From Oceanibaculum indicum P24 (lineage in GTDB: Bacteria > Pseudomonadota > Alphaproteobacteria > Oceanibaculales > Oceanibaculaceae), in NCBI RefSeq assembly GCF_000299935.1, contig NZ_AMRL01000002.1:62001-126000 (forward strand): 64,000 bases of DNA. The letters run 5' to 3'. Positions 1-64,000 of this stretch are shown here, piece after piece. A model generated the notes under the pieces. That model had not been told where the DNA came from and ran no database searches. It was given only the letters and a program-made list of their open reading frames with translations. Made by a program: the position numbers and the translations under genes. The stretch's first letter is position 1. Each line of letters opens with the position of its first letter.

Positions 1-2
1 GC

Positions 3-1142
3 TTACTGGGTGCGGGGGGCGGCTTCCGCATCCGCCGGCAGGCGGCCCGCCTCGCGGTAGAAGCGCTCCGCACCCGGATGCAAAGGCACCGGCACGCCCT
101 CCAGCGCGCTTTCAAGCCGGATGAGTTTCCCGGCCGCATGGCCGCGATCCAGCGTGGCCCGCGAATTCTCGTGCCACAGCGCGCGGGTGATCTGATAGAC
201 GAGGTCCGCCTCGACCTCCGCCGAGACCAGCCACAGCGCGGCAACGGTCAGCGTCTCCGTGGCCGGCAGCCCCTCATAGGCCTCCGCCGGGATCGTGCCG
301 GCCTTGAAGAACGGGTAGTCCTTCAGCACCTTCTCCACCGCCGGGCCGGCCAGCGGCACGAGGCGCACCGGAATCCGGCCCGCCAGCTCGGCAATCGCCG
401 CGGCAGGGGCCCCGGCAATCAGGAACAGCGCATCGATCTCGCCCTCGACCAGCCGGTCAACCGAGGCACCCGGCTGCAGATAGACCGGTTTCACGCTCTT
501 TTCGGTCAGCCCATGCGCCTTCAGCAGGATCAGGCTGTCCACCAGCGTGCCCGAGCCTTTCTCGCCCAGCGAGACGCGCTTGCCGCGCAGATCCTTGATC
601 GTTTCGATACCGGAATCGGCGCGCACCACCAGATGCACCGTCTCGTGATACAGGCTGGCGATGGCGCGCAGCTTGTCGCCGCCCTTCTCGCCCTTGAAGA
701 TGCCGGTGCCGTTCAGCGCGGCATAGGCGATATCGGCCTGGCTGAGGCCGGATTCGACCTCGCCCCTGGCGATCTGCCGGACATTCTCCACCGAGCCGCC
801 GGTCGTCTTGGCCAGCGCGATCAGGCCGGGCACGCCACAGCTGCCGCCCCGGTCGCAGGGCCGCGCGCCGGGTGGGCTGCTGATCACATTGGCGATCGAG
901 GTCCCGATCGGGAAATAGGAGCCGCCGGTCGAGCCAGTGGCGATGCGGAAGAACTTGGCCTCCTGCGCCCGCACGGAATCGCCGGCACCGAACAGGAAGG
1001 CGCTGACCGCCAGTGTCACCAGACCGACGGCGAGCAGGCCGAGCAGTCCGAACCCGGTCAGCCGGAACACACGCGTCGAGACCCACCCGCGCGCGCTGCG
1101 GGGGCTGGCAATCGTCCGGTCGGTCTCTGGCATGCGGTCCAT
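3..1142 (-). CDS. TRAP transporter solute-binding protein, TAXI family
   Basis: Predicted periplasmic binding subunit of a TAXI-class TRAP transporter, which hands small organic solutes to a DctM-type permease. The 379-aa product has a hydrophobic stretch at about residues 29-51 and a possible cleavage site near VRAQ-E (residue 60), followed by the TAXI hallmark ATGSTGGSYFPIG. SQADIAY and RGKRVSLGEKGSGT blocks follow. Two cysteines in PCDRGGSCG may form a disulfide. GGAGAA lies 8 bases before the ATG at 1142; a longer reading from 1196 is possible but has no such site. The stop is at 3-5, so any permease partner is off the window. The substrate cannot be told from sequence. Confidence 0.88.
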   Translation of the reverse strand: MDRMPETDRTIASPRSARGWVSTRVFRLTGFGLLGLLAVGLVTLAVSAFLFGAGDSVRAQEAKFFRIATGSTGGSYFPIGTSIANVISSPPGARPCDRGGSCGVPGLIALAKTTGGSVENVRQIARGEVESGLSQADIAYAALNGTGIFKGEKGGDKLRAIASLYHETVHLVVRADSGIETIKDLRGKRVSLGEKGSGTLVDSLILLKAHGLTEKSVKPVYLQPGASVDRLVEGEIDALFLIAGAPAAAIAELAGRIPVRLVPLAGPAVEKVLKDYPFFKAGTIPAEAYEGLPATETLTVAALWLVSAEVEADLVYQITRALWHENSRATLDRGHAAGKLIRLESALEGVPVPLHPGAERFYREAGRLPADAEAAPRTQ

Positions 1143-1273
1143 AACGGGGGTTCTCCGTATCCTCGCCCCGGTGAAATGCCTCAACTGGCACAGCACGGGC
1201 TATGCCATTACACTTCCACTCCTTGACGAGGATATGGCGGGCTTCGATAAAAAAGGCTTAACAGAGAGACCAA

Positions 1274-1292
1274 TTGTCAGGAATGCTGACAA
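1274..1292. promoter_or_regulatory. perfect dyad upstream of the TAXI gene
   Basis: TTGTCAG and CTGACAA are perfect inverted repeats around a 5-base centre. They lie between the end of the MATE gene and the start of the TAXI gene, about 130 bases before the latter. A run of six A (T on the minus strand) at 1249-1254 is too far away for a standard terminator. It could be an operator for the TAXI gene or a weak terminator of the MATE gene. Confidence 0.35.
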
Positions 1293-1331
1293 AAGCCAGC
1301 CCGCTATCCGCGACAAAACGCCGCATCTTCT

Positions 1332-2759
1332 CTAAGCCTGTGTAATCGCTCGTTCGACGCGCGGGTAATAGAGCGCCATCGTCACCCCCCGCGCCACCTG
1401 GAAGCCCATGAAGGCGACCCACAGGCCGGTATTGCCCCAGAGCGGGATCAGCGCCTCCCCCAGCGCCACACACAGCGCCAGACAGGCGATCATCGCATTG
1501 CGCACTTCCACGGTGCGCGTGGCGCCCAGGAAGATACCGTCGAAGGTATAGCCCCAGACCGACAGCAGCGGCGCCGCAATGGCCCAGGGCAGCAGGGCAT
1601 AGGCGGCCAGCCGGACCGCCTCGATACCGGTCAGCACACGCACCAGCGCCGGCCCCACGGCCAGCCAGGCCAGCGCGAACAGCACGGCGAAGATCAGCGC
1701 CCACAGGAAACAGGTGCGCACCGCGCGGCGCACCTCCGCCCGGTCGCGGCTGCCGACGGCGCGACCGACCAGCACTTCGGCGGCATGGGCGAAGGCATCC
1801 AGCGCATAGGCCATGATCGACTGGAACTGCAGCATGATGGCGTTGGCGGCGAGCGTGATGTCGCCCATCGACGCGCCCTTGGCGGTGAAATAGCCGAAGG
1901 CGGTCAGCAGGCACAGCGTGCGGATGAAAATATCACGGTTCACCTTCACCATCTGCCTGAGCCGCACGGCATCGAGGATGAGGGCGCGGCGGAAACTGCC
2001 GCCCATTTCCGCCAGCAGCCGGCGCATGACGAGAAGGCCGAGCGCCAGCCCGGCATATTCGGCAATCACGCTGGCCGCCGCGACGCCCTCCACGCCCCAG
2101 CCGAAGCCCAGCACGAACAGCAGGTCGAGCACCAGGTTCACGAGGTTCATCGCGACCTGCATGAGCAGCGTCACCCGCGCCTTCTGCAGCGCCAGGAACC
2201 AGCCGATCAGCGCGAATTTGGCCAGCGCCGCCGGCGCCGACCAGATGCGGATCTCGAAATAGGCGGCGGCCTCGGCGCTGACATCGGCGCTGGCGTCGAT
2301 CGCCCACAGGGCCAGCGACAGGATCGGCACCTGCAGGGCGATGGCCGCCAGCCCCAGCGATCCTGCCAGCAGAAGCGCGCGCGCCAGGGTGGAACGCACC
2401 TCGTCGGTATCGCCGGCCCCGGCTGCCTGCGCCGCCAGGCCGGTCGTGCCCATGCGCAGGAAGCCGAAGCTCCAGAACAGATAGTTGAACACCAGCGCGC
2501 CGACCGCGACCGCACCGATATAGTGCGGCGAGGACAGATGCCCGACCACCGCCGTATCGACCACGCCGATCAGCGGCACGGTGATGTTGGACAGGATGAT
2601 CGGCCCGGCCAGCGCCCAGACGCGGCGGTTCATGTCGGTCGGGGCACCCGCGGGTTCTGGGTCTGGCTGGCGCATGCTGGCTGGGTCGCTGGCTGGCATC
2701 GGAAAGGGCCGTGATCCTACGCCGGGGGAGACCGGTCCGCCTAGCGCCGACATCAGCAT
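1332..2759 (-). CDS. MATE family efflux transporter (DinF-like)
   Basis: Inner-membrane multidrug or metabolite exporter of the MATE fold, normally driven by a proton or sodium gradient. The 475-aa product is hydrophobic throughout with about twelve segments. It carries the typical first-helix region PIILSNITVPLIGVVDTAVV and the matching second-half region around residues 270-330, as in DinF-type members. The N-terminus is uncertain. The longest reading starts at 2759 after CGGGGCG, but family alignment really begins at MNRRVWALAGP, whose Met is at 2633 without a clear ribosome site. The gene points away from trkH at 2850. Substrate unknown. Confidence 0.85.
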   Translation of the reverse strand: MLMSALGGPVSPGVGSRPFPMPASDPASMRQPDPEPAGAPTDMNRRVWALAGPIILSNITVPLIGVVDTAVVGHLSSPHYIGAVAVGALVFNYLFWSFGFLRMGTTGLAAQAAGAGDTDEVRSTLARALLLAGSLGLAAIALQVPILSLALWAIDASADVSAEAAAYFEIRIWSAPAALAKFALIGWFLALQKARVTLLMQVAMNLVNLVLDLLFVLGFGWGVEGVAAASVIAEYAGLALGLLVMRRLLAEMGGSFRRALILDAVRLRQMVKVNRDIFIRTLCLLTAFGYFTAKGASMGDITLAANAIMLQFQSIMAYALDAFAHAAEVLVGRAVGSRDRAEVRRAVRTCFLWALIFAVLFALAWLAVGPALVRVLTGIEAVRLAAYALLPWAIAAPLLSVWGYTFDGIFLGATRTVEVRNAMIACLALCVALGEALIPLWGNTGLWVAFMGFQVARGVTMALYYPRVERAITQA

Positions 2760-2849
2760 CGCCCCGGTACGACTGCGCTACAGGCTTGCAATCTCCAGCG
2801 GACAGGCGGATGCTCCCGCCGCTTCGGGATCACTGCCGGGTCTGGACTC

Positions 2850-4310
2850 TTGTCCCCTGCTCTCAATCTGCGTCCCATCCTGTTCGTGCTGGGCTGGCTG
2901 CTGACGGTTCTGGGCGCCGCCATGCTGATTCCCGTTATCGTCGATCTGGCGGACGGCAACAGGGACTGGACCAGCTTCCTCGCCTCCGCCGTCATCACCG
3001 GCTTCGTCGGGGTCAGCCTCGTGCTGACCACGCGCGGCATGCCGCTGGTGCTACGTCGGCAGCAGGCCTTCCTGCTGACCACACTGGCCTGGGTGACCAG
3101 CGCCTTCTTCTCGGCGCTGCCCTTCATGCTGTCGGACTACCGCCTGGACCTGGCCGACGCGCTGTTCGAGACGGTATCCGGCCTGACCACCACCGGCTCC
3201 ACGGTGATGACCGGGCTGGACGAGGCACCGCCGGGCCTGTTGCTTTGGCGCTCCCTGCTGCAATGGATGGGCGGCATCGGGATCATCGGCATGAGCATGG
3301 TGATCTTCCCGTTCCTGCGCATCGGCGGCATGCAGCTGTTCAAAACCGAATCCTCCGATACCTCCTCGGAGAAGATCCTGCCCTCGGTCGGACGTCTTGG
3401 CATCGCCATCGGCCTGGTCTATCTGGGCCTGACGGTCCTGTGCCTGCTGGCCTACTGGGCCGCCGGGATGAGCGGCTTCGATGCGGTGAACCACGCCATG
3501 ACGACGCTGTCCACCGGCGGCTATTCCACCCATGACAGCTCCTTCGGTTATTTCGAGGAAGTGTCGATCCACTGGATCGCCGTGATCTTCATGGCCGCCG
3601 GCGCGCTGCCCTTCGCGCTCTATATCGGCGCCATCATGGGCAAGCCGACGCTGCTGCTGCGCGACCGGCAGGTCCGTGCCTTTCTGCTGTTCCTGGTGTT
3701 GGTCTGCCTGTCCATCGCGCTGTGGCTGACAGCGACCCAGGACATACCCTTCGACGAGGCGCTGACCCTGGCCAGCTTCAACGTCACCTCGGTCGTCACC
3801 ACCACCGGCTTCGCGTCCGACGATTATTCGCTGTGGGGCGGCTATGTCGTGGTGTTCATGTTCCTGCTGATGACCGTGGGCGGCTGCACCGGCTCCACCA
3901 CCGGCGGCATCAAGATGTTCCGCCTCGACATTGCGGTGAAGCTGTTCGGCAGCTATGTGCGCAGCCTGATCCTGCCGCACAGCGTGAATGTGCCGTTCTA
4001 TCGCGGCACGCCGATCACCGACGATCTGGCGCGCGCCGTGCTGCTGTACATCTTCATGTTCGCGGCCAGCTGCGTGGCCCTGTCGGTGGCGCTGACCTTG
4101 TTCGGGCTGGATGCGCTGACCGCCTCCACCGCCGCCATCCAGGCCATCGGCAATGTCGGCCCCGGCCTCGGCCCGGTGGTCGGCCCGGCGGGCAATTTCG
4201 CCACCATCCCGGATGGCGCGAAATGGCTGCTGTCCTTCGGCATGCTGCTGGGGCGGCTGGAGTTCTTCACCGTGCTGGTGCTGTTCAGCCGGCGTTTCTG
4301 GGTCGCCTGA
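2850..4310 (+). CDS. trkH: TrkH-type potassium uptake protein
   Basis: Membrane channel subunit of the Trk potassium uptake system. The 486-aa protein shows the fourfold pore pattern of the family: TVSGLTTTGSTVMTG, TLSTGGYSTHDSS, TTTGFASDDYS and GNVGPGLGPV, each with the filter glycine. Length is normal. The best start is TTG at 2850, giving the usual N-terminus that continues RPILFVLGWLL; no in-frame ATG precedes it. TrkH channels normally need a TrkA NAD-binding gating subunit, but no trkA is found in this window. The next gene (4420) encodes a permease carrying TrkA C-terminal-like domains, 110 bases downstream on the same strand. Confidence 0.92.
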   Translation: MSPALNLRPILFVLGWLLTVLGAAMLIPVIVDLADGNRDWTSFLASAVITGFVGVSLVLTTRGMPLVLRRQQAFLLTTLAWVTSAFFSALPFMLSDYRLDLADALFETVSGLTTTGSTVMTGLDEAPPGLLLWRSLLQWMGGIGIIGMSMVIFPFLRIGGMQLFKTESSDTSSEKILPSVGRLGIAIGLVYLGLTVLCLLAYWAAGMSGFDAVNHAMTTLSTGGYSTHDSSFGYFEEVSIHWIAVIFMAAGALPFALYIGAIMGKPTLLLRDRQVRAFLLFLVLVCLSIALWLTATQDIPFDEALTLASFNVTSVVTTTGFASDDYSLWGGYVVVFMFLLMTVGGCTGSTTGGIKMFRLDIAVKLFGSYVRSLILPHSVNVPFYRGTPITDDLARAVLLYIFMFAASCVALSVALTLFGLDALTASTAAIQAIGNVGPGLGPVVGPAGNFATIPDGAKWLLSFGMLLGRLEFFTVLVLFSRRFWVA

Positions 4311-4419
4311 CGGCAACCGACCGCCCGCCTTCTTCGTTTCACTCATTCCCGCGCCCATTGCGCCCGCGACCGCGAGGCCGCACCATGATTGCTGTACAAC
4401 CCGGAAGGACGCACGCCTC

Positions 4420-6240
4420 ATGACCTTCGACGTCACGAGCATCTTCATCCTGCTGACCGTGGTGATGGCGCTGTTCATCTGGGGCCGCTGGCGCTTCGAT
4501 ATCGTCGCCTTCGCGGCGCTGATGGTGGCGACGGTGCTGGGGCTGGTACCGGCGGACGAGGCCTTCATGGGCTTCGGCCATCCGGCCACCGTGACCGTGG
4601 CTGCCGTGCTGATCATTAGCCGTGCTCTGTCCAATTCCGGCGTGGTGGACATGCTGACCAATGCGATCCAGCCGGCGACGCGCACCAACGTCACCCATAT
4701 CTCCGCCTTCTCCGGGCTGGCGGCGCTGCTGTCGGCAATGATGAACAATGTCGGCGCGCTGGCCCTGATGATGCCGGCGGCCATCCAGTCGGCCCTAAAC
4801 GCCAAGCGATCCCCGGCGACGATCCTGATGCCACTCTCCTTCGCCTCGATCCTGGGCGGGCTGGTGACGCTGATCGGCACGCCGCCCAACATCATCATCG
4901 CCACCTACAGAGCTGACAGCGGCGACGGTCCCTTCACCATGTTCGACTTCACGCCGGTGGGCGGGCTGGTGGCATTGGCCGGCATTGCCTTTGTCGCCAC
5001 AATCGGCTGGCGGCTGATCCCGAAGGAAAGGCGGTCCGCAGCCAGTTCGATGGACCTGTTTGACATTGAAAATTACGTTGCCGAAATGAATGTCGGCGAG
5101 AAGTCGAAAGTGGTTGGCCGCAGCTTCCAGGAGCTGGAAAAGGATATCGAGGAGATCGACGCCATCCTGATCGGGCTGGCGCGCGGCAACCGGTTCGTGC
5201 TGGCCGCCCGGCGCGACGAGGTGCTGCATGCCGGCGACGTGCTGCTGGTCGAGGCCGCGCCCGACGCCATCGGCAAGGTCGCTGACGCCCTGAAGCTGAC
5301 CCTGCCGGGCACGCCGGAAGATGAAGAGGAAAAGGAAGAGGTTGAGGGCGAGAAGGCACCACGCGAAGATCGGCTGCGCCGCCAGGACATGACGCTGGTG
5401 GAGGCGGTTGTGGCGCAGGATTCACCGCTGATCGGCCAGACCCCCGCCTCCATGCGCATGCGCCGCCGGTTCAGCGTCAATCTGCTGGCGGTCTCCCGGC
5501 AGGGCCGACCCTATCGCGGGCGGCTGCGCTCCTTCCGGTTCCAGGTCGGCGACGTGCTGCTGCTGCAGGGCGAAAGCGACCGGCTGCCCGACATTGTGCA
5601 GCAGCTGGGCGGTCTGCCGCTGGCGCCACGCAAGCTGCAAGGCGGCAGCCGGCGGCTGGCGCTGCTGACGGTCGGCCTGTTCGCCGGTGCCGTTGCTGCC
5701 GCCGCTGTCGGGCTGATCGGCTTGCCCGTCGCCTTCGGCATTGCAGCGCTGGCTATGGTGGCCTTCGGCGCGGTCCGGCCGCGGGAGATCTATGAGAGCG
5801 TGGACTGGCCGATCATCGTGCTGCTGGGCGCGATGATCCCCATCGGCACCGCGATGGAAACAAGCGGCGCGGCGGAATTGCTGGCGGAATGGCTGATCCA
5901 TGCCACTTTCGGCGCGCCCGCGGTGGTGACCCTGACGCTGTTGATGGTGCTGACCATGTGCCTCAGCGACATCATGAACAATGCCGCGACCGCGCTGGTG
6001 ATGGCGCCGATCAGCGTCAGCGTCGCGCAGGCGCTGGACGTCAATCCCGACCCGTTCCTGATGGCGGTGGCGATTGCCGCTTCCTGCGCCTTCCTGACTC
6101 CCATCGGCCATCAGAACAACGCGCTGATCCTGGGCCCCGGCGGATACAAGTTCAGCGATTACTGGCGCATGGGCCTGCCGCTGGAAGTGCTGATCCTTAT
6201 CGTGTCGATTCCGGCGCTGCTGTTCTTCTGGCCGCTGTGA
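4420..6240 (+). CDS. SLC13 (DASS) family permease with two RCK_C domains
   Basis: Predicted sodium- or proton-coupled anion transporter, 606 aa, with two membrane halves (about residues 1-205 and 410-606) around a soluble middle. Each half has the family signature: MMNNVGALALMMP plus IGTPPNII in the first, and DIMNNAATALVM plus TPIGHQNNALILGPGGY in the second. The middle holds two TrkA C-terminal (RCK_C) domains at about 216-288 and 324-407. They are joined by an acidic linker rich in Glu (about 297-320). RCK_C domains bind small ligands and gate transporters. The start is ATG 4420 behind GGAAGGA; earlier in-frame codons run back into trkH. The transported anion (sulfate, dicarboxylate or other) is unresolved. 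Confidence 0.87.
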   Translation: MTFDVTSIFILLTVVMALFIWGRWRFDIVAFAALMVATVLGLVPADEAFMGFGHPATVTVAAVLIISRALSNSGVVDMLTNAIQPATRTNVTHISAFSGLAALLSAMMNNVGALALMMPAAIQSALNAKRSPATILMPLSFASILGGLVTLIGTPPNIIIATYRADSGDGPFTMFDFTPVGGLVALAGIAFVATIGWRLIPKERRSAASSMDLFDIENYVAEMNVGEKSKVVGRSFQELEKDIEEIDAILIGLARGNRFVLAARRDEVLHAGDVLLVEAAPDAIGKVADALKLTLPGTPEDEEEKEEVEGEKAPREDRLRRQDMTLVEAVVAQDSPLIGQTPASMRMRRRFSVNLLAVSRQGRPYRGRLRSFRFQVGDVLLLQGESDRLPDIVQQLGGLPLAPRKLQGGSRRLALLTVGLFAGAVAAAAVGLIGLPVAFGIAALAMVAFGAVRPREIYESVDWPIIVLLGAMIPIGTAMETSGAAELLAEWLIHATFGAPAVVTLTLLMVLTMCLSDIMNNAATALVMAPISVSVAQALDVNPDPFLMAVAIAASCAFLTPIGHQNNALILGPGGYKFSDYWRMGLPLEVLILIVSIPALLFFWPL

Positions 6241-6303
6241 GGGGGAAGTTCTCTTTCGCCCTGAGAAACCCGCTTCAGCAGGCGTCAGCAAAGGACAAAG
6301 AAA

Positions 6304-6454
6304 AACCCTCTCCCCTTGCGGGAGAGGGTGCGAGCGTCAGCGAGCGGGTGAGGGGGCGGCTCCGCCCATGCAATCACCCCTCACCCAGCATCGCCTAATC
6401 TCGCCGCTGGCTCGATAAGGCGGATGCATCCCTCTCCCGCAAGGGGAGAGGGTT
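6304..6454. repeat. nested palindromic intergenic element
   Basis: The 220-base gap between two convergent genes holds a large dyad. The outer arms, 6304-6328 and 6430-6454, are exact 25-base inverted repeats, and each arm is itself a near-palindrome (CCCTCTCCCCTTGCGGGAGAGGG). Inside, GGGTGAGGGG (6346-6355) pairs with CCCCTCACCC (6377-6386). The layout matches dispersed REP/BIME-like elements common in GC-rich proteobacteria. In either direction it could also end transcription of the flanking genes. Confidence 0.75.
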
Positions 6455-6460
6455 CTATGC

Positions 6461-7867
6461 TCAGATGTGGATGGGTCGGCCGTGGACCGCCAGCGCCGCT
6501 TCCTTCACCGCCTCGTTTAGCGTCGGGTGGCCGTGGCAGGTCATGGCGATGTCCTCGGCGGAAGCGCCGAAGGCCATGGCGGTGGCGACCTCATGGATCA
6601 GCGTGCCGGCCTCGGCGCCCAGTATGTGGCAGCCCAGCACCCGGTCGGTCTTCGCGTCGGCCAGGATCTTCACCAGACCGTCGGTCATGTTCATGGCGCG
6701 CGCGCGGCCATTGGCCGTGAAGGGGAACTTGCCGACCTTGTAGTCGATTTTGGCCGCCTTCAGCTCCTCCTCGGTCTTGCCGATGGAGGCGACTTCCGGC
6801 CAGGTATAGACGATGCCCGGTACGAGGTCGTAATCCACATGGGCGGCCTCGCCGGCCATGATCTCGACGGCGGCGATGCCGTCCTCCTCCGCCTTGTGCG
6901 CCAGCATCGGCCCCGGAATCGCATCGCCGATGGCGTAGATGCCGTTCACGCTGGTCTGGTAATCCTCATCGACCTGGATGAAGCCGCGCTTGTCCATCGC
7001 CACGCCGAGCTTGTCGAGGCCGAGGCCCTGGGTGTAGGGGCGGCGGCCGATGGCGACCAGGACCACATCGGCCTTCAGTTCCTCGGCCTTGCCGCCGGCA
7101 GCGGGCTCGACCGTCAGGGTGACGCCGGTCTTCGCCTTCTTGGCGCCGGTAACCTTGCTGCCCAGCATGAACTTGAAGCCCTGCTTGGTCAGCACGCGCT
7201 GGAACTGCTTGCCGATATCGCCATCCATGGTGGGGACGATGCGGTCGAGGAATTCGACAACGGTCACCTCGGCACCGAGACGGCGCCAGACCGAGCCCAT
7301 CTCCAGCCCGATCACGCCGCCGCCGATGACCACCAGGTGCTTCGGCACGCTGGTGAGGTCCAGCGCCCCGGTGGAGGTGACGATCTGCTTTTCGTCGATC
7401 TCCACACCCGGCAGCGGGGTCGATTCCGAACCGGTGGCGATCAGGATCTTGCCGGCCTTCAGCGTGCGGGTCTTGCCGTCGTCCGCCGTCACCAGCACCT
7501 CGCCGGCCTTCGGGATGGAACCGGTACCGACGACCTGCTCGATCTTGTTCTTCTTGAACAGGAAGGCGACGCCATTGACGTTGGAGGCAACGACACCGTC
7601 CTTGTGCGCCATCATCTGCGTCATGTTCAGCTTCGGCTTGCCGACATCGACGCCGAAGGCAGCAAGCCCGTCTACCGCCTCGTGATACTTCTCCGAGGCG
7701 GCCAGCAGGGCCTTGGACGGGATACAGCCGATATTCAGGCAGGTGCCGCCCAGCGTGGCGCGCTTCTCCACGCAGGCGACCTTCATGCCGAGCTGTGCGG
7801 CGCGGATTGCCGCCACATAGCCGCCGGGGCCGCTGCCGATCACCACAAGGTCGAAGCTGTCAGCCAT
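6461..7867 (-). CDS. lpd: dihydrolipoyl dehydrogenase (E3)
   Basis: Reoxidises dihydrolipoyl groups on 2-oxoacid dehydrogenase complexes using FAD and NAD+. The 468-aa protein has the FAD site GSGPGG (11-16) and the redox disulfide C43/C48 in GGTCLNIGCIPSK. It also has an NAD-binding GGGVIGLEMG, the second FAD motif GIYAIGDAI, and the C-terminal catalytic HGHPTLNE. It is the last gene of the sucCD-sucA-odhB-lpd set, starting 29 bases after odhB, so it most likely serves the 2-oxoglutarate dehydrogenase complex. E3 can be shared with other complexes. The downstream gap holds a palindromic element. Confidence 0.97.
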   Translation of the reverse strand: MADSFDLVVIGSGPGGYVAAIRAAQLGMKVACVEKRATLGGTCLNIGCIPSKALLAASEKYHEAVDGLAAFGVDVGKPKLNMTQMMAHKDGVVASNVNGVAFLFKKNKIEQVVGTGSIPKAGEVLVTADDGKTRTLKAGKILIATGSESTPLPGVEIDEKQIVTSTGALDLTSVPKHLVVIGGGVIGLEMGSVWRRLGAEVTVVEFLDRIVPTMDGDIGKQFQRVLTKQGFKFMLGSKVTGAKKAKTGVTLTVEPAAGGKAEELKADVVLVAIGRRPYTQGLGLDKLGVAMDKRGFIQVDEDYQTSVNGIYAIGDAIPGPMLAHKAEEDGIAAVEIMAGEAAHVDYDLVPGIVYTWPEVASIGKTEEELKAAKIDYKVGKFPFTANGRARAMNMTDGLVKILADAKTDRVLGCHILGAEAGTLIHEVATAMAFGASAEDIAMTCHGHPTLNEAVKEAALAVHGRPIHI

Positions 7868-7896
7868 GATGGTTCCTTAAGAGTTCCGTAAGCCGA

Positions 7897-9195
7897 TTAC
7901 ATGTCCAGCAGCAGGCGCTGCGGGTCTTCCACGGCATCCTTCAGGCGCACCAGGAAGGTGACCGCCTCGCGGCCGTCGATGATGCGGTGGTCATAGCTGA
8001 GCGCCACATACATCATCGGCCGGATCTCGACCTTGTCGCCGATCGCCATCGGGCGCTTCTGGATCTTGTGCATGCCCAGGATGCCAGACTGCGGCGGGTT
8101 CAGGATCGGCGTGGACATCAGCGAGCCATAGACGCCGCCATTGGAGATGGTGAAGGTGCCGCCCGACATGTCCTCCAGCGACAGCTTGCCGTCGCGGGCC
8201 TTCACGCCCAGCTCGTTGATCGCCTTCTCGACACCGGCGAAGGACAGGTGATCCGCCCCGCGCAGCACCGGCACCACCAGACCCTGCGGCGTGCCGACGG
8301 CAACGCCGATGTCGTAGTAGTTCTTGTAGATGATGTCGTCGCCGTCGATCTCGGCATTCACCGCCGGCAGCTCCTTCAGCGCGGCGATGGCGGCCTTCAC
8401 GAAGAAGGACATGAAGCCCAGCTTCACGCCGTGCTTCTTCTCGAACTCGTCCTTGAACTGGTTGCGCAGCGCCATGACGTTCGTCATGTCGATCTCGTTG
8501 AAGGTGGTCAGCATCGCCGCCGTGTTCTGCGCCTCCTTCAGGCGCTGGGCGATACGCTGGCGCAGGCGCGTCATGCGCACCCGCTCCTCATCCTCACGGT
8601 CGGTGCGCGGGGCCTTCGGGGCCGCCGGGGCAGCGCCGCTGGCAGCCGGGGCGCCATAGGTCACCTTGGCGGTGCCGGCCTCGATGGCCTTCTGCACATC
8701 TTCCTTCACCAGGCGGCCATCTTTGCCGGAGGCTTGAATCTTGCGCGGATCGAGATTGTGCTCGTCGATCAGCTTCTTCACCGCAGGCGACAGCACCTTG
8801 TCGTAGGTGGCAGACGCCGGAGCGGCAGCAGCCGGGGCCGGGGCAGGTGCCGGCTTCGGCGCGGCGGGAGCCGCCGCAGGCGCGGGAGCTGCCTTGGCCT
8901 CTTCCTTCTTCGGCTCTTCCTTGGCAGCCGGCTTGCCGGCGGCAGGAGCGGCGGTCGCCTTCTCGTCGATGGTGCCGAGCAGGGCGCCGACCTCGACATT
9001 GGCGCCTTCTTTCACGGCGATTTCGGCCAGCACGCCGGCGGCGGAGGCGTTCACCTCCAGCGTCACCTTGTCGGTCTCAAGCTCGACCAGCGGCTCGTCC
9101 ATGGCGACGGCGTCGCCCACCTTCTTCATCCATTTGGCGACAGTCGCCTCGGTGACCGATTCGCCCAGCGTCGGAACCTTGATTTCGGTGGCCAT
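7897..9195 (-). CDS. odhB: dihydrolipoyllysine-residue succinyltransferase (E2o)
   Basis: E2 core of the 2-oxoglutarate dehydrogenase complex, moving the succinyl group from lipoyl to CoA. The 432-aa protein has one lipoyl domain (residues about 2-77) with the modified Lys43 in [12 protein letters not shown] long Ala/Pro/Lys hinge follows, then a peripheral-subunit binding domain (about 133-170) and a catalytic domain ending with [12 protein letters not shown], the acyltransferase His/Asp motif. A single lipoyl domain and its place after sucA favour the succinyl over the acetyl enzyme. The ATG at 9195 gives the standard [14 protein letters not shown] start. Confidence 0.97.
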
Positions 9196-9214
9196 GCCTT
9201 CTCCGCTTCGTTGG

Positions 9215-9242
9215 CCGGCCCCTCCATGTGGGAGAGGGCCGG
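9215..9242 (-). promoter_or_regulatory. intercistronic hairpin between sucA and odhB
   Basis: CCGGCCCCTCC pairs with GGAGAGGGCCGG, an 11-bp stem with one bulged A and a 5-base loop. It lies in the 95-base gap between sucA and odhB. No T-run follows on the minus strand, so a role as an mRNA stability or processing hairpin, or partial attenuator, is more likely than full termination. Confidence 0.45.
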
Positions 9243-9290
9243 TTTGCCTGTCCTGCGGCGCCTATCTGACGCCGATACCCGTTGCGCCGG

Positions 9291-12161
9291 TCAGAGCTTG
9301 CCCGTCAGGGCCTCTTCCACCAGCTTCGCCTGCTCCATATTGTGCCGCTTCAGCAGACCGGTCGCGGTCGCCGCCGCCGCCGGCCGGCCGACATAGACCG
9401 GGCGCTTGTGCTTGGCACCGATCTCGGTCAGCACCGCCTCGATCTTGCGGTCCACGAAGGTCCAGGAACCCATGTTCTCCGGCTCTTCCTGGCACCAGAC
9501 CACCTCGGCCTTCGGGAAGCGCTTCAGCTCCGCCGCCAGCGCCTTGTGCGGGAACGGATAGAGCTGCTCAAGGCGCAGGAAGAACACGTCCTTGATGCCG
9601 CGCTTCGCCCGCTCCTCATACAGGTCGTAATAGACCTTGCCGGAGCACAGCACGACGCGCTTCACATCCTTGTCGTCGCACAATACCTCGTTGTCGTAGA
9701 GCACCCGGTGGAAGGTTGTGCCCTCAGCCATGTCGGCCAGGGTGGAGACCGCCAGCTTGTGCCGCAGCAGCGACTTCGGCGTCATGATGATCAGCGGCTT
9801 GCGGAACTTCCGGTGCAGCTGACGGCGCAGGGCGTGGAAGTAGTTCGCCGGGGTGGTGATGTTCACCACCTGCATGTTGTCTTCCGCGCACTGCTGGAGA
9901 TAGCGCTCCAGCCGGGCCGAGGAATGTTCCGGCCCCTGGCCCTCATAGCCGTGCGGCAACAGCATGACCAGACCCGACATGCGCAGCCACTTGTTCTCGC
10001 CGGAGCTGATGAACTGGTCGATGACGACCTGCGCGCCGTTGGCGAAATCGCCGAACTGCGCTTCCCACAGCACCAGGGCCCGCGGCTCCGACAGGGTGTA
10101 GCCGTACTCGAAGCCCAGCACCGACATTTCGGCCAGCGGGCTGTCGATCACCTCGAACTGCGCCTGGTTTTCCGACAGGTTCGCCAGCGGGATGTAGCGC
10201 TCCTCGGTCTTCTGGTCGATGACCACGGCATGGCGCTGCGAGAAGGTGCCACGGCCGCTGTCCTGGCCGGACAGGCGCACCGGATAGCCCTCAGTCAGCA
10301 GCGTGCCGAAGGCCAGAGCCTCGCCGGTCGCCCAGTCGAGATTCTCGCCAGCTTCCAGGCGCTTCTTGCGGTCTTCCATCTGGCGGACCAGCTTGCGGTT
10401 CGCCTCGACGCCCTCAGGAATCTCGCACAGCTTCAGGCCGATCTCGCGCAGCTTTTCCAGCGGCACCGCCGTCTCGCCACGCCGGTCATCGCCCGATGCC
10501 GTCTCCATGCCGGCCCACGCGCCTTCCAGCCAGTCCGCCTTGTTCGGCTTGTAGCTGTTGGCCGCCTGGAATTCCTCCTCCAGATGGGCCATGAAGTCCT
10601 TCTCGACCTGATCGGCCTCGTCCTGCGTCAGCAGCTTTTCCTCGACCAGGCGCTGGGCATAGAGCTTGCGCACCGAGGTGTGCTGGCCGATGGCGTCGTA
10701 CATCAGCGGCTGGGTGTAGGCCGGCTCGTCGCCTTCGTTATGGCCGAAGCGGCGGTAGCAGAACATGTCGATGACCACGTCGCTGCCGAATTCCTGGCGG
10801 AACTCGGTGGCGATGCGGGCGACATGGACGACCGATTCCGGGTCGTCGCCATTCACATGGAAGATCGGCGCCTCGACCATCTTCGCCACATCGCTCGGAT
10901 AGGGCGAGGAGCGCGAATAGGCCGGGCTGGTGGTGAAGCCGATCTGGTTGTTGATGATCAGGTGAAGGGTGCCGCCGGTGCGGTAGCCCTTCAGCTCCGA
11001 CATGCCGAAACATTCGGCCACGATGCCCTGGCCGGCGAAGGCGGCATCGCCGTGGATCAGCAGGCCCAGCACCTTGCGGCGCTCGGTGTCCTTCAGCTGC
11101 GTCTGCTTGGCGCGCACCTTGCCCAGCACCACCGCATCGACGACTTCCAGATGCGAGGGGTTGGCGGTCAGCGACAGATGCACCGACTTGCCGTCGAACT
11201 CGCGGTCGGTCGAGGTGCCGAGATGGTACTTCACGTCGCCCGAGCCCTGCACATCCGACGGGTTCGCCGGGTTGCCCTGGAACTCCGAGAAGACCGCGCG
11301 GAACGGCTTGCCCATGAAATTGGTCAGCACGTTCAGGCGGCCGCGATGGGCCATTCCGACGACGATCTCCTGCACGCCGAGCTGACCGCCGCGCTTGACG
11401 ATCTGCTCCAGCGCCGGAATCGCCGCCTCGCCGCCATCCAGGCCGAAGCGCTTGGTGCCGGTGTACTTCACATGCAGGAAGCGCTCGAAGGATTCGGCCG
11501 CGGTCAGCCGCTCCAGGATCGCCTTCTTGCCGTTCTCGGTGAATTCGGTGTGGTTGCGGATGCCCTCGATGCGCTCCTGCAGCCAGGCCTTCTTCGCCGG
11601 GTCGGAAATATGGGTGTATTCGACGCCGATATTGCCGCAATAGGTGTCGCGCAGGATCGACATGATCTCGCGCAGCGACGCCTTTTCCCGGCCCAGCACA
11701 TTGGCCAGGAAGATCGGCCGGTCCATGTCGGCCTCGGTGAAGCCGAAATGCGCGGGGTCGAGCTCCGGATGCGGGAAGCGCGTGCCGGCAAGGCCCAGCG
11801 GGTCGAGATTGGACACCAGATGGCCGCGCGCCCGGTAGGCGCGGATGATCATCAGCGCCCGGATCGAATCCATGGCCGCGGCCTTGACCTCCGCCTCGGA
11901 CATTGCCGGGGCGGCGCCATTCGCCTTCCCCTTGACCGGCTTTGCCGCTTCGGGGTCTGGCACGCCGATAATGCGGGTGCGGTCCTTTGACCAGCTCGGC
12001 TGTTCGACCGCGACGCCATTGGCCTCGGTCAGTTCGCCGAACACGGCCTGCCAGCTGGCATCCACCGAGCCGGGATTGTCCAGGTACCGGGCGTACAGCT
12101 CGGCGATGAATGGCGCGTTCGCGCCGGAGAAAACGGAATCGATATCGATGCTATTTGCCAT
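9291..12161 (-). CDS. sucA: 2-oxoglutarate dehydrogenase E1 component
   Basis: Thiamine-diphosphate E1 of the 2-oxoglutarate dehydrogenase complex; decarboxylates 2-oxoglutarate and succinylates E2. The 956-aa length is normal. An N-terminal E2-binding segment (DSVFSGANAPFIAELY) comes first, then GMAHRGRLNVL, the GDAAFAGQG / INNQIGFTT thiamine-diphosphate and Mg site, and the RYLQQCAEDNMQV region of the C-terminal half. The ATG at 12161 gives the usual MANSIDIDSVFSG and follows AAGGCG; an upstream in-frame Met at 12203 adds an unlikely Arg/Gly tail. It sits 51 bases after sucD and upstream of odhB and lpd in one operon. Confidence 0.97.
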   Translation of the reverse strand: MANSIDIDSVFSGANAPFIAELYARYLDNPGSVDASWQAVFGELTEANGVAVEQPSWSKDRTRIIGVPDPEAAKPVKGKANGAAPAMSEAEVKAAAMDSIRALMIIRAYRARGHLVSNLDPLGLAGTRFPHPELDPAHFGFTEADMDRPIFLANVLGREKASLREIMSILRDTYCGNIGVEYTHISDPAKKAWLQERIEGIRNHTEFTENGKKAILERLTAAESFERFLHVKYTGTKRFGLDGGEAAIPALEQIVKRGGQLGVQEIVVGMAHRGRLNVLTNFMGKPFRAVFSEFQGNPANPSDVQGSGDVKYHLGTSTDREFDGKSVHLSLTANPSHLEVVDAVVLGKVRAKQTQLKDTERRKVLGLLIHGDAAFAGQGIVAECFGMSELKGYRTGGTLHLIINNQIGFTTSPAYSRSSPYPSDVAKMVEAPIFHVNGDDPESVVHVARIATEFRQEFGSDVVIDMFCYRRFGHNEGDEPAYTQPLMYDAIGQHTSVRKLYAQRLVEEKLLTQDEADQVEKDFMAHLEEEFQAANSYKPNKADWLEGAWAGMETASGDDRRGETAVPLEKLREIGLKLCEIPEGVEANRKLVRQMEDRKKRLEAGENLDWATGEALAFGTLLTEGYPVRLSGQDSGRGTFSQRHAVVIDQKTEERYIPLANLSENQAQFEVIDSPLAEMSVLGFEYGYTLSEPRALVLWEAQFGDFANGAQVVIDQFISSGENKWLRMSGLVMLLPHGYEGQGPEHSSARLERYLQQCAEDNMQVVNITTPANYFHALRRQLHRKFRKPLIIMTPKSLLRHKLAVSTLADMAEGTTFHRVLYDNEVLCDDKDVKRVVLCSGKVYYDLYEERAKRGIKDVFFLRLEQLYPFPHKALAAELKRFPKAEVVWCQEEPENMGSWTFVDRKIEAVLTEIGAKHKRPVYVGRPAAAATATGLLKRHNMEQAKLVEEALTGKL

Positions 12162-12212
12162 GGCGCCTTGTGGCGCGGCGCGTCCGCCGCGCTCCCTTGT
12201 CAATTGACGACG

Positions 12213-13088
12213 CTAGCCCTTCATCAGGGACAGCATGCTGCTGCCGAGGCTGGCCGGGGAATCCGCGACCGTGATGCCGGCCGAACGCATGGCCTCCATC
12301 TTGTCCCCGGCACCGCCCTTGCCGCCGGCGATGATCGCGCCGGCATGCCCCATGCGCCGGCCCGGCGGGGCCGTGACGCCGGCGATGAAGCCGACCACCG
12401 GCTTCTTCACCTTGCTCTGCTTCAGGAATTCGGCTGCCTCTTCCTCGGCGGAACCGCCGATTTCGCCGATCATGATGATGCCCTGGGTATCGGGATCGCC
12501 CAGGAACATGTCGAGGCAGTCGATGAAATTGGTGCCGTTCACCGGATCGCCGCCGATGCCGATGCAGGTGGACTGGCCGAGGCCGGCCGCCGTGGTCTGC
12601 GCGACGGCCTCATAGGTCAGCGTGCCCGACCGGCTGACGATGCCGATCTTGCCCGGCCGGTGGATATGGCCCGGCATGATGCCGATCTTGCACTGGTCCG
12701 GCGTGATGACACCCGGGCAGTTCGGTCCGACCAGGCGGGTCTTCGAGCCGGCCAGCGCGCGCTTCACCGCCACCATGTCGATTACCGGGATACCTTCGGT
12801 GATGCACACGACCAGCGGGATTTCCGCGTCCACCGCTTCCAGGATGGCGTCCGCCGCGAAGGGCGGCGGGACGTAGATCACCGAGGCATCGGCGCCGGTC
12901 TTGGCGACCGCGTCGGCGACGGTGTCGAACACCGGCAGGTCGAGATGGGTGGTGCCGCCCTTACCGGGGGTCACGCCGCCGACCATCTTGGTGCCGTAGG
13001 CAATCGCCTGCTCGGAATGGAAGGTGCCCTGCGCGCCGGTGAAGCCCTGGCAGATGACCTTGGTGTTGCGATCGACCAGAACAGCCAT
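12213..13088 (-). CDS. sucD: succinyl-CoA synthetase alpha subunit
   Basis: Alpha subunit of succinate-CoA ligase (TCA cycle); binds CoA and carries the phosphohistidine. The 291-aa protein has the Rossmann CoA-binding motif [16 protein letters not shown] (about 18-33), the [10 protein letters not shown] block and the active-site His in [14 protein letters not shown] near residue 250. Its ATG overlaps the sucC stop by one base (TAATG at 13086-13090), indicating translational coupling of the two subunits. Confidence 0.97.
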
Positions 13089-14284
13089 TACTGGGCCTCC
13101 TTCACGGCCTTGACGACCTTTTCGGCCGCGTCGGCCAGGTTATCGGCGGAAATGATCGGCAGCCCGGATTCGGACAGGATCTTCTTGCCAAGCTCGACAT
13201 TGGTGCCTTCCAGGCGCACCACAAGAGGCACATGCAGGCTGACCTCGCGGGCCGCCGCCACCACGCCTTCCGCGATCACGTCGCAGCGCATGATGCCGCC
13301 GAAGATGTTCACCAGGATGCCTTCGACATTCGGGTCGGACAGGATGATCTTGAAGGCGGTGGTCACACGCTCCTTGGTGGCGCCGCCGCCGACATCCAGG
13401 AAGTTGGCCGGCTCGCCGCCATAGAGCTTGATAATGTCCATGGTCGCCATGGCAAGGCCGGCGCCGTTCACCATGCAGCCGATATTGCCGTCCAGCTTCA
13501 CATAGTTGAGGCCATGCTTGGTGGCCTCCAGCTCCATCGGATTCTCTTCGTCCTCGTCGCGCAGCTCCTCGATGTCCGCATGGCGGAACAGCGCGTTGTC
13601 GTCGAAGTTAACCTTGGCGTCGAGCGCGATCACCGCGCCGTCGCCGGTGACGACCAGCGGGTTAATCTCGACGATCGAGCAATCCAGCTCGGTAAAGGCC
13701 TTGTACATGGCCAGCATGAACTTCACCGCCGCGTTCACCTGCTTGCCCTCAAGCCCGAGGCCGAAGGCGATCTGGCGGGCGTGGAAGGCCTGCATGCCGG
13801 TGGCCGGGTCGATGGCGACCTTCAGGATCTTCTCCGGATGCTCGGCCGCAACCTCCTCGATCTCCATGCCGCCCTCGGTCGAGGCCATCACTGTGATGCG
13901 GCTGGTGGCGCGGTCGATCAGCATGCCGAGATACAGCTCACGCTTGATGTCGCAGCCTTCCTCGACATAGACCCGCGTCACTTCCTTGCCTTCGGCGCCG
14001 GTCTGCTTGGTGACCAGCACCTTGCCGATCATCGCCTGGGCATTCGACTTGACGTCATCGACCGACTTCACGACGCGCACGCCGCCCTTGCCGTTCGGAT
14101 CGTCCTTGAAGCGCCCGGCGCCGCGGCCGCCCGCATGGATCTGCGATTTCACGACATAGACGGGGCCGCCAAGGCCCTTGGCCACCTCGGCCGCCTGCTG
14201 GGCGGTATAGGCAACGCCGCCCTTGGGCACGGCGACGCCGTATTTCGCCATGAGCTGCTTGGCCTGGTATTCGTGGATATTCAT
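13088..14284 (-). CDS. sucC: succinyl-CoA synthetase beta subunit
   Basis: Beta subunit of succinate-CoA ligase; holds the ATP-grasp nucleotide site and the succinate site. The 398-aa protein begins [17 protein letters not shown], contains [16 protein letters not shown] (nucleotide-binding loop region), [11 protein letters not shown] (metal site) and the C-terminal [10 protein letters not shown] and [10 protein letters not shown] motifs typical of the family. It follows mdh after a 161-base gap and is coupled to sucD by a one-base overlap. Nucleotide preference (ATP or GTP) cannot be read with confidence. Confidence 0.97.
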
Positions 14285-14407
14285 GCGGTCAGCCTTCCCG
14301 GCAATTGCATCGATGTGGGGGGAAGCGGATGCGCCATCGACCGGCGGTGCAACGCAGGCCCCACTCCTGCGCCTCTCCGCCGGCCCTCCGGTACTCTAAC
14401 ACCCAAT

Positions 14408-14427
14408 GGCCCGGGTTCAACCGGGCC
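14408..14427 (-). promoter_or_regulatory. intercistronic hairpin between mdh and sucC
   Basis: GGCCCGG and CCGGGCC form a perfect 7-bp stem around a 6-base loop, 18 bases after the mdh stop. No T-run follows, so it may be a partial terminator or an mRNA-stability hairpin separating mdh from sucCD. Confidence 0.4.
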
Positions 14428-14445
14428 AAGGGCGCTCCTTCATGG

Positions 14446-15471
<1,026 letters not shown>

Positions 15472-15634
15472 TCAGACTCTGTTACCGGCTGCCCGGTGGC
15501 CGGCCGCCAAAGGCCGGTCATCGCGCGTGCCGCCATGGCCTGCCGCGCCGCGAAAAAGTGTCGGGTTACTAGCGCGATTTCGAGGAGGGGGCAAGGGAAA
15601 GCGGTCGCTGAAACAATCCCTTCTCCAGAATCGC

Positions 15635-16810
15635 TCATTGTGCTGCCGCCACGGCTTCGGGCTCGGACGATTCCGCCGCCCGGCCCAGATGCGGGGCAGC
15701 GATGTAATCGGCCGACTGCATCTCCATCAGGCGGCTGACCGTGCGCTGAAACTCGAAGGCGCCATCGCCCTCCCGGTACAGCGTCTCCGGCGCCGATTCG
15801 GCGGAGCAGACGAAGTTCGCCTTGCGCTCGTACAGCGCATCAACCAGGTGGATGAAGCGCCGCGCCTCGTTGCGGTTCTCCTTGCCGAGGCGCGGTATGC
15901 CCTCGACGATCACCGTATGGTAGCGGTCGGCAATGGCGAGATAATCGGAAGCGCCCAGCGCCTTGCGGCACAGATCGTCGAAGGTGAACCAGGCAACGCC
16001 GCGCGCCGCCTTCGGCACCGGCACGAGGCGGCCCAGCACGCTGACATTGTCCGGCGCGCCGGACGCGCCATCAGTCAGCTCGCGGAAGATATTCTCCAGC
16101 GCTGCGGCCGCCTTCTCGTCCAGCGGCGCGTGATAGACCGGCATGCCGCGCAGCCGGTCGAGCCGGTAATCGGTGTCGCCGCTGACCGACAGCACGTCCA
16201 GCTTCTGCTTTACGAGGTCGATGAAGGGCAGGAAGCGCTCGCGCTGCAGCCCGCCCTTATAAAGATCGTCCGGCGCCTTGTTGGAGGTGGCGACCACGAC
16301 GACGCCCAGCGCGAACAGCGCCTCGAACAGCCGGCCCAGGATCATCGCATCGGCGATGTCGTTCACGTCGAACTCGTCGAAGCAGAGCAGCCAGGCCTCG
16401 GCGGCGATCTCCTTCGCGGTCGGCGGGATCGGGTCGCCGCCTTCCTTCTTCGCCTGCTGGCGCAGCCGGTGCAGGCGGCCATGTACCTCGGCCATGAATT
16501 CGTGGAAATGCACGCGGCGCTTCTTCTCGACCGGCGCGCCGGCGAAGAACAAATCCATCACCATGGATTTGCCGCGCCCGACCGGGCCGTAGAAATAAAT
16601 GCCCTGCGGCGGCGGCGTGACATCCTTGTGCCGACGCCCGAAGCCGAAGCGCGCGAACCAGCCTTCCTCGCCACCGCCATTCGGGCGGTGGTTCTTCAAG
16701 GCATTATGCAGGCTCTGCAGCTTCTCGACCGCCAGCTCCTGATGCTGGTCGGGCTTCAGCGCGCCCTCGGCCTTCTGCTGCCGGTAGAGATGAAGCGGTC
16801 CGTCGGACAT
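15635..16810 (-). CDS. zapE: AFG1/ZapE family ATPase
   Basis: P-loop ATPase of the AFG1/ZapE family. ZapE in Escherichia coli acts at the division ring; mitochondrial AFG1/LACE1 is linked to handling of respiratory proteins. The 391-aa protein has Walker A YGPVGRGKSMVMD near residue 79, Walker B LLCFDEFDVNDIADAMIL, and the conserved VATSNKAPDDLY sensor segment. The start ATG at 16810 (MSDGPLHLY) follows a CAGGG site and matches the family better than 16846. Being upstream of mdh is common in alphaproteobacteria. The 226-base gap to mdh holds nothing I recognise. Confidence 0.93.
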   Translation of the reverse strand: MSDGPLHLYRQQKAEGALKPDQHQELAVEKLQSLHNALKNHRPNGGGEEGWFARFGFGRRHKDVTPPPQGIYFYGPVGRGKSMVMDLFFAGAPVEKKRRVHFHEFMAEVHGRLHRLRQQAKKEGGDPIPPTAKEIAAEAWLLCFDEFDVNDIADAMILGRLFEALFALGVVVVATSNKAPDDLYKGGLQRERFLPFIDLVKQKLDVLSVSGDTDYRLDRLRGMPVYHAPLDEKAAAALENIFRELTDGASGAPDNVSVLGRLVPVPKAARGVAWFTFDDLCRKALGASDYLAIADRYHTVIVEGIPRLGKENRNEARRFIHLVDALYERKANFVCSAESAPETLYREGDGAFEFQRTVSRLMEMQSADYIAAPHLGRAAESSEPEAVAAAQ

Positions 16811-16882
16811 GCCCTGCCATGTGGGTCTGGATGATCGGTCCGCCAAGGATTTAACCGACAGCGGTTAACAAAGAAAGAATCT

Positions 16883-17401
16883 CTAGCGCATCCATTCGTC
16901 GGGATAGACGCCCCAGGTCTCGATCGGCTGCACCCAGCCGGTGAGGCCCGCCGCCTTGACCCGGCACCAGGCGGGGCGACATTCCTGCAGCTCGCCGATC
17001 ACGCCGGGTTCCACCTTTGCCACCAGCGGCGCGCTTTCCGTCGGCTCGCGCCGCAAACTGGCGAGCGGCGCGGTGAAGACGATGGTGCGCTTGCCCGACA
17101 AAAGGCTCTGATGCACCCAGCCCTCGGTGCCCTCGACATCGCGGATGCGCCGCCAGGTATCGAATTCGGCGACGATCTCCACCGGCATGTCCTTGCGCAG
17201 GAACACCCAGTCGATGGGGTAGCGCACGCCGGGGCCGGTGCGGATGTTCACCTCGCCGGAGCGCAGCGAGACGAAGCGCGGGATCGGCAGGCCGGAAGGG
17301 CTCTGCTGTGCCTGGACCAGCGCCGGCAGCAGCGCCACCAGCATCGCAAGGCAGGCCAGCGCAGGCAGGAGGATTCGGCGGGGCAATGTGGCTGATGTCA
17401 T
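16883..17401 (-). CDS. secreted SH3-like domain protein
   Basis: Small exported protein (172 aa) with a clear signal peptide: positive MTSATLPRR, hydrophobic core to about residue 28, cleavage near VQAQ-Q. The rest is built from two bacterial SH3-like modules. The first (VNIRTGPGVRYPIDWVF, then WRRIRDVEGTEGWVH) is followed by a second around LRREPTESAPLVAKVEPG and WCRVKAAGLTGWV. Such proteins bind peptidoglycan or other envelope ligands; no enzyme motif is visible. It is divergent from the dehydrogenase at 17594. TATAAT on the minus strand at 17456-17451 could be its -10 box. Confidence 0.85.
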   Translation of the reverse strand: MTSATLPRRILLPALACLAMLVALLPALVQAQQSPSGLPIPRFVSLRSGEVNIRTGPGVRYPIDWVFLRKDMPVEIVAEFDTWRRIRDVEGTEGWVHQSLLSGKRTIVFTAPLASLRREPTESAPLVAKVEPGVIGELQECRPAWCRVKAAGLTGWVQPIETWGVYPDEWMR

Positions 17402-17556
17402 CGATTCGGTGGCGGATGCGTATCGGAAAGCTGGACCCTAGCAGACGGCGTATTATAACGGTGCAGCTTTCACCCGGTACAGGTCAAGCGGGCGGGATGC
17501 GCGCCTGCGCTACATCATGCTAGGGTCTGTCGCAAGGGCAGGGCTGGAAACAGGGT

Positions 17557-17581
17557 CAAGAGGAAGGCCCAAGAGGAAGGC
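17557..17581 (+). repeat. tandem 12-base repeat holding two ribosome-binding motifs
   Basis: CAAGAGGAAGGC occurs at 17557-17568 and again at 17570-17581, just before the dehydrogenase start at 17594. Each copy contains AGGAAGG, a good Shine-Dalgarno sequence. The nearer copy is about 13 bases from the ATG. Confidence 0.6.
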
Positions 17582-17593
17582 AGGGACGGGACA

Positions 17594-18586
17594 ATGCCGA
17601 ACAGCGCCAAGAAACCGACCATCGTGGTCACCCGCAAGCTGCCGGACGCGGTCGAGACCCGCATGATGGAGCTGTTCGACGCGCGCCTGAACCTCGACGA
17701 CCGGCCGATGACCCCGGCGGAGCTGATTGAGGCGGTGAAGGTGGCCGATGTGCTGGTGCCGACCGTTACCGACCGCGTGGATGCCCGCATCCTGGCGCAG
17801 GCCGGCCCGCAGCTGCGGCTCATCGCCTCCTTCGGTACCGGCGTCGATCACATCGACCTGGCGACCGCGCGGCAGAAGGGCATCACCGTCACCAACACGC
17901 CGGGCGTGCTGACCGAAGACACCGCCGATATGACGATGGCGCTGGTGCTTGCCGTGTCGCGCCGGCTGACCGAGGGCGAGCGGCTTGTGCGCTCCGGCAC
18001 CTGGGAAGGCTGGGGTCCGACGCTGATGCTGGGCCACCGCATCGGCGGCAAGCGGCTGGGCATCATCGGCATGGGACGGATCGGCCAGGCGGTGGCGAAG
18101 CGCGCGCGGGGCTTCGGCCTGTCGATCCACTACCACAACCGGCGGCGCGTCCATCCCGACATCGAGGCAGAGCTGGAGGCCACATACTGGGAGAGCCTGG
18201 ACCAGATGCTGGCTCGCATGGATGTGATCTCGATCAACTGCCCGCACACGCCGGCGACCTATCACCTGCTCTCCGCCCGGCGGCTGAAACTGCTGCGCCC
18301 GACCAGCATCGTGGTGAACACCTCGCGCGGCGAGGTGATCGACGAGAATGCACTGGCACGCGCACTGGCCGGGCGCGAGATCGCCGGCGCCGGCCTAGAT
18401 GTCTTCGAGCACGAGCCGGCAATCAACCCGAAGCTGTTGGAACTCGACAATGTGGTGCTGATGCCGCATATGGGCTCGGCCACCATCGAGGGCCGCATCG
18501 ATATGGGCGAGAAGGTCATCATCAACATCAAGACCTTCATCGACGGCCACACCCCGCCCGACCGCGTGCTGGAGCAGATGTTCTAA
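17594..18586 (+). CDS. D-2-hydroxyacid dehydrogenase (glyoxylate/hydroxypyruvate reductase-like)
   Basis: NAD(P)-dependent D-isomer-specific 2-hydroxyacid dehydrogenase, 330 aa, closest in pattern to GyaR-type glyoxylate or hydroxypyruvate reductases. The substrate loop IASFGTGVDHID (near residue 76), Rossmann motif GIIGMGRIGQAVA (near 156), catalytic Arg in NTSRGEVIDE (near 240), a Glu in DVFEHEP and the His in HMGSATIEGR (near 293) are all present. Length is normal. It stands alone between a divergent SH3 protein and a DMT transporter. The exact substrate is not determined. Confidence 0.9.
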   Translation: MPNSAKKPTIVVTRKLPDAVETRMMELFDARLNLDDRPMTPAELIEAVKVADVLVPTVTDRVDARILAQAGPQLRLIASFGTGVDHIDLATARQKGITVTNTPGVLTEDTADMTMALVLAVSRRLTEGERLVRSGTWEGWGPTLMLGHRIGGKRLGIIGMGRIGQAVAKRARGFGLSIHYHNRRRVHPDIEAELEATYWESLDQMLARMDVISINCPHTPATYHLLSARRLKLLRPTSIVVNTSRGEVIDENALARALAGREIAGAGLDVFEHEPAINPKLLELDNVVLMPHMGSATIEGRIDMGEKVIINIKTFIDGHTPPDRVLEQMF

Positions 18587-18667
18587 ACATCCGCGCAAGA
18601 AGCGGGTGGCGGCAGCCCTTCCAATCCCGTTCATTGCCCCTTCCGGCAACGACCAAGGAACACCGCG

Positions 18668-19615
18668 ATGCGTCCGACCGTGCCCGCCCCGCTGATGGGG
18701 CCAACGGAATGGCTGCTGCTGATCGTCCTGTCGGTGCTGTGGGGCGGCTCCTTCCTGTTCGCCAAGATCGCCGTCACCCATGTGCCGCCGCTGGTCGTGG
18801 TCTGGCTGCGCGTCTGCATTGCCGCCGCCATCCTGCTGGCGCTGCTGCCGGCCTTCGGCGTCCGGCTGCCGCGCGACGGGCGATTCTGGCGCGAGGTCGC
18901 GGTGATGGGGATGCTGAACAATGTCGCCCCCTTCGCGCTGATCTTCTGGGGCCAGCAGGAGATCGGCGCCAGCCTGGCCGGCATCCTGAACGCGACGACG
19001 CCCTTCTTCACCGTACTGCTGGCGCATCTGCTGACGCGGGACGAGCGCATCACCGGGGCGAAGCTGGCCGGGCTGCTGATAGGGCTTGCCGGTGTGGTGG
19101 CGATGATCGGGCCGGACGCGCTGGCCAGCCTCGGCGGGGCGGGGCTAGGCACGACGCTGGCGCAGCTTGCCATTGTCGGGGCCGCCTTCTCCTATGGCTG
19201 CGCCAATATCTTCGGCCGGCGCTTCCGCGATCGCCCGCCGATGGCGCTGGCCTGCGGGCAGCTTTCCATGTCGGCGCTGATCCTCACGCCAATTATCCTG
19301 ACATTCCAGGCGCCCTGGAGCCTGCCGGTGCCGCCGGCCGAGGCCATCGCCGCCATCGTAGCACTGGCGGTTGCAAGCACGGCGCTCGCCTATGTGATCT
19401 TCTTCCGCATCCTGGCGAAGGCAGGCGCAACCAATGTCGCGCTGGTTACCTTCCTGGTGCCGGCGAGCGCCATCCTGCTGGGCGCGCTGGTACTGGGCGA
19501 ACGGCTGGCGCCGATGCAGATGCTGGGCCTTGCCGGCATCCTGTGCGGGCTGGCCGCCATCGACGGGCGGCTGTGGCGCCGGATAACCCTCAGGCGACCT
19601 GCCGGATCTCCGTGA
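18668..19615 (+). CDS. EamA/DMT family transporter
   Basis: Inner-membrane drug/metabolite transporter with two EamA halves of five helices each, 315 aa. WGGSFLFAKIAVTHVPPLVVVWLRV-type residues open the first half, and SYGCANIFGRRFRDRPPMALA opens the second. The ATG at 18668 follows AAGGAACACCGCG. Its 3' end overlaps the convergent moeB-like gene by 26 bases, so the two transcripts are antisense to each other at their ends. Substrate unknown; amino-acid or metabolite efflux is typical. Confidence 0.88.
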   Translation: MRPTVPAPLMGPTEWLLLIVLSVLWGGSFLFAKIAVTHVPPLVVVWLRVCIAAAILLALLPAFGVRLPRDGRFWREVAVMGMLNNVAPFALIFWGQQEIGASLAGILNATTPFFTVLLAHLLTRDERITGAKLAGLLIGLAGVVAMIGPDALASLGGAGLGTTLAQLAIVGAAFSYGCANIFGRRFRDRPPMALACGQLSMSALILTPIILTFQAPWSLPVPPAEAIAAIVALAVASTALAYVIFFRILAKAGATNVALVTFLVPASAILLGALVLGERLAPMQMLGLAGILCGLAAIDGRLWRRITLRRPAGSP

Positions 19616-20378
19616 TGCTGGGGGCTGTCCCGCAGAGCGGGCAGTCCGGGTCCTTGGGAATCTTCACCGTCTGGAACCGGCTGGACAGCGCGTCATAGAG
19701 CATCAGCCGGCCGGCGAGACTGTCGCCGAGGCCAAGGATTTCCTTCAGGATTTCGGTTGCCTGCAGCGTGCCGATGACACCGGCCACCGCCCCCAGGATA
19801 CCCGCCTGGGAACAGCGCGGGATCAGGTCGGCCGGCGGCTTTTCCGGGAACAGGCAGCGATAGCAGGGGCAGCCCGCCTCATGCGCCTTGAACACGGAAA
19901 TCTGCCCCTCAAAGCGCAGCAGCGCCCCGGACACGAGCGTCTTGCGCGCGAAATAACAGGCATCGTTCAGCAAATAGCGGCAGTCGAAATTGTCTGACCC
20001 GTCGGCGACGATGTCGTAGCCGGCGACCAGCGCCGCCACATTGTCCTGCGTCAGCTTCTCGCGGTGGGCGATGATGTCGATGCCTGGATTGAGCGCCCGC
20101 ACCGTGTCGATGGCGCTATCCACCTTCAGCCGGCCCAGATCGGCGGTGCCGTGGATGATCTGGCGCTGCAGGTTCGACAGCTCGACCTCGTCATAATCGA
20201 CAACGCCCAGCGTGCCGACACCGGCGGCGGCCAGATACATCAGCAGCGGCGCGCCGAGGCCGCCGGCGCCGATGACCAGCACCCGCGCCCCCAGCAGCTT
20301 CTCCTGCCCCTCCTCCCCGACCTCGTCGAGGATGAGATGGCGGGCATAGCGATGGAATTGCTCGTCGTTCAGTTCCAT
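19590..20378 (-). CDS. moeB: MoeB/ThiF family adenylyltransferase
   Basis: E1-like enzyme that adenylates the C-terminal glycine of a ubiquitin-like sulfur carrier (MoaD or ThiS) for molybdopterin or thiamine synthesis. The 262-aa protein has the ATP loop GAGGLGAPLLMYLAAAGVG, the Arg in LQRQIIHG, ADGSDNFDCRYLLND and zinc cysteine pairs in GCPCYRC and DCPLCGT. No rhodanese domain is attached. Neither moaD nor thiS is nearby, so MoeB and ThiF roles cannot be separated by context. Start ATG 20378. It lies 37 bases downstream of fabI and may be read through from it. Confidence 0.85.
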   Translation of the reverse strand: MELNDEQFHRYARHLILDEVGEEGQEKLLGARVLVIGAGGLGAPLLMYLAAAGVGTLGVVDYDEVELSNLQRQIIHGTADLGRLKVDSAIDTVRALNPGIDIIAHREKLTQDNVAALVAGYDIVADGSDNFDCRYLLNDACYFARKTLVSGALLRFEGQISVFKAHEAGCPCYRCLFPEKPPADLIPRCSQAGILGAVAGVIGTLQATEILKEILGLGDSLAGRLMLYDALSSRFQTVKIPKDPDCPLCGTAPSITEIRQVA

Positions 20379-20415
20379 GGGCCACTCCCCCAGGGTAATG
20401 GGGTCAGCGGGACGG

Positions 20416-21282
20416 TCAGGCCTCTTCCGGCGCCTGCTCCCGGCCGGGCTGCGGTATCGCCGTCACGTTGAAGCCGGAATCCACATACAGCACCTCGCCG
20501 GTCACACCCGCCGACAGGTCGCTCAGCAGATAGAGGCCGGCGCCGCCGATCTCGTCCAGCGTGACGTTGCGGCGCAGCGGCGAATGGGTCTGGGTGAAGC
20601 GGTACACATAGCGGGCATCGCTGATCGCCGAGCCCGCCAGCGTGCGCATCGGCCCGGCGGAGATCGCGTTCACCCGGATGTTGTTCTCGCCCAGATCGAC
20701 GGCGAGATAGCGCACGCTCGCCTCCAGCGCCGCCTTGGCCACGCCCATGACATTGTAGTTCGGCGTCACCCGCTCCGCGCCCAGATAGGACAGCGTCACC
20801 AGACTGCCGCCCTCGCTCATCAGCGGGGCTGCGCGCTTGGCGATGTTGGTGAAGGAGAAGCAGGAGATATCCAGCGTGCGGCGGAAATTGTTGCGCGTGG
20901 TATCGAGATAGCGCCCCTTCAGCTCCGTCTTGTCGGAATAGGCGATGGCGTGGACCACGAAATCCAGCCGGTCCCAGCGTTTCGACAGCCCGTCGAAGGC
21001 GGAATCGATGCTGGCTTCCGACACCACGTCACAGGACAGGGTGATGTCGGAGCCGACGGATTCCGCCAGCGGACCGACCCGCCGGGCGAAGGAGTCCGAC
21101 TGGTAGGTGAAGGCTAGTTCCGCGCCATGCGCGGCCAGCGCCCTGGCAATGCCCCAGGCGATCGAATGATCGTTGGCGACGCCCATGATCAGCCCGCGCT
21201 TGCCGGCCATCAGCAGCTGCGGCGCGGCACCGTCCGCTGCCGGAGCGGCGGAATCGGTCAGCGGTTTGTCGATGCTTGCCAT
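20416..21282 (-). CDS. fabI: enoyl-[acyl-carrier-protein] reductase (NADH)
   Basis: Last reductive step of the fatty acid elongation cycle and the classic triclosan-target family. The 288-aa short-chain reductase has a 25-residue extra N-terminus before GKRGLIMGVANDHSIAWGIA (NAD site). The FabI-type active site reads YLGAERVTPNYNVMGVAK, with catalytic Tyr near residue 172 and Lys near 179, and NAISAGPMRTLAGSAI follows. Third gene of fabA-fabB-fabI; 5 bases separate it from fabB. The extension could mean a later true start, but no in-frame Met with a good ribosome site precedes the NAD motif closely. Confidence 0.95.
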   Translation of the reverse strand: MASIDKPLTDSAAPAADGAAPQLLMAGKRGLIMGVANDHSIAWGIARALAAHGAELAFTYQSDSFARRVGPLAESVGSDITLSCDVVSEASIDSAFDGLSKRWDRLDFVVHAIAYSDKTELKGRYLDTTRNNFRRTLDISCFSFTNIAKRAAPLMSEGGSLVTLSYLGAERVTPNYNVMGVAKAALEASVRYLAVDLGENNIRVNAISAGPMRTLAGSAISDARYVYRFTQTHSPLRRNVTLDEIGGAGLYLLSDLSAGVTGEVLYVDSGFNVTAIPQPGREQAPEEA

Positions 21283-21287
21283 GTATG

Positions 21288-22502
21288 TCAGCCGTTATAG
21301 CGCCGAAGGGCCAGGACAGCATTGGTGCCGCCGAAGCCGAAACTGTTGGAAAGGGCGAGGTCGATCTGCTTGTCCATGGCCGTGCGGGCGATGGGCAGGT
21401 CGGCGAACGCCTCGTCGATGGTCTCGATATTGGCGGACGCGGCGATGAACCCGTCACGCATCATCAGCAGCGTGTAGATCGCCTCATGCACGCCGGCCGC
21501 CCCCAGGGAATGGCCGGTCAGCGACTTTGTGGAGGCGATGACGGGCATATCCTCGGCGAACACCTGGCGCAGCGCATCGGTCTCGCGCTGGTCGCCCACC
21601 GGCGTCGCGGTGCCGTGGGTGTTCACGTAATCGACTTTCCCCTCGACTCCGTGCAGCGCCATCTGCATGCAGCGCACCGCACCCTCGCCCGAGGGCTGCA
21701 CCATGTCATGGCCGTCGGAGGTGGCGCCATAGCCGACCACCTCGGCATAGATCTTGGCGCCGCGCGCCTTCGCATGCTCCAACTCTTCCAACACCAGCAC
21801 GCCGCCGCCGCCGGAGATCACGAAGCCGTCGCGCCCGGCATCGTAGGGCCGGGACGCCTTTTCCGGCGTATCATTGTACTTGGAGGACATGGCGCCCATG
21901 GCGTCGAACAGCACCGACATGGTCCAGTGCAGCTCCTCGCCGCCGCCGGCGAAGACGATGTCCTGCTTGCCGAGCTGGATCAGTTCCGCCGCATTGCCGA
22001 TGCAATGCGCCGAGGTCGAGCAGGCGGAGCTGATCGAATAGTTCACGCCCTTGATCTGGTAGAAGGTGGACAGGCAGGCGGAGTTGGTGCTCGACATGCA
22101 GCGCGGCACCTGGTACGGGCCGACCCGCTTCGGCCCCTTCTCGCGCGCCGTGTCGAAGGCCAGCATCATGTTGCTGGTGGACGGCCCGCCCGAGCCCATG
22201 ATCAGGCCGGTGCGCGGATTGACGACGTCCTTCTCCTCCAGCCCGGAATCGGCGATGGCCTGTTCCATGGCGAGGTAGTTGTACGCCGCACCCGGCCCCA
22301 TGAAGCGGAGCAGCTTGCGGTCAATCGTCTCTTCCAGGTCGATCTTCAGGGAACCGTGCACCTGGCAGCGGAACCCCATTTCCTTGTAGTCCTCGGCCGG
22401 GACGATCCCCGATGTGCCGGCGCGCAGCGCGCTGGAGACCTCATCGGCGCTGTTGCCGATGGAGGAGATGACGCCGAGACCGGTAACGACAACACGACGC
22501 AT
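21288..22502 (-). CDS. fabB: beta-ketoacyl-ACP synthase I
   Basis: Elongating condensing enzyme, needed with FabA for unsaturated fatty acids. The 404-aa thiolase-fold protein has nucleophile Cys in [14 protein letters not shown] (about residue 162), His in [11 protein letters not shown] (about 295) and His in [12 protein letters not shown] (about 330), with the Lys-containing STKSLTG between them. FabB rather than FabF is inferred from direct coupling to fabA, whose stop is 3 bases before this ATG. Encoded in the fabA-fabB-fabI operon. Confidence 0.95.
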
Positions 22503-22505
22503 GGC

Positions 22506-23048
22506 TCAGCTCCCTGCCGCCATTGCCGCCGCCGGGGCGGTTTCCGGCTGGAACAGCCCGACACGGATGTCCTTCGCCTCGTAGATCGTCTCGCCGTCGC
22601 AGATCACCCGGCCATCGGCGATGCCCAGCACCAGCTTGCGGCGAATGACGCGCTTGATGTCCAGCGCATAGACCACCTTCTTCGCAGTCGGCAGCACCTG
22701 GCCCATGAACTTCACCTCGCCCACGGCCAGCGCGCGCCCGGCGCCTGGCGAGCCGCCCCAGCCCAGGAAGAAGCCCAGCAGCTGCCACAGCGCATCCATG
22801 CCGAGGCAGCCCGGCATCACCGGGTCATTCTCGAAATGGCATTTGAAGAACCAGAGGTCCGGATTGATGTCGAATTCAGCGGTCACGATGCCCTTGCCGT
22901 GCTCGCCGCCTTCCTCGCGGATTTCCGTGATTCGGTCGAACATCAGCATGGGCGGCAGCGGCAGCTGCGCGTTACCGGGTCCGAACAGATCGCCATGCGC
23001 ACAGGCCAGCAGATCCTGATAATCGTATGTTTGCTTACGGTCGGCCAT
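22506..23048 (-). CDS. fabA: 3-hydroxydecanoyl-ACP dehydratase/isomerase
   Basis: Dehydrates 3-hydroxydecanoyl-ACP and isomerises the trans-2 to the cis-3 double bond, the entry point of anaerobic unsaturated fatty acid synthesis. The 180-aa hot-dog protein has catalytic His71 in [14 protein letters not shown] and Asp85 in CLGMDALWQ, matching E. coli His70/Asp84. ATG 23048 ([14 protein letters not shown]) fits the family; an in-frame Met at 23189 would add an unrelated tail. First gene of fabA-fabB-fabI, divergent from irr across 293 bases. Confidence 0.96.
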
Positions 23049-23273
23049 GTTGGCTGAGGCTTCTTTCCTGTTTGCTTGCGGCCATATCTGGCAATGCACG
23101 CCGTAACGCGCCCGCCAGCCCTCCATGGCCAGCGATTCTAGCCGAACAGCGCGTTCCAGCGAAACCACAAATGGCAGGCCCGGCGGCACGACGCAACCCC
23201 CGCCGGTTTATTGAAACGGCGTCGAAGTGTAACAGAACCGAAAGCCGGGCCTTGCGCAGCGGCATGGACATCT

Positions 23274-23300
23274 TTTAGAACGACTATATATAAATATATC
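23274..23300 (+). promoter_or_regulatory. AT-rich promoter region upstream of irr with an iron-control-like half-site
   Basis: In the otherwise GC-rich 293-base gap between fabA and irr, TTTAGAA (23274-23280) is followed by ATATAT-AA-ATATAT (23286-23299). TTTAGAA is one arm of the iron control element bound by Irr in rhizobia. The AT block includes TATAAA, suitable as a -10 box for irr, whose ATG is 42 bases downstream. Autoregulation of irr is therefore plausible, but the second arm is not intact. Confidence 0.4.
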
Positions 23301-23341
23301 AGATTACCCGCAGGCACGGCGCCGCAGGCAGGCAAAGAAGC

Positions 23342-23773
23342 ATGGACAGACTCCGTACCCACACCCACAACATCGAGCGGCTGAAGGCGGCCGGGCTGCG
23401 CCCGACCCGTCAGCGCCTGGCGCTGGCACAGCTGCTGTTCGGCACTGGCGACCGCCATGTGACCGCCGAACAGCTGCATGGCGAGGCGCTGGAAGCCAGG
23501 GTGCCGGTCTCGCTGGCCACGGTTTACAACACGCTGCACCAGTTCACCGAATCCGGGCTGCTGCGCGAAGTGGTGGTGGAGGCCAGCCGATCCTATTTCG
23601 ACACCAACACCGGCAGGCACCATCATTTCTTCGTCACCGACAGCGGCGACCTGATGGACATCCCGGCCGGCGATATCGCGCTGGGCGAGCTGCCGCTGCC
23701 GCCCGAGGGTACGGAGATCGACAGCGTCGAGGTTATCATCCGCGTACGGCGCGAACCGCGGGCGGCCGGCTGA
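23342..23773 (+). CDS. irr: iron response regulator Irr (Fur family)
   Basis: Fur-superfamily repressor/activator that acts when iron and heme are low in alphaproteobacteria. The 143-aa protein has the winged-helix segment LRPTRQRLALAQLL with VPVSLATVYNTLHQF as recognition region. The heme-linked triple His (residues 93-95, RHHHFFV) marks Irr rather than Fur. The N-terminal heme-regulatory Cys-Pro motif of Bradyrhizobium Irr is absent. The structural zinc CxxC pairs of Fur are absent too. It is divergent from fabA-fabB-fabI and directly upstream of the rubrerythrin cluster, likely its target. Confidence 0.93.
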   Translation: MDRLRTHTHNIERLKAAGLRPTRQRLALAQLLFGTGDRHVTAEQLHGEALEARVPVSLATVYNTLHQFTESGLLREVVVEASRSYFDTNTGRHHHFFVTDSGDLMDIPAGDIALGELPLPPEGTEIDSVEVIIRVRREPRAAG

Positions 23774-23848
23774 AGGGGACGGCCCGCTGAGGGTTGCAAT
23801 TAGCGGTATTTAATTACCCCGCGCGGTGGTGGTGACGGGGCCGTGTGA

Positions 23849-23877
23849 GAATGAGTTTCATTCAAAATATTATTTTG
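23849..23877 (+). promoter_or_regulatory. two adjoining perfect palindromes (candidate Irr/Fur operator)
   Basis: GAATGA-GTT-TCATTC (23849-23863) is a perfect dyad and shares its last base with a second perfect dyad, CAAAATA-T-TATTTTG (23863-23877). Both lie in an AT-rich island of the 288-base gap between irr and the rubrerythrin gene. The first resembles Fur-family operators. Position 60-70 bases upstream of a TTGACT box could suit an activator or an upstream operator. Confidence 0.6.
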
Positions 23878-23898
23878 TAACAAGCGGTTAAAATTCCG

Positions 23899-23947
23899 TT
23901 TGGAACAATTCAAATCTATTGACTTGCCTCCGGCTTCGCTCCATATC
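23899..23947 (+). promoter_or_regulatory. putative rubrerythrin promoter with an imperfect iron-control-like box
   Basis: TTTGGAACAATTCAAA (23899-23914) is an imperfect dyad resembling the iron control element (TTTAGAA...TTCTAAA). It stops 4 bases before TTGACT (23919-23924), a good -35 box. A possible -10, CATATC, follows after 17 bases at 23942-23947. The rubrerythrin ATG is at 24062, giving a leader of roughly 110 bases. Confidence 0.45.
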
Positions 23948-24061
23948 CACTCACGTTGAAGTGATCGACAGCCCGGCGCCGAACCCCAGCCATCGATCCG
24001 CAATCGGACATCACGGCATCGGCTCCGGCTTCATACATGCGAGAGCAGGAAGGAGAGAGTC

Positions 24062-24484
24062 ATGGCCAATCTGAAGGGTTCCAAGACCTTCGACAATCTG
24101 AAGGAAGCGTTCGCCGGCGAGAGCCAGGCGAACCGCCGCTACCTCTATTTCGCCCAGAAGGCCGACGTCGAGGGCTATAACGACGTTGCCGCCGTGTTCC
24201 GCTCGACCGCCGAGGGCGAGACCGGCCACGCGCACGGCCATCTGGAGTTCATGGAAAGCGTCGGCGACCCGGCCACCGGCGAGCCGATCGGCGCCACCGA
24301 CCTGAACCTGAAGGCCGCCATCGCCGGCGAGACGCACGAGTACACCGACATGTACCCGGGCATGGCGCGCACCGCCCGCGAGGAAGGCTTCGACGAGATC
24401 GCCGACTGGTTCGAGACCCTGGCGAAGGCCGAGAAGAGCCACGCCGGCCGCTTCCAGAAGGCCCTCGACAGCCTGAACAGCTAA
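24062..24484 (+). CDS. rubrerythrin-type diiron protein without rubredoxin domain
   Basis: Ferritin-like four-helix protein, 140 aa, expected to reduce peroxide or handle iron at a diiron site. All seven usual ligands can be placed: Glu20, Glu53 and His56 (EGETGHAH), Glu90 and Glu93 (GETHEY), Glu124 and His127 (EKSHAGRF). The C-terminal rubredoxin domain of classic rubrerythrin is missing, so electrons must come from another protein. The next gene encodes a Fe-S protein that might serve. A GGAAGGAGAG ribosome site precedes the ATG. A strong terminator at 24499 follows, yet the two genes behind it keep the same orientation. Confidence 0.93.
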
Positions 24485-24498
24485 GCTGTCCGGATGAG

Positions 24499-24537
24499 GC
24501 TCCCCGCCAGGCAACCGGCGGGGAGCTTCGCCTTTTC
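24499..24537 (+). terminator. Rho-independent terminator after rubrerythrin gene
   Basis: GCTCCCCGCC and GGCGGGGAGC form a perfect 10-bp stem with an 8-base loop, followed by TTCGCCTTTT. It lies 14 bases after the stop codon. It should make a monocistronic rubrerythrin mRNA with some read-through to the next two genes. Confidence 0.8.
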
Positions 24538-24614
24538 CAAATTATTCTTTCAAGGCATTCCTTAAATCATTGCCGCGCCGGAACGATCCAGGCGCGCCTT
24601 AGGGGAGAAGCAGC

Positions 24615-25952
24615 ATGAAGGAAGGCAGTCTCGAGGCGCCGACCCGCCACCCGCTGGCCTGGACCGACCCGGATTTCTATGATGAGGCGAAGCTCGACGA
24701 GGAGCTGCGCCGGGTATTCGACATCTGCCATGGCTGCCGCCGCTGCTTCAATCTGTGCGACAGCTTCCCCCGCCTGTTCGACCTGATCGACGAATCGGAA
24801 TCGGGCGAGCTGGATTCCGTCAGCTCGGCGGACTTCAAGCCGGTCGTGGACGCCTGCACGCTGTGTGACATGTGCTTCCTGACCAAGTGTCCCTATGTGC
24901 CGCCGCACGAGTTCAACCTGGACTTCCCGCACCTGATGCTGCGCTACCGCGCCGTCGAGCGGAAGAAGCAGGGCACGCCCTTCGTCGAGAAGCAGGTCAC
25001 CGAGACCGACCGCAATGGCAAGCTGGCCGCTCCCGTCGCCGGCATCGCCAACTGGGCGACCGATCTGAAGAACGGCACGACCCGAGGCCTGATGGAGAAG
25101 GCCGGCGGCATCGACAAGCGCGCCGCGCTGCCGAAGTTCCATTCCAAGACCTTCACCCGCGCCGCCAAGAGCGACGTGCCGGAGGTCAATACGGCCGCCC
25201 CGGCCTACGGCCGCAAGGCGGCGCTCTACGCCACCTGCTTCGTGAACTACAACAATCCCGACACCGGCATGGCCGCGCGCCGGGTGCTGGCGAAGAACGG
25301 TGTCGAGACCGAGGTGGTCTACCCGTCCTGCTGCGGCATGCCGCAGCTGGAACAGGGCGACATCGAATCGGTGGCGAAGAAGGCGCGATCCGTCGCCCAG
25401 GAAATGAAGCCCTGGATCGACAAGGGCTACGACATCGTGGCGCTGACGCCGTCCTGCGCACTGATGCTGAAATTCGAATGGCCGCTGATCGTGCCGGATG
25501 ATGAGGATGTGAAGCGGCTGTCAGCGGCGACGAAGGATATCAGCGAGTACGTCGTCGATATCGCCAAGAAGGAAGGGCTGGCTGAGGGCATCCAGGCGCT
25601 GGATGGCGGTGTCACCGTCCATATCGCCTGCCATGCCCGCGCCCAGAATATCGGCCAGAAGGCAGCCGAGATGCTGCGCCTGATCCCGGACACCAAGGTC
25701 TCGGTGATCGAGCGCTGCTCCGGCCATGGCGGCTCCTGGGGTATCTTCAAGGAGAATTTCGACATCGCCCTGAAGGTCGGAAAGCCGGTTGCCCGGCAGG
25801 CGCTGAAGGAGGCGAACAAATATGTCGTCTCCGAATGCCCGCTGGCCGGCCTGCACATTCTGCAGGGGATGGAGGAGATCGAGAAGGACGCCGCCATTCC
25901 CAGCCAGTCCGAACACCCCATCGAGCTGGTCGCCAAGGCCTACGGGCTGTGA
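24615..25952 (+). CDS. Fe-S oxidoreductase with ferredoxin and CCG domains (GlpC/HdrD-like)
   Basis: Predicted electron-transfer protein of 445 aa. The N-terminal half binds two Fe-S clusters through Cys38/41/44/48 ([11 protein letters not shown]) and Cys81/84/87/92 ([13 protein letters not shown]); the latter has four rather than three residues before its last Cys. The C-terminal half has two cysteine-rich (CCG) domains as in heterodisulfide reductase and GlpC. The first is complete (ATCFVNY...YPSCCGMPQ). The second begins IACHARAQN and ends CSGHGGSWG, with Ser replacing the middle Cys. No FAD or membrane segment is seen. It lies between rubrerythrin and DUF3501 genes; as reductant of the rubrerythrin it is an inference. 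Confidence 0.85.
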
Positions 25953-25988
25953 GCGGCGACCGCTCATAACGACGCAAACGGAGGTCCC

Positions 25989-26585
25989 ATGATGCCTGCT
26001 ACGGCAAAGCAGATCACGCACGCGGATATCCTGCCGCTGCCTGACTACATGAAGATCCGCAAGGAGCGCCGCAGCGCCGTCGTGGCGCTGAAGAAGAACC
26101 GGCGCCTGGCGGTCGGCCCGCACGCTACCTTCTATTTCGAGAATTTCGAGACTATGCTGAGCCAGGTTCAGGAGATGCTCTACATCGAGAAGGGCGGCGA
26201 TGAGCAGGTCGAGGACGAGCTGAGCGCCTACAACCCGCTGATCCCGCAGGGGCGCGAGCTGGTCGCCACGGTGATGTTCGAGATCGATGACGAGGTGCGC
26301 CGTCGCCGTGTGCTGGCCACCCTCGGTGGCATCGAACACCAGATGTTCATCAAGGTCGGTGGCGAGACCGTGAAGGGTGTCGCCGAGGACGATCTCGACC
26401 GCACCACGGCGGACGGCAAGGCATCCTCCGTGCAGTTCGTGCATTTCCCCTTCACCGAGGCGCAGATCGCGGCCTTCCGCAAGCCGGGCGCCGAGGTGGT
26501 GCTGGGCTTCAGCCACGAGAATTACCCGCACATGACGGTGATGCCCGAAGCGGTGCGCGAGGCGCTGGCGAAGGATTTCGACTGA
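25989..26585 (+). CDS. DUF3501 family protein
   Basis: Protein of unknown function, 198 aa, matching DUF3501 by its start (ITHADILPLPDYMKIRKERR) and the conserved acidic helix EMLYIEKGG...EDELSAYNPLIPQG. It is soluble, with no signal peptide and no cysteine. It follows the Fe-S gene by 36 bases behind GGAGG, so the two are probably one operon. This family recurs beside rubrerythrin and CCG-domain proteins in proteobacteria, which suggests a shared task in iron or peroxide handling, but its biochemical role is not known to me. Start could be the first or second of two consecutive Met codons. Confidence 0.8.
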   Translation: MMPATAKQITHADILPLPDYMKIRKERRSAVVALKKNRRLAVGPHATFYFENFETMLSQVQEMLYIEKGGDEQVEDELSAYNPLIPQGRELVATVMFEIDDEVRRRRVLATLGGIEHQMFIKVGGETVKGVAEDDLDRTTADGKASSVQFVHFPFTEAQIAAFRKPGAEVVLGFSHENYPHMTVMPEAVREALAKDFD

Positions 26586-26614
26586 GCCTTCCGCATTACT
26601 GGAAATAATACAGG

Positions 26615-26650
26615 CCCCCGCGCGCTGCACAGCCGCGGGGGTTTCTGTTT
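26615..26650 (+). terminator. Rho-independent terminator after DUF3501 gene
   Basis: CCCCCGCG and CGCGGGGG form an 8-bp stem with an 11-base loop, followed by TTTCTGTTT. It closes the Fe-S/DUF3501 transcript before cysK. Confidence 0.85.
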
Positions 26651-26687
26651 GTCCTTGCCATTCGCCCACCGCATGCTCAAATACGTG

Positions 26688-26709
26688 ACGAATTCGTATA
26701 TTCTATAAT
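26688..26709 (+). promoter_or_regulatory. cysK promoter region with ACGAATTCGT palindrome
   Basis: A perfect TATAAT lies at 26704-26709, 21 bases before the cysK ATG. Six bases upstream is the perfect 10-base palindrome ACGAATTCGT (26688-26697), which would cover the -35 area. A repressor or activator site is possible; no standard -35 hexamer is visible. Confidence 0.45.
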
Positions 26710-26730
26710 TTCACTGATTTGAGGTGTGTT

Positions 26731-27690
26731 ATGTCAGGGCAGCAGGCAGACTTTCGCGGCAAGATCTATGACAGCATCCTGGACACCATCGGCGCGACGC
26801 CGCTGGTCCGGGTGAACCGGCTGGCCGAGGCGCATGGCGTGCAGGCCGAGATCATCGGCAAGCTGGAATTCTTCAACCCGCTGGCCTCGGTGAAGGACCG
26901 CATCGGCTTCGCCATGATCGATGCCGCCGAGAAGGCGGGCGCGCTGAAGCCGGGCGCGGTCATTGTCGAGCCGACCTCCGGCAATACCGGCATCGCGCTG
27001 GCCTTCGTGGCGGCCGCCAAGGGCTACCGGCTGATCCTGACCATGCCGGAGAGCATGTCGGTCGAGCGCCGCAAGATGCTGAAGTTGCTGGGCGCCGAGC
27101 TTGAGCTGACCCCCGCCGACAAGGGCATGAAGGGCGCCATCGCCAAGGCGGAGGAGATTGTCGCCGCCACGCCGGGTGCCTTCATGCCGCAACAGTTCAA
27201 GAATGCCGCCAACCCGGCGATCCATCGTGTCACCACAGCGGAGGAAATCTGGACCGATACCGCCGGCACGGCGGATGTGCTGATCAGCGGTGTGGGCACC
27301 GGCGGCACGCTGACCGGCGTGTCCGAGGTGCTGAAGCAGCGTAAGCCCGGCTTCCTGACCGTTGCGGTGGAGCCGGAGGACAGCCCGGTGCTGTCCGGCG
27401 GCCAGCCGGGCCCGCACAAGATTCAGGGCATTGGTGCGGGCTTCGTGCCGGACATCCTGCAGACCGGCCTGATCGACGAGATCGTCCGCATCGGCAACGA
27501 GACGGCGATGAAGACGGCGCGCGAGGCGGCCCGGCTGGAAGGGCTGCCGGTCGGCATCTCCTCGGGTGCCGCTCTGGCCGCCGCCATTGAGGTCGGCAAG
27601 CGGCCGGAGATGGCGGGCAAGCGCATCGTCGCCATCATCCCGTCTTTCGCCGAGCGCTACCTCTCGACCGCCCTGTTCGACGGGCTGTAA
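26731..27690 (+). CDS. cysK: cysteine synthase A (O-acetylserine sulfhydrylase)
   Basis: PLP enzyme joining O-acetylserine and sulfide to make cysteine. The 319-aa protein has the PLP Lys55 in [11 protein letters not shown], the substrate loop [11 protein letters not shown] near residue 84, the phosphate-binding [11 protein letters not shown] near 188, and the C-terminal [11 protein letters not shown] serine. ATG 26731 follows GAGGT; an in-frame TTG at 26719 is less likely. It ends 3 bases before the end of the convergent phosphodiesterase gene. CysM-type activity with thiosulfate cannot be excluded. Confidence 0.94.
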
Positions 27691-27693
27691 GGG

Positions 27694-28416
27694 CTACAGC
27701 GCCAGCAGCTTGTCCGGGCAGTCGGTGACCAGGATATCCATGCCGTCCGCCAGCAGGCGGGCGGCATCCGCCGGCTCGTTGACCGTATAGGCCAGCGCCT
27801 TCATGCCGACGGCATGGACCGCGTCGATCCGTTCCTTCGTGTAGCGGCGGAAATTGCCGTTCACACTGACCGACTTCAGCCGCGCCGCATCCTCCAGCCA
27901 GCCTTCCTTGAAATCGTCCGTCAGATAGCCGCGCGACAGGTCCGACGCCTCGGCCAGTGCCACTTCCAGCGCCGCCGGCTTGAAGCTGGAGAACTGGAAG
28001 GGGGCATCACTCTTCCAGTTCTCCTGTACGATCTTTACCGTGGCGGCGGCGGTCTCGCGTTCGCGGCCGGGGCAGGGCTTGATCTCGACATTCACGCCCA
28101 TGCCGAGCTCGGCGATCAGTTCCAGCGCTTCGGCCAGGGTCGGGATGCGCTCGCCCGCGAAATCCGGGCCGAACCAGCCGCCGGCATCCAGCGCGCGCAG
28201 CGCGGCGAAGCTCTGCTCCGCCACTGGCCCCTCGCCATTGTTGGTTCGCCCCAGCACATTGTCGTGGTGGCAGATGACAATGCCGTCGGCGCTCAGCTTG
28301 GCATCCAGCTCCACCATTTTGGCACCGGCCTCGGCGGCCTTGCGGAAGCCGGCCAGCGTGTTCTCCGGCGCCAGCGCGGCGGCCCCGCGATGGCCGACAA
28401 TCCTCGGAAATTCCAT
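27694..28416 (-). CDS. ugpQ: glycerophosphodiester phosphodiesterase
   Basis: Hydrolyses glycerophosphodiesters to glycerol-3-phosphate and an alcohol. The 240-aa TIM-barrel protein has the GDPD signature: VGHRGAAALAPENT at the start, VELDAKLSADG (metal Glu/Asp), ICHHDNVLGR (catalytic His), NVEIKPCP and a C-terminal TVNEPADAARLLADGMD. No signal peptide is present, so it is cytosolic as is UgpQ. ATG 28416 follows GGAGAG. The ugp transport genes are not nearby. It ends back to back with cysK. Confidence 0.9.
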   Translation of the reverse strand: MEFPRIVGHRGAAALAPENTLAGFRKAAEAGAKMVELDAKLSADGIVICHHDNVLGRTNNGEGPVAEQSFAALRALDAGGWFGPDFAGERIPTLAEALELIAELGMGVNVEIKPCPGRERETAAATVKIVQENWKSDAPFQFSSFKPAALEVALAEASDLSRGYLTDDFKEGWLEDAARLKSVSVNGNFRRYTKERIDAVHAVGMKALAYTVNEPADAARLLADGMDILVTDCPDKLLAL

Positions 28417-28439
28417 ATCTAAACTCTCCACACGAAAGA

Positions 28440-28461
28440 GGCGGCACCCGAAGGTGCCGCC
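28440..28461 (-). terminator. terminator after pnp
   Basis: GGCGGCACC and GGTGCCGCC form a perfect 9-bp stem with a 4-base loop. On the minus strand it is followed by TCTTT. It lies 28 bases after the pnp stop and just before the phosphodiesterase gene. Confidence 0.65.
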
Positions 28462-28488
28462 CCAATGCCGTTCAGACAAGCGCCGGTT

Positions 28489-30615
28489 TTACTCGGCCGC
28501 ATCGTCCTTCTTCGACAGGTCCTCGCCGGTCTCCTGATCGATCTTCTTCATCGACAGCTTGACCTTGCCGCGGTCATCGAAGCCCAGCACCTTCACCTTC
28601 ACGGTGGCGCCGACATCGACCACATCCGTCACCTTGCCGACCCGGCCCTCGGCCAGCTCGGAGATGTGGACGAGGCCATCCTTCGGGCCCAGGAAGTTCA
28701 CGAAGGCGCCGAAATCCATGACCTTCACGACCTTGCCGGTGTAGATCACGCCGACCTCCGGCTCCGCCACGATCTCGCGGATCCAGTTGATCGCCTTCTG
28801 GCTCGACTCGTCGCTGACGGCGGCAACCTTCACCACACCATCATCGTCGATGTCGATCTTGGCGCCGGTCACTTCGCAGATCTCGCGGATCACCTTGCCG
28901 CCCGGGCCGATGATGTCGCGGATCTTGTCCTTCGGGATGTTGATGGTGGTGATGCGCGGCGCATTCTCGGACACGCCTTCGCGCGCACCGGTCAGTGCCT
29001 TCGCCATCTCGCCCAGGATGTGCAGCCGGCCACCCTTCGCCTGATCCAGGGCGATCTTCATGATCTCCTTGGTGATCGAGGTGATCTTGATGTCCATCTG
29101 CAGCGAGGTCACACCCTGCTCGGTGCCGGCCACCTTGAAGTCCATGTCACCGAGGTGATCCTCGTCGCCCAGGATGTCCGACAGGACGGCGAAACGGTCG
29201 CCTTCCTTGATCAGGCCCATGGCGATACCAGCCACCGGGCGCTTCAGCGGCACGCCCGCATCCATCATCGACAGCGAGCTGCCACACACCGTCGCCATCG
29301 AGGAGGAACCGTTGGATTCGGTGATCTCCGAGACGATGCGGATGGTGTAGGGGAAGTCTTCCTTCGCCGGCAGCAGCGGGCGCAGGGCGCGCCAGGCCAG
29401 CTTGCCATGACCGATCTCACGGCGGCCCGGCGACCCCATGCGGCCAGCCTCACCGACCGAATAGGGCGGGAAGTTGTAGTGCAGCATGAAGTTTTCGCGG
29501 TATTCGCCTTCCAGCGCGTCGATGATCTGCTCGTCCTGGCCGGTGCCCAGCGTCGTCACGACGATGGCCTGGGTCTCGCCACGGGTAAACAGCGCCGAGC
29601 CGTGGGTGCGCGGCAGCACGCCCACTTCCGACACGATCGGACGGACGGTCTTGGTGTCGCGGCCATCGATGCGCAGGCCGGTGTCGAGGATGGCGCCGCG
29701 CACAACGTCGGCCTCCAGCTCCTTCAGCACCGAGCCGAGCTTGTCCAGCGGCAGGCCTTCCTCGCCCGCCAGCACGGCCTTCACCTCGTCCTTCACCGCG
29801 CCGACCTTGGCGTAGCGCTCGGCCTTCTGGGTCTCCTTGTAAGCCTCGACCAGCTTGGCGCGGCCCAGCTCGGCCACGCGGGCCTGCAGCTTGTCCAGCC
29901 CCTCGGCCGGCGGGGTAAGGTCCCACGGCTCCTTCGCGGCCTGCTCGGCCAGCTCGATGATCGCATCGATCACCGCCTGCATGGCGTCATGGCCGAAGGT
30001 GACAGCGCCCAGCATGATCTCCTCGGACAGCTCATGGGCTTCCGATTCGACCATCAGCACGCCTTCCTGCGTGCCGGCCAGCACCAGATCCAGCTGCGAG
30101 GTCGAAACCTCTTCCTGCAGCGGGTTCAGGATGTATTCGCCATCCTTGTAGCCGACGCGCGCGGCACCGATCGGGCCCATGAAGGGCATGCCCGACAGGG
30201 TCAGCGCAGCAGACGCGCCAACCATCGCGACGATGTCCGGATCATTTTCCAGATCGTGGCTGAGGACGGTGCAGACGACCTGCGTCTCGTTGCGGTAGGA
30301 GGGGTGGAACAGCGGGCGGATCGGGCGGTCGATCAGGCGGGAGGTCAGCACCTCCTTCTCGGTCGGCCGGCCTTCGCGCTTGAAGAAGCCGCCGGGGATC
30401 TTGCCCGCGGCGAAGGTCTTCTCCTGGTAATTCACGGTGAGCGGGAAGAAGTCCTGCCCTTCCTTGGGGGCCTTGGCGCCAACAGCGGTGCACAGCACCG
30501 TGGTCTCGCCATAGGTGGCCATCACGGCGCCATGCGCCTGACGCGCGATCTTGCCGGTCTCCAGGACCAGCGTACGGCCGCCCCACTCGATTTCTTTACG
30601 GTAAACGGTAAACAT
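28489..30615 (-). CDS. pnp: polyribonucleotide nucleotidyltransferase
   Basis: Phosphate-dependent 3'-5' exoribonuclease of the RNA degradosome. The 708-aa protein has two RNase PH-like halves ([17 protein letters not shown] and, in the second, [14 protein letters not shown]), a KH domain near residue 555 ([18 protein letters not shown]) and a C-terminal S1 domain near 620-690 ([15 protein letters not shown]). Length is standard. It follows rpsO as in most bacteria. A 296-base leader separates them and contains the rpsO terminator, so pnp probably has its own promoter there. Confidence 0.97.
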
Positions 30616-30860
30616 ACGGATATATCCTCGTCGTGCGGAACCCGCGCGTCCGGTCAGAAGAGCTGATGATCTATGGGAGGCGGTGGGGCCGGCTCGTCCT
30701 CGCCGACCCTTGTCGGCGGCGATGCCCAGCTTATCGACGACCCATATGGTCGGGTTCCAGTTCTTGCTTTCTCTTCTTTGCGCGCCCGTTCTATGTCACG
30801 GAACGCATGCAAGGTCAATCGAAAGCGGCGTTCAGCCCCCGGCTGCGACCCCCCAACGAA

Positions 30861-30888
30861 AAACGCCGCCGGTTTCCCGGCGGCGTTT
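30861..30888 (-). terminator. Rho-independent terminator after rpsO
   Basis: AAACGCCGCCGG and CCGGCGGCGTTT are perfect 12-base inverted repeats with a 4-base loop. On the minus strand the stem runs into TTTTTCG. It lies 23 bases downstream of rpsO. Confidence 0.85.
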
Positions 30889-30911
30889 CCGTACATCCGA
30901 AGATGCGGCGA

Positions 30912-31181
30912 TCAGCGGCGCAGGCCGAGGCGACCGATCAGCCCCTCGTAGCGCGACTGGTCCTTGCGCTTCAGATAGTCCAGCAGACGACGGCGCTGAC
31001 CGACCAGAACCAGAAGGCCACGACGCGAATGGTGGTCCTTCTTGTGGTCGTTCAGATGGTCGGTCAGGTTGCGGATGCGCTCGCTCATGATCGCGACCTG
31101 CACTTCCGGCGAACCGGTGTCGCCCTCGCCCTGGGCGTATTCCTTGATGAGCTCCTGCTTGCGCTCGGCGGTAATCGACAT
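30912..31181 (-). CDS. rpsO: 30S ribosomal protein S15
   Basis: Primary 16S rRNA-binding protein of the 30S platform. The 89-aa product is the exact usual length, with [36 protein letters not shown] and [12 protein letters not shown] matching the S15 family. GAGGAG sits 7 bases before the ATG at 31181. It lies between truB and pnp, the standard order, 16 bases after truB. Confidence 0.98.
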
Positions 31182-31197
31182 CGTCAACTCCTCATAG

Positions 31198-32124
31198 TCA
31201 GAGGTTGAATACGCGCACCGGGTGAAGCCTGCCCTCGGCGAACCGTGTCAGCGCGACCGGCTTTCCTTCAGCCATGGCGCAGACGATGTCCGCCTTGTCC
31301 AGATCGCCGAGCCTGCCGATATCGGCCGCCCGGAACATCGGGATGGCCTGACCGGACCTTAGCTGGCTCGCTTCACTGCCGTTCAGGGCCAGGGCCGGGA
31401 TGTCGTCCAGCGCGGTCTCGATCGGCAACAGGTGCGATTGAAGGCCGGGACCATGCGCGGATTCCTCCAGCGAATCAAGCGAAATCGCGTGGTCCAGCGT
31501 GAAGGGGCCGCTGCGCGTGCGGCGCAGCGCCGTGACATGGCCGACCGTGCCCAGCGCCAGCGCCAGATCGCGGGCGAGGCTGCGCACATAGGTACCCTTG
31601 CCGCAATCCACCTCGAATTCCGCATGATCGGTATCGATGATGCGCGAGAGAGCCAGCCGCGTGATCGTGACGATGCGGGATTTCATCTCGACCGCCACAT
31701 TGGCGCGCGCCAGATCATAGGCGCGCTCACCCTCGATCTTGATCGCGGAGTAGCGCGGCGGCACCTGCTCGACCTCGCCCAGGAAGCCCGGCAGCGCCGC
31801 GATGATATCGGCCTCAGCAGGGCGCATAGGGCTGGTATCGCACACGTCCCCCTCGCCATCGTCGGTGGTGCGCGCCTCGCCCCAGCGCACGGTGAAGCGG
31901 TAGGCCTTGCGGCCATCCATCACGAAGGGAACGGTCTTGGTGGCTTCGCCCAGCGCAATCGGCAGGACGCCGGTCGCCAGCGGATCGAGTGTGCCGGCAT
32001 GGCCGGCCTTGGCGGCGTCGAACAGGCGGCGAACGATGGAAACGGCACGGGTCGAATTCAGCCCTATCGGCTTGTCGAGAACGACCCAGCCATCGACCTT
32101 TTCGCCACGGCGCTTACGCGCCAT
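31198..32124 (-). CDS. truB: tRNA pseudouridine(55) synthase
   Basis: Makes pseudouridine 55 in the T-loop of tRNAs. The 308-aa protein has the catalytic Asp in [16 protein letters not shown] (about residue 45), then [17 protein letters not shown] and the C-terminal [15 protein letters not shown] 32124 ([13 protein letters not shown]) is the family start; longer in-frame readings enter rbfA. It overlaps the 3' end of rbfA by 11 bases, implying coupled translation. Confidence 0.95.
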
Positions 32125-32578
32125 CGCCGCTATCCTCGTCCTCGTCGCTATCGCGTCTTTGATTGTCGAGGTCGCGCCGCACATCGGGGCGCAGCAGTAC
32201 CGTGTCGATGCGCGCCGAGGATTCGAAGGCCGAATCATAGACGAAGCGGATCGCCGGCACATGGCGCAGCGTGATCTCGCGGGCGATCTGGCCGCGCAGA
32301 TAGGCGGCCGAGCGGTTCAGCGCGGCCAGCACCTCCGGCGCGTGCGGCGCGTCGCTGGTCAGTTCGCCCAGCGGCATCACATAGGCGGTGGCATTGCGCA
32401 GATCCGGGCTGATGCGCACCTCGGTCACGGTGATCGAGACGCCCTCCAGGGCCGGATCGCGCAGATGTCCGCGCAGCAGGACGCTGGACAGCACATGACG
32501 CAGTTCCTCGCCAACGCGCAACTGGCGCTGGCTGGGACCGGCAAGGCTCCCGCCGCTATGAGGCTTTCGCTTCACCAT
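32114..32578 (-). CDS. rbfA: 30S ribosome-binding factor A
   Basis: Assembly factor for the 30S subunit and 16S rRNA 5' end maturation. The 154-aa protein has the KH-like core: RQLRVGEELRHVLSSVLLRG, TVTEVRISPDLRNATAYVMP and IREITLRHVPAIRF-type residues. An acidic tail ([11 protein letters not shown]) ends it. Start taken at ATG 32578 (MVKRKPHSGG); an in-frame Met at 32602 is also possible and neither has a strong ribosome site. Downstream of infB by 51 bases. Confidence 0.92.
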   Translation of the reverse strand: MVKRKPHSGGSLAGPSQRQLRVGEELRHVLSSVLLRGHLRDPALEGVSITVTEVRISPDLRNATAYVMPLGELTSDAPHAPEVLAALNRSAAYLRGQIAREITLRHVPAIRFVYDSAFESSARIDTVLLRPDVRRDLDNQRRDSDEDEDSGDGA

Positions 32579-32629
32579 GACGATTTCGGACCGCGCGCGC
32601 ATGCGGGACCGGCCAGAGGCCGGCCCGGC

Positions 32630-35302
32630 CTAAAGGGCGCGGGCCACCTCCTCAACCTCGAAACACTCGATGACGTCGCCGTTGCGGATGTCGTCGTAAT
32701 TCTCGAAGGCCATGCCGCATTCGTAGCCGTTGTTGACTTCGCGGACCTCGTCCTTGAAGCGGCGCAGCGTCTTCAGCGTGCCCTCGTGGATCACCACATT
32801 GTCGCGCAGCAGGCGGACCTTGGCGCCACGCTTCACCATGCCCTCGGTGACCATACAGCCGGCGACCTTGCCGACCTTGGTGATGTTGAAGACCTCGCGG
32901 ATCTCGGCATTGCCGATATGGGTCTCGCGCACGACCGGCGAGAGCATGCCGCTGAGCAGCGCCTTCACGTCATCCACGACATTGTAGATGATCGAGTAAT
33001 AGCGCATCTCGACACCGTCCCGGCGGGCCAGGTCACGGGCCTGCGGGTTGGCACGGACGTTGAAGCCGATCATCAGGGCGTTCGACGCCTTGGCCAGCGT
33101 CACGTCGCTTTCGTTGAAGGCACCGACACCAGCCTGCAGCACACGCACCGCGACCTCGTCATTCTCCAGCTTTTCCAGGCTGGCGCGGATGGCCTCGGTC
33201 GAGCCCTGCACGTCGGACTTGATGATGACCGACAGCTCCTTCTTCGCACCCTCGGCCAGCTGGGTGAACATCTGTTCCAGCGTGCCGCGGCCGGAGGTGG
33301 CGGCGGTCTGCTGGCGCAGCTTCGCCTGACGGTATTCGGCAATGTCGCGAGCCTGATTCTCGTTATCCACGACGATGAACTCGTCGCCGGCCTGCGGCGT
33401 GCCGTTCAGGCCCAGAACCTCGACCGGCGCGGACGGGCCGGCCTCTTCGATCTGGTTGCCCTTGTCGTCGAGCAGGGCGCGCACGCGGCCCCACTCGGCG
33501 CCGGCCACGAACACGTCGCCAACCTTCAGCGTGCCGCGCTGGATCAGCACGGTTGCCACGGAACCCCGGCCACGCTCGACCTTGGCTTCGACGATAGCGC
33601 CCTCGGCCTGACGGTCCGCATTGGCCTTCAGGTCCAGGATTTCCGCCTGCAGGAGGATAGCCTCCTCCAGCTTGTCCAGGTTGGTGCCTTCCTTGGCAGA
33701 CACATTCACGCACAGCACGTCGCCGCCCAGATCCTCGACCACCAGCTCGTGCTGCAGCAGTTCCTGGTGCACGCGCTGCGGGTTGGCGCCCGGCTTGTCG
33801 ATCTTGTTCACCGCCACGATGATCGGCACCTTCGCCGCCTTCGCATGGGTGATGGCCTCGACCGTCTGCGCCATGATGCCGTCATCGGCTGCGACCACCA
33901 GCACGACCAGGTCGGTCACGTTGGCGCCACGGGCACGCATCGAGGTGAAGGCCTCATGGCCCGGCGTATCCAGGAAGGTGATTTTCTGGCCCGAAGGCAG
34001 GTTCACCTGATAGGCGCCGATATGCTGGGTGATGCCGCCAGCCTCGCGGGCCGCGACGTCAGTCTTGCGCAGCGCGTCCAGCAGCGAGGTCTTGCCGTGA
34101 TCGACATGGCCCATGATGGTGACGACCGGCGGACGCGGCTGCGTCGCTTCCGGCGCATCAGCCTCGCGGCGAATGCTGAACTCGACGTCGGACTCGGCGA
34201 CACGGCGCATATTATGGCCGAACTCGCTGACCACCAGCTCCGCCGTATCGGCGTCGATCGGCTGGTTGATCGTGGCCATGACGCCCATGCGCATCAGCGC
34301 CTTGATGACGTCGGTGCCACGCTCGGCCATACGGTTGGCGAGTTCCTGCACGGTGATGGTCTCGGGGATGACGACGTCTCGCACGACCTTGTGGCGCTCC
34401 TGGTTGGCGCCCATCTGGCGCTGCTTCTCGCGTTCGCGCTGACGCCGGACCGAGGCCAGCGACCGCTGCCGCTCGCTGTCGTTCAGCGCATCGTTGATCG
34501 ACAGCTTGCCGCTGCGGCGACGCTGTTCGCCGCGGCGCGGGGCAGGCGCCGGACGGCGGGCATCCGCCTTGCCGGCCCCACCGCCTGCGCGGCGGCGGCG
34601 GCCTTCCTCATCATCCTCGGCGGGCACCGCCTCGACGATCTTGGCAGCGGCACGCGCACCGGCCCGTTCAGCCGTGCGGTCCTCGTCCGCCACGGCGGGG
34701 CGGGCGGCTTCCTCTGCGGCCTTACGCGCCTCTTCCTCGGCCTTCAGACGCGCATCTTCCTCGGCACGCTTCTTCGCCTCGGCTTCGGCGATCTGGCGCA
34801 GCTCCTCCATCTCGGCCGTGCGGCGGTCGACGATGACGGGTTCGGGCTCGGCCTCAGGCTCAGGCTCCGCGGCATGCGCTGCCTGCTCGGCCTCGACGTC
34901 AGGCCGTTCGTCCTCGCTGCGCTTGGCACCGGCGAGCGCGCGGATGCGGGCAGCGCGCTCCTTCTCGGTCAGCTGGCGCGGCGCGGCAGCCGCCGGCTTG
35001 GCGGCAGCCGGGGCCTCAGGCTCGCTCGGTGCCGGCGTCGGTGCGGCAGCGGGCGCCTCGGCGGGAGCCGCCTCGGGCGTTGCCGTCTCTTCGGCCTCGT
35101 CGGAACGGCCGATGGCGCGCTTGCGCTTCACCTCGACGGTGACCGTCTTGCTGCGGCCATGGGAGAAGCTCTGCCGGACCTGGCCCGCCTCGACGGTCTT
35201 GGTCAGCGACATGCGGCCGCGGCCGGAAAGGCTCAGCACCTTCTTGCCTTCCTGCTCGGTCTCCTTGGTCATATCCGTATCGGTCCGTTCTTTATCGCTC
35301 AT
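32630..35302 (-). CDS. infB: translation initiation factor IF-2
   Basis: GTPase that places initiator tRNA on the 30S subunit. The 890-aa protein has an IF2-associated N-terminal segment ([13 protein letters not shown]). A long charged Ala/Glu/Lys/Arg region follows to about residue 300, then IF2_N, the G domain (GHVDHGKTS near 397, DTPGHEAF near 444, NKID near 498) and two beta-barrels ending in [20 protein letters not shown]. Its ATG overlaps the ylxR stop as ATGA (35299-35302), so the two are coupled. The N-terminal region differs widely in length between species. Confidence 0.97.
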
Positions 35303-36005
35303 GTTCCATTCCTGCCCGCCGATTGAGCCGTACCAGGGGCCGTCCCCATGGTCGTGCCCGGCGAAGGCTTAGCCAGTTCGAACCGCCGCAGCCCCACCAG
35401 CCGCGCCGATTCCGTCAAAATACGCTCCGCGAGGCCGCCGCGCGCGATGGCGATATGCACCGCCCGGTCGCGCCCGAAAGCCTCGCCCATTTCATCGGCC
35501 CGCAGAACCTCCAAAACCGGAAGCCTGCCAGCCAGGGCGCGCAGCTTGCCGCGCCCCTCATCCGCGCCGTCCATGGCGGCCAGCAACACGCAAGCCGTGC
35601 CGTTCTGCAGCCAGCTGCGTACCTTCTCGTAGCCGCCGACCGCCTTGCCGGCGCGCCGCGCCAGCCCGACCTGCCGGACCAGCCGCTGCGCCAGCAGCGC
35701 CTCCACCCGGTCTGCCAGACCTTCGGGGACGCGCACTGTCGCGCGGGCGGCACGAGAGAACAACCCCTTCGCCACCGCCCTGTCAAGCGCGGCCCTGTCG
35801 GCGCTGATCCACAGGCCCCGGCCCGGAAGCCGTTCCTCCAGATCGGGGACCAGCATGTTGTCCGGCCCGACGACGAAGCGGATCAGCCGCGGCTTCGGAA
35901 GGACCTCACCGGTGGCGATGCAGCGCCGGCTGGTTGCCTTGCGCTCCTCGCGTTCCGACTCGGAGTCCTCCGGCAGTCCGGCGGGCAGCTGTTCGGCGGG
36001 CGCGG

Positions 36006-36009
<4 letters not shown>
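35299..36009 (-). CDS. ylxR: YlxR-type RNA-binding protein with L7Ae-like domain, no canonical start codon
   Basis: Nucleic-acid-associated protein found between nusA and infB. The conserved YlxR block reads [18 protein letters not shown], then [14 protein letters not shown], followed by an L7Ae-like region ([20 protein letters not shown]). The first ATG in frame (35856) lies after the RRCIATGE block and would delete it. Upstream to the frame's stop codon inside nusA there is no ATG, GTG or TTG. CTG at 36009-36007 overlaps the nusA TGA as CTGA, mirroring the usual ATGA coupling, and is taken here (236 aa); CTG codons at 35988 and 35976 are alternatives. The 3' end overlaps infB by four bases. 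Confidence 0.82.
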
Positions 36010-37532
<1,523 letters not shown>

Positions 37533-37567
37533 CTTTTCAGCGTCTCACCTGGCTGTCACGCGGTCAG

Positions 37568-38074
37568 TCATGCGACCTTCGAGCCGTCCTGCGCCGCCTG
37601 GGTGGCGGCGATCAGCTCGTCGGTCAAAATCAGTTTCGCCCTGGCGATATCGGCAACGGCGATATGCAGTTCGCCAGCATCGGTATCCATCACCACGGCA
37701 CCATCGGAATCCAGTCCCAGAAGCTTGCCGCGGAATCGCTTGCGGCCCTCGACCGGCACCTTCGCATCCAGCTTCGCCTCGAAGCCGGCATAGCGCTCGA
37801 AGTCGCGCGCCCGGACCAGCGGCCGGTCGATGCCCGGCGAGCTGACCTCCAGCGTATAGGCGGCCTTGATCGGGTCCTCGACATCGAGAAGCGCCGAAAC
37901 CGAGCGGCTGATGTCGGCGCAATCCTCGACCGTCATCGGCGCCTCGTCCAGCCGGTCCGCCATGATCTGCAGCACGGCCCGGCTGCCCCCCATGAGCTGG
38001 ACCCGCACCAGATCGTAGCCCATCGCCTGCAGCGAAGGCTCCAGCATCTCGGCAATGCGGTCGGTCAGCTCCAT
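37568..38074 (-). CDS. rimP: ribosome maturation factor RimP
   Basis: Assembly factor for the 30S subunit. The 168-aa protein has the RimP N-domain ([28 protein letters not shown]) and the hallmark [14 protein letters not shown] near residue 94, with an SH3-like C-domain ([15 protein letters not shown]). First gene of rimP-nusA-ylxR-infB-rbfA-truB-rpsO, which begins just after the terminator at 38129-38152. Confidence 0.95.
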
Positions 38075-38128
38075 AAACCCTGTATCCGTCGATATAACGG
38101 CGGCACGGCCAACTGGGGTTCAGGAAAT

Positions 38129-38152
38129 AAAAAAGTGGGCCAGCGCCCACTT
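38129..38152 (-). terminator. Rho-independent terminator after trmB
   Basis: AAGTGGGC and GCCCACTT form a perfect 8-bp stem with a 4-base loop. On the minus strand the stem is followed directly by a T-run (TTTTATTT). It separates the metK-trmB unit from the rimP operon. Confidence 0.88.
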
Positions 38153-38224
38153 CCAACCAACTCAGCCATGCAACCTGATTAACGTGAGCGGTGATATATA
38201 CCGATTCGCTTCAACACTCAAGAT

Positions 38225-38947
38225 TTATCCGACAGCCGGCCCGCGCGGGCGGCGCCGGAAGCGCAGATAGACCGGCCGGCGGCCCTGGGCCAGCGCCTTG
38301 CCCTCATAACGGGTCTGCACCCAGTCGGCCGGCGGGTCGCGCCAGTCAGCCGGGCCGCGGGCCAGCCATTCGAAATCGGGATGTTCGGTGACATGCGCCA
38401 GCATCCAGCGCGCCACGCCCATATCGTCGCTGGCGATGCGCAGCTCCGCCCCGTCCTTCAGCAAGCGCGACAGCAGGGCCACCGTTTCCGGCTGGATGAA
38501 GCGGCGGAAATGGTGGCGCTTCTTCGGCCAGGGATCGGGGAACAGCAGGAAGAACCGGTCAACCGACGCCTCCGGCAGCCGTTCCAGCACCGGCCTTGCA
38601 TCGTCGGCATGCACGCGGACATTGCCGAGCCGGCCTTCCTCCAGATAGCGCAGCAGGCTGGCCACGCCGTTCACGAAGGGCTCGAACCCGATGAAGACTG
38701 TTCCGGGATGGGCCTTGGCCTGGGCCGCCAGATGCTCGCCGCCGCCGAAGCCGACCTCGATCCACAGCGCCTCCACCGGCGCGCCGAACAGCGCTGCGGG
38801 ATCAAGTACGTCTGTATCGTCCGCCGGCAGGGAAAGCGCATAGTTCGGCAGCGCCTCATCGAAGAGCTGCTCGCGCCAGGGGCGCAAACGCCGGCCTCGC
38901 CGCCGCCCGTAGAATTTACGGGCGCGACCGTCCTCTTCGGAACTCAT
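38225..38947 (-). CDS. trmB: tRNA (guanine(46)-N7)-methyltransferase
   Basis: SAM-dependent enzyme making m7G46 in tRNA. The 240-aa protein starts with a basic N-terminus (ARKFYGRRRGRRLRPW), then the SAM motif EVGFGGGEHLAAQA, the FIGFEPFVNGVASLL segment, and the substrate motif FLLFPDPWPKKRHHFRRF. The C-terminal RYEGKALAQGR matches the family. Start ATG 38947 is 14 bases after the metK stop; a longer reading would overlap metK. Confidence 0.94.
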   Translation of the reverse strand: MSSEEDGRARKFYGRRRGRRLRPWREQLFDEALPNYALSLPADDTDVLDPAALFGAPVEALWIEVGFGGGEHLAAQAKAHPGTVFIGFEPFVNGVASLLRYLEEGRLGNVRVHADDARPVLERLPEASVDRFFLLFPDPWPKKRHHFRRFIQPETVALLSRLLKDGAELRIASDDMGVARWMLAHVTEHPDFEWLARGPADWRDPPADWVQTRYEGKALAQGRRPVYLRFRRRPRGPAVG

Positions 38948-38961
38948 GTCGGGGAAACCTG

Positions 38962-40122
38962 TCAGAAAGCGCGCTTCAGCGCATCCGCCAGATCGGTCCG
39001 CTCCCACGAGAAGCCACCATCCGCCTCCGGCGCCCGGCCGAAATGGCCATAAGCGGCAGAACGGGCATAGATCGGGCGGTTCAGCTTCAGATGCTCGCGG
39101 ATGCCGCGCGGGCTGAGATTCACCATCTCCTGCAGCACGGCGGACAGCTTGTCCTCATCCACCTGGCCGGTGCCGTGGGTCTCGACATAGACCGACAGCG
39201 GCTTGGAGATGCCGATGGCGTAGGACACCTGGATGGTGCACTTCTCGGCCAGGCCGGCGGCCACGACATTCTTCGCCAGATAGCGGCAGGCATAGGCGGC
39301 CGAGCGGTCAACCTTCGTCGGATCCTTGCCGGAGAAGGCGCCGCCACCATGCGGTGCTGCACCGCCATAGGTATCGACGATGATCTTGCGACCGGTGAGG
39401 CCGGCATCGCCGTCCGGGCCGCCGATGACGAAACGGCCGGTCGGGTTTACGTAGAACTCGTCCTCCGGGCACATCCAGCCCTCGGGCAGCACCTTCAGCA
39501 CATGCGGGCGCACCAGCTCGCGCACTTCCTTCTGGTCGAGATGCCCGGCATGCTGCGTCGAGACAACGACCGAGGTGGCGCGCACCGGACGGCCATTCTC
39601 ATACTGTAGCGTCACCTGGCTCTTGGCGTCCGGGCCGAACGGGCTGTTGGCCTCGGCATGGCGCGCATCGGCCATCGACTTCAGGATGGCGTGGGAGAAA
39701 TGGATCGGCGCCGGCATCAGCACGTCGGTCTCGCGGCAGGCATAGCCGAACATGATGCCCTGGTCGCCGGCACCTTCGTCCTTGTTACCCGCGGCGTCCA
39801 CGCCCATGGCGATGTCGGCCGACTGCTCGTGCACATAGCAGTCGATATTCACGGTCTTCCAGCTGAAGCCGTCCTGCTCGTAGCCAATGGCGCGCACCGC
39901 CTCGCGGGCGGCTTCGACCATGGCGTCATGGGTGACGGGGCCGCGCACTTCGCCGGCGAGGACCAAGCGGTTGGTGGTGGCAAGCGTTTCCACCGCGACG
40001 CGGGACTGCGGGTCGCCGGCCATGAACAGATCGACGATGCTGTCGGACACGCGGTCGCAGACCTTGTCCGGATGCCCTTCGGAAACCGATTCGCTGGTGA
40101 AAAGATAGTTCTTACGCGCCAC
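38962..40122 (-). CDS. metK: S-adenosylmethionine synthetase
   Basis: Makes SAM from methionine and ATP. The 386-aa protein has [21 protein letters not shown]-type N-terminus with the metal and phosphate ligands (shown here in part), [10 protein letters not shown], the flexible-loop region, and [19 protein letters not shown]. Upstream is a 226-base gap to the XRE regulator, giving a long 5' leader in which I recognise no known SAM riboswitch. Downstream trmB starts 14 bases later. Confidence 0.97.
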
Positions 40123-40348
40123 CGTTGCCCCCGCTTGTGAACCTTTAACGCCTGAATCCTGGTCGCCCCGGTACCTGCCGAGGCCACCGTCTTCCGCTTG
40201 CGCCCACCGTGGTCACACCGGCGCGCATCCTGCCAAGCAAGGCCGTGCGGAAGCTGGAAAGCGGCAACTAGTTGCAATCTTTCCTGGCAGGGTCAAGGAA
40301 AATTAGCGTGTGGAAAATCGCGGCAGTGCGGATGAAACGCGCGGCACT

Positions 40349-40810
40349 TCAGCTCTTTTCGCCATCGCTGCTGGCCAGCGCCTTGGCCAGCTCGAACAGC
40401 CGCTTGCGCACCGCCGGATTGCCGACCTTGTAGTATGCGCGCACCAGTTCCAGCGTTTCACGCTTGGCCATCGGGTCGGCCTCGTAGCTCGGGCCGGCGC
40501 TTTCGGCCAGTGCCGCCGCCCGCGCGCCCTGACCGGAGTCGGTCGCCATGTCATCAAAGAAGAAGGAAACCGGCACATCCAGCACGCGGCTCAGATCGTA
40601 GAGCCTGCTGGCGCCAATGCGGTTGGCGCCACGTTCGTATTTCTGCACCTGCTGAAAGGTGAGGCCGAGCGCCTCGCCGAGCTTTTCCTGGCTCAGGCCC
40701 AGCAGAGTCCGCCGCAGGCGCACCCTGCCGCCAACATGAACATCCACCGGATTCGGTTTCCCGGTCCTGCCCGCGCCCCCGGCCTTACGCCCCCGTCCTG
40801 TCAGTGCCAT
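40349..40810 (-). CDS. XRE-family transcriptional regulator (PraR/PhrR-like)
   Basis: DNA-binding protein of 153 aa with a Cro/CI-type helix-turn-helix at about residues 27-82: LRRTLLGLSQEKLGEALGL, then TFQQVQKYERGANRI and LYDLSRVLDVPVSFFF. A basic N-terminal tail precedes it and a helical C-terminus (LELVRAYYKVGNPAVRKRL) follows. Its place between lnt and metK, and the C-terminal helix, match the PraR/PhrR group of rhizobia, linked there to biofilm, quorum-sensing and acid response. The promoter gap upstream carries three alternating half-sites, so autoregulation is likely. Confidence 0.82.
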   Translation of the reverse strand: MALTGRGRKAGGAGRTGKPNPVDVHVGGRVRLRRTLLGLSQEKLGEALGLTFQQVQKYERGANRIGASRLYDLSRVLDVPVSFFFDDMATDSGQGARAAALAESAGPSYEADPMAKRETLELVRAYYKVGNPAVRKRLFELAKALASSDGEKS

Positions 40811-40845
40811 TTTGTTTGATCTTTTTTTGCTGCCGCAAAGGATAT

Positions 40846-40881
40846 GTATGACTAATTAACCATACGTAAGTATGCCGTCAA
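40846..40881 (-). promoter_or_regulatory. XRE regulator promoter with three alternating half-sites
   Basis: GTATG (40846-40850), CATAC (40861-40865) and GTATG (40870-40874) alternate in orientation; the last two form CATAC-GTAA-GTATG. TTGACG on the minus strand at 40881-40876 could be a -35 box, placing two half-sites between -35 and -10. This arrangement fits repressor binding by the adjacent XRE protein. Confidence 0.5.
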
Positions 40882-40913
40882 CCAGGAGATGGCTGTTTCA
40901 TGAACCATATCAT

Positions 40914-42500
40914 CTAGTCGAACGTCTTCCGAAGCCTAATGTTGCGGCCCACCCGCAACCGCACCGCCAACAGGCCGGCCAGCAGCAGGACAAGGCCGGC
41001 GAGCGGCGCATCGCCCCAGCGCGCATAGGGCGTGGGCGGCAGGGCGGTCGGCAGGGCGACATCGAGGAAGCCCGTCTCCTCCAGCCCCAGCCGGGCGGTG
41101 ACCCGCCCATAGGAATCGACCACGCCGGAGATGCCGGTATTGGCGACGCGCACCAGCGGCAGCCCCTCCTCGATGGCGCGCAGCCGGGCAATCTGGAAAT
41201 GCTGGAACGGCCCGGTGCTGAAGCCGTACCAGCCATCGTTTGTCACATTCAGCAGCCAGCCTGGCCGATCGTCCGGATCGGCGACGGCGCCGGGGAAGAT
41301 CGCCTCATAGCAGATCAGCGGGCTGACCGGCGGCAGGCCCGGCACCTGGATGCTGCGCGGCCCCGGACCACGCTGGAAATCCAGGCTGGTGGCAACCGCC
41401 GGCAGGAAGCCGAAGATATCGCGCATCGGTACATATTCGCCGAACGGCACCAGATGCGCCTTGTCATAGGTCGCCTGGATCAGGCCGCCGGGACCGACGG
41501 CGTGCAGGCTGTTCCAGTAGCGCGGTAGCTCTCCTGCAGGACGCTCGACGCGGACCGCGCCGGTCAGCACGGCGCCGCCATCCGGCGCCACCCGGCCGAC
41601 CACCGCACGCGCCTGGATATCCTCGCTCAGCAGATAGGGTACCGCCGTCTCCGGCCACAGCACATGCGTCGGGCGAGGCCCGGGCGCCGGCCGCGCCGAC
41701 AGCTCCAGATGGCGGATCAGATGCTCGCGCGGATTGAGCCCGGCCCATTTCTCATATTGCGGGATGGTGGCCTGCACCAGACGCAGCACCACCCCCTCGA
41801 CCCGCATCGCCGGATCGTCCGCCGCCGGCGCACCGGCCAGCCGGACAGCGCCGCCGCCCCAGACCAGCACCAGCAGCGCCACCGCTGCCGCCATTGCACC
41901 GCGCGACCGCGCCGCCGGCAGGCAGGCTGCTAGCACAGTGACGAAGCTGAGGCCGTAGATTCCCGTCAGCGCCGCCAGTTGCAGCATGGCGCCAGAGGGC
42001 GCCCAGGCATAGCCGAGCAGGTTCCACGGGAAGCCGGTCAGGATATGGCCGCGCAGATATTCCGCGATCAGCCAGAAAAGCGCGAAGCCCAGTACCAGCG
42101 CCAGGCCGCGCAACCGCAGCAGATGCACCGCCAGCACCACAAGGGCGGTGAAGAAGGCCAGCAGCGCCGGCAACCCGACGGCGGCCAGCGGCATCAGCCA
42201 CCAGAAGCGCGCCGTATCGACGGTGAGTGCATTGGCGATCCAGTACAGCCCGGCGACGAAGAAGCCAAGCCCAAAGCACCAGCCTAGCGCGAAGGCCTGC
42301 CGCCTTGTCGCGCAGCCCTCGATCTGCCAGAGCAGCACGGGAAAGGCGACCCAGAGCAGCGGCAAGATATGGAAGGGCGGCAGGGCCAGCGCGGCACCAG
42401 CCCCCAGCAGCACCGCCAGCCCGTAGCGCCGCCAGCCGGTGAGCGCGGCACTGCGGGCTGCGAGCCGGTCCAGAAAGGCCGGCAGGCCGGACAGGTTCAT
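40914..42500 (-). CDS. lnt: apolipoprotein N-acyltransferase
   Basis: Adds the third acyl chain to lipoproteins in the inner membrane. The 528-aa protein has about six N-terminal membrane segments and a nitrilase-like periplasmic domain with the catalytic triad: Glu in LWPETAVPYLL (near 281), Lys in YDKAHLVPFGEYVP (near 347) and Cys in LICYEAIFPG (near 395). Length is normal. Its ATG overlaps the corC stop by four bases (ATGA), so the pair is coupled. Confidence 0.95.
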   Translation of the reverse strand: MNLSGLPAFLDRLAARSAALTGWRRYGLAVLLGAGAALALPPFHILPLLWVAFPVLLWQIEGCATRRQAFALGWCFGLGFFVAGLYWIANALTVDTARFWWLMPLAAVGLPALLAFFTALVVLAVHLLRLRGLALVLGFALFWLIAEYLRGHILTGFPWNLLGYAWAPSGAMLQLAALTGIYGLSFVTVLAACLPAARSRGAMAAAVALLVLVWGGGAVRLAGAPAADDPAMRVEGVVLRLVQATIPQYEKWAGLNPREHLIRHLELSARPAPGPRPTHVLWPETAVPYLLSEDIQARAVVGRVAPDGGAVLTGAVRVERPAGELPRYWNSLHAVGPGGLIQATYDKAHLVPFGEYVPMRDIFGFLPAVATSLDFQRGPGPRSIQVPGLPPVSPLICYEAIFPGAVADPDDRPGWLLNVTNDGWYGFSTGPFQHFQIARLRAIEEGLPLVRVANTGISGVVDSYGRVTARLGLEETGFLDVALPTALPPTPYARWGDAPLAGLVLLLAGLLAVRLRVGRNIRLRKTFD

Positions 42501-43432
42501 TTGCCGCTGGCGTCGGCCGGCATGGCCTGCGGCGTCTGCGGCAGATTGCGGATGCGTAGCCGCTTGATGCGGCGCGGATCGACGTCGGTTACCTCGAACT
42601 CGATGCCGCTGTCATGGCGCAGCACCTCGCCGCGCGCCGGCACCCGGCCGGCCAGCATAAAGACAAGGCCGCCCAGCGTGTCGGTCTCCTCACGCTCCTC
42701 CTCGTCCAGCACCTCGCCGACGATCTCCTCGAACTCCTCCACCGTGGCGCGCGCATCGGCCAGCAGCCAGCGCGTGCCATCGGCGTCGCGGTGTTCGATC
42801 AGCTTCGGCGCCTCGATGACATCATGCTCGTCATCGATCTCGCCGACGATCTGTTCCACCAGATCCTCGATGGTGATGAGCCCGTCGATGCCGCCGAACT
42901 CGTCCACCACCAGCGCCAGATGGATGCGCGCCGCGCGCATCTGCAGTAGCAGGTCAAGGGCACGCATGGAGGGCGAGACGAACAGTACCTTGCGGAGCAG
43001 GTTCTTCAGCGTGACCGGCTTCTGCGCGCCCCAGTACTGCAGCACGTCCTTGATGTGGACCATGCCGACAACATCGTCGAGCGTCTCGCGATAGACCGGC
43101 ATGCGCGAATGCGCGGCCTTGGTCATCTCCTTCACCAGATCGGCGAGGCTGATATCCTCCGGCACGGCGACGATGTCGGCGCGCGGCACCATCACATCGA
43201 CGGCCGTGATCTCCCGGAGTCCCAGGATATTGGCGATCAGCTGCTGTTCGTCGGGCCCGATGGCGTGCTGTTCGCCGCCATTGCCCTCAATCAGCCCCTC
43301 GATGGTGTCGCGCATGCCGCTATCGGCAGGGCGCCGGCGTTTCAGCCGCAACAGGCCGCCAAGGCGGCTCCATATCGAAGGGTCTTCGGATGCCCCGTCC
43401 ACACGGGGCTGGGTACTGGATGCCTCACTCAT
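42497..43432 (-). CDS. corC: CorC/HlyC family CBS-domain protein
   Basis: Cytosolic protein of 311 aa with a CBS pair (VMVPRADIVAVPEDISLADL and LLLQMRAARIHLALVVDEFGG) followed by a CorC_HlyC transporter-associated domain ending near residue 290. Proteins of this group are linked to magnesium/cobalt efflux or, more broadly, to metal homeostasis; the large membrane DUF21 domain is absent here. It sits between ybeY and lnt, a conserved neighbourhood, 12 bases after ybeY. Confidence 0.92.
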   Translation of the reverse strand: MSEASSTQPRVDGASEDPSIWSRLGGLLRLKRRRPADSGMRDTIEGLIEGNGGEQHAIGPDEQQLIANILGLREITAVDVMVPRADIVAVPEDISLADLVKEMTKAAHSRMPVYRETLDDVVGMVHIKDVLQYWGAQKPVTLKNLLRKVLFVSPSMRALDLLLQMRAARIHLALVVDEFGGIDGLITIEDLVEQIVGEIDDEHDVIEAPKLIEHRDADGTRWLLADARATVEEFEEIVGEVLDEEEREETDTLGGLVFMLAGRVPARGEVLRHDSGIEFEVTDVDPRRIKRLRIRNLPQTPQAMPADASGK

Positions 43433-43444
43433 CGCAGCGCGGCG

Positions 43445-43975
43445 CTATGCCTCCTTCAAGAACCCGGCTCCCGCCTCCAGGGCGGGACCAGGCAAATAGG
43501 GGTCGGCGATGCCGAACCCGCTCAGGATACGGACCTCAAGGGCTTCCATCTCGGCAGCCTCCTCCTCGGTCTCGTGATCATACCCTAAAACATGCAGTGT
43601 CCCATGCACGATCAGATGCGACAGGTGATCGGCCAGGCTCTTGCCCTGCTCCGATGCCTCGCGCGCGACCGTTTCATAGGCCAGCGCCAGGTCGCCCAGC
43701 GATACCGGTTCGCCCGGGAAGGCGTCTTCCGGATCACCGGTGAAGGACAGCACATTGGTCGGCTTGTCCTTGCCGCGATACTGCAGGTTCAGCGCCTGCA
43801 ACTCGGCATCGCCGGTCAACCGCACCGCCAGCTCGGCCGGCCCGTTGGGCACTTCGGCCGAAGCCAGCGCCGCCTGGGCGGCCCGCACCACCAACTCCTC
43901 CAGCCCGGGAACAGCGGCCTGCCAGGCCGGATCGGCGATATCCACCGCGATCTCGACTGCCGTGGTTGCGCTCAT
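43445..43975 (-). CDS. ybeY: endoribonuclease YbeY
   Basis: Metal-dependent RNase for 16S rRNA maturation and rRNA quality control. The 176-aa protein has the zinc site HGTLHVLGYDH (three His, spaced H-x3-H-x5-H) and the NLQYRGKDKPTNVLSF motif. Its ATG overlaps the phoH stop by four bases. The order phoH-ybeY-corC-lnt is the usual one. Confidence 0.95.
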   Translation of the reverse strand: MSATTAVEIAVDIADPAWQAAVPGLEELVVRAAQAALASAEVPNGPAELAVRLTGDAELQALNLQYRGKDKPTNVLSFTGDPEDAFPGEPVSLGDLALAYETVAREASEQGKSLADHLSHLIVHGTLHVLGYDHETEEEAAEMEALEVRILSGFGIADPYLPGPALEAGAGFLKEA

Positions 43976-45018
43976 GCCGAAGTCTCCGGCTTACCGCCAT
44001 TTGCCCCGTTGTTTGAGAGCAGCGGGCGCTCGCGCTTGTCATAGGCCTGAACGATACGGGTGACCAGCGGATGGCGCACCACATCCTTATGGGTGAACTG
44101 CACGAAGCCAATGCCCGGCACACCCTCCAGCGTTTCCAGCGCGTCGCGCAGGCCGGACTTGGCGCCCATCGGCAGGTCGGTCTGCGTCAGGTCGCCGGTC
44201 ACCGCCATGCGCGAATTCTCACCCAGCCGGGTCAGGAACATCTTCATCTGCGTCGGCGTGGTGTTCTGCGCCTCGTCCAGAATGACGAAGGCGTTCGACA
44301 AGGTACGCCCGCGCATGAAGGCCAGCGGCGCCACCTCGATCTCGCCGCTGCCGACACGGCGCTCCACCTGATCGCCCGGCATCATGTCGTAGAGCGCGTC
44401 ATACAGCGGGCGGAGATAGGGATCGACCTTCTCCTTCATATCGCCGGGCAGGAAGCCCAGCCGCTCGCCGGCCTCGACCGCCGGGCGCGACAGGATGATG
44501 CGATCGACGCGGCGCTGCTTCAGCATCCACACGCCCATCGCCACCGCCAGATAGGTCTTGCCGGTACCGGCAGGCCCGAGGCCGAAAACCATCTCGTTGC
44601 GCTGCAACGCCTCCAGATAGGTCGCCTGGGTGGGCGAGCGCGGGGCGATGGCGCGCTTCCAGGTCGGCAGCGCCTCCGCCGCATCGGCGAAATCCATCAC
44701 GCCATCGGCATCCGGCTCGTCCTGATCGCGCAGCGCGAAATTGGCGGCGGCGTCGATATCGGCGAATTCCGGCACGGTGGCGCGCTTGCCGGCGCGGCCG
44801 ATGCGGGTTGCCAGCCCCTCGATGGCGCGCTTGGCGGCATTCGCATTGCCAATCACGCCGTCGATGGACACCAGATCGCCGCGCCAGGTGATGGCGACAT
44901 CCAGCTTCTGTTCGAGGCGCACCAGATTGCGGTCATGGTCGCCGAACAGGGTGGCGAGCAGGCTCGCATCGTCGAATTTAAGATGGATCGGCGGCTGGAT
45001 CAGGTCAGGTGTGCTCAA
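43972..45018 (-). CDS. phoH: PhoH family ATPase (YbeZ)
   Basis: P-loop ATPase that works with YbeY in RNA metabolism. The 348-aa protein has an N-terminal KH-like region (about 20-70), Walker A FGLGPAGTGKTYLAV near residue 148, RPAVEAGERLGFLPGD, Walker B FVILDEAQNTTPTQMKMFL and GDLTQTDLP. Its N-terminal KH-like domain is typical of YbeZ. It follows miaB by 12 bases. Confidence 0.94.
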   Translation of the reverse strand: MSTPDLIQPPIHLKFDDASLLATLFGDHDRNLVRLEQKLDVAITWRGDLVSIDGVIGNANAAKRAIEGLATRIGRAGKRATVPEFADIDAAANFALRDQDEPDADGVMDFADAAEALPTWKRAIAPRSPTQATYLEALQRNEMVFGLGPAGTGKTYLAVAMGVWMLKQRRVDRIILSRPAVEAGERLGFLPGDMKEKVDPYLRPLYDALYDMMPGDQVERRVGSGEIEVAPLAFMRGRTLSNAFVILDEAQNTTPTQMKMFLTRLGENSRMAVTGDLTQTDLPMGAKSGLRDALETLEGVPGIGFVQFTHKDVVRHPLVTRIVQAYDKRERPLLSNNGANGGKPETSA

Positions 45019-45030
45019 AAGCTCTCCTCG

Positions 45031-46392
45031 TCAGGATGCCAGCGCGGCGGGCGAGGCCGTCTCGACCGTCCCCGCCAGCGAGTTCTGATAGCCGGCGCTG
45101 ATCGCCACCGGCACGATGCTGCCAATCAGCCGGGGTGTGCCCTCGATCACCACCGACTGCAGATAGGGGCTCTTGCCGATCAGCTGGCCCGGCAGCTTGC
45201 CGGTCTTCTCCACCAGCACCGGCAGGGTGCGCCCCGCCATGGAGCGGTTGAAGGCAAGCTGCTGTTCGGCCAGCAGCGCCTGCAGCGCGGCCAGCCGCTC
45301 GGTCTTCGCCGCCTCGTCAATCTGCAACTCCAGCAGGGCCGCCGGCGTGCCGGGGCGGGCGCTGTACTTGAAGGAGAAGGCCTGGGCGTAGCCGACCTCC
45401 CGCACCAGCTGCATCGTCGCCTCGAAATCGGCATCGCGCTCGCCGGGGAAACCGACGATGAAGTCGGAGGACAGCGCCAGGTCGGGCCGCGCCGCGCGCA
45501 GCTTCTCGACGATGCGCAGATAGGCCTCCGCCTTGTGCTTGCGGTTCATCGCCTCAAGGATGCGGTCGGAGCCCGACTGCACCGGCAGGTGCAGATAGGG
45601 CATGAGCTGCGGCACCTCGCCATGCGCGGCGATCAGATCGTCATCCATGTCGCGCGGGTGCGAGGTGGTGTAGCGGATGCGTTCCAGCCCGTCGATCTCC
45701 GCCAGCGCCCGGATCAGCCGGCCGAGGCCCCAGTCGCGCCCATCCGGCCCCTCGCCGTGATAGGCGTTCACATTCTGGCCGAGCAGGGTGATTTCCAGCG
45801 CGCCGGCACGGACCAGACGGCGCGCCTCCTCCAGGATCTGTCCGGCCGGGCGGGAGAATTCGGCGCCGCGCGTATAGGGCACGACGCAGAAGGTACAGAA
45901 CTTGTCGCAGCCCTCCTGCACCGTCAGGAAGGCGGAATGGCCCTGCAGGGCCTGTTCCTCGGGCAAATGGTCGAACTTGCTCTCGACCGGGAAATCCGTG
46001 TCCAGCACGCCGCTTCCCGCCTCGCGGGTGGCGCGCGCCACCATCTCCGGCAGCCGATGATAGGCCTGCGGCCCGAACACCATATCGACATAGGGCGCGC
46101 GCGACATGATCTCCGCCCCTTCCGCCTGGGCGACGCAGCCGGCGACGGCCAGCACCATGCGCCCGCCCTCGGCGGCCTTCTGTTCCTTCAGCTGGCGCAG
46201 GCGACCCAGCTCATGGAAGGTCTTTTCCGAGGCCTTCTCGCGGATATGGCAGGTGTTGATGATGACCATGTCGGCGCCGTCCGGCGCCTCCGCCGGGGCA
46301 TAGCCCAGCGGCGCCAGGACATCCGCCATGCGGGCGGAATCATAGACGTTCATCTGGCAGCCATAGGTGCGGATGAAAAGCTTCTTCGCCAA
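45031..46392 (-). CDS. miaB: tRNA-2-methylthio-N6-dimethylallyladenosine synthase
   Basis: Radical-SAM methylthiotransferase acting on A37 of tRNAs that read U-starting codons. The 453-aa protein has an N-terminal UPF0004 domain with three cluster Cys ([30 protein letters not shown]), the radical-SAM CxxxCxxC in [16 protein letters not shown] near residue 160, and a TRAM domain (about 385-445). First gene of a miaB-phoH-ybeY-corC-lnt run with gaps of only -4 to 12 bases. Confidence 0.96.
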
Positions 46393-46506
46393 CGCTCTGT
46401 CCCAACTCCTGCGCTCCCTGCCGGCCTACCGACAGGGCTTTATCTTCGAAGGCCCTTATCTAGGCGTCCACGCCCCGGAAAACCAGTACAAAACCAGTGC
46501 GAATCC

Positions 46507-47340
46507 TCAAGCCGCTTCCGTCGCTTCTGCCGGCGCTGCTCCCGGAAGCGGCAGGGCCGGCATCTCGCGCCCGGCATTGGCCGCCGCCACGCCCAGCAGC
46601 ACCTGCTGCCCGCAATAGGTGGCCATCGCCTTGCGGTCAGGGAAATCGTCCAGCGTCACCGGCGGGTGAAACCGCACGCTGACCGTGACGATGCCCAGGC
46701 CCAGCACCCGCCAGAGATGCCCGGCCAGCGCCATGTCGCCATACCAGGCGAAGAACGGCCGGAACGCCCGGCCAATGGGAATGCCGTTCAGCCGCGTATA
46801 GGCGATGGAAACCGGCTGCACCTGCACCCTCTCGCCCCCGATGCGGGTCTCGGCGGCGGCGAACAGCGCGCTCTTGAAGGGCAGCACGCGGTTGCCGTCA
46901 TTGCTGGTGCCTTCCGGGAACAGCACCAGATTGCCGCCCTTGTTCAGCCGTTCGGTGATGCTGTCTCGCTGACGGCCGGCATGATTGCCCCGCCGCACCA
47001 CGAAGACGGTGCGCTGCAGCTGCGCCAGCCAGCCGAAGAACGGCCAGGTCTTCACCTCCGACTTGGCGACGAAACTGCCGGGAATCAGCGACCCCAGCAC
47101 GGTGATGTCGAGATAGGAGGCGTGGTTGCAGACATAGAGCACCGGCGGACGCGTCAGCCGCTCGCCCTCCACCTCCAGCCGGAAGCCCATGATCGCCAGG
47201 CATTTGCGGTGATAGAAGACCGGCAGGGTGCGCGCGAGATCGAGGCGCAACGCCACCGCCAGCGCCTGCACCGGCATCAGCGGCAGGGTGAATGCCAGAT
47301 AGGCCAGCAGCCGCACGAAGGAAAGCAGGGGATTGCCCAT
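46507..47340 (-). CDS. olsA: 1-acyl-glycerol-phosphate/lyso-ornithine lipid acyltransferase
   Basis: Membrane-associated PlsC-family acyltransferase, 277 aa from the ATG at 47340 (a GTG at 47343 is also possible; GGAAGG precedes both). A hydrophobic N-terminus is followed by the catalytic NHASYLD, then VAKSEVKTWPFFG, LFPEGTSNDGNRVLPF and PVSIAYTR, all in family order. Because olsB lies 18 bases upstream on the same strand, the likely role is OlsA: adding the second acyl chain to lyso-ornithine lipid. Ordinary phosphatidic acid synthesis is the alternative. Confidence 0.85.
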   Translation of the reverse strand: MGNPLLSFVRLLAYLAFTLPLMPVQALAVALRLDLARTLPVFYHRKCLAIMGFRLEVEGERLTRPPVLYVCNHASYLDITVLGSLIPGSFVAKSEVKTWPFFGWLAQLQRTVFVVRRGNHAGRQRDSITERLNKGGNLVLFPEGTSNDGNRVLPFKSALFAAAETRIGGERVQVQPVSIAYTRLNGIPIGRAFRPFFAWYGDMALAGHLWRVLGLGIVTVSVRFHPPVTLDDFPDRKAMATYCGQQVLLGVAAANAGREMPALPLPGAAPAEATEAA

Positions 47341-47358
47341 CACCGCACCTTCCGTCGC

Positions 47359-48291
47359 CTATTCACCCCACGCATCCTGCGTCGAGCGGGCATAATGGCG
47401 GTAATAGCTTTCCGTCACCTGACCGGTCTTTACGATGACGCACACATCGGTGGTGTTGAATTGCGGGTCGATCACCGCCCCGTCACCGACGAAACCGCCG
47501 AGCCGGAGATAGCCCTTGATGAGCGGCGGCAGCCCGGCCAGCACGCGCTTGGCATCATAGCCATCGGGCGGCAGGCGGTTCATGTCGGTGAACCGCTCCG
47601 GCAGGGCGCGCGGCCGCAGCTCCTCCGGGGCCAGATGATTGTGATAGAGGTAGGACAGCGCCGGGGCCAGCTGATCCACATCATTGCCGGGCAGGCTGGC
47701 GCAGCCGAACATCAGCTCGATGCCGTGATGGAAGACATAGGCGGCGATACCCTTCCACAGCAGCTGCATGGTCGGGCGGTTGCGGTAGCGGGCGTCTGTG
47801 CAGGAGCGGCCCAGCTCCAGGATCGGCCCGTCGAAGGCGACAATCCTGGCGATATCGTATTCGTCCGCCGTGTAGAAGCCGCCATGCTTTGCCGCCGCCT
47901 CGCGCCGGATCAGCCGGTAGGTGCCGACCACCGATTCCGGCCCCTCGCCCAGCGCATGGTCGATGACCATCAGATGATCGGCGACATCGTCGAAACTGTC
48001 GAAGTCGCGCCGTGCCGCCGCCATCTCCGGCGACGGCTTCGCGTTCATCTCGTCATAGAACACCCGGTAGCGCAGCGCCTGCGCCGCCTCGACATCCGCC
48101 ACGCTACGGGCAAGCCGGACCTCCAGCGTGCCCGAGCGCAGATCACCAAGATCGGCCGGTCCATCGCCACCGGCGCTGGCGATGCGGGTTGGCCGGCCGC
48201 GCGAAAAGGCGGCACCCCCGGCCGGTTGGTCCGCGTCGGGAGAGTCCGCGGCCGCCGCAACGGATTGGGGCGGGTGCGCTGGGTGCGACAT
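47359..48291 (-). CDS. olsB: L-ornithine N(alpha)-acyltransferase
   Basis: GNAT-fold acyltransferase transferring a 3-hydroxyacyl chain from ACP to ornithine, the first step of ornithine lipid synthesis. The 310-aa protein has a variable N-terminus (about 1-55), then LEVRLARSVADVEAAQALRY, VVGTYRLIRREAA, FDGPILELGRSCTDARYR and IAAYVFHHGIELMFGCASL, which match the hemolysin-like/OlsB family. It lies between fur and olsA. The N-terminal extension is longer than in many OlsB proteins, and a later start is possible. Confidence 0.86.
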   Translation of the reverse strand: MSHPAHPPQSVAAAADSPDADQPAGGAAFSRGRPTRIASAGGDGPADLGDLRSGTLEVRLARSVADVEAAQALRYRVFYDEMNAKPSPEMAAARRDFDSFDDVADHLMVIDHALGEGPESVVGTYRLIRREAAAKHGGFYTADEYDIARIVAFDGPILELGRSCTDARYRNRPTMQLLWKGIAAYVFHHGIELMFGCASLPGNDVDQLAPALSYLYHNHLAPEELRPRALPERFTDMNRLPPDGYDAKRVLAGLPPLIKGYLRLGGFVGDGAVIDPQFNTTDVCVIVKTGQVTESYYRHYARSTQDAWGE

Positions 48292-48345
48292 GAAAAGCCG
48301 TTCCTGTAATTATGCCAGCCGTCTTAACTGCTTGCCTAAGACGTC

Positions 48346-48780
48346 TTACTTCATCGGGCGCCGGCGCGTGGAATTCAACGGCACGCCATAGAGTTCCAGC
48401 CGATGGCCCACCAGCCGATAGCCAAGCTTCTCGGCAATCAGCTCCTGCAGCTTCTCGATTTCCTCATTCTGGAATTCGATCACTTTCCGGGTCTCGATAT
48501 CGATCAGATGATCGTGATGTTCTTCCGGTGCTTCTTCATAGCGCGCGCGGCCATCGCCGAAATCGTGCCGTTCCAGGATATTCGCTTCTTCAAGCAACCG
48601 GACGGTCCGATAGACGGTGGCGATGGAGATACGCGGATCAATCGCCGTGGCGCGCTGATACACCAGCTCGACATCGGGGTGATCGGTCGAATTGGACAGC
48701 ACCTGGGCGATGACCCGGCGCTGCTCGGTCATCTTCAGGCCCTTTTCCAGGCACAGGCGCTCAAGGCGAGACGGTTCCAT
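48346..48780 (-). CDS. fur: ferric uptake regulator family protein (Fur/Mur)
   Basis: Metal-dependent repressor, 144 aa. Recognition helix region RISIATVYRTVRLLEEANIL and metal site HHDHLIDIETRKVIEFQNEE are intact. Only one cysteine is present, near the N-terminus, so the structural CxxC zinc sites of enteric Fur are missing, as is usual for the alphaproteobacterial Fur/Mur branch, which may sense manganese. ATG 48780 follows TTGGAGG; a TTG at 48798 adds six residues. It sits upstream of olsB by 54 bases, a common position in this class. Confidence 0.9.
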   Translation of the reverse strand: MEPSRLERLCLEKGLKMTEQRRVIAQVLSNSTDHPDVELVYQRATAIDPRISIATVYRTVRLLEEANILERHDFGDGRARYEEAPEEHHDHLIDIETRKVIEFQNEEIEKLQELIAEKLGYRLVGHRLELYGVPLNSTRRRPMK

Positions 48781-48938
48781 CGGTGCGATTGCCTCCAATT
48801 TTATCTGTCCCGACTATAACCAAAACGACGCCGCAAACCAAAGCGGTTCGCGACGTCGCCTGACAGATTGAGGCCGCTCCTCTCCAGACAGGGTCGCCAG
48901 CCTTGTGGCGGGCGGCCGGAAAGCGGGCCGGAGTGGCC

Positions 48939-49370
48939 TTATTCCGCCGCGTCCCGGCGGGCACGCGTGCCAAGGCCAATGGCCCGGGCCAACTTGCTGC
49001 GCTGCTTGGCATAGTTCGGCGCCACCATCGGGTAGCTGGCCGGCAGGCCCCACTTCTCGCGATATTCCTCGGGCGTCATGTCGTAGGCCGTCTTCAGGTG
49101 CCGCTTCAGCATCTTCAGCTTCTTGCCGTCCTCCAGGCAGATGATGAAGTCCGGAGTCACCGACTTCTTCACCGGAACGGCCGGCTGCAGCTTTTCCTGC
49201 GGCGCCGGAGCAGCTTCGCCCAGATTGCCGAGCTTGCCGTGCACCTGCTCGATCAGCTGCGGCACGTCATGCATCGCAATAGTGTTATTCGAGACGTAGG
49301 CAGAGACGATTTCGACCGTAAGGCGAAGCATTTCGTCCCTTTCGACAACGTCCGTCATTTGAATCGACAT
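48939..49370 (-). CDS. mucR: MucR/Ros family transcriptional regulator
   Basis: DNA-binding repressor controlling surface polysaccharide, motility and cell-cycle genes in alphaproteobacteria. The 143-aa protein has an N-terminal oligomerisation region (about 8-50) and the Ros-type domain FIICLEDGKKLKMLKRHL followed by MTPEEYREKWGLP. Cys and Asp occupy the first two zinc positions and one His the third. The His expected four or five residues later is replaced: HLKTAYD has Ala-Tyr there. The basic tail (KLARAIGLGTRARRD) is normal. GGAG lies 8 bases before the ATG. Confidence 0.92.
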   Translation of the reverse strand: MSIQMTDVVERDEMLRLTVEIVSAYVSNNTIAMHDVPQLIEQVHGKLGNLGEAAPAPQEKLQPAVPVKKSVTPDFIICLEDGKKLKMLKRHLKTAYDMTPEEYREKWGLPASYPMVAPNYAKQRSKLARAIGLGTRARRDAAE

Positions 49371-49400
49371 AAAAACAACTCCGAATTAAAGACCGCCCTA

Positions 49401-49429
49401 AAACTAGAGTGTGTCCTGTTGGAATTCAA
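49401..49429 (-). promoter_or_regulatory. putative mucR promoter
   Basis: On the minus strand TTGAAT (49429-49424) and TAGTTT (49406-49401) are spaced by 17 bases in the AT-rich 133-base gap upstream of mucR. MucR proteins bind AT-rich DNA and often repress themselves, so this gap is a likely autoregulatory region. Confidence 0.4.
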
Positions 49430-49503
49430 TACTTACGTCTTCGACACGATGAAATTTTCTACAATATTCATGGCAAAAATATGGAGTCGCCCATAACGAG
49501 ACG

Positions 49504-50004
49504 CTAACCGACAAGCGAGCAGTGCATGTTCAGCGCGTCGGTTTGGCTTCCATCTATTTCCTTGTAATATTTCGGGCGGCGGCCAATGACGGAAAAGCCG
49601 GCGGTCTCATATAATCTTTGTGCGGCGTGATTCTTTTCCGAAACCTCCAGGTACATAATGGTGGCGCCGCGCGCCGCCGCCTTGTCCATGCAGGAGCGCA
49701 ACAGATAGCGGCCGAGGCCGCGCCGGCAATAATCCGGTACGACGCCCAGAGTCAGCAGTTCGGCCTCCCCGGCCACCAGCTGGCACATGGCGAAGCCGAC
49801 CGGGATGCGGCCAGTGCGCGCATTCACCTTCAGCAGAACCGAAAAGCCGCCCGGCACGGCGAACATTCGGGCGACAAAATCCCGGCCCCAGGGCTGGTCG
49901 AAGCACAGCGCCTGCAGCCGGGCCAGCAGGTCGATATCGAACGGCCCGGCGAGAACCGCGCTGGCCCGGATATCCCTCGCCTCTTCAGCCATCGGCCCGC
50001 CCAT
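49504..50004 (-). CDS. rimI: ribosomal-protein-alanine N-acetyltransferase
   Basis: GNAT acetyltransferase of 166 aa; RimI acetylates the N-terminus of ribosomal protein S18. The acetyl-CoA motif VVPDYCRRGLGRYLLRSCM and the C-terminal LYETAGFSVIGRRPKYY with YLEVSEKNHAAQRLY are in normal order. It directly follows tsaB, the usual partner. The start is Met at 50004 behind AAGGA; a second Met four residues in is possible. Confidence 0.9.
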   Translation of the reverse strand: MGGPMAEEARDIRASAVLAGPFDIDLLARLQALCFDQPWGRDFVARMFAVPGGFSVLLKVNARTGRIPVGFAMCQLVAGEAELLTLGVVPDYCRRGLGRYLLRSCMDKAAARGATIMYLEVSEKNHAAQRLYETAGFSVIGRRPKYYKEIDGSQTDALNMHCSLVG

Positions 50005-50031
50005 CCGTCGATCCGTCCTTCGCTGCGTAAA

Positions 50032-50712
50032 TCAGGAGACGCGCAGAACGGGCGCGCGCGGCAGGCTGACATCCGGCGCCCGCAGATAGAGGGCGGTGAC
50101 CGGACCATCGGGCCGGGGACGTGCCGCCGCCAGCCGCGCGACAATCACCGGATCGGGCGATTCGCTGTCTGCCGCCAGCTCGGCATCGCGGCCCGCCTTC
50201 AGAAGGAGGTCCAGCGCGGCCGGCGCAGCATCGCCCGCCAGCAGCAGCGGTCCGGCCGGCAGCACGGCATCCAGCACCGCCGGATCGGCCGAAGCCGGTT
50301 CCGACAGCGGCTTCGCATCCGCATCGAAGGCCTGCATGAAAACATCGCCGCGCCGCGAATCGATCAGCGCCACGACGGTCCGCCCCCGGCGCGCTGCCGG
50401 ATCGGTGCCGGCAGCCAGCGCCTCAAGCGTGGTGATTCCAGTAAGGGGAAGACCGGTTGCCAGCGCGAGGCCGCGCGCCGCTGCCAGCCCGATGCGCAGG
50501 CCGGTGAAGGAGCCGGGACCGACGGTCACGGCCAGCCGGTCGAGATCGGCAAACGCAAGGCCGGCCCCCTGCAGCGCTGCGCGCGCCATCGGCAGCAGCG
50601 CCTCCGCCTGGCCGCGCGCCATCGCCTGACGCTGCACCGCGCGGACCGCGCCATCGGCCAGCACCGCGACCGAACAGGCGGAAAGCGCGCTATCAAGAGC
50701 CAGAATATTCAC
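50032..50712 (-). CDS. tsaB: tRNA threonylcarbamoyladenosine biosynthesis protein TsaB
   Basis: Partner of TsaD in making t6A37 of tRNAs. The 226-aa ASKHA-fold protein begins MNILALDSALSACSVAVL and has TVGPGSFTGLRIGLAAARGL near residue 68, the hallmark of TsaB/YeaZ. The start is GTG 50712 behind AAGGG; an in-frame reading extends far upstream but has no similarity and crosses the opposite-strand gene. It is followed by rimI after 27 bases. Confidence 0.94.
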   Translation of the reverse strand: MNILALDSALSACSVAVLADGAVRAVQRQAMARGQAEALLPMARAALQGAGLAFADLDRLAVTVGPGSFTGLRIGLAAARGLALATGLPLTGITTLEALAAGTDPAARRGRTVVALIDSRRGDVFMQAFDADAKPLSEPASADPAVLDAVLPAGPLLLAGDAAPAALDLLLKAGRDAELAADSESPDPVIVARLAAARPRPDGPVTALYLRAPDVSLPRAPVLRVS

Positions 50713-50835
50713 CGGTATCCCTTCGATCCGTCCGCCCGGCCACTCTCCCGCGCCACGCCGGAGCATGCTAGAACGCCTTTTCAGATGGAGATACACGGCC
50801 TCGGCACAAGAGGCAAACCGCGACAGGAAGGCAGG

Positions 50836-51396
50836 ATGCTGGTCGAAATCACCGAGGCTGGGCATGGCGTGGTGCTGGCGCTGGCCTATGCCACAGCCGA
50901 CAATATCACGGGCCGGCCGATCTATGGCCGTGCCGGCTGTTATCTGCATACCGAGGCGGAGGCGAAGCTGCGCCGCGCTGTGGCGCTGGCAGCGCCCCTC
51001 GGCTACCGCCTCAAGATTCTCGACGCCTTCCGGCCGCTGGAGGCGCAATGGGCGCTGTGGCACGCCCTGCCCGACCCGGATTTCGTCTCCGACCCGCGCT
51101 CCGGCGCAAGGCCGCACTGCCGGGGCGCTGCCATCGACCTGACGCTGATCGATGGCAGCGGTGCCGAACTCGATATGGGGACGGGCTTCGATGCGGCAAC
51201 GCCACTATCCTGGCATGGCAGCCTCGGCGTTTCCGTTGAGGCGCAGCGCAACCGCCATCTGCTGCTGGGCATCATGTCGGCCGCCGGCTGGGATTTCTAC
51301 GAGAAGGAGTGGTGGCATTATCAGCTGTTCCAGCCGCGCCGCCTGCCGATCCTGAGCGACAGCGTCCTGCGGCCCGGCCTGATGAAGCAGCCCTGA
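50836..51396 (+). CDS. ddpX: D-alanyl-D-alanine dipeptidase (VanX/DdpX family)
   Basis: Zinc dipeptidase of 186 aa cleaving D-Ala-D-Ala, here likely for peptidoglycan recycling rather than resistance. The zinc/catalytic motif HCRGAAIDLTL (His and Asp) and C-terminal EWWHYQ (catalytic Glu and zinc His) are present, along with LKILDAFRPLEAQ. No signal peptide is seen, so it is cytosolic. ATG 50836 follows GGAAGGCAGG; an earlier in-frame Met at 50784 is less likely. No vanHA genes are near. Confidence 0.9.
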   Translation: MLVEITEAGHGVVLALAYATADNITGRPIYGRAGCYLHTEAEAKLRRAVALAAPLGYRLKILDAFRPLEAQWALWHALPDPDFVSDPRSGARPHCRGAAIDLTLIDGSGAELDMGTGFDAATPLSWHGSLGVSVEAQRNRHLLLGIMSAAGWDFYEKEWWHYQLFQPRRLPILSDSVLRPGLMKQP

Positions 51397-51521
51397 CCAG
51401 TGCGCTGATTCGCAAGCGCCAGAACGTTCTTCATGGTATGATTAATCTTGGAAGCAGATGAAAAACTTGGTCTTTATGACCCGGACTTCGACCCAGTATC
51501 CGATGAGGACTGCAGCTTGAC

Positions 51522-52586
51522 ATGGCGCGGATGATCCCAGCTTTTCTTGCCAGGACTTCTCTGTGCGGTGCCGTCCTGGCGCTGTTCGCCGCAACGACAC
51601 CCTTCGCAACGGCCCAGGACCGTCAGGCCGGCATCGAGGGCGCCTCGGCGGTCGTGCTGATGTACCACCGGTTCGGCGAGGAGGATCTGCCCTCGACCAG
51701 CATCCGCATCGACCAGTTCGAGGCGCATCTGGCGGAGCTTAAGAGCGGCGGCTACCAGGTGCTGCCCCTGTCGCGCATCGTCGCTGCCCTGCGCGACCGC
51801 AAACCACTGCCCGACCGCGCCGTCGCCATCACCATCGACGACGCCTACCGCTCGGTCTATCTGGAGGCCTGGCCGCGGCTGCGCGCCGCCGGCCTTCCCT
51901 TCACCCTGTTCGTCTCGACCGACGTGATCCAGCGCGGCGGCGACTATATGAGCTGGGATGAAATCCGCGAACTGGCGCGCGGCGGCGTCGAGATCGGCAA
52001 CCAGACCGCCAGCCATCCGCACCTGCCGACCCTGCCGCTCGACAAGGCGCGGGACGATATCCGCGCGGCCAATGCGCGCATTGAGGAGGAGACCGGCAAG
52101 AAGCCGGCCTTCCTGGCCTATCCTTACGGGGAATATTCGACCGCGATCCGCGATATCGTGGCGGCGGAAGGTTTCCAGGCGGCCTTTGGTCAGCATTCCG
52201 GCGTGGCGCACAGCCAGATGGACCGTTATCAGCTGCCGCGCTTCCCGCTGAACGAGAATTATGGCGGGCTGGACCGCTTCCGCCTGGTCGCCAATGCGCT
52301 GCCGCTGCCGGTGAGTGACCTGACGCCGAACGACCCGGTGCTGACCGGCCGGAATCCGCCGGCTATCGGTTTCACCGTCCTGCCGGGAATCGGCGACACG
52401 GCGCAGCTCGACTGCTTCGCCTCCCGTCAGGGCCGCACCCATATGGAAAGGCTGCCGGCGGGCCGGATCGAGATCCGGCTGGCGGAACCGCTGCCGGCGG
52501 GCCGGTCGCGCATCAACTGCACCATGCTGGGCCCGGAGGCCCGCTGGCGCTGGTTCGGCCTGCAGTTCTACGTGCCGGAAAACTGA
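51522..52586 (+). CDS. secreted polysaccharide deacetylase family protein
   Basis: Exported NodB-fold protein, 354 aa, with a signal peptide (about 1-31, ending ATAQ). The deacetylase core runs from VLMYHRFGEE to about residue 215. Motif 1 is TIDDAY (Asp-Asp kept; TFDDG is usual). Motif 2 reads NQTASHPHL, where the first His of the H-[ST]-x-x-H metal site is Gln. YPYGEYS follows as motif 3. The last 100 residues form an unrecognised C-terminal domain containing the two cysteines. Substrate unknown; an envelope or biofilm sugar polymer is typical. Confidence 0.85.
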   Translation: MARMIPAFLARTSLCGAVLALFAATTPFATAQDRQAGIEGASAVVLMYHRFGEEDLPSTSIRIDQFEAHLAELKSGGYQVLPLSRIVAALRDRKPLPDRAVAITIDDAYRSVYLEAWPRLRAAGLPFTLFVSTDVIQRGGDYMSWDEIRELARGGVEIGNQTASHPHLPTLPLDKARDDIRAANARIEEETGKKPAFLAYPYGEYSTAIRDIVAAEGFQAAFGQHSGVAHSQMDRYQLPRFPLNENYGGLDRFRLVANALPLPVSDLTPNDPVLTGRNPPAIGFTVLPGIGDTAQLDCFASRQGRTHMERLPAGRIEIRLAEPLPAGRSRINCTMLGPEARWRWFGLQFYVPEN

Positions 52587-52597
52587 GGCTCAGAGCA

Positions 52598-53704
52598 TCA
52601 GCTTTCGCCGCGCCGCACCGGGGTCTCTTCCGCCATCGCCACGACCATGCCGCTGGCGAGGCTGGCCTGCTGCAGCTCCTCCAGACGGTTGGCCCGGATG
52701 ATGATGCGCAGCGTGCGCACGTAATCGGCACCGCGCTCGGAATAGCGCAGCAGGTGGCCGGCCAGCGCCTCGGCATCCAGCGGCGTGCCGGCTGCCCGCA
52801 TCCTGGCCCGCGCCGCGCGGAAATCGCGATAGGCCGGATGGGTGTTGAGGTTCAGGCTGTAAGCCGCCGCCGCGTCGATGACGCGGTCGAAGCTGCGCAC
52901 CACATGGGCGGCATCCGCCCCGGCATTGGCCGGCTTCAGCCCCGCTGAATCACTCCAGGCATACTGGCCATACAGCGCATTGCCCTCTCGCGCGAAGCGG
53001 GAAGTGCCCCAGCCGCTCTCCTCGATGGATTGCGCCAGCGCCAGCGCCACCGGAATCTCGTCCACGCGCAGCAGCAGTGCCGCCAGGTTGGGCAGGGCGC
53101 CATCCTCCGCCTCGACACCATAGGCGGCGGCGAGGCTGTCCAGCCAGCGCCGCTCCATCGGGCCTGGCACGGCACCCGCCTTCAGCCGCGCATCCAGCGC
53201 CAGCAGGCGGCTGCGATCCTCGGCGATTTCCTCATTCACCCGCAGGATCAGCGGCAGGACCGTCTTGATGAACAGCGTCTTGCGTTCCTCAACCTCGCGC
53301 AGCTTGCGCAGATCAACCGGCACCTGCGCCAGGAAGAGCCGCGGCACGGCGCTTTCGCCGGCGCGCACGGCTGCCAGATCGTAGCCGGCCAGCTCGAACA
53401 GCTGGCGCGCTTCATGGCTGCGGCGGACGCTGGTCACGGTCCCCGGCAGCGGCGCGGTGCTGGCGCCGGTGAACAGCCGTACCCGCGGCAGGGCGGCGGC
53501 CTGCCGGACCCGGACAGCGGCTGTAATCGCATCCGCACGCGGGGCCTGAAGGGCGGTGGCGGTCGCCGCCGGGCCGGCCTGCCGGTCTCCCGATACGGGA
53601 TAATAGGGCAGGGTGGGTCCGGCGAGGATCGCCGTCGCCTGCAACAGGACCACGGCGGTGGCCAGCAGGCCGAGGGAAGAAGTCGCGAAATCGGGCTTCC
53701 GCAT
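52598..53704 (-). CDS. Bax-like glucosaminidase domain protein
   Basis: Exported or membrane-anchored protein of 368 aa with a hydrophobic N-terminus (about residues 8-29). The C-terminal 200 residues match the Bax/FlgJ-type glucosaminidase fold: LALAQSIEESGWGTSRF with the catalytic Glu, GNALYGQYAW, and RSFDRVIDAAAAYSLNLNTHPAY. The N-terminal part (about 30-130) is Ala-rich and low in similarity. The predicted action is cleavage of peptidoglycan glycan strands. ATG 53704 follows CGGAG; an upstream in-frame Met adds an Arg-rich tail. It ends convergent with the deacetylase gene. Confidence 0.85.
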   Translation of the reverse strand: MRKPDFATSSLGLLATAVVLLQATAILAGPTLPYYPVSGDRQAGPAATATALQAPRADAITAAVRVRQAAALPRVRLFTGASTAPLPGTVTSVRRSHEARQLFELAGYDLAAVRAGESAVPRLFLAQVPVDLRKLREVEERKTLFIKTVLPLILRVNEEIAEDRSRLLALDARLKAGAVPGPMERRWLDSLAAAYGVEAEDGALPNLAALLLRVDEIPVALALAQSIEESGWGTSRFAREGNALYGQYAWSDSAGLKPANAGADAAHVVRSFDRVIDAAAAYSLNLNTHPAYRDFRAARARMRAAGTPLDAEALAGHLLRYSERGADYVRTLRIIIRANRLEELQQASLASGMVVAMAEETPVRRGES

Positions 53705-53807
53705 CCTCGTGTCGCTCCGTCTTGTTAAAACAAACCCCTTCCGCCCGCGCCTTTCGGCACGGCCATCGAACGCGGGAACGGTGGGGAAAACCGGGGCGGG
53801 GCGGCCG

Positions 53808-54359
53808 CTACATCGCGGCACGCACCTCCGCCACCTCAGGGATATAGTGCTTCAGCAGATTCTCGATGCCCATCTTCAGGGTCGCGGTCGAGCTGGGACA
53901 GCCGGCGCAGGCACCCTGCATGTGGAGATAGACGACGCCATCTTCGAAACCCTTGAAGACGATGTCGCCGCCATCCTGGGCAACCGCCGGGCGGACGCGG
54001 GTATCGAGCAGTTCCTTGATGGTCTGCACGATCTCGCTATCCTCGCCGGCCGGGGCCGCATCGGCCGAGTCATCGGCCAGCAGCAGCGGATCGCCCGCCG
54101 TGAAATGCTCCATGATCGCCCCCAGAACGGCCGGCTTCAGCACGTACCATTCCTTGTCGTCGCGCTTGGCGACGCTCACGAAGTCGGCCCCGAAGAACAC
54201 GCCGGTCACGCCATCGACGGCGAACAGCCGCTTGGCGAGGGGCGAGCGCTTGGCCGCTTCGGCATCGGCGAAATCCGCCGTGCCTTCTTCCATCACGCTG
54301 CGCCCGGGCAGGAACTTCAGGGTTGCCGGGTTCGGCGTCGATTCGGTCTGGATGAACAT
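53808..54359 (-). CDS. nfuA: NfuA/NFU1-type Fe-S cluster carrier
   Basis: Carries [4Fe-4S] clusters to client enzymes. The 183-aa protein has the NFU1 N-domain (MFIQTESTPNPATLKFLPG) and a NifU C-domain with the cluster motif GACAGCPSSTATL. This layout matches mitochondrial NFU1 and differs from enteric NfuA, whose N-domain is A-type-like. ATG 54359 follows GGAG. Its usual neighbours in alphaproteobacteria (trpS upstream, tsaB-rimI-fur nearby) are seen here. The 156-base gap to trpS holds nothing recognised. Confidence 0.94.
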   Translation of the reverse strand: MFIQTESTPNPATLKFLPGRSVMEEGTADFADAEAAKRSPLAKRLFAVDGVTGVFFGADFVSVAKRDDKEWYVLKPAVLGAIMEHFTAGDPLLLADDSADAAPAGEDSEIVQTIKELLDTRVRPAVAQDGGDIVFKGFEDGVVYLHMQGACAGCPSSTATLKMGIENLLKHYIPEVAEVRAAM

Positions 54360-54515
54360 GGCTATCACTCCACGCGAGATGCGTTTTGCTTTGCTGGCAG
54401 GATCAATTCAGGACCTATATGGTCTGATTTCTCCCGCCGATCAAGCGCACGCACCTCATGGCAGGTAATCAGGTAACGGCGGATTGCGGCGCGAAAACGG
54501 CAAAATCAGGGAATC

Positions 54516-55517
54516 TTACCGCAGGAAACCGACAATATCGTGCACCTGATCGACGATCGGCGCGGCGATGGCATTGGCCTTTTCCCCGCCCTCGCGCAGG
54601 ACCTGATCGACATAGCCGGGGTCCTTGGTCAGGCGCTGCATCTCCAGCCCGATGGGCCCCAGCACCGACACCGCAAGCTCGGCGAGGCGCGGCTTGAACT
54701 CGGCGAAGCCCTTGCCGGCAAACTCCGCAACCACCTCGGCGGCGGAGCGGTCGGACAGCGCGGCATAGATGCCGATCAGGTTGGCGGCTTCCGGCCGGTC
54801 TTCCAGCTCCGCCTCCGTCTCCGGCAACGGCAGCGGGTCGGTCTTGGCGCGCTTCAGCTTCTGCGCGATCTCGTCCGGCCCGTCGGTCAGGTTGATGCGG
54901 CTCTGGTCGGAGGCATCCGACTTGCTCATCTTCTTGGTGCCGTCGCGCAGGCTCATCACGCGCGCGGCGGTCTTGAAGATTTGCGGCTCCGGCAGCGGGA
55001 AGAAATCGACGCCGAACTGGCTGTTGAAGGCCTGCGCGATATCACGCGCCAGCTCCAGATGCTGCTTCTGGTCATCGCCGACCGGCACATGCGTCGCCTT
55101 GTAGGCCAGGATGTCGGCGGCCATCAGGTTCGGATAGACATACAGCCCGACCGTGGCGTTGTCGCGATTCTTGCCGGCCTTGTCCTTGAACTGGGTCATC
55201 CGGTTCAGCCAGCCGATGCGGGCGATGCAGTTCAGCACCCAGGCAAGCTCGGCATGGGCCGGCACGCGGCTCTGGTTGAACAGAATGTTCTTCTTCGGAT
55301 CGACGCCGGCAGCAATCATGCCGGCCGCCACCTCGCGGATGCTGGAGCGCAGCACCGCCGGGTCCTGCGGGATGGTGATGGCGTGCAGATCGACAACGCA
55401 GAAGATGCAGTCGAAATCGTGCTGCAGCTTCACCCAGTTGCGGATCGCGCCCAGATAATTGCCGAGATGCAGGTTTCCGGTCGGCTGGATGCCGGAAAAG
55501 ATCAGATTATTGGACAT
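54516..55517 (-). CDS. trpS: tryptophanyl-tRNA synthetase
   Basis: Class I aminoacyl-tRNA synthetase, 333 aa. The HIGH-like motif is [11 protein letters not shown] near residue 18, and KMSKSDASD is near 196; the [15 protein letters not shown] block also fits bacterial TrpRS. Length is normal. It is downstream of murJ by 86 bases and followed by nfuA. Confidence 0.97.
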
Positions 55518-55603
55518 GCGCGAGAACCCTGATGGGGAAAGCTGTGGATAAGAGCCGGGGACTATTCCCGCATCGCGCGGCCAGGGTCAAGTGCGGCATG
55601 CTT

Positions 55604-57151
55604 TCAGGACTTTCGGCGCAGCATGCCCTTCAGCTCGCCCCAGCGGGCCGCGCCGGTGATCTGGCAGGCGATGCCATAGAGCAGGGCGCCTGACGCAACG
55701 AGGCCGGCCAGCAGGGCCGCGCGCAGTACAGGCTCGACGCCCCGGCTCATCGCCCAGACCTCCAGCCCGGCGACCAGCAGCCCCGCCATCAGAAGGCTGG
55801 CAAGCAGGATGCGCCAGGCCCGGCCGCGCAGCCTTGCATCCGGCGCGAAGCCGCCGCGCCGCGCCAGGATCGTCCCCAGCAGGGCAACGTTCAGCCAGGA
55901 TGAGAAGGCGGTCGCCAGCGCCAGCCCGACATGGGCGATGAATTGCATCAGCACCACACCGACAAGGATATTGGCCAGCATCGCGGCGACCGCGACCTTC
56001 ACCGGCGTGGCCGTATCCTCGCGGGCATAGAAGCCCGGCGCCAGCACCTTCACCGCGACATAGGCCGGCAGTCCCAGCGCATAGGCCGCCAGCGCCAGCC
56101 CGGTGGCCTGCGCATCCGCCGCCGTGAAGGCGCCGCGCTGGAACAGCACCTCGACAATCGGGCCAGCCAGCACCACCAGCCCCGCCGTCGCCGGCAATGT
56201 GAGCAGCAATGCCACCTCCAGCGCGCGGTTCTGGCTGACCAGCGCCGCCGCATCCTCGCCGGCCTTCACCTGGCGCGACAGCAGCGGCAGCAGCGCCGTG
56301 CCAATGGCGATGCCGACCACGCCCAGCGGCAGCTGGTTCACCCGGTCGGCGTAATAGAGGTAGGAGATCGCGCCCGTCGGCAGCAGCGAGGCCAGCAGCA
56401 CATCGACCAGCAAATTGATCTGCATGACGCCCGCCCCGACAGCGGCCGGCAGCATCAGGCGGAACAGCTTGCGGAGGTCGGGCGTGAGGCGCGGCCGCAC
56501 GAGGCGCATCGGCAGCCCGTTGCGCCGCGCCGCCGCCAGCAGGAAGAAGAATTGCCCGAAACCCGCGATCAGCACGCCCCAGGCCAGCGCATGGCCCGGC
56601 GTCTCGGCATAGGGCACCAGCGCGAACAGCGACAGGATCAGGCAGATGTTCAGCAGGATGGGCGCCGCCGCCATCGCCGCGAACCGGTCGGTCGCGTTCA
56701 GCAGCCCGCCGATCAGCGCCACGAAGGAGATCAGCGGCAGATAGGGGAAGGTGATGCGCGACAGCTCCACCGCGAGGTCGAACTTGGCCGGATCGGCGGC
56801 GAAGCCGGGGGCGATGGCATGCATCGCCCAGGGCATGATGACCTCCATCACGGCGAGGAAGCCCAGCATGATGACGGCCATCACCGCCAGCGTGCGCTGC
56901 GCGAAATCCAACGCCGCTTCCCGGCCCTGTGTCGTGAGCAGGCCGGAGACCATCGGCACGAAGGCGATGGTGAAGGCGCCCTCGCCGGACAGCCGGCGGA
57001 AGAAGTTGGGGAACTTGAAGGCGACGAAGAAGGCGTCCGCCACCGGCCCCGCGCCCACCAGCGCGGCGATAAGGATATCGCGGGCAAAGCCGGTCAACCG
57101 GCTTGCCAGCGTGTAGCCGCCGACCGTGGCGATGTGGCGCAGCATCGACAT
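55604..57151 (-). CDS. murJ: lipid II flippase MurJ
   Basis: Moves lipid II across the inner membrane for peptidoglycan synthesis. The 515-aa protein has about fourteen membrane segments. Family features include SRLTGFARDILIAALVGAG at the start, VAFKFPNFFRRLSGEGAF, and the ISYLYYADRVNQLPLGVVGI motif in the seventh-helix region. It lies between glnD and trpS, the common order in this class; 57 bases separate it from glnD. Confidence 0.95.
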   Translation of the reverse strand: MSMLRHIATVGGYTLASRLTGFARDILIAALVGAGPVADAFFVAFKFPNFFRRLSGEGAFTIAFVPMVSGLLTTQGREAALDFAQRTLAVMAVIMLGFLAVMEVIMPWAMHAIAPGFAADPAKFDLAVELSRITFPYLPLISFVALIGGLLNATDRFAAMAAAPILLNICLILSLFALVPYAETPGHALAWGVLIAGFGQFFFLLAAARRNGLPMRLVRPRLTPDLRKLFRLMLPAAVGAGVMQINLLVDVLLASLLPTGAISYLYYADRVNQLPLGVVGIAIGTALLPLLSRQVKAGEDAAALVSQNRALEVALLLTLPATAGLVVLAGPIVEVLFQRGAFTAADAQATGLALAAYALGLPAYVAVKVLAPGFYAREDTATPVKVAVAAMLANILVGVVLMQFIAHVGLALATAFSSWLNVALLGTILARRGGFAPDARLRGRAWRILLASLLMAGLLVAGLEVWAMSRGVEPVLRAALLAGLVASGALLYGIACQITGAARWGELKGMLRRKS

Positions 57152-57208
57152 GGCGAAAGGCTCTAGCCGATTTGGAGGAGTCTGGCGATCCCGATTTCTC
57201 GGGCGGCG

Positions 57209-60130
57209 CTATTCCGCCGCCTGGACCGTGGCGGATTTGCGGCGCTTCTCGCCGGCCTGTGCGGAGGCTGAGACCGAACCCGGCTCGGCCAGGGCAGTCA
57301 GCAGCTTCTCGCGGATCGCCGCCAGCTTGCTGGCATGCTCGACCTTCAGCCCGAACACATCCTTCACATAGAACACGTCGATGGCGGTCTCGCCATAGGT
57401 CGAGATCTTCGCCGAGGAGACCTGCAGGGAGAGCTGGTTCAGGGCCCGTGCGATGTCCGACAGCAGGCCCGGCCGGTCGCGGCCGTTCAGCTCGATCACC
57501 GTGTGCGTCGCGCTGGCCTTGTTGTCGATCAGCACGCGCGGCGGCACCTTGAACACACGGGTCCGGCTGGGCAGCGCGCCCGCCGCCTTCTCGCGCAGTG
57601 CCTGGCGCGTCTTCAACTCACCCGACATTGCCTTGTGGATCGCGGCCGACAGTCGCGCCAGCTTGGTCGGCTGGTCGAACGGACCGTCGGTCGCATCCTG
57701 TACCCAGAAGGTATCCAGCGCCATGCCGTCGGTCATGGTGAAGATGCGGGCATCGACGATGCTGGCGCCGGCCACCGCCATGGCGCCGGCCAGCCGGCTG
57801 AACAGGCCCGGATGGTCGGGCGTGCAGATGGTGACTTCGGTGACGCCGCGATGGGTATCGATGCGCGTGTCGATCAGCAGCGGTTGCTCGACGGTGGCTG
57901 CCTCGCGCATCAGCAGGGCGTGGCGCACCAGCGTCTCGGTATCGTGGCTGAGCCAGTAGGAGATCTGCCCCTTGGCGAGATGCGCCTTCACCTGTGCCTC
58001 CGGCCAGTCCGGCAATGCAGCGCGCAAGGCCGCCTTGGCCTGCTCGGCACGGCCGATATTCTGCTGGCCGCTGGCCAGCGCATCCTCGGACACCTCGCCG
58101 GACAGCACCTCGTCGGCACGGTAATAGAGGTTGCGCAGCAGGCCGGCCTTCCAGTTGTTCCAGATCGCCGGATTGGTCGCGCGCACATCGGCCACGGTCA
58201 GCACCAGCAGCAGGCGCAGCCGTTCCGGCGATTTGATGATCCCGCAGAAGTCCTGGATCGTCTTCGGATCGCCGATATCGCGCTTGAAGGCAAAGGCGGT
58301 GAACCAGAGGTGATTGCGCACCAGCCAGGCGACCGTCTCGGTTTCCTCGTCGCTGAGGCCGAGTCTCGGGCCGAGGCGATGCGCCACCTTCTCGCCCAGC
58401 AGCGAATGGTTGCCGCCGCGTCCCTTGGCGATGTCGTGCAGGAACATGCCGAGATAGAGCGCCCGGCGCGACAGCACCTTGTGGACGATCTCGCTGGCCA
58501 CCGGCGCGACCTGGGCCAGCTGGCCGGATTCGATCTGGTGCAGGATGCCCATGGCCCGGATCGTGTGCTCGTCGGTCGTATAGACGTGATACATGTCGAA
58601 CTGCATCTGCGCCACGACCCGGCCGAAATCCGGGATGAACCGGCCCAGCACGCCGGCCTCGTTCATCAGCCGCAGGATGCGCTCCGGGCCTTTGGGTGAG
58701 GTCAGGATGTCGAGGAAAAGACGGTTCGCCTCGGTATCGTTGCGCAGCGCCGCATCGACCCGCTTCAGATTCTGCGTGATCAGCAGCAGCGCATCCGGGT
58801 GAACGTCCAGATCGTGCTGCTGCGCGGTGTGGAACAGCCGGATGAAATTCACCGGATCGGTCTCGAACAGGTCGGCGCGCGGCACCGAGAGGCGCTCGCC
58901 ATCCAGCACGAACCCGTCATAGGTGCGCTTGCGGAACGGCAGGGACGGCAGGCGCAGCCGGGGGCGGCGCTGGATCTTCGCTTCGATGGCGGCGCAGACG
59001 ATGCGCGTCAGGTTGCCGACATCCTTGGCCACCACGAAATAGTGCTTCATGAAGCGCTCGACGGCGATGGTGCCGGCATGGTCGGTATAGCCTAGGCGGC
59101 GCGCCATTTCGGTCTGCACATCGAAGGTCAGCCGTTCCTCGGGCCGCCCGGTCAGATAGTGCAGGTGGCAGCGCAGCGTCCACAGGAAGTCCTGCGCCTT
59201 GGCGAACTTCCGGCGCTCGGCGGCGGTCAGCACCCCGGCTTCCACCAGCCCATCCACCGTTTCCGTATGATAGACGTACTTGCCGATCCAGTAGAGCGTG
59301 TGCAGGTCGCGCAACCCGCCCTTGCCTTCCTTGATGTTCGGCTCCAGCACATAGCGCGAGCCACCGACCTTTTCGTGCCGGGTCGTACGCTCGGCCAGCT
59401 TCGCCTCGACAAATTCCAGCACCGTGCTGTCGGCAAGCTCATCCCAGAAGCGCTGCTGCAGATCCTCATGCAGCGCCTCGTTGCCCCAGATGATGCGCGA
59501 TTCCAGCAGCGCGGTGCGGATCGTCACATCCTCGCGGGCCTGGCGCAGGCATTCATCCACCGACCGTGTGGCGTGGCCGACCTTCAGCCCCATGTCCCAC
59601 AGCATGTAGAGCATGTATTCGACGATCTGCTCACCGCGCGGCGTCTGCTTGTAGGGCAGCAGGAACAGCAGATCGACATCGGACTGCGGCGCCAGCTCGC
59701 CGCGCCCGTAGCCGCCGACCGAGACCACGGCCAGCTGCTCACCAACTGTCGGATTGGCCGAGGGATAGGCCGTGCCGGCGGCAAAATCGGCCAGCACCCG
59801 CACCAGCTCATCCGTCAGATAGGCAAGGCTGCGGACCGTCTTCTCACCAATGCGCTCGCCCGGCTTATGGCCAAGGAAGCGGCGCTCGACCTCATCCCGG
59901 CCGCTCGCCAGCGCGTCACGCAGGCGCGACAGCACGCCGTTGCGCAGCTCCTGCGGCTTCAGATCGTCGCGGGCCGCCAGCGCGGCCAGGTCGCGGCGCA
60001 GCTTCACCGGGTCGATGATCTGGCCGCGGTCGGCAATGCCGCCGCCGGACCGGCCGGTGGCCGCCTTGCCCTGGTTCTTGTCCGGCGCGGCCTTGCCAAG
60101 CGGCGCCTTGCTGAGAATGGAAGACAGCAT
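57209..60130 (-). CDS. glnD: bifunctional uridylyltransferase/uridylyl-removing enzyme
   Basis: Glutamine sensor that adds or removes UMP on PII proteins. The 973-aa protein has the nucleotidyltransferase motif GGYGRGELAPQSDVDLLFL near residue 138, a GlnD helical domain, and an HD phosphohydrolase (MFLHDIAKGRGGNHS near 563). Two C-terminal ACT domains follow (TICTPDHPGLFSRLAGAM near 765 and ELNGRDRPGLLSDIA near 875). All domains are intact. It is slightly longer than the enteric enzyme through its N-terminus. Confidence 0.97.
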   Translation of the reverse strand: MLSSILSKAPLGKAAPDKNQGKAATGRSGGGIADRGQIIDPVKLRRDLAALAARDDLKPQELRNGVLSRLRDALASGRDEVERRFLGHKPGERIGEKTVRSLAYLTDELVRVLADFAAGTAYPSANPTVGEQLAVVSVGGYGRGELAPQSDVDLLFLLPYKQTPRGEQIVEYMLYMLWDMGLKVGHATRSVDECLRQAREDVTIRTALLESRIIWGNEALHEDLQQRFWDELADSTVLEFVEAKLAERTTRHEKVGGSRYVLEPNIKEGKGGLRDLHTLYWIGKYVYHTETVDGLVEAGVLTAAERRKFAKAQDFLWTLRCHLHYLTGRPEERLTFDVQTEMARRLGYTDHAGTIAVERFMKHYFVVAKDVGNLTRIVCAAIEAKIQRRPRLRLPSLPFRKRTYDGFVLDGERLSVPRADLFETDPVNFIRLFHTAQQHDLDVHPDALLLITQNLKRVDAALRNDTEANRLFLDILTSPKGPERILRLMNEAGVLGRFIPDFGRVVAQMQFDMYHVYTTDEHTIRAMGILHQIESGQLAQVAPVASEIVHKVLSRRALYLGMFLHDIAKGRGGNHSLLGEKVAHRLGPRLGLSDEETETVAWLVRNHLWFTAFAFKRDIGDPKTIQDFCGIIKSPERLRLLLVLTVADVRATNPAIWNNWKAGLLRNLYYRADEVLSGEVSEDALASGQQNIGRAEQAKAALRAALPDWPEAQVKAHLAKGQISYWLSHDTETLVRHALLMREAATVEQPLLIDTRIDTHRGVTEVTICTPDHPGLFSRLAGAMAVAGASIVDARIFTMTDGMALDTFWVQDATDGPFDQPTKLARLSAAIHKAMSGELKTRQALREKAAGALPSRTRVFKVPPRVLIDNKASATHTVIELNGRDRPGLLSDIARALNQLSLQVSSAKISTYGETAIDVFYVKDVFGLKVEHASKLAAIREKLLTALAEPGSVSASAQAGEKRRKSATVQAAE

Positions 60131-60276
60131 CCTGTTGCTTTCAGCCGTTTCGGGAAGCCCGTTCCCTCGCTATAAGATAGCGCTAAAGCTAAGCGATTTA
60201 AGGCCCCCGCACCACGCCTATCCGGGATGACCCCCGGCCAAACCCTCAGGCCCATCCTTCAGGAAAGCGCCGCATC

Positions 60277-61473
60277 GTGAGCGACTATCCCCACAACAGC
60301 AGCGATATCGTCATCGTCGGCGGCGGCGTCATCGGCAGCGCCATCGCCTATTTCCTGACAAGCGACCCGGTGTTTTCCGGGCGCGTCACGGTGATCGAGC
60401 GCGACCCGACCTATGCCCGCGCTTCCACGCCGCTGTCAGCCGGCGGCATCCGCCAGCAATTCTCCACGCCGGAGAACATTGCCATCGGCCAGTTCGGGGC
60501 GGCTTTCCTGAAACAGGTGCCGGAGCTGCTGGAGGTCGAGGGCGACCGGCCCGACATCCATTTCGTCGAGGGCGGCTATTTGTTCCTGGCGAGCGAGACC
60601 GGCCGCCCGATCCTGGAGAGGAACCACGCCACGCAACGTGCCGAGGGCGTTAAAGGCACGGTGCTGCTGGAACCGGCGGAGCTGGCACGGCGCTTCCCCT
60701 GGCTCAGCCTGGAGGGCATCGCACTCGGCTGCCTTGGAGTGCGCGACGAGGGCTGGTTCGATCCCTTCACCCTGCTGCAGGCCTTCAAGCGAAAGGCGCG
60801 CTCGCTGGGGGCGGTCTATCTGAAGGACGAGGTGACCGGCATCGAGCGCGACGCCGGGCGGATTACCGCCGTCACCCTGCGCGAGGGCGGTCGTCTCGCC
60901 TGCGGAACGATGGTGAATGCCGCCGGCGCCCAGGCGGGCCGGGTGGCGGCGCTGGCCGGCATCGCCCTGCCTGTCGTGCCCAAGAAGCGCTTCGTCTATG
61001 TGTTCGACTGCCGTACGCCCATCGAGCCGCTGGCGCCGCTGACCATCGACCCGTCCGGGGTCTATTTCCGGCCGGAGGGCAAGGGCTTCATCGGCGGCGT
61101 CTCTCCGCCCGAGGACCGCGACCCCGATTCCGACGATCTGGAGGTCGAATACGATCTGTTCGAGGAGACGGTCTGGCCGTCGCTTGCCGAACGGGTACCC
61201 GCCTTCGAGGCGATCAAGCTGACCGGCGCCTGGGCCGGGCATTACGACTACAACATCGTCGATCAGAACGGCATCGTCGGACGCCATCCGGAGATCGCCA
61301 ACCTGGTTTTCGCCAACGGCTTCTCCGGCCACGGGCTGCAGCAAAGCCCGGCGGTCGGCCGCGCCGTTGCCGAGCTGATCCTGCAGGGCGGCTACCGCAG
61401 CATCGACCTGACCCGGTTCGGCTATGAGCGCTTCGCCCGCAACGAGCCGATTCTGGAACTAAACGTCGTCTGA
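60277..61473 (+). CDS. FAD-dependent oxidoreductase, FOXRED1-like (DAO family)
   Basis: Flavoprotein of the D-amino-acid oxidase/sarcosine-dimethylglycine dehydrogenase fold, 398 aa. The FAD motif IVGGGVIGSAIAYFL is at residues 13-27, followed by RASTPLSAGGIRQQFS. The C-terminal part (PKKRFVYVFDC, YFRPEGKGFIGGVSPPE, WAGHYDYNIVDQNGIVG, GFSGHGLQQSPAVGRAVAE) closely resembles human FOXRED1, a complex I assembly factor, as I recall it. The start is GTG at 60277. It is divergent from glnD across 146 bases. Substrate unknown; no complex I genes are in the window. Confidence 0.85.
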   Translation: MSDYPHNSSDIVIVGGGVIGSAIAYFLTSDPVFSGRVTVIERDPTYARASTPLSAGGIRQQFSTPENIAIGQFGAAFLKQVPELLEVEGDRPDIHFVEGGYLFLASETGRPILERNHATQRAEGVKGTVLLEPAELARRFPWLSLEGIALGCLGVRDEGWFDPFTLLQAFKRKARSLGAVYLKDEVTGIERDAGRITAVTLREGGRLACGTMVNAAGAQAGRVAALAGIALPVVPKKRFVYVFDCRTPIEPLAPLTIDPSGVYFRPEGKGFIGGVSPPEDRDPDSDDLEVEYDLFEETVWPSLAERVPAFEAIKLTGAWAGHYDYNIVDQNGIVGRHPEIANLVFANGFSGHGLQQSPAVGRAVAELILQGGYRSIDLTRFGYERFARNEPILELNVV

Positions 61474-61488
61474 GGCACTGATCCGCCG

Positions 61489-62892
61489 CTAGTTGATGAG
61501 CGGCTGGAAACTCTGCGGCGCCGGATCGATGACACGGCGCTGGCCATTATTGATCTCATAGATCGCAAGGCCGCGCTCGTTCAGCCCGTCGGGCTTGAGC
61601 CGGAAGATGCCGTTCACCCCGGCGAAGCCTTCCGGCGACGTCAGTGTTTCCAGGCTGAAATCCGGCTGGTCGCGGTCGCGCGACAGCAGCGCCATCAGCG
61701 CGGTGGCGTCATAGGCCAGCCCGGCCACCAGCGGCGGGCGGCTGCCGAAGGCCTGCTGATAGCGCTCCTCGAAGCTGGTCCGCACATCGGAGGCCGGGGC
61801 CGCATACCAGCCGCCGGCCAGCGTCGGCTCGCCGGCAATCGACGGGTCTTCCCACAGGGTGGTGCCCAGCATCCGCACCTTACGGTGATCGACATCGAAA
61901 TAGGCCAGCATCGGCGCCAGGCTGCGCAGCCGCTGGCCGGCATCCGGCAGCAGCACCGCCTGATAGGGCAGTTCTTCCACCGTTTCCATGCGCTCCAGCC
62001 GCGCCAGCGCACGCTTCGAGGCCTCGTCGTCGCGCCCGGCGAGCCTGGCCTTCTCTCCCGCCAGCGCGCGCTTGCGCTGGTCGTAATCGGCGAACTGCCG
62101 GGCAATCGCGGTGAAATCGCCGGTGCCGGGATTGTACAGGGTGGCGCGCACGATCGCCGCGCCGGCGCCCTGCGTGGTGTCCTGTAGCGCGCGCGTGACC
62201 GTCCGGCCATAGGGCGTGTCAGGGGCCAGCGCGGCAAAGCGCGTGATGCCCTGCGCCGTGGCGTAGCGCACCACCCGTGCCACCTGGTCGCGCGGCAGGA
62301 AACCCAGTACGAAGATGCCGCGGTCAGCGACCGCCTCGTCATTCGAGAAGCTGAGGACCGGCACGCCGGCCTGATGCGCATGCGGGGCGACCGCCGTCGT
62401 CGCCGCGGCGAACAGCGGCCCCAGAATGACTTCCGCGCCATCGGCCAGCGCCTGCTGCGCCACCGTGCCGGCCTCCATCGGATCGCCGCCCGTATCATAG
62501 GGGCGCAGCTGGAAATCGGCATCGGCCACATCGAAGAGGGCCAGCTGCGCCGCGTTCAGCAGTGACTGGCCGATGCGCGCCTCCGGGCCGCTCAGCGGCA
62601 GAAGGATGGCGACCTTGATCTTGTCGCCGGGCGCGCGGACCGGCGGCGGGATCAGCGACGGCGCGGCCGGAACGGTGGACAATGGCCCCTGGGTGGCGGT
62701 CTGCGGTACCGCCGGCGCAGAGGGGGCGGGCGTGGCAACGACCGGTCCGCTTTCAGTGCTGCCGCCTCCGCCCCGCGACCCGCCACAGCCGGCCAGCAGC
62801 GGCAGGGCCAGCGCGCAGACGAGAAGAATCGCCCGGCTGGTGACATGCTTTTGCGGCACGCCGCGACGCTTTAGCGTAGAAAGGCCAAACAC
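61489..62892 (-). CDS. LpoA-like lipoprotein (penicillin-binding protein activator)
   Basis: Outer-membrane lipoprotein of 467 aa with a type I periplasmic-binding fold. The signal peptide ends in a lipobox LLAGC with Cys36; a Gly/Ser/Pro/Ala linker leads to KIKVAILLPLSGPEARIGQSLLNAAQLALFD-type residues (shown in part as LLPLSGPEARIGQSL) and AEVILGPLFAAATTAV. This matches the C-terminal half of LpoA, which activates PBP1A, and branched-chain amino-acid binding proteins; the TPR half of LpoA is absent. The start is GTG 62892, 7 bases after GGAG; GTG 62859 is an alternative. It is divergent from rsmI. Confidence 0.85.
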   Translation of the reverse strand: MFGLSTLKRRGVPQKHVTSRAILLVCALALPLLAGCGGSRGGGGSTESGPVVATPAPSAPAVPQTATQGPLSTVPAAPSLIPPPVRAPGDKIKVAILLPLSGPEARIGQSLLNAAQLALFDVADADFQLRPYDTGGDPMEAGTVAQQALADGAEVILGPLFAAATTAVAPHAHQAGVPVLSFSNDEAVADRGIFVLGFLPRDQVARVVRYATAQGITRFAALAPDTPYGRTVTRALQDTTQGAGAAIVRATLYNPGTGDFTAIARQFADYDQRKRALAGEKARLAGRDDEASKRALARLERMETVEELPYQAVLLPDAGQRLRSLAPMLAYFDVDHRKVRMLGTTLWEDPSIAGEPTLAGGWYAAPASDVRTSFEERYQQAFGSRPPLVAGLAYDATALMALLSRDRDQPDFSLETLTSPEGFAGVNGIFRLKPDGLNERGLAIYEINNGQRRVIDPAPQSFQPLIN

Positions 62893-62922
62893 CTGTTTCT
62901 CCAAGCTGCCATCGGTAAACCC

Positions 62923-63825
62923 ATGTCGCGCTCCCAGACCGACCGTAAAATCACATCGGCCGCGTCGCTGACGCCGGCACTCTACATCGTCGCCACGCCG
63001 ATCGGAAACCTGGGCGATCTTACCATGCGTGCCCGCGACATTCTCGCCTCCGCCGATCTGGTGGCCTGCGAGGATACCAGGGTCACCGGCAAGCTGCTGT
63101 CCGCCTTCGGCCTGAAGCGTCCGCTTATCGCCTATAACGACCACAACGCCGATAAGGTTCGCCCGACCCTGCTGGACGCGGTGCGGCAGGGCAAGGCGGT
63201 GGCGCTGGTCAGCGATGCCGGCACGCCGCTTATCTCCGACCCCGGCTACAAGCTGGTGCGCGACGCGGCGGAAGCCGGGCTGGCTGTCACTGCGGCCCCC
63301 GGCCCCTCAGCGCTGCTGGCGGCGCTGGTGCTGGCCGGGCTGCCGACCGACCGTTTCCTGTTCGCCGGCTTCCTGCCGCCGAAATCCGGCGCCCGGCGCA
63401 CCGCGCTGGGCGAACTGGCCAGCGTGCCGGCAACGCTGGTGTTTTACGAATCCGGGCCGCGCCTCGCCGCCAGCCTCGCCGACATGGCTGCCGTGCTGGG
63501 CGACCGCCCCGGTGCTGTCGCCCGCGAACTGACCAAGCTGTTCGAGGAGGTGCGGCGCGACCCGCTCTCCGCGCTGGCCGCGCATTACGCCGAGGCCGGC
63601 CCGCCCAAGGGCGAGATCGTCATCGTGGTCGGCGCCCCGGCGGAGCAGGAAGCCAGCGCCGATACGCTGGATGCGGCCCTGCGCCGCGCCCTTGCCGGCA
63701 ACAGCACGCGCGATGCCGCCGCCCTGGTGGCCGGCGAGACTGGCCTGCCGCGCAAACAGGTCTATGCTCGCGCCCTCGAACTCGCCCAGGAGAGAGACGG
63801 GGAAAGTACCGGGGAGAAAGGATGA
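62923..63825 (+). CDS. rsmI: 16S rRNA (cytidine(1402)-2'-O)-methyltransferase
   Basis: Makes Cm1402 in the 16S rRNA decoding centre with SAM. The 300-aa tetrapyrrole-methylase-fold protein has [60 protein letters not shown] and [20 protein letters not shown] in standard order. The LpoA-like gene diverges from it, a widespread arrangement. Only 30 bases separate the two proposed starts. Its TGA overlaps the next ATG (ATGA). Confidence 0.95.
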
Positions 63826-64000
63826 AGCCCCGCAGCCGGCAGGATCGCCAGCAGGCACGGCGCAGGGGTATCGCGGCGGAGACGCTCTGCCTCTGGCTGC
63901 TGCGGCTGAAGGGCTACCGCATCCTGGCGCGCGACCTGCGGACCCCGGTCGGCGAGATCGACATCGTCGCCCGGCGCGGCAATACGCTGGTCGCCGTCGA
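63822..64000 (+). CDS. yraN: YraN/UPF0102 family protein (5' part, runs off the window)
   Basis: Putative nuclease-fold protein; only the first 59 residues are present. The visible part has an Arg-rich start ([16 protein letters not shown]), [21 protein letters not shown] and the catalytic-type [11 protein letters not shown] of the PD-(D/E)XK superfamily. It starts at ATG 63822, overlapping the rsmI stop by four bases, behind GGGGAGAAAGG. The order LpoA-like/rsmI/yraN is widespread. No break is seen up to the window end. Confidence 0.88.

Follow-up and report, generated by a model that had tools for sequence, protein, structure and literature searches.

A predicted compound Fur-Irr promoter ahead of the rubrerythrin gene of Oceanibaculum indicum P24

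In Oceanibaculum indicum P24, the rubrerythrin gene (rbr) follows irr and is preceded by a Fur-type box, an Irr box (ICE) and a TTGAC-type promoter, in this order. The two boxes are conserved in the genus, occupy a defined place relative to the promoter and recur as a pair before rbr in a sizeable minority of relatives. The rbr promoter is judged, with moderate confidence, to be a compound one at which activation by Irr at low iron is opposed by Fur at high iron. As read from the DNA, iron control of rbr may be wired through both regulators, and the reach of the compound promoter probably extends to the Fe-S oxidoreductase and DUF3501 genes that follow. From these features we infer the binding of each protein, the sign with which each acts and any interplay between the two.

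Layout of the irr-rbr region

The features of the window, that is, the whole 64,000-nucleotide stretch of DNA that was analysed, are collected in Table 1. Both irr and a fur-type gene are present, and on this point the gene calls agree with the initial annotation. The top NCBIfam model for the fur-type gene is the ferric uptake regulator, whose cut-off of 146 bits is missed (95.2 bits), and the product of rbr likewise falls below the cut-off of the NCBIfam rubrerythrin model (137.8 of 200 bits). The gene cluster consists of a single-domain rubrerythrin beside COG0247-type and DUF3501 genes (COG0247 being the number that we take, from the published description of such clusters, to apply to the GlpC-like oxidoreductase) and has the composition of an aerobic-type rubrerythrin cluster.

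Table 1. Predicted genes and promoter elements of the irr-rbr region and the fur-type gene, in window coordinates
Feature	Position	Strand	Basis
irr (IrrA, FUR family)	23342..23773	+	NCBIfam NF045678 IrrA, 208 bits (cut-off 150); Pfam FUR
Fur-type box, core = GAATGA-GTT-TCATTC (dyad 1)	23846..23864		genus alignment, relatives, classical-box core
Dyad 2, CAAAATA-T-TATTTTG, CAAAATATTATTTTG	23863..23877		not conserved as a dyad; TATTAT is a -10 candidate
Predicted Irr box (ICE), TTTGGAACAATTCAAAT	23899..23915		12/14 against TTTRGAANNNTTCYAAA-type dyad
-35 box TTGACT, 3 nt past the ICE	23919..23924	+	invariant in 4/4 genus genomes
-10 box CATATC, 17-nt spacer	23942..23947	+	TCCATATCC invariant across the genus (4/4)
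rbr, rubrerythrin, 140 aa, single-domain, without rubredoxin domain	24062..24484	+	Pfam PF02915
GlpC-like Fe-S oxidoreductase, CCG domains	24615..25952	+	Pfam PF02754; NCBIfam GlpC models below cut-off
DUF3501 protein	25989..26585	+	Pfam PF12007, 213.9 bits
fur-type gene, candidate binder of the Fur-type box	48346..48798	-	Pfam FUR family search

Transcription of rbr would start near 23954. No Rfam family matches the rbr leader at E values up to 1, and no terminator was detected between irr and rbr. A GTGATCGAC.GCCCGG stretch of the leader (23956-23975) is kept in all four genus genomes. Upstream of irr, TTTAGAACGACTATATATAAATATAT (23275-23300) comprises half an ICE adjoining a very A/T-rich stretch and is a possible candidate for an Irr autoregulation site.

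Three collections of loci were compared. The order is sampled by four genomes, all in one genus. Set A holds 110 rbr loci (L006-L115), 107 of them without identical upstream regions, and 81 of these have a same-strand irr upstream. The held-out set holds 80 further rbr loci, or 73 after removal of 7 duplicates (65 with irr upstream and 8 without). Plasmid relatives yield partial irr or rbr matches only, none of which spans 80% of the query.

The Irr box and the proximal promoter

The initial annotation had pointed to an iron-control-like box, TTTGGAACAATTCAAA (23899-23914), 21 bases past dyad 2 and ahead of the TTGACT hexamer at 23919-23924. Its place is as described, and its role is borne out by conservation in relatives, in the form of a predicted Irr operator abutting the -35 box. 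The pattern TTT.GA....TTCAAA is kept in 4/4 genus genomes. An ICE of at least 12/14 stands ahead of rbr at 71 of the 81 irr-rbr loci of set A, compared to 0.5% of shuffles, and at 50/65 held-out irr-rbr loci. Where irr is not upstream, such a box is found at 6/26 set A loci and at 7/8 held-out loci.

The promoter keeps a close distance to the box. Among set A loci whose ICE scores 11/14 or more, TTGAC starts 1-6 nt past the ICE in 72/78 and exactly 3 nt past it in 44; the held-out values are 47/61 and 28, respectively. Both sets combined give 119 of 139 loci with TTGAC at 1-6 nt; with these 119 promoters aligned on TTGAC, an A/T-rich -10 block stands out ~17 nt beyond it. The reading of 23899-23915 as an Irr box with a proximal promoter is well supported by this sequence comparison. 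Taken by itself, the ICE motif shows no genome-wide enrichment in the genus (7, 2, 4 and 11 occurrences per genome versus 5, 8, 10 and 9 for the reversed pattern). An extension of the ICE dyad by three bases per side was significant in set A (109/234 matches; permutation 76.5 +/- 6.6) but failed in the held-out set (70/183 versus 62.6 +/- 5.7) and is not claimed.

Some loci depart from this arrangement. At L025 and L028, the ICE sits downstream of the -10 box of a TTGACA promoter, a position that would alter the sign of control or the way in which it works. At four rbr loci that lack an upstream irr (L070, L080, L085 and L103), a TTAGAYYNAGTCTAA-type dyad, unlike the ICE, stands 24-59 bases before the gene, which may reflect takeover by another regulator. 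Away from rbr, two genomes of the genus (L131 and L132, ~1501-1517) have a near-perfect ICE-like dyad between genes for GCS2 (glutamate-cysteine ligase) and a GntR/FCD-type regulator; on its sequence, this dyad could be a site for Irr or the operator of the GntR/FCD-type regulator itself.

The Fur-type box

The GAATGA-GTT-TCATTC dyad GAATGAGTTTCATTC at 23849-23863 (dyad 1) and its overlap by one base with dyad 2, both reported in the initial annotation, are read directly from the sequence. Dyad 1 forms the core of a Fur-type box, TGAGAATGAGTTTCATTC, which has one variable base across the four genus genomes and reads TGAGAATGA[G/T]TTTCATTC in all of them; within the irr-rbr gap, the block TGAGAATGA[G/T]TTTCATTCAAAATAT is likewise the same in 4/4 except for one column. 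The classical 19-bp Fur box, as quoted in PMC4506495, has the AATGA-N3-TCATT core seen in dyad 1, and the Fur of Magnetospirillum binds a classical box with this core (PMC4506495).

Written in a 7-1-7 form, the window box is TGAGAATGAGTTTCA and scores 12/14, while two sister genomes reach 13/14. Boxes of this form with a score of at least 12/14 occur within 80 bp upstream of the ICE at 24 of 78 set A loci, compared to a shuffle expectation of 0.42 and to 1/76 in a downstream-of-promoter control. The 24 loci include the four of the genus, the near copies L012/L013, and L095, whose match resembles a second ICE and not a Fur box. As the 7-1-7 consensus was drawn up after viewing set A, it was tested on the held-out loci, where 12/61 have a box of at least 12/14 (expectation 0.16; downstream control 1/61) and 18/61 one of at least 11/14 (expectation 1.4; downstream control 5/61). 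Literature consensuses are also in excess in set A, e.g., the classical box at 10/14 or better in 20/78 loci versus 2.4 expected. Upstream of the ICE, 54/78 set A and 49/61 held-out loci lack a Fur-type box scoring 12/14 or more; as most irr-rbr loci have none, Fur is not a general component.

When no more than one mismatch is allowed, the four genus genomes contain 9, 5, 9 and 9 Fur-type boxes, and the reversed pattern gives 2, 1, 0 and 0; the window box has two mismatches and thus falls outside this list. Of 15 such genus loci inspected, six have the start of an ECF sigma-factor ORF within 350 bp and one that of a TonB-receptor ORF. ECF sigma-factor and TonB-receptor genes are usual Fur targets.

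The spacing of Fur box and ICE was compiled for 50 loci and is ~19 bp (17-20 bp) in 17 and ~49 bp (48-50 bp) in 10. Helical phasing of the two boxes, tested on the same number of loci with a 10.5-bp period (R 0.32, p ~0.006), is set aside because the loci share ancestry and the Fur motif can be read in more than one register.

A model of the compound promoter

In the window, the ICE ends 3 nt before the -35 box, with the centre of the Fur box another 51 bp upstream. Operators that lie immediately ahead of a -35 box suit an activator. When iron or haem is short, haem-free Irr on the ICE would aid RNA polymerase at the adjoining -35 box; when iron is plentiful, haem would remove Irr and Fe-Fur would fill the upstream box, and both shifts would lower rbr expression. 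Irr is described as binding DNA without haem, with a sign that is set by operator position (PMC7762939). The Irr of the window contains no cysteine and, thus, no Cys-Pro haem motif; together with its HXH-type motif, this suggests that haem more likely weakens its DNA binding than triggers its destruction. In Pelagibacter ubique, rbr mRNA is 1.57-fold up under iron limitation, a small change (PMC2864753). This rise fits Irr activation because two Pelagibacteraceae loci (L049 and L050), other than the strain of that study, show the same succession of Fur box, ICE and TTGAC.

Certain observations weigh on the other side. The R. sphaeroides ccpA gene, with its start ~40 nt past the Irr box, a similar distance, shows little Irr effect (PMC3413700); this case and the promoter-downstream ICE of L025 and L028 weigh against Irr activation. 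The imperfect match of both window boxes (12/14 each) and the unenriched ICE motif in the genus weigh against the compound promoter.

Alternative readings

Bare short dyads are common in the window, which holds 49 perfect dyads of 6-3-6 type and 11 of 7-1-7 type, with abutting pairs at three other places. When the local 80 bases (30% G+C) were shuffled 5000 times, at least one 7-base-arm dyad arose in 5% of the shuffles, as did two or more 6-base-arm dyads. As such dyads are likelier still in an A/T-rich local stretch, the question is settled by comparison, and what stands above chance is the conservation of dyad 1 and the Irr-like box, rather than the number of dyads. In the alignment of the gap among relatives, a check put forward with the initial annotation, dyad 1 (with its one variable base) and the Irr-like box are kept in 4/4 genomes and dyad 2 is not. 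The left arm of dyad 2 is kept in all four; its right arm reads TATTTTG, ATAAATG, TGTTTCA or CCTTTCA, so that the element is symmetric only in the window genome. Dyad 2 is therefore dropped as an operator (genus alignment, n = 4), and its earlier reading as an operator falls with the loss of the right arm in 3/4 genomes, the kind of result that the initial annotation had itself named as counting against it. A genome search with the dyad 2 15-mer, also put forward there, returns a single exact place and four further places at up to two mismatches. The suggestion of two regulators survives as Fur for dyad 1 and Irr for the third box, and not as regulators of dyads 1 and 2. That the two dyads act in tandem as operators, whether for two regulators or for two dimers, is very improbable indeed: both are perfect and have one base in common, but the right arm of the second is unconserved and a 7-base-arm dyad comes up in 5% of local shuffles. 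The conserved left arm of dyad 2 would instead belong to a distal -10 box if rbr had two promoters, with Irr acting on the proximal one and Fur, in the spacer, repressing a distal one (GTGAGA, 23845-23850; TATTAT, 23868-23873). A consensus scan finds this GTGAGA-17-TATTAT pair at 9/12 (shuffle mean 0.1), and TGAGA and TAT are kept in 4/4 genus genomes; however, the distal -35 box is weak, the final three -10 bases vary in the genus and the case is built on a single consensus match, which leaves two promoters distinctly unlikely.

The identity and the sign of the regulators can also be read differently. Each genome encodes three FUR-family proteins (in the window genome, the fur-type protein, Irr and a third one from a different contig), and the fur-type protein falls below the curated Fur cut-offs; dyad 1 could, on these grounds, be read by the third protein or by Irr itself. 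Such a reader is improbable, as genus boxes of the dyad 1 type precede ECF sigma-factor and TonB-receptor ORFs and Magnetospirillum Fur binds the same core. A control of opposite sign, in which Irr beside the -35 box would block RNA polymerase at low iron and Fur would help or be neutral, deserves somewhat more weight but is still doubtful. Rubrerythrin, an iron protein, would then be made when iron suffices. Irr does repress bfr and an mbfA-type gene in Bradyrhizobium (PMC3413700), and the ICE of L025 and L028 lies in a repressor-like place; however, the repressed cases of PMC3413700 have the start site inside the Irr box, the window ICE ends upstream of the -35 box, and rbr of P. ubique goes up, not down, at low iron. 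Irr activation opposed by Fur is thus favoured over Irr repression.

A broader proposal is advanced tentatively, namely that Fur and Irr, as related proteins that would bind DNA in opposite iron states, form an iron see-saw on rubrerythrin with preferred box spacings in many Alphaproteobacteria, including SAR11 relatives. The preferred spacings would let the two dimers exclude each other or would let both reach RNA polymerase.

Relation to known systems and significance

Irr boxes, Fur boxes and the rbr-COG0247-DUF3501 cluster are already known kinds. The window resembles the Irr regulon of Alphaproteobacteria in the ICE motif, the neighbouring irr gene and the promoter-proximal place of the operator, and differs in that the target is an aerobic-type rbr and the ICE stands 3 nt before TTGAC. 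With classical 19-bp and Magnetospirillum Fur operators it shares the core; here the box is ~98 bp upstream of the predicted start, beyond the usual promoter-overlapping place, and beside an ICE. The genes are those of the published aerobic-type rubrerythrin cluster (PMC5114695), here preceded by irr; the main text of PMC5114695 does not contain the words Fur, Irr or promoter. Like sulerythrin and ferriperoxin, which are single-domain rubrerythrins, the 140-residue rbr product has the ferritin-like domain only. Peroxidase activity is demonstrated for the Hydrogenobacter ferriperoxin (PMC3317640), to which the window rubrerythrin is likened by its domain. In the Magnetospirillum transcriptome, a rubrerythrin gene is lower under anoxia (PMC9549626), and neither Irr nor Fur appears as a whole word in the available text of that report.

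The paired Fur-ICE-TTGAC architecture before rbr is possibly the new part. No description of it was found in the literature searched; the regulon predictions of Rodionov et al. 2006 and the study of Rudolph et al. 2006 lay outside that search and, with the former in mind, part of the arrangement may already be in print.

A simple position rule (ICE, ~3 nt, then TTGAC) offers a means to look for Irr targets in lineages with an uninformative motif. The region further provides a testable promoter on which the sensing of free iron (by Fur) and of haem (by Irr) would converge to control one peroxide-defence gene, and this convergence may explain the response of rubrerythrin to iron starvation in SAR11-type bacteria.
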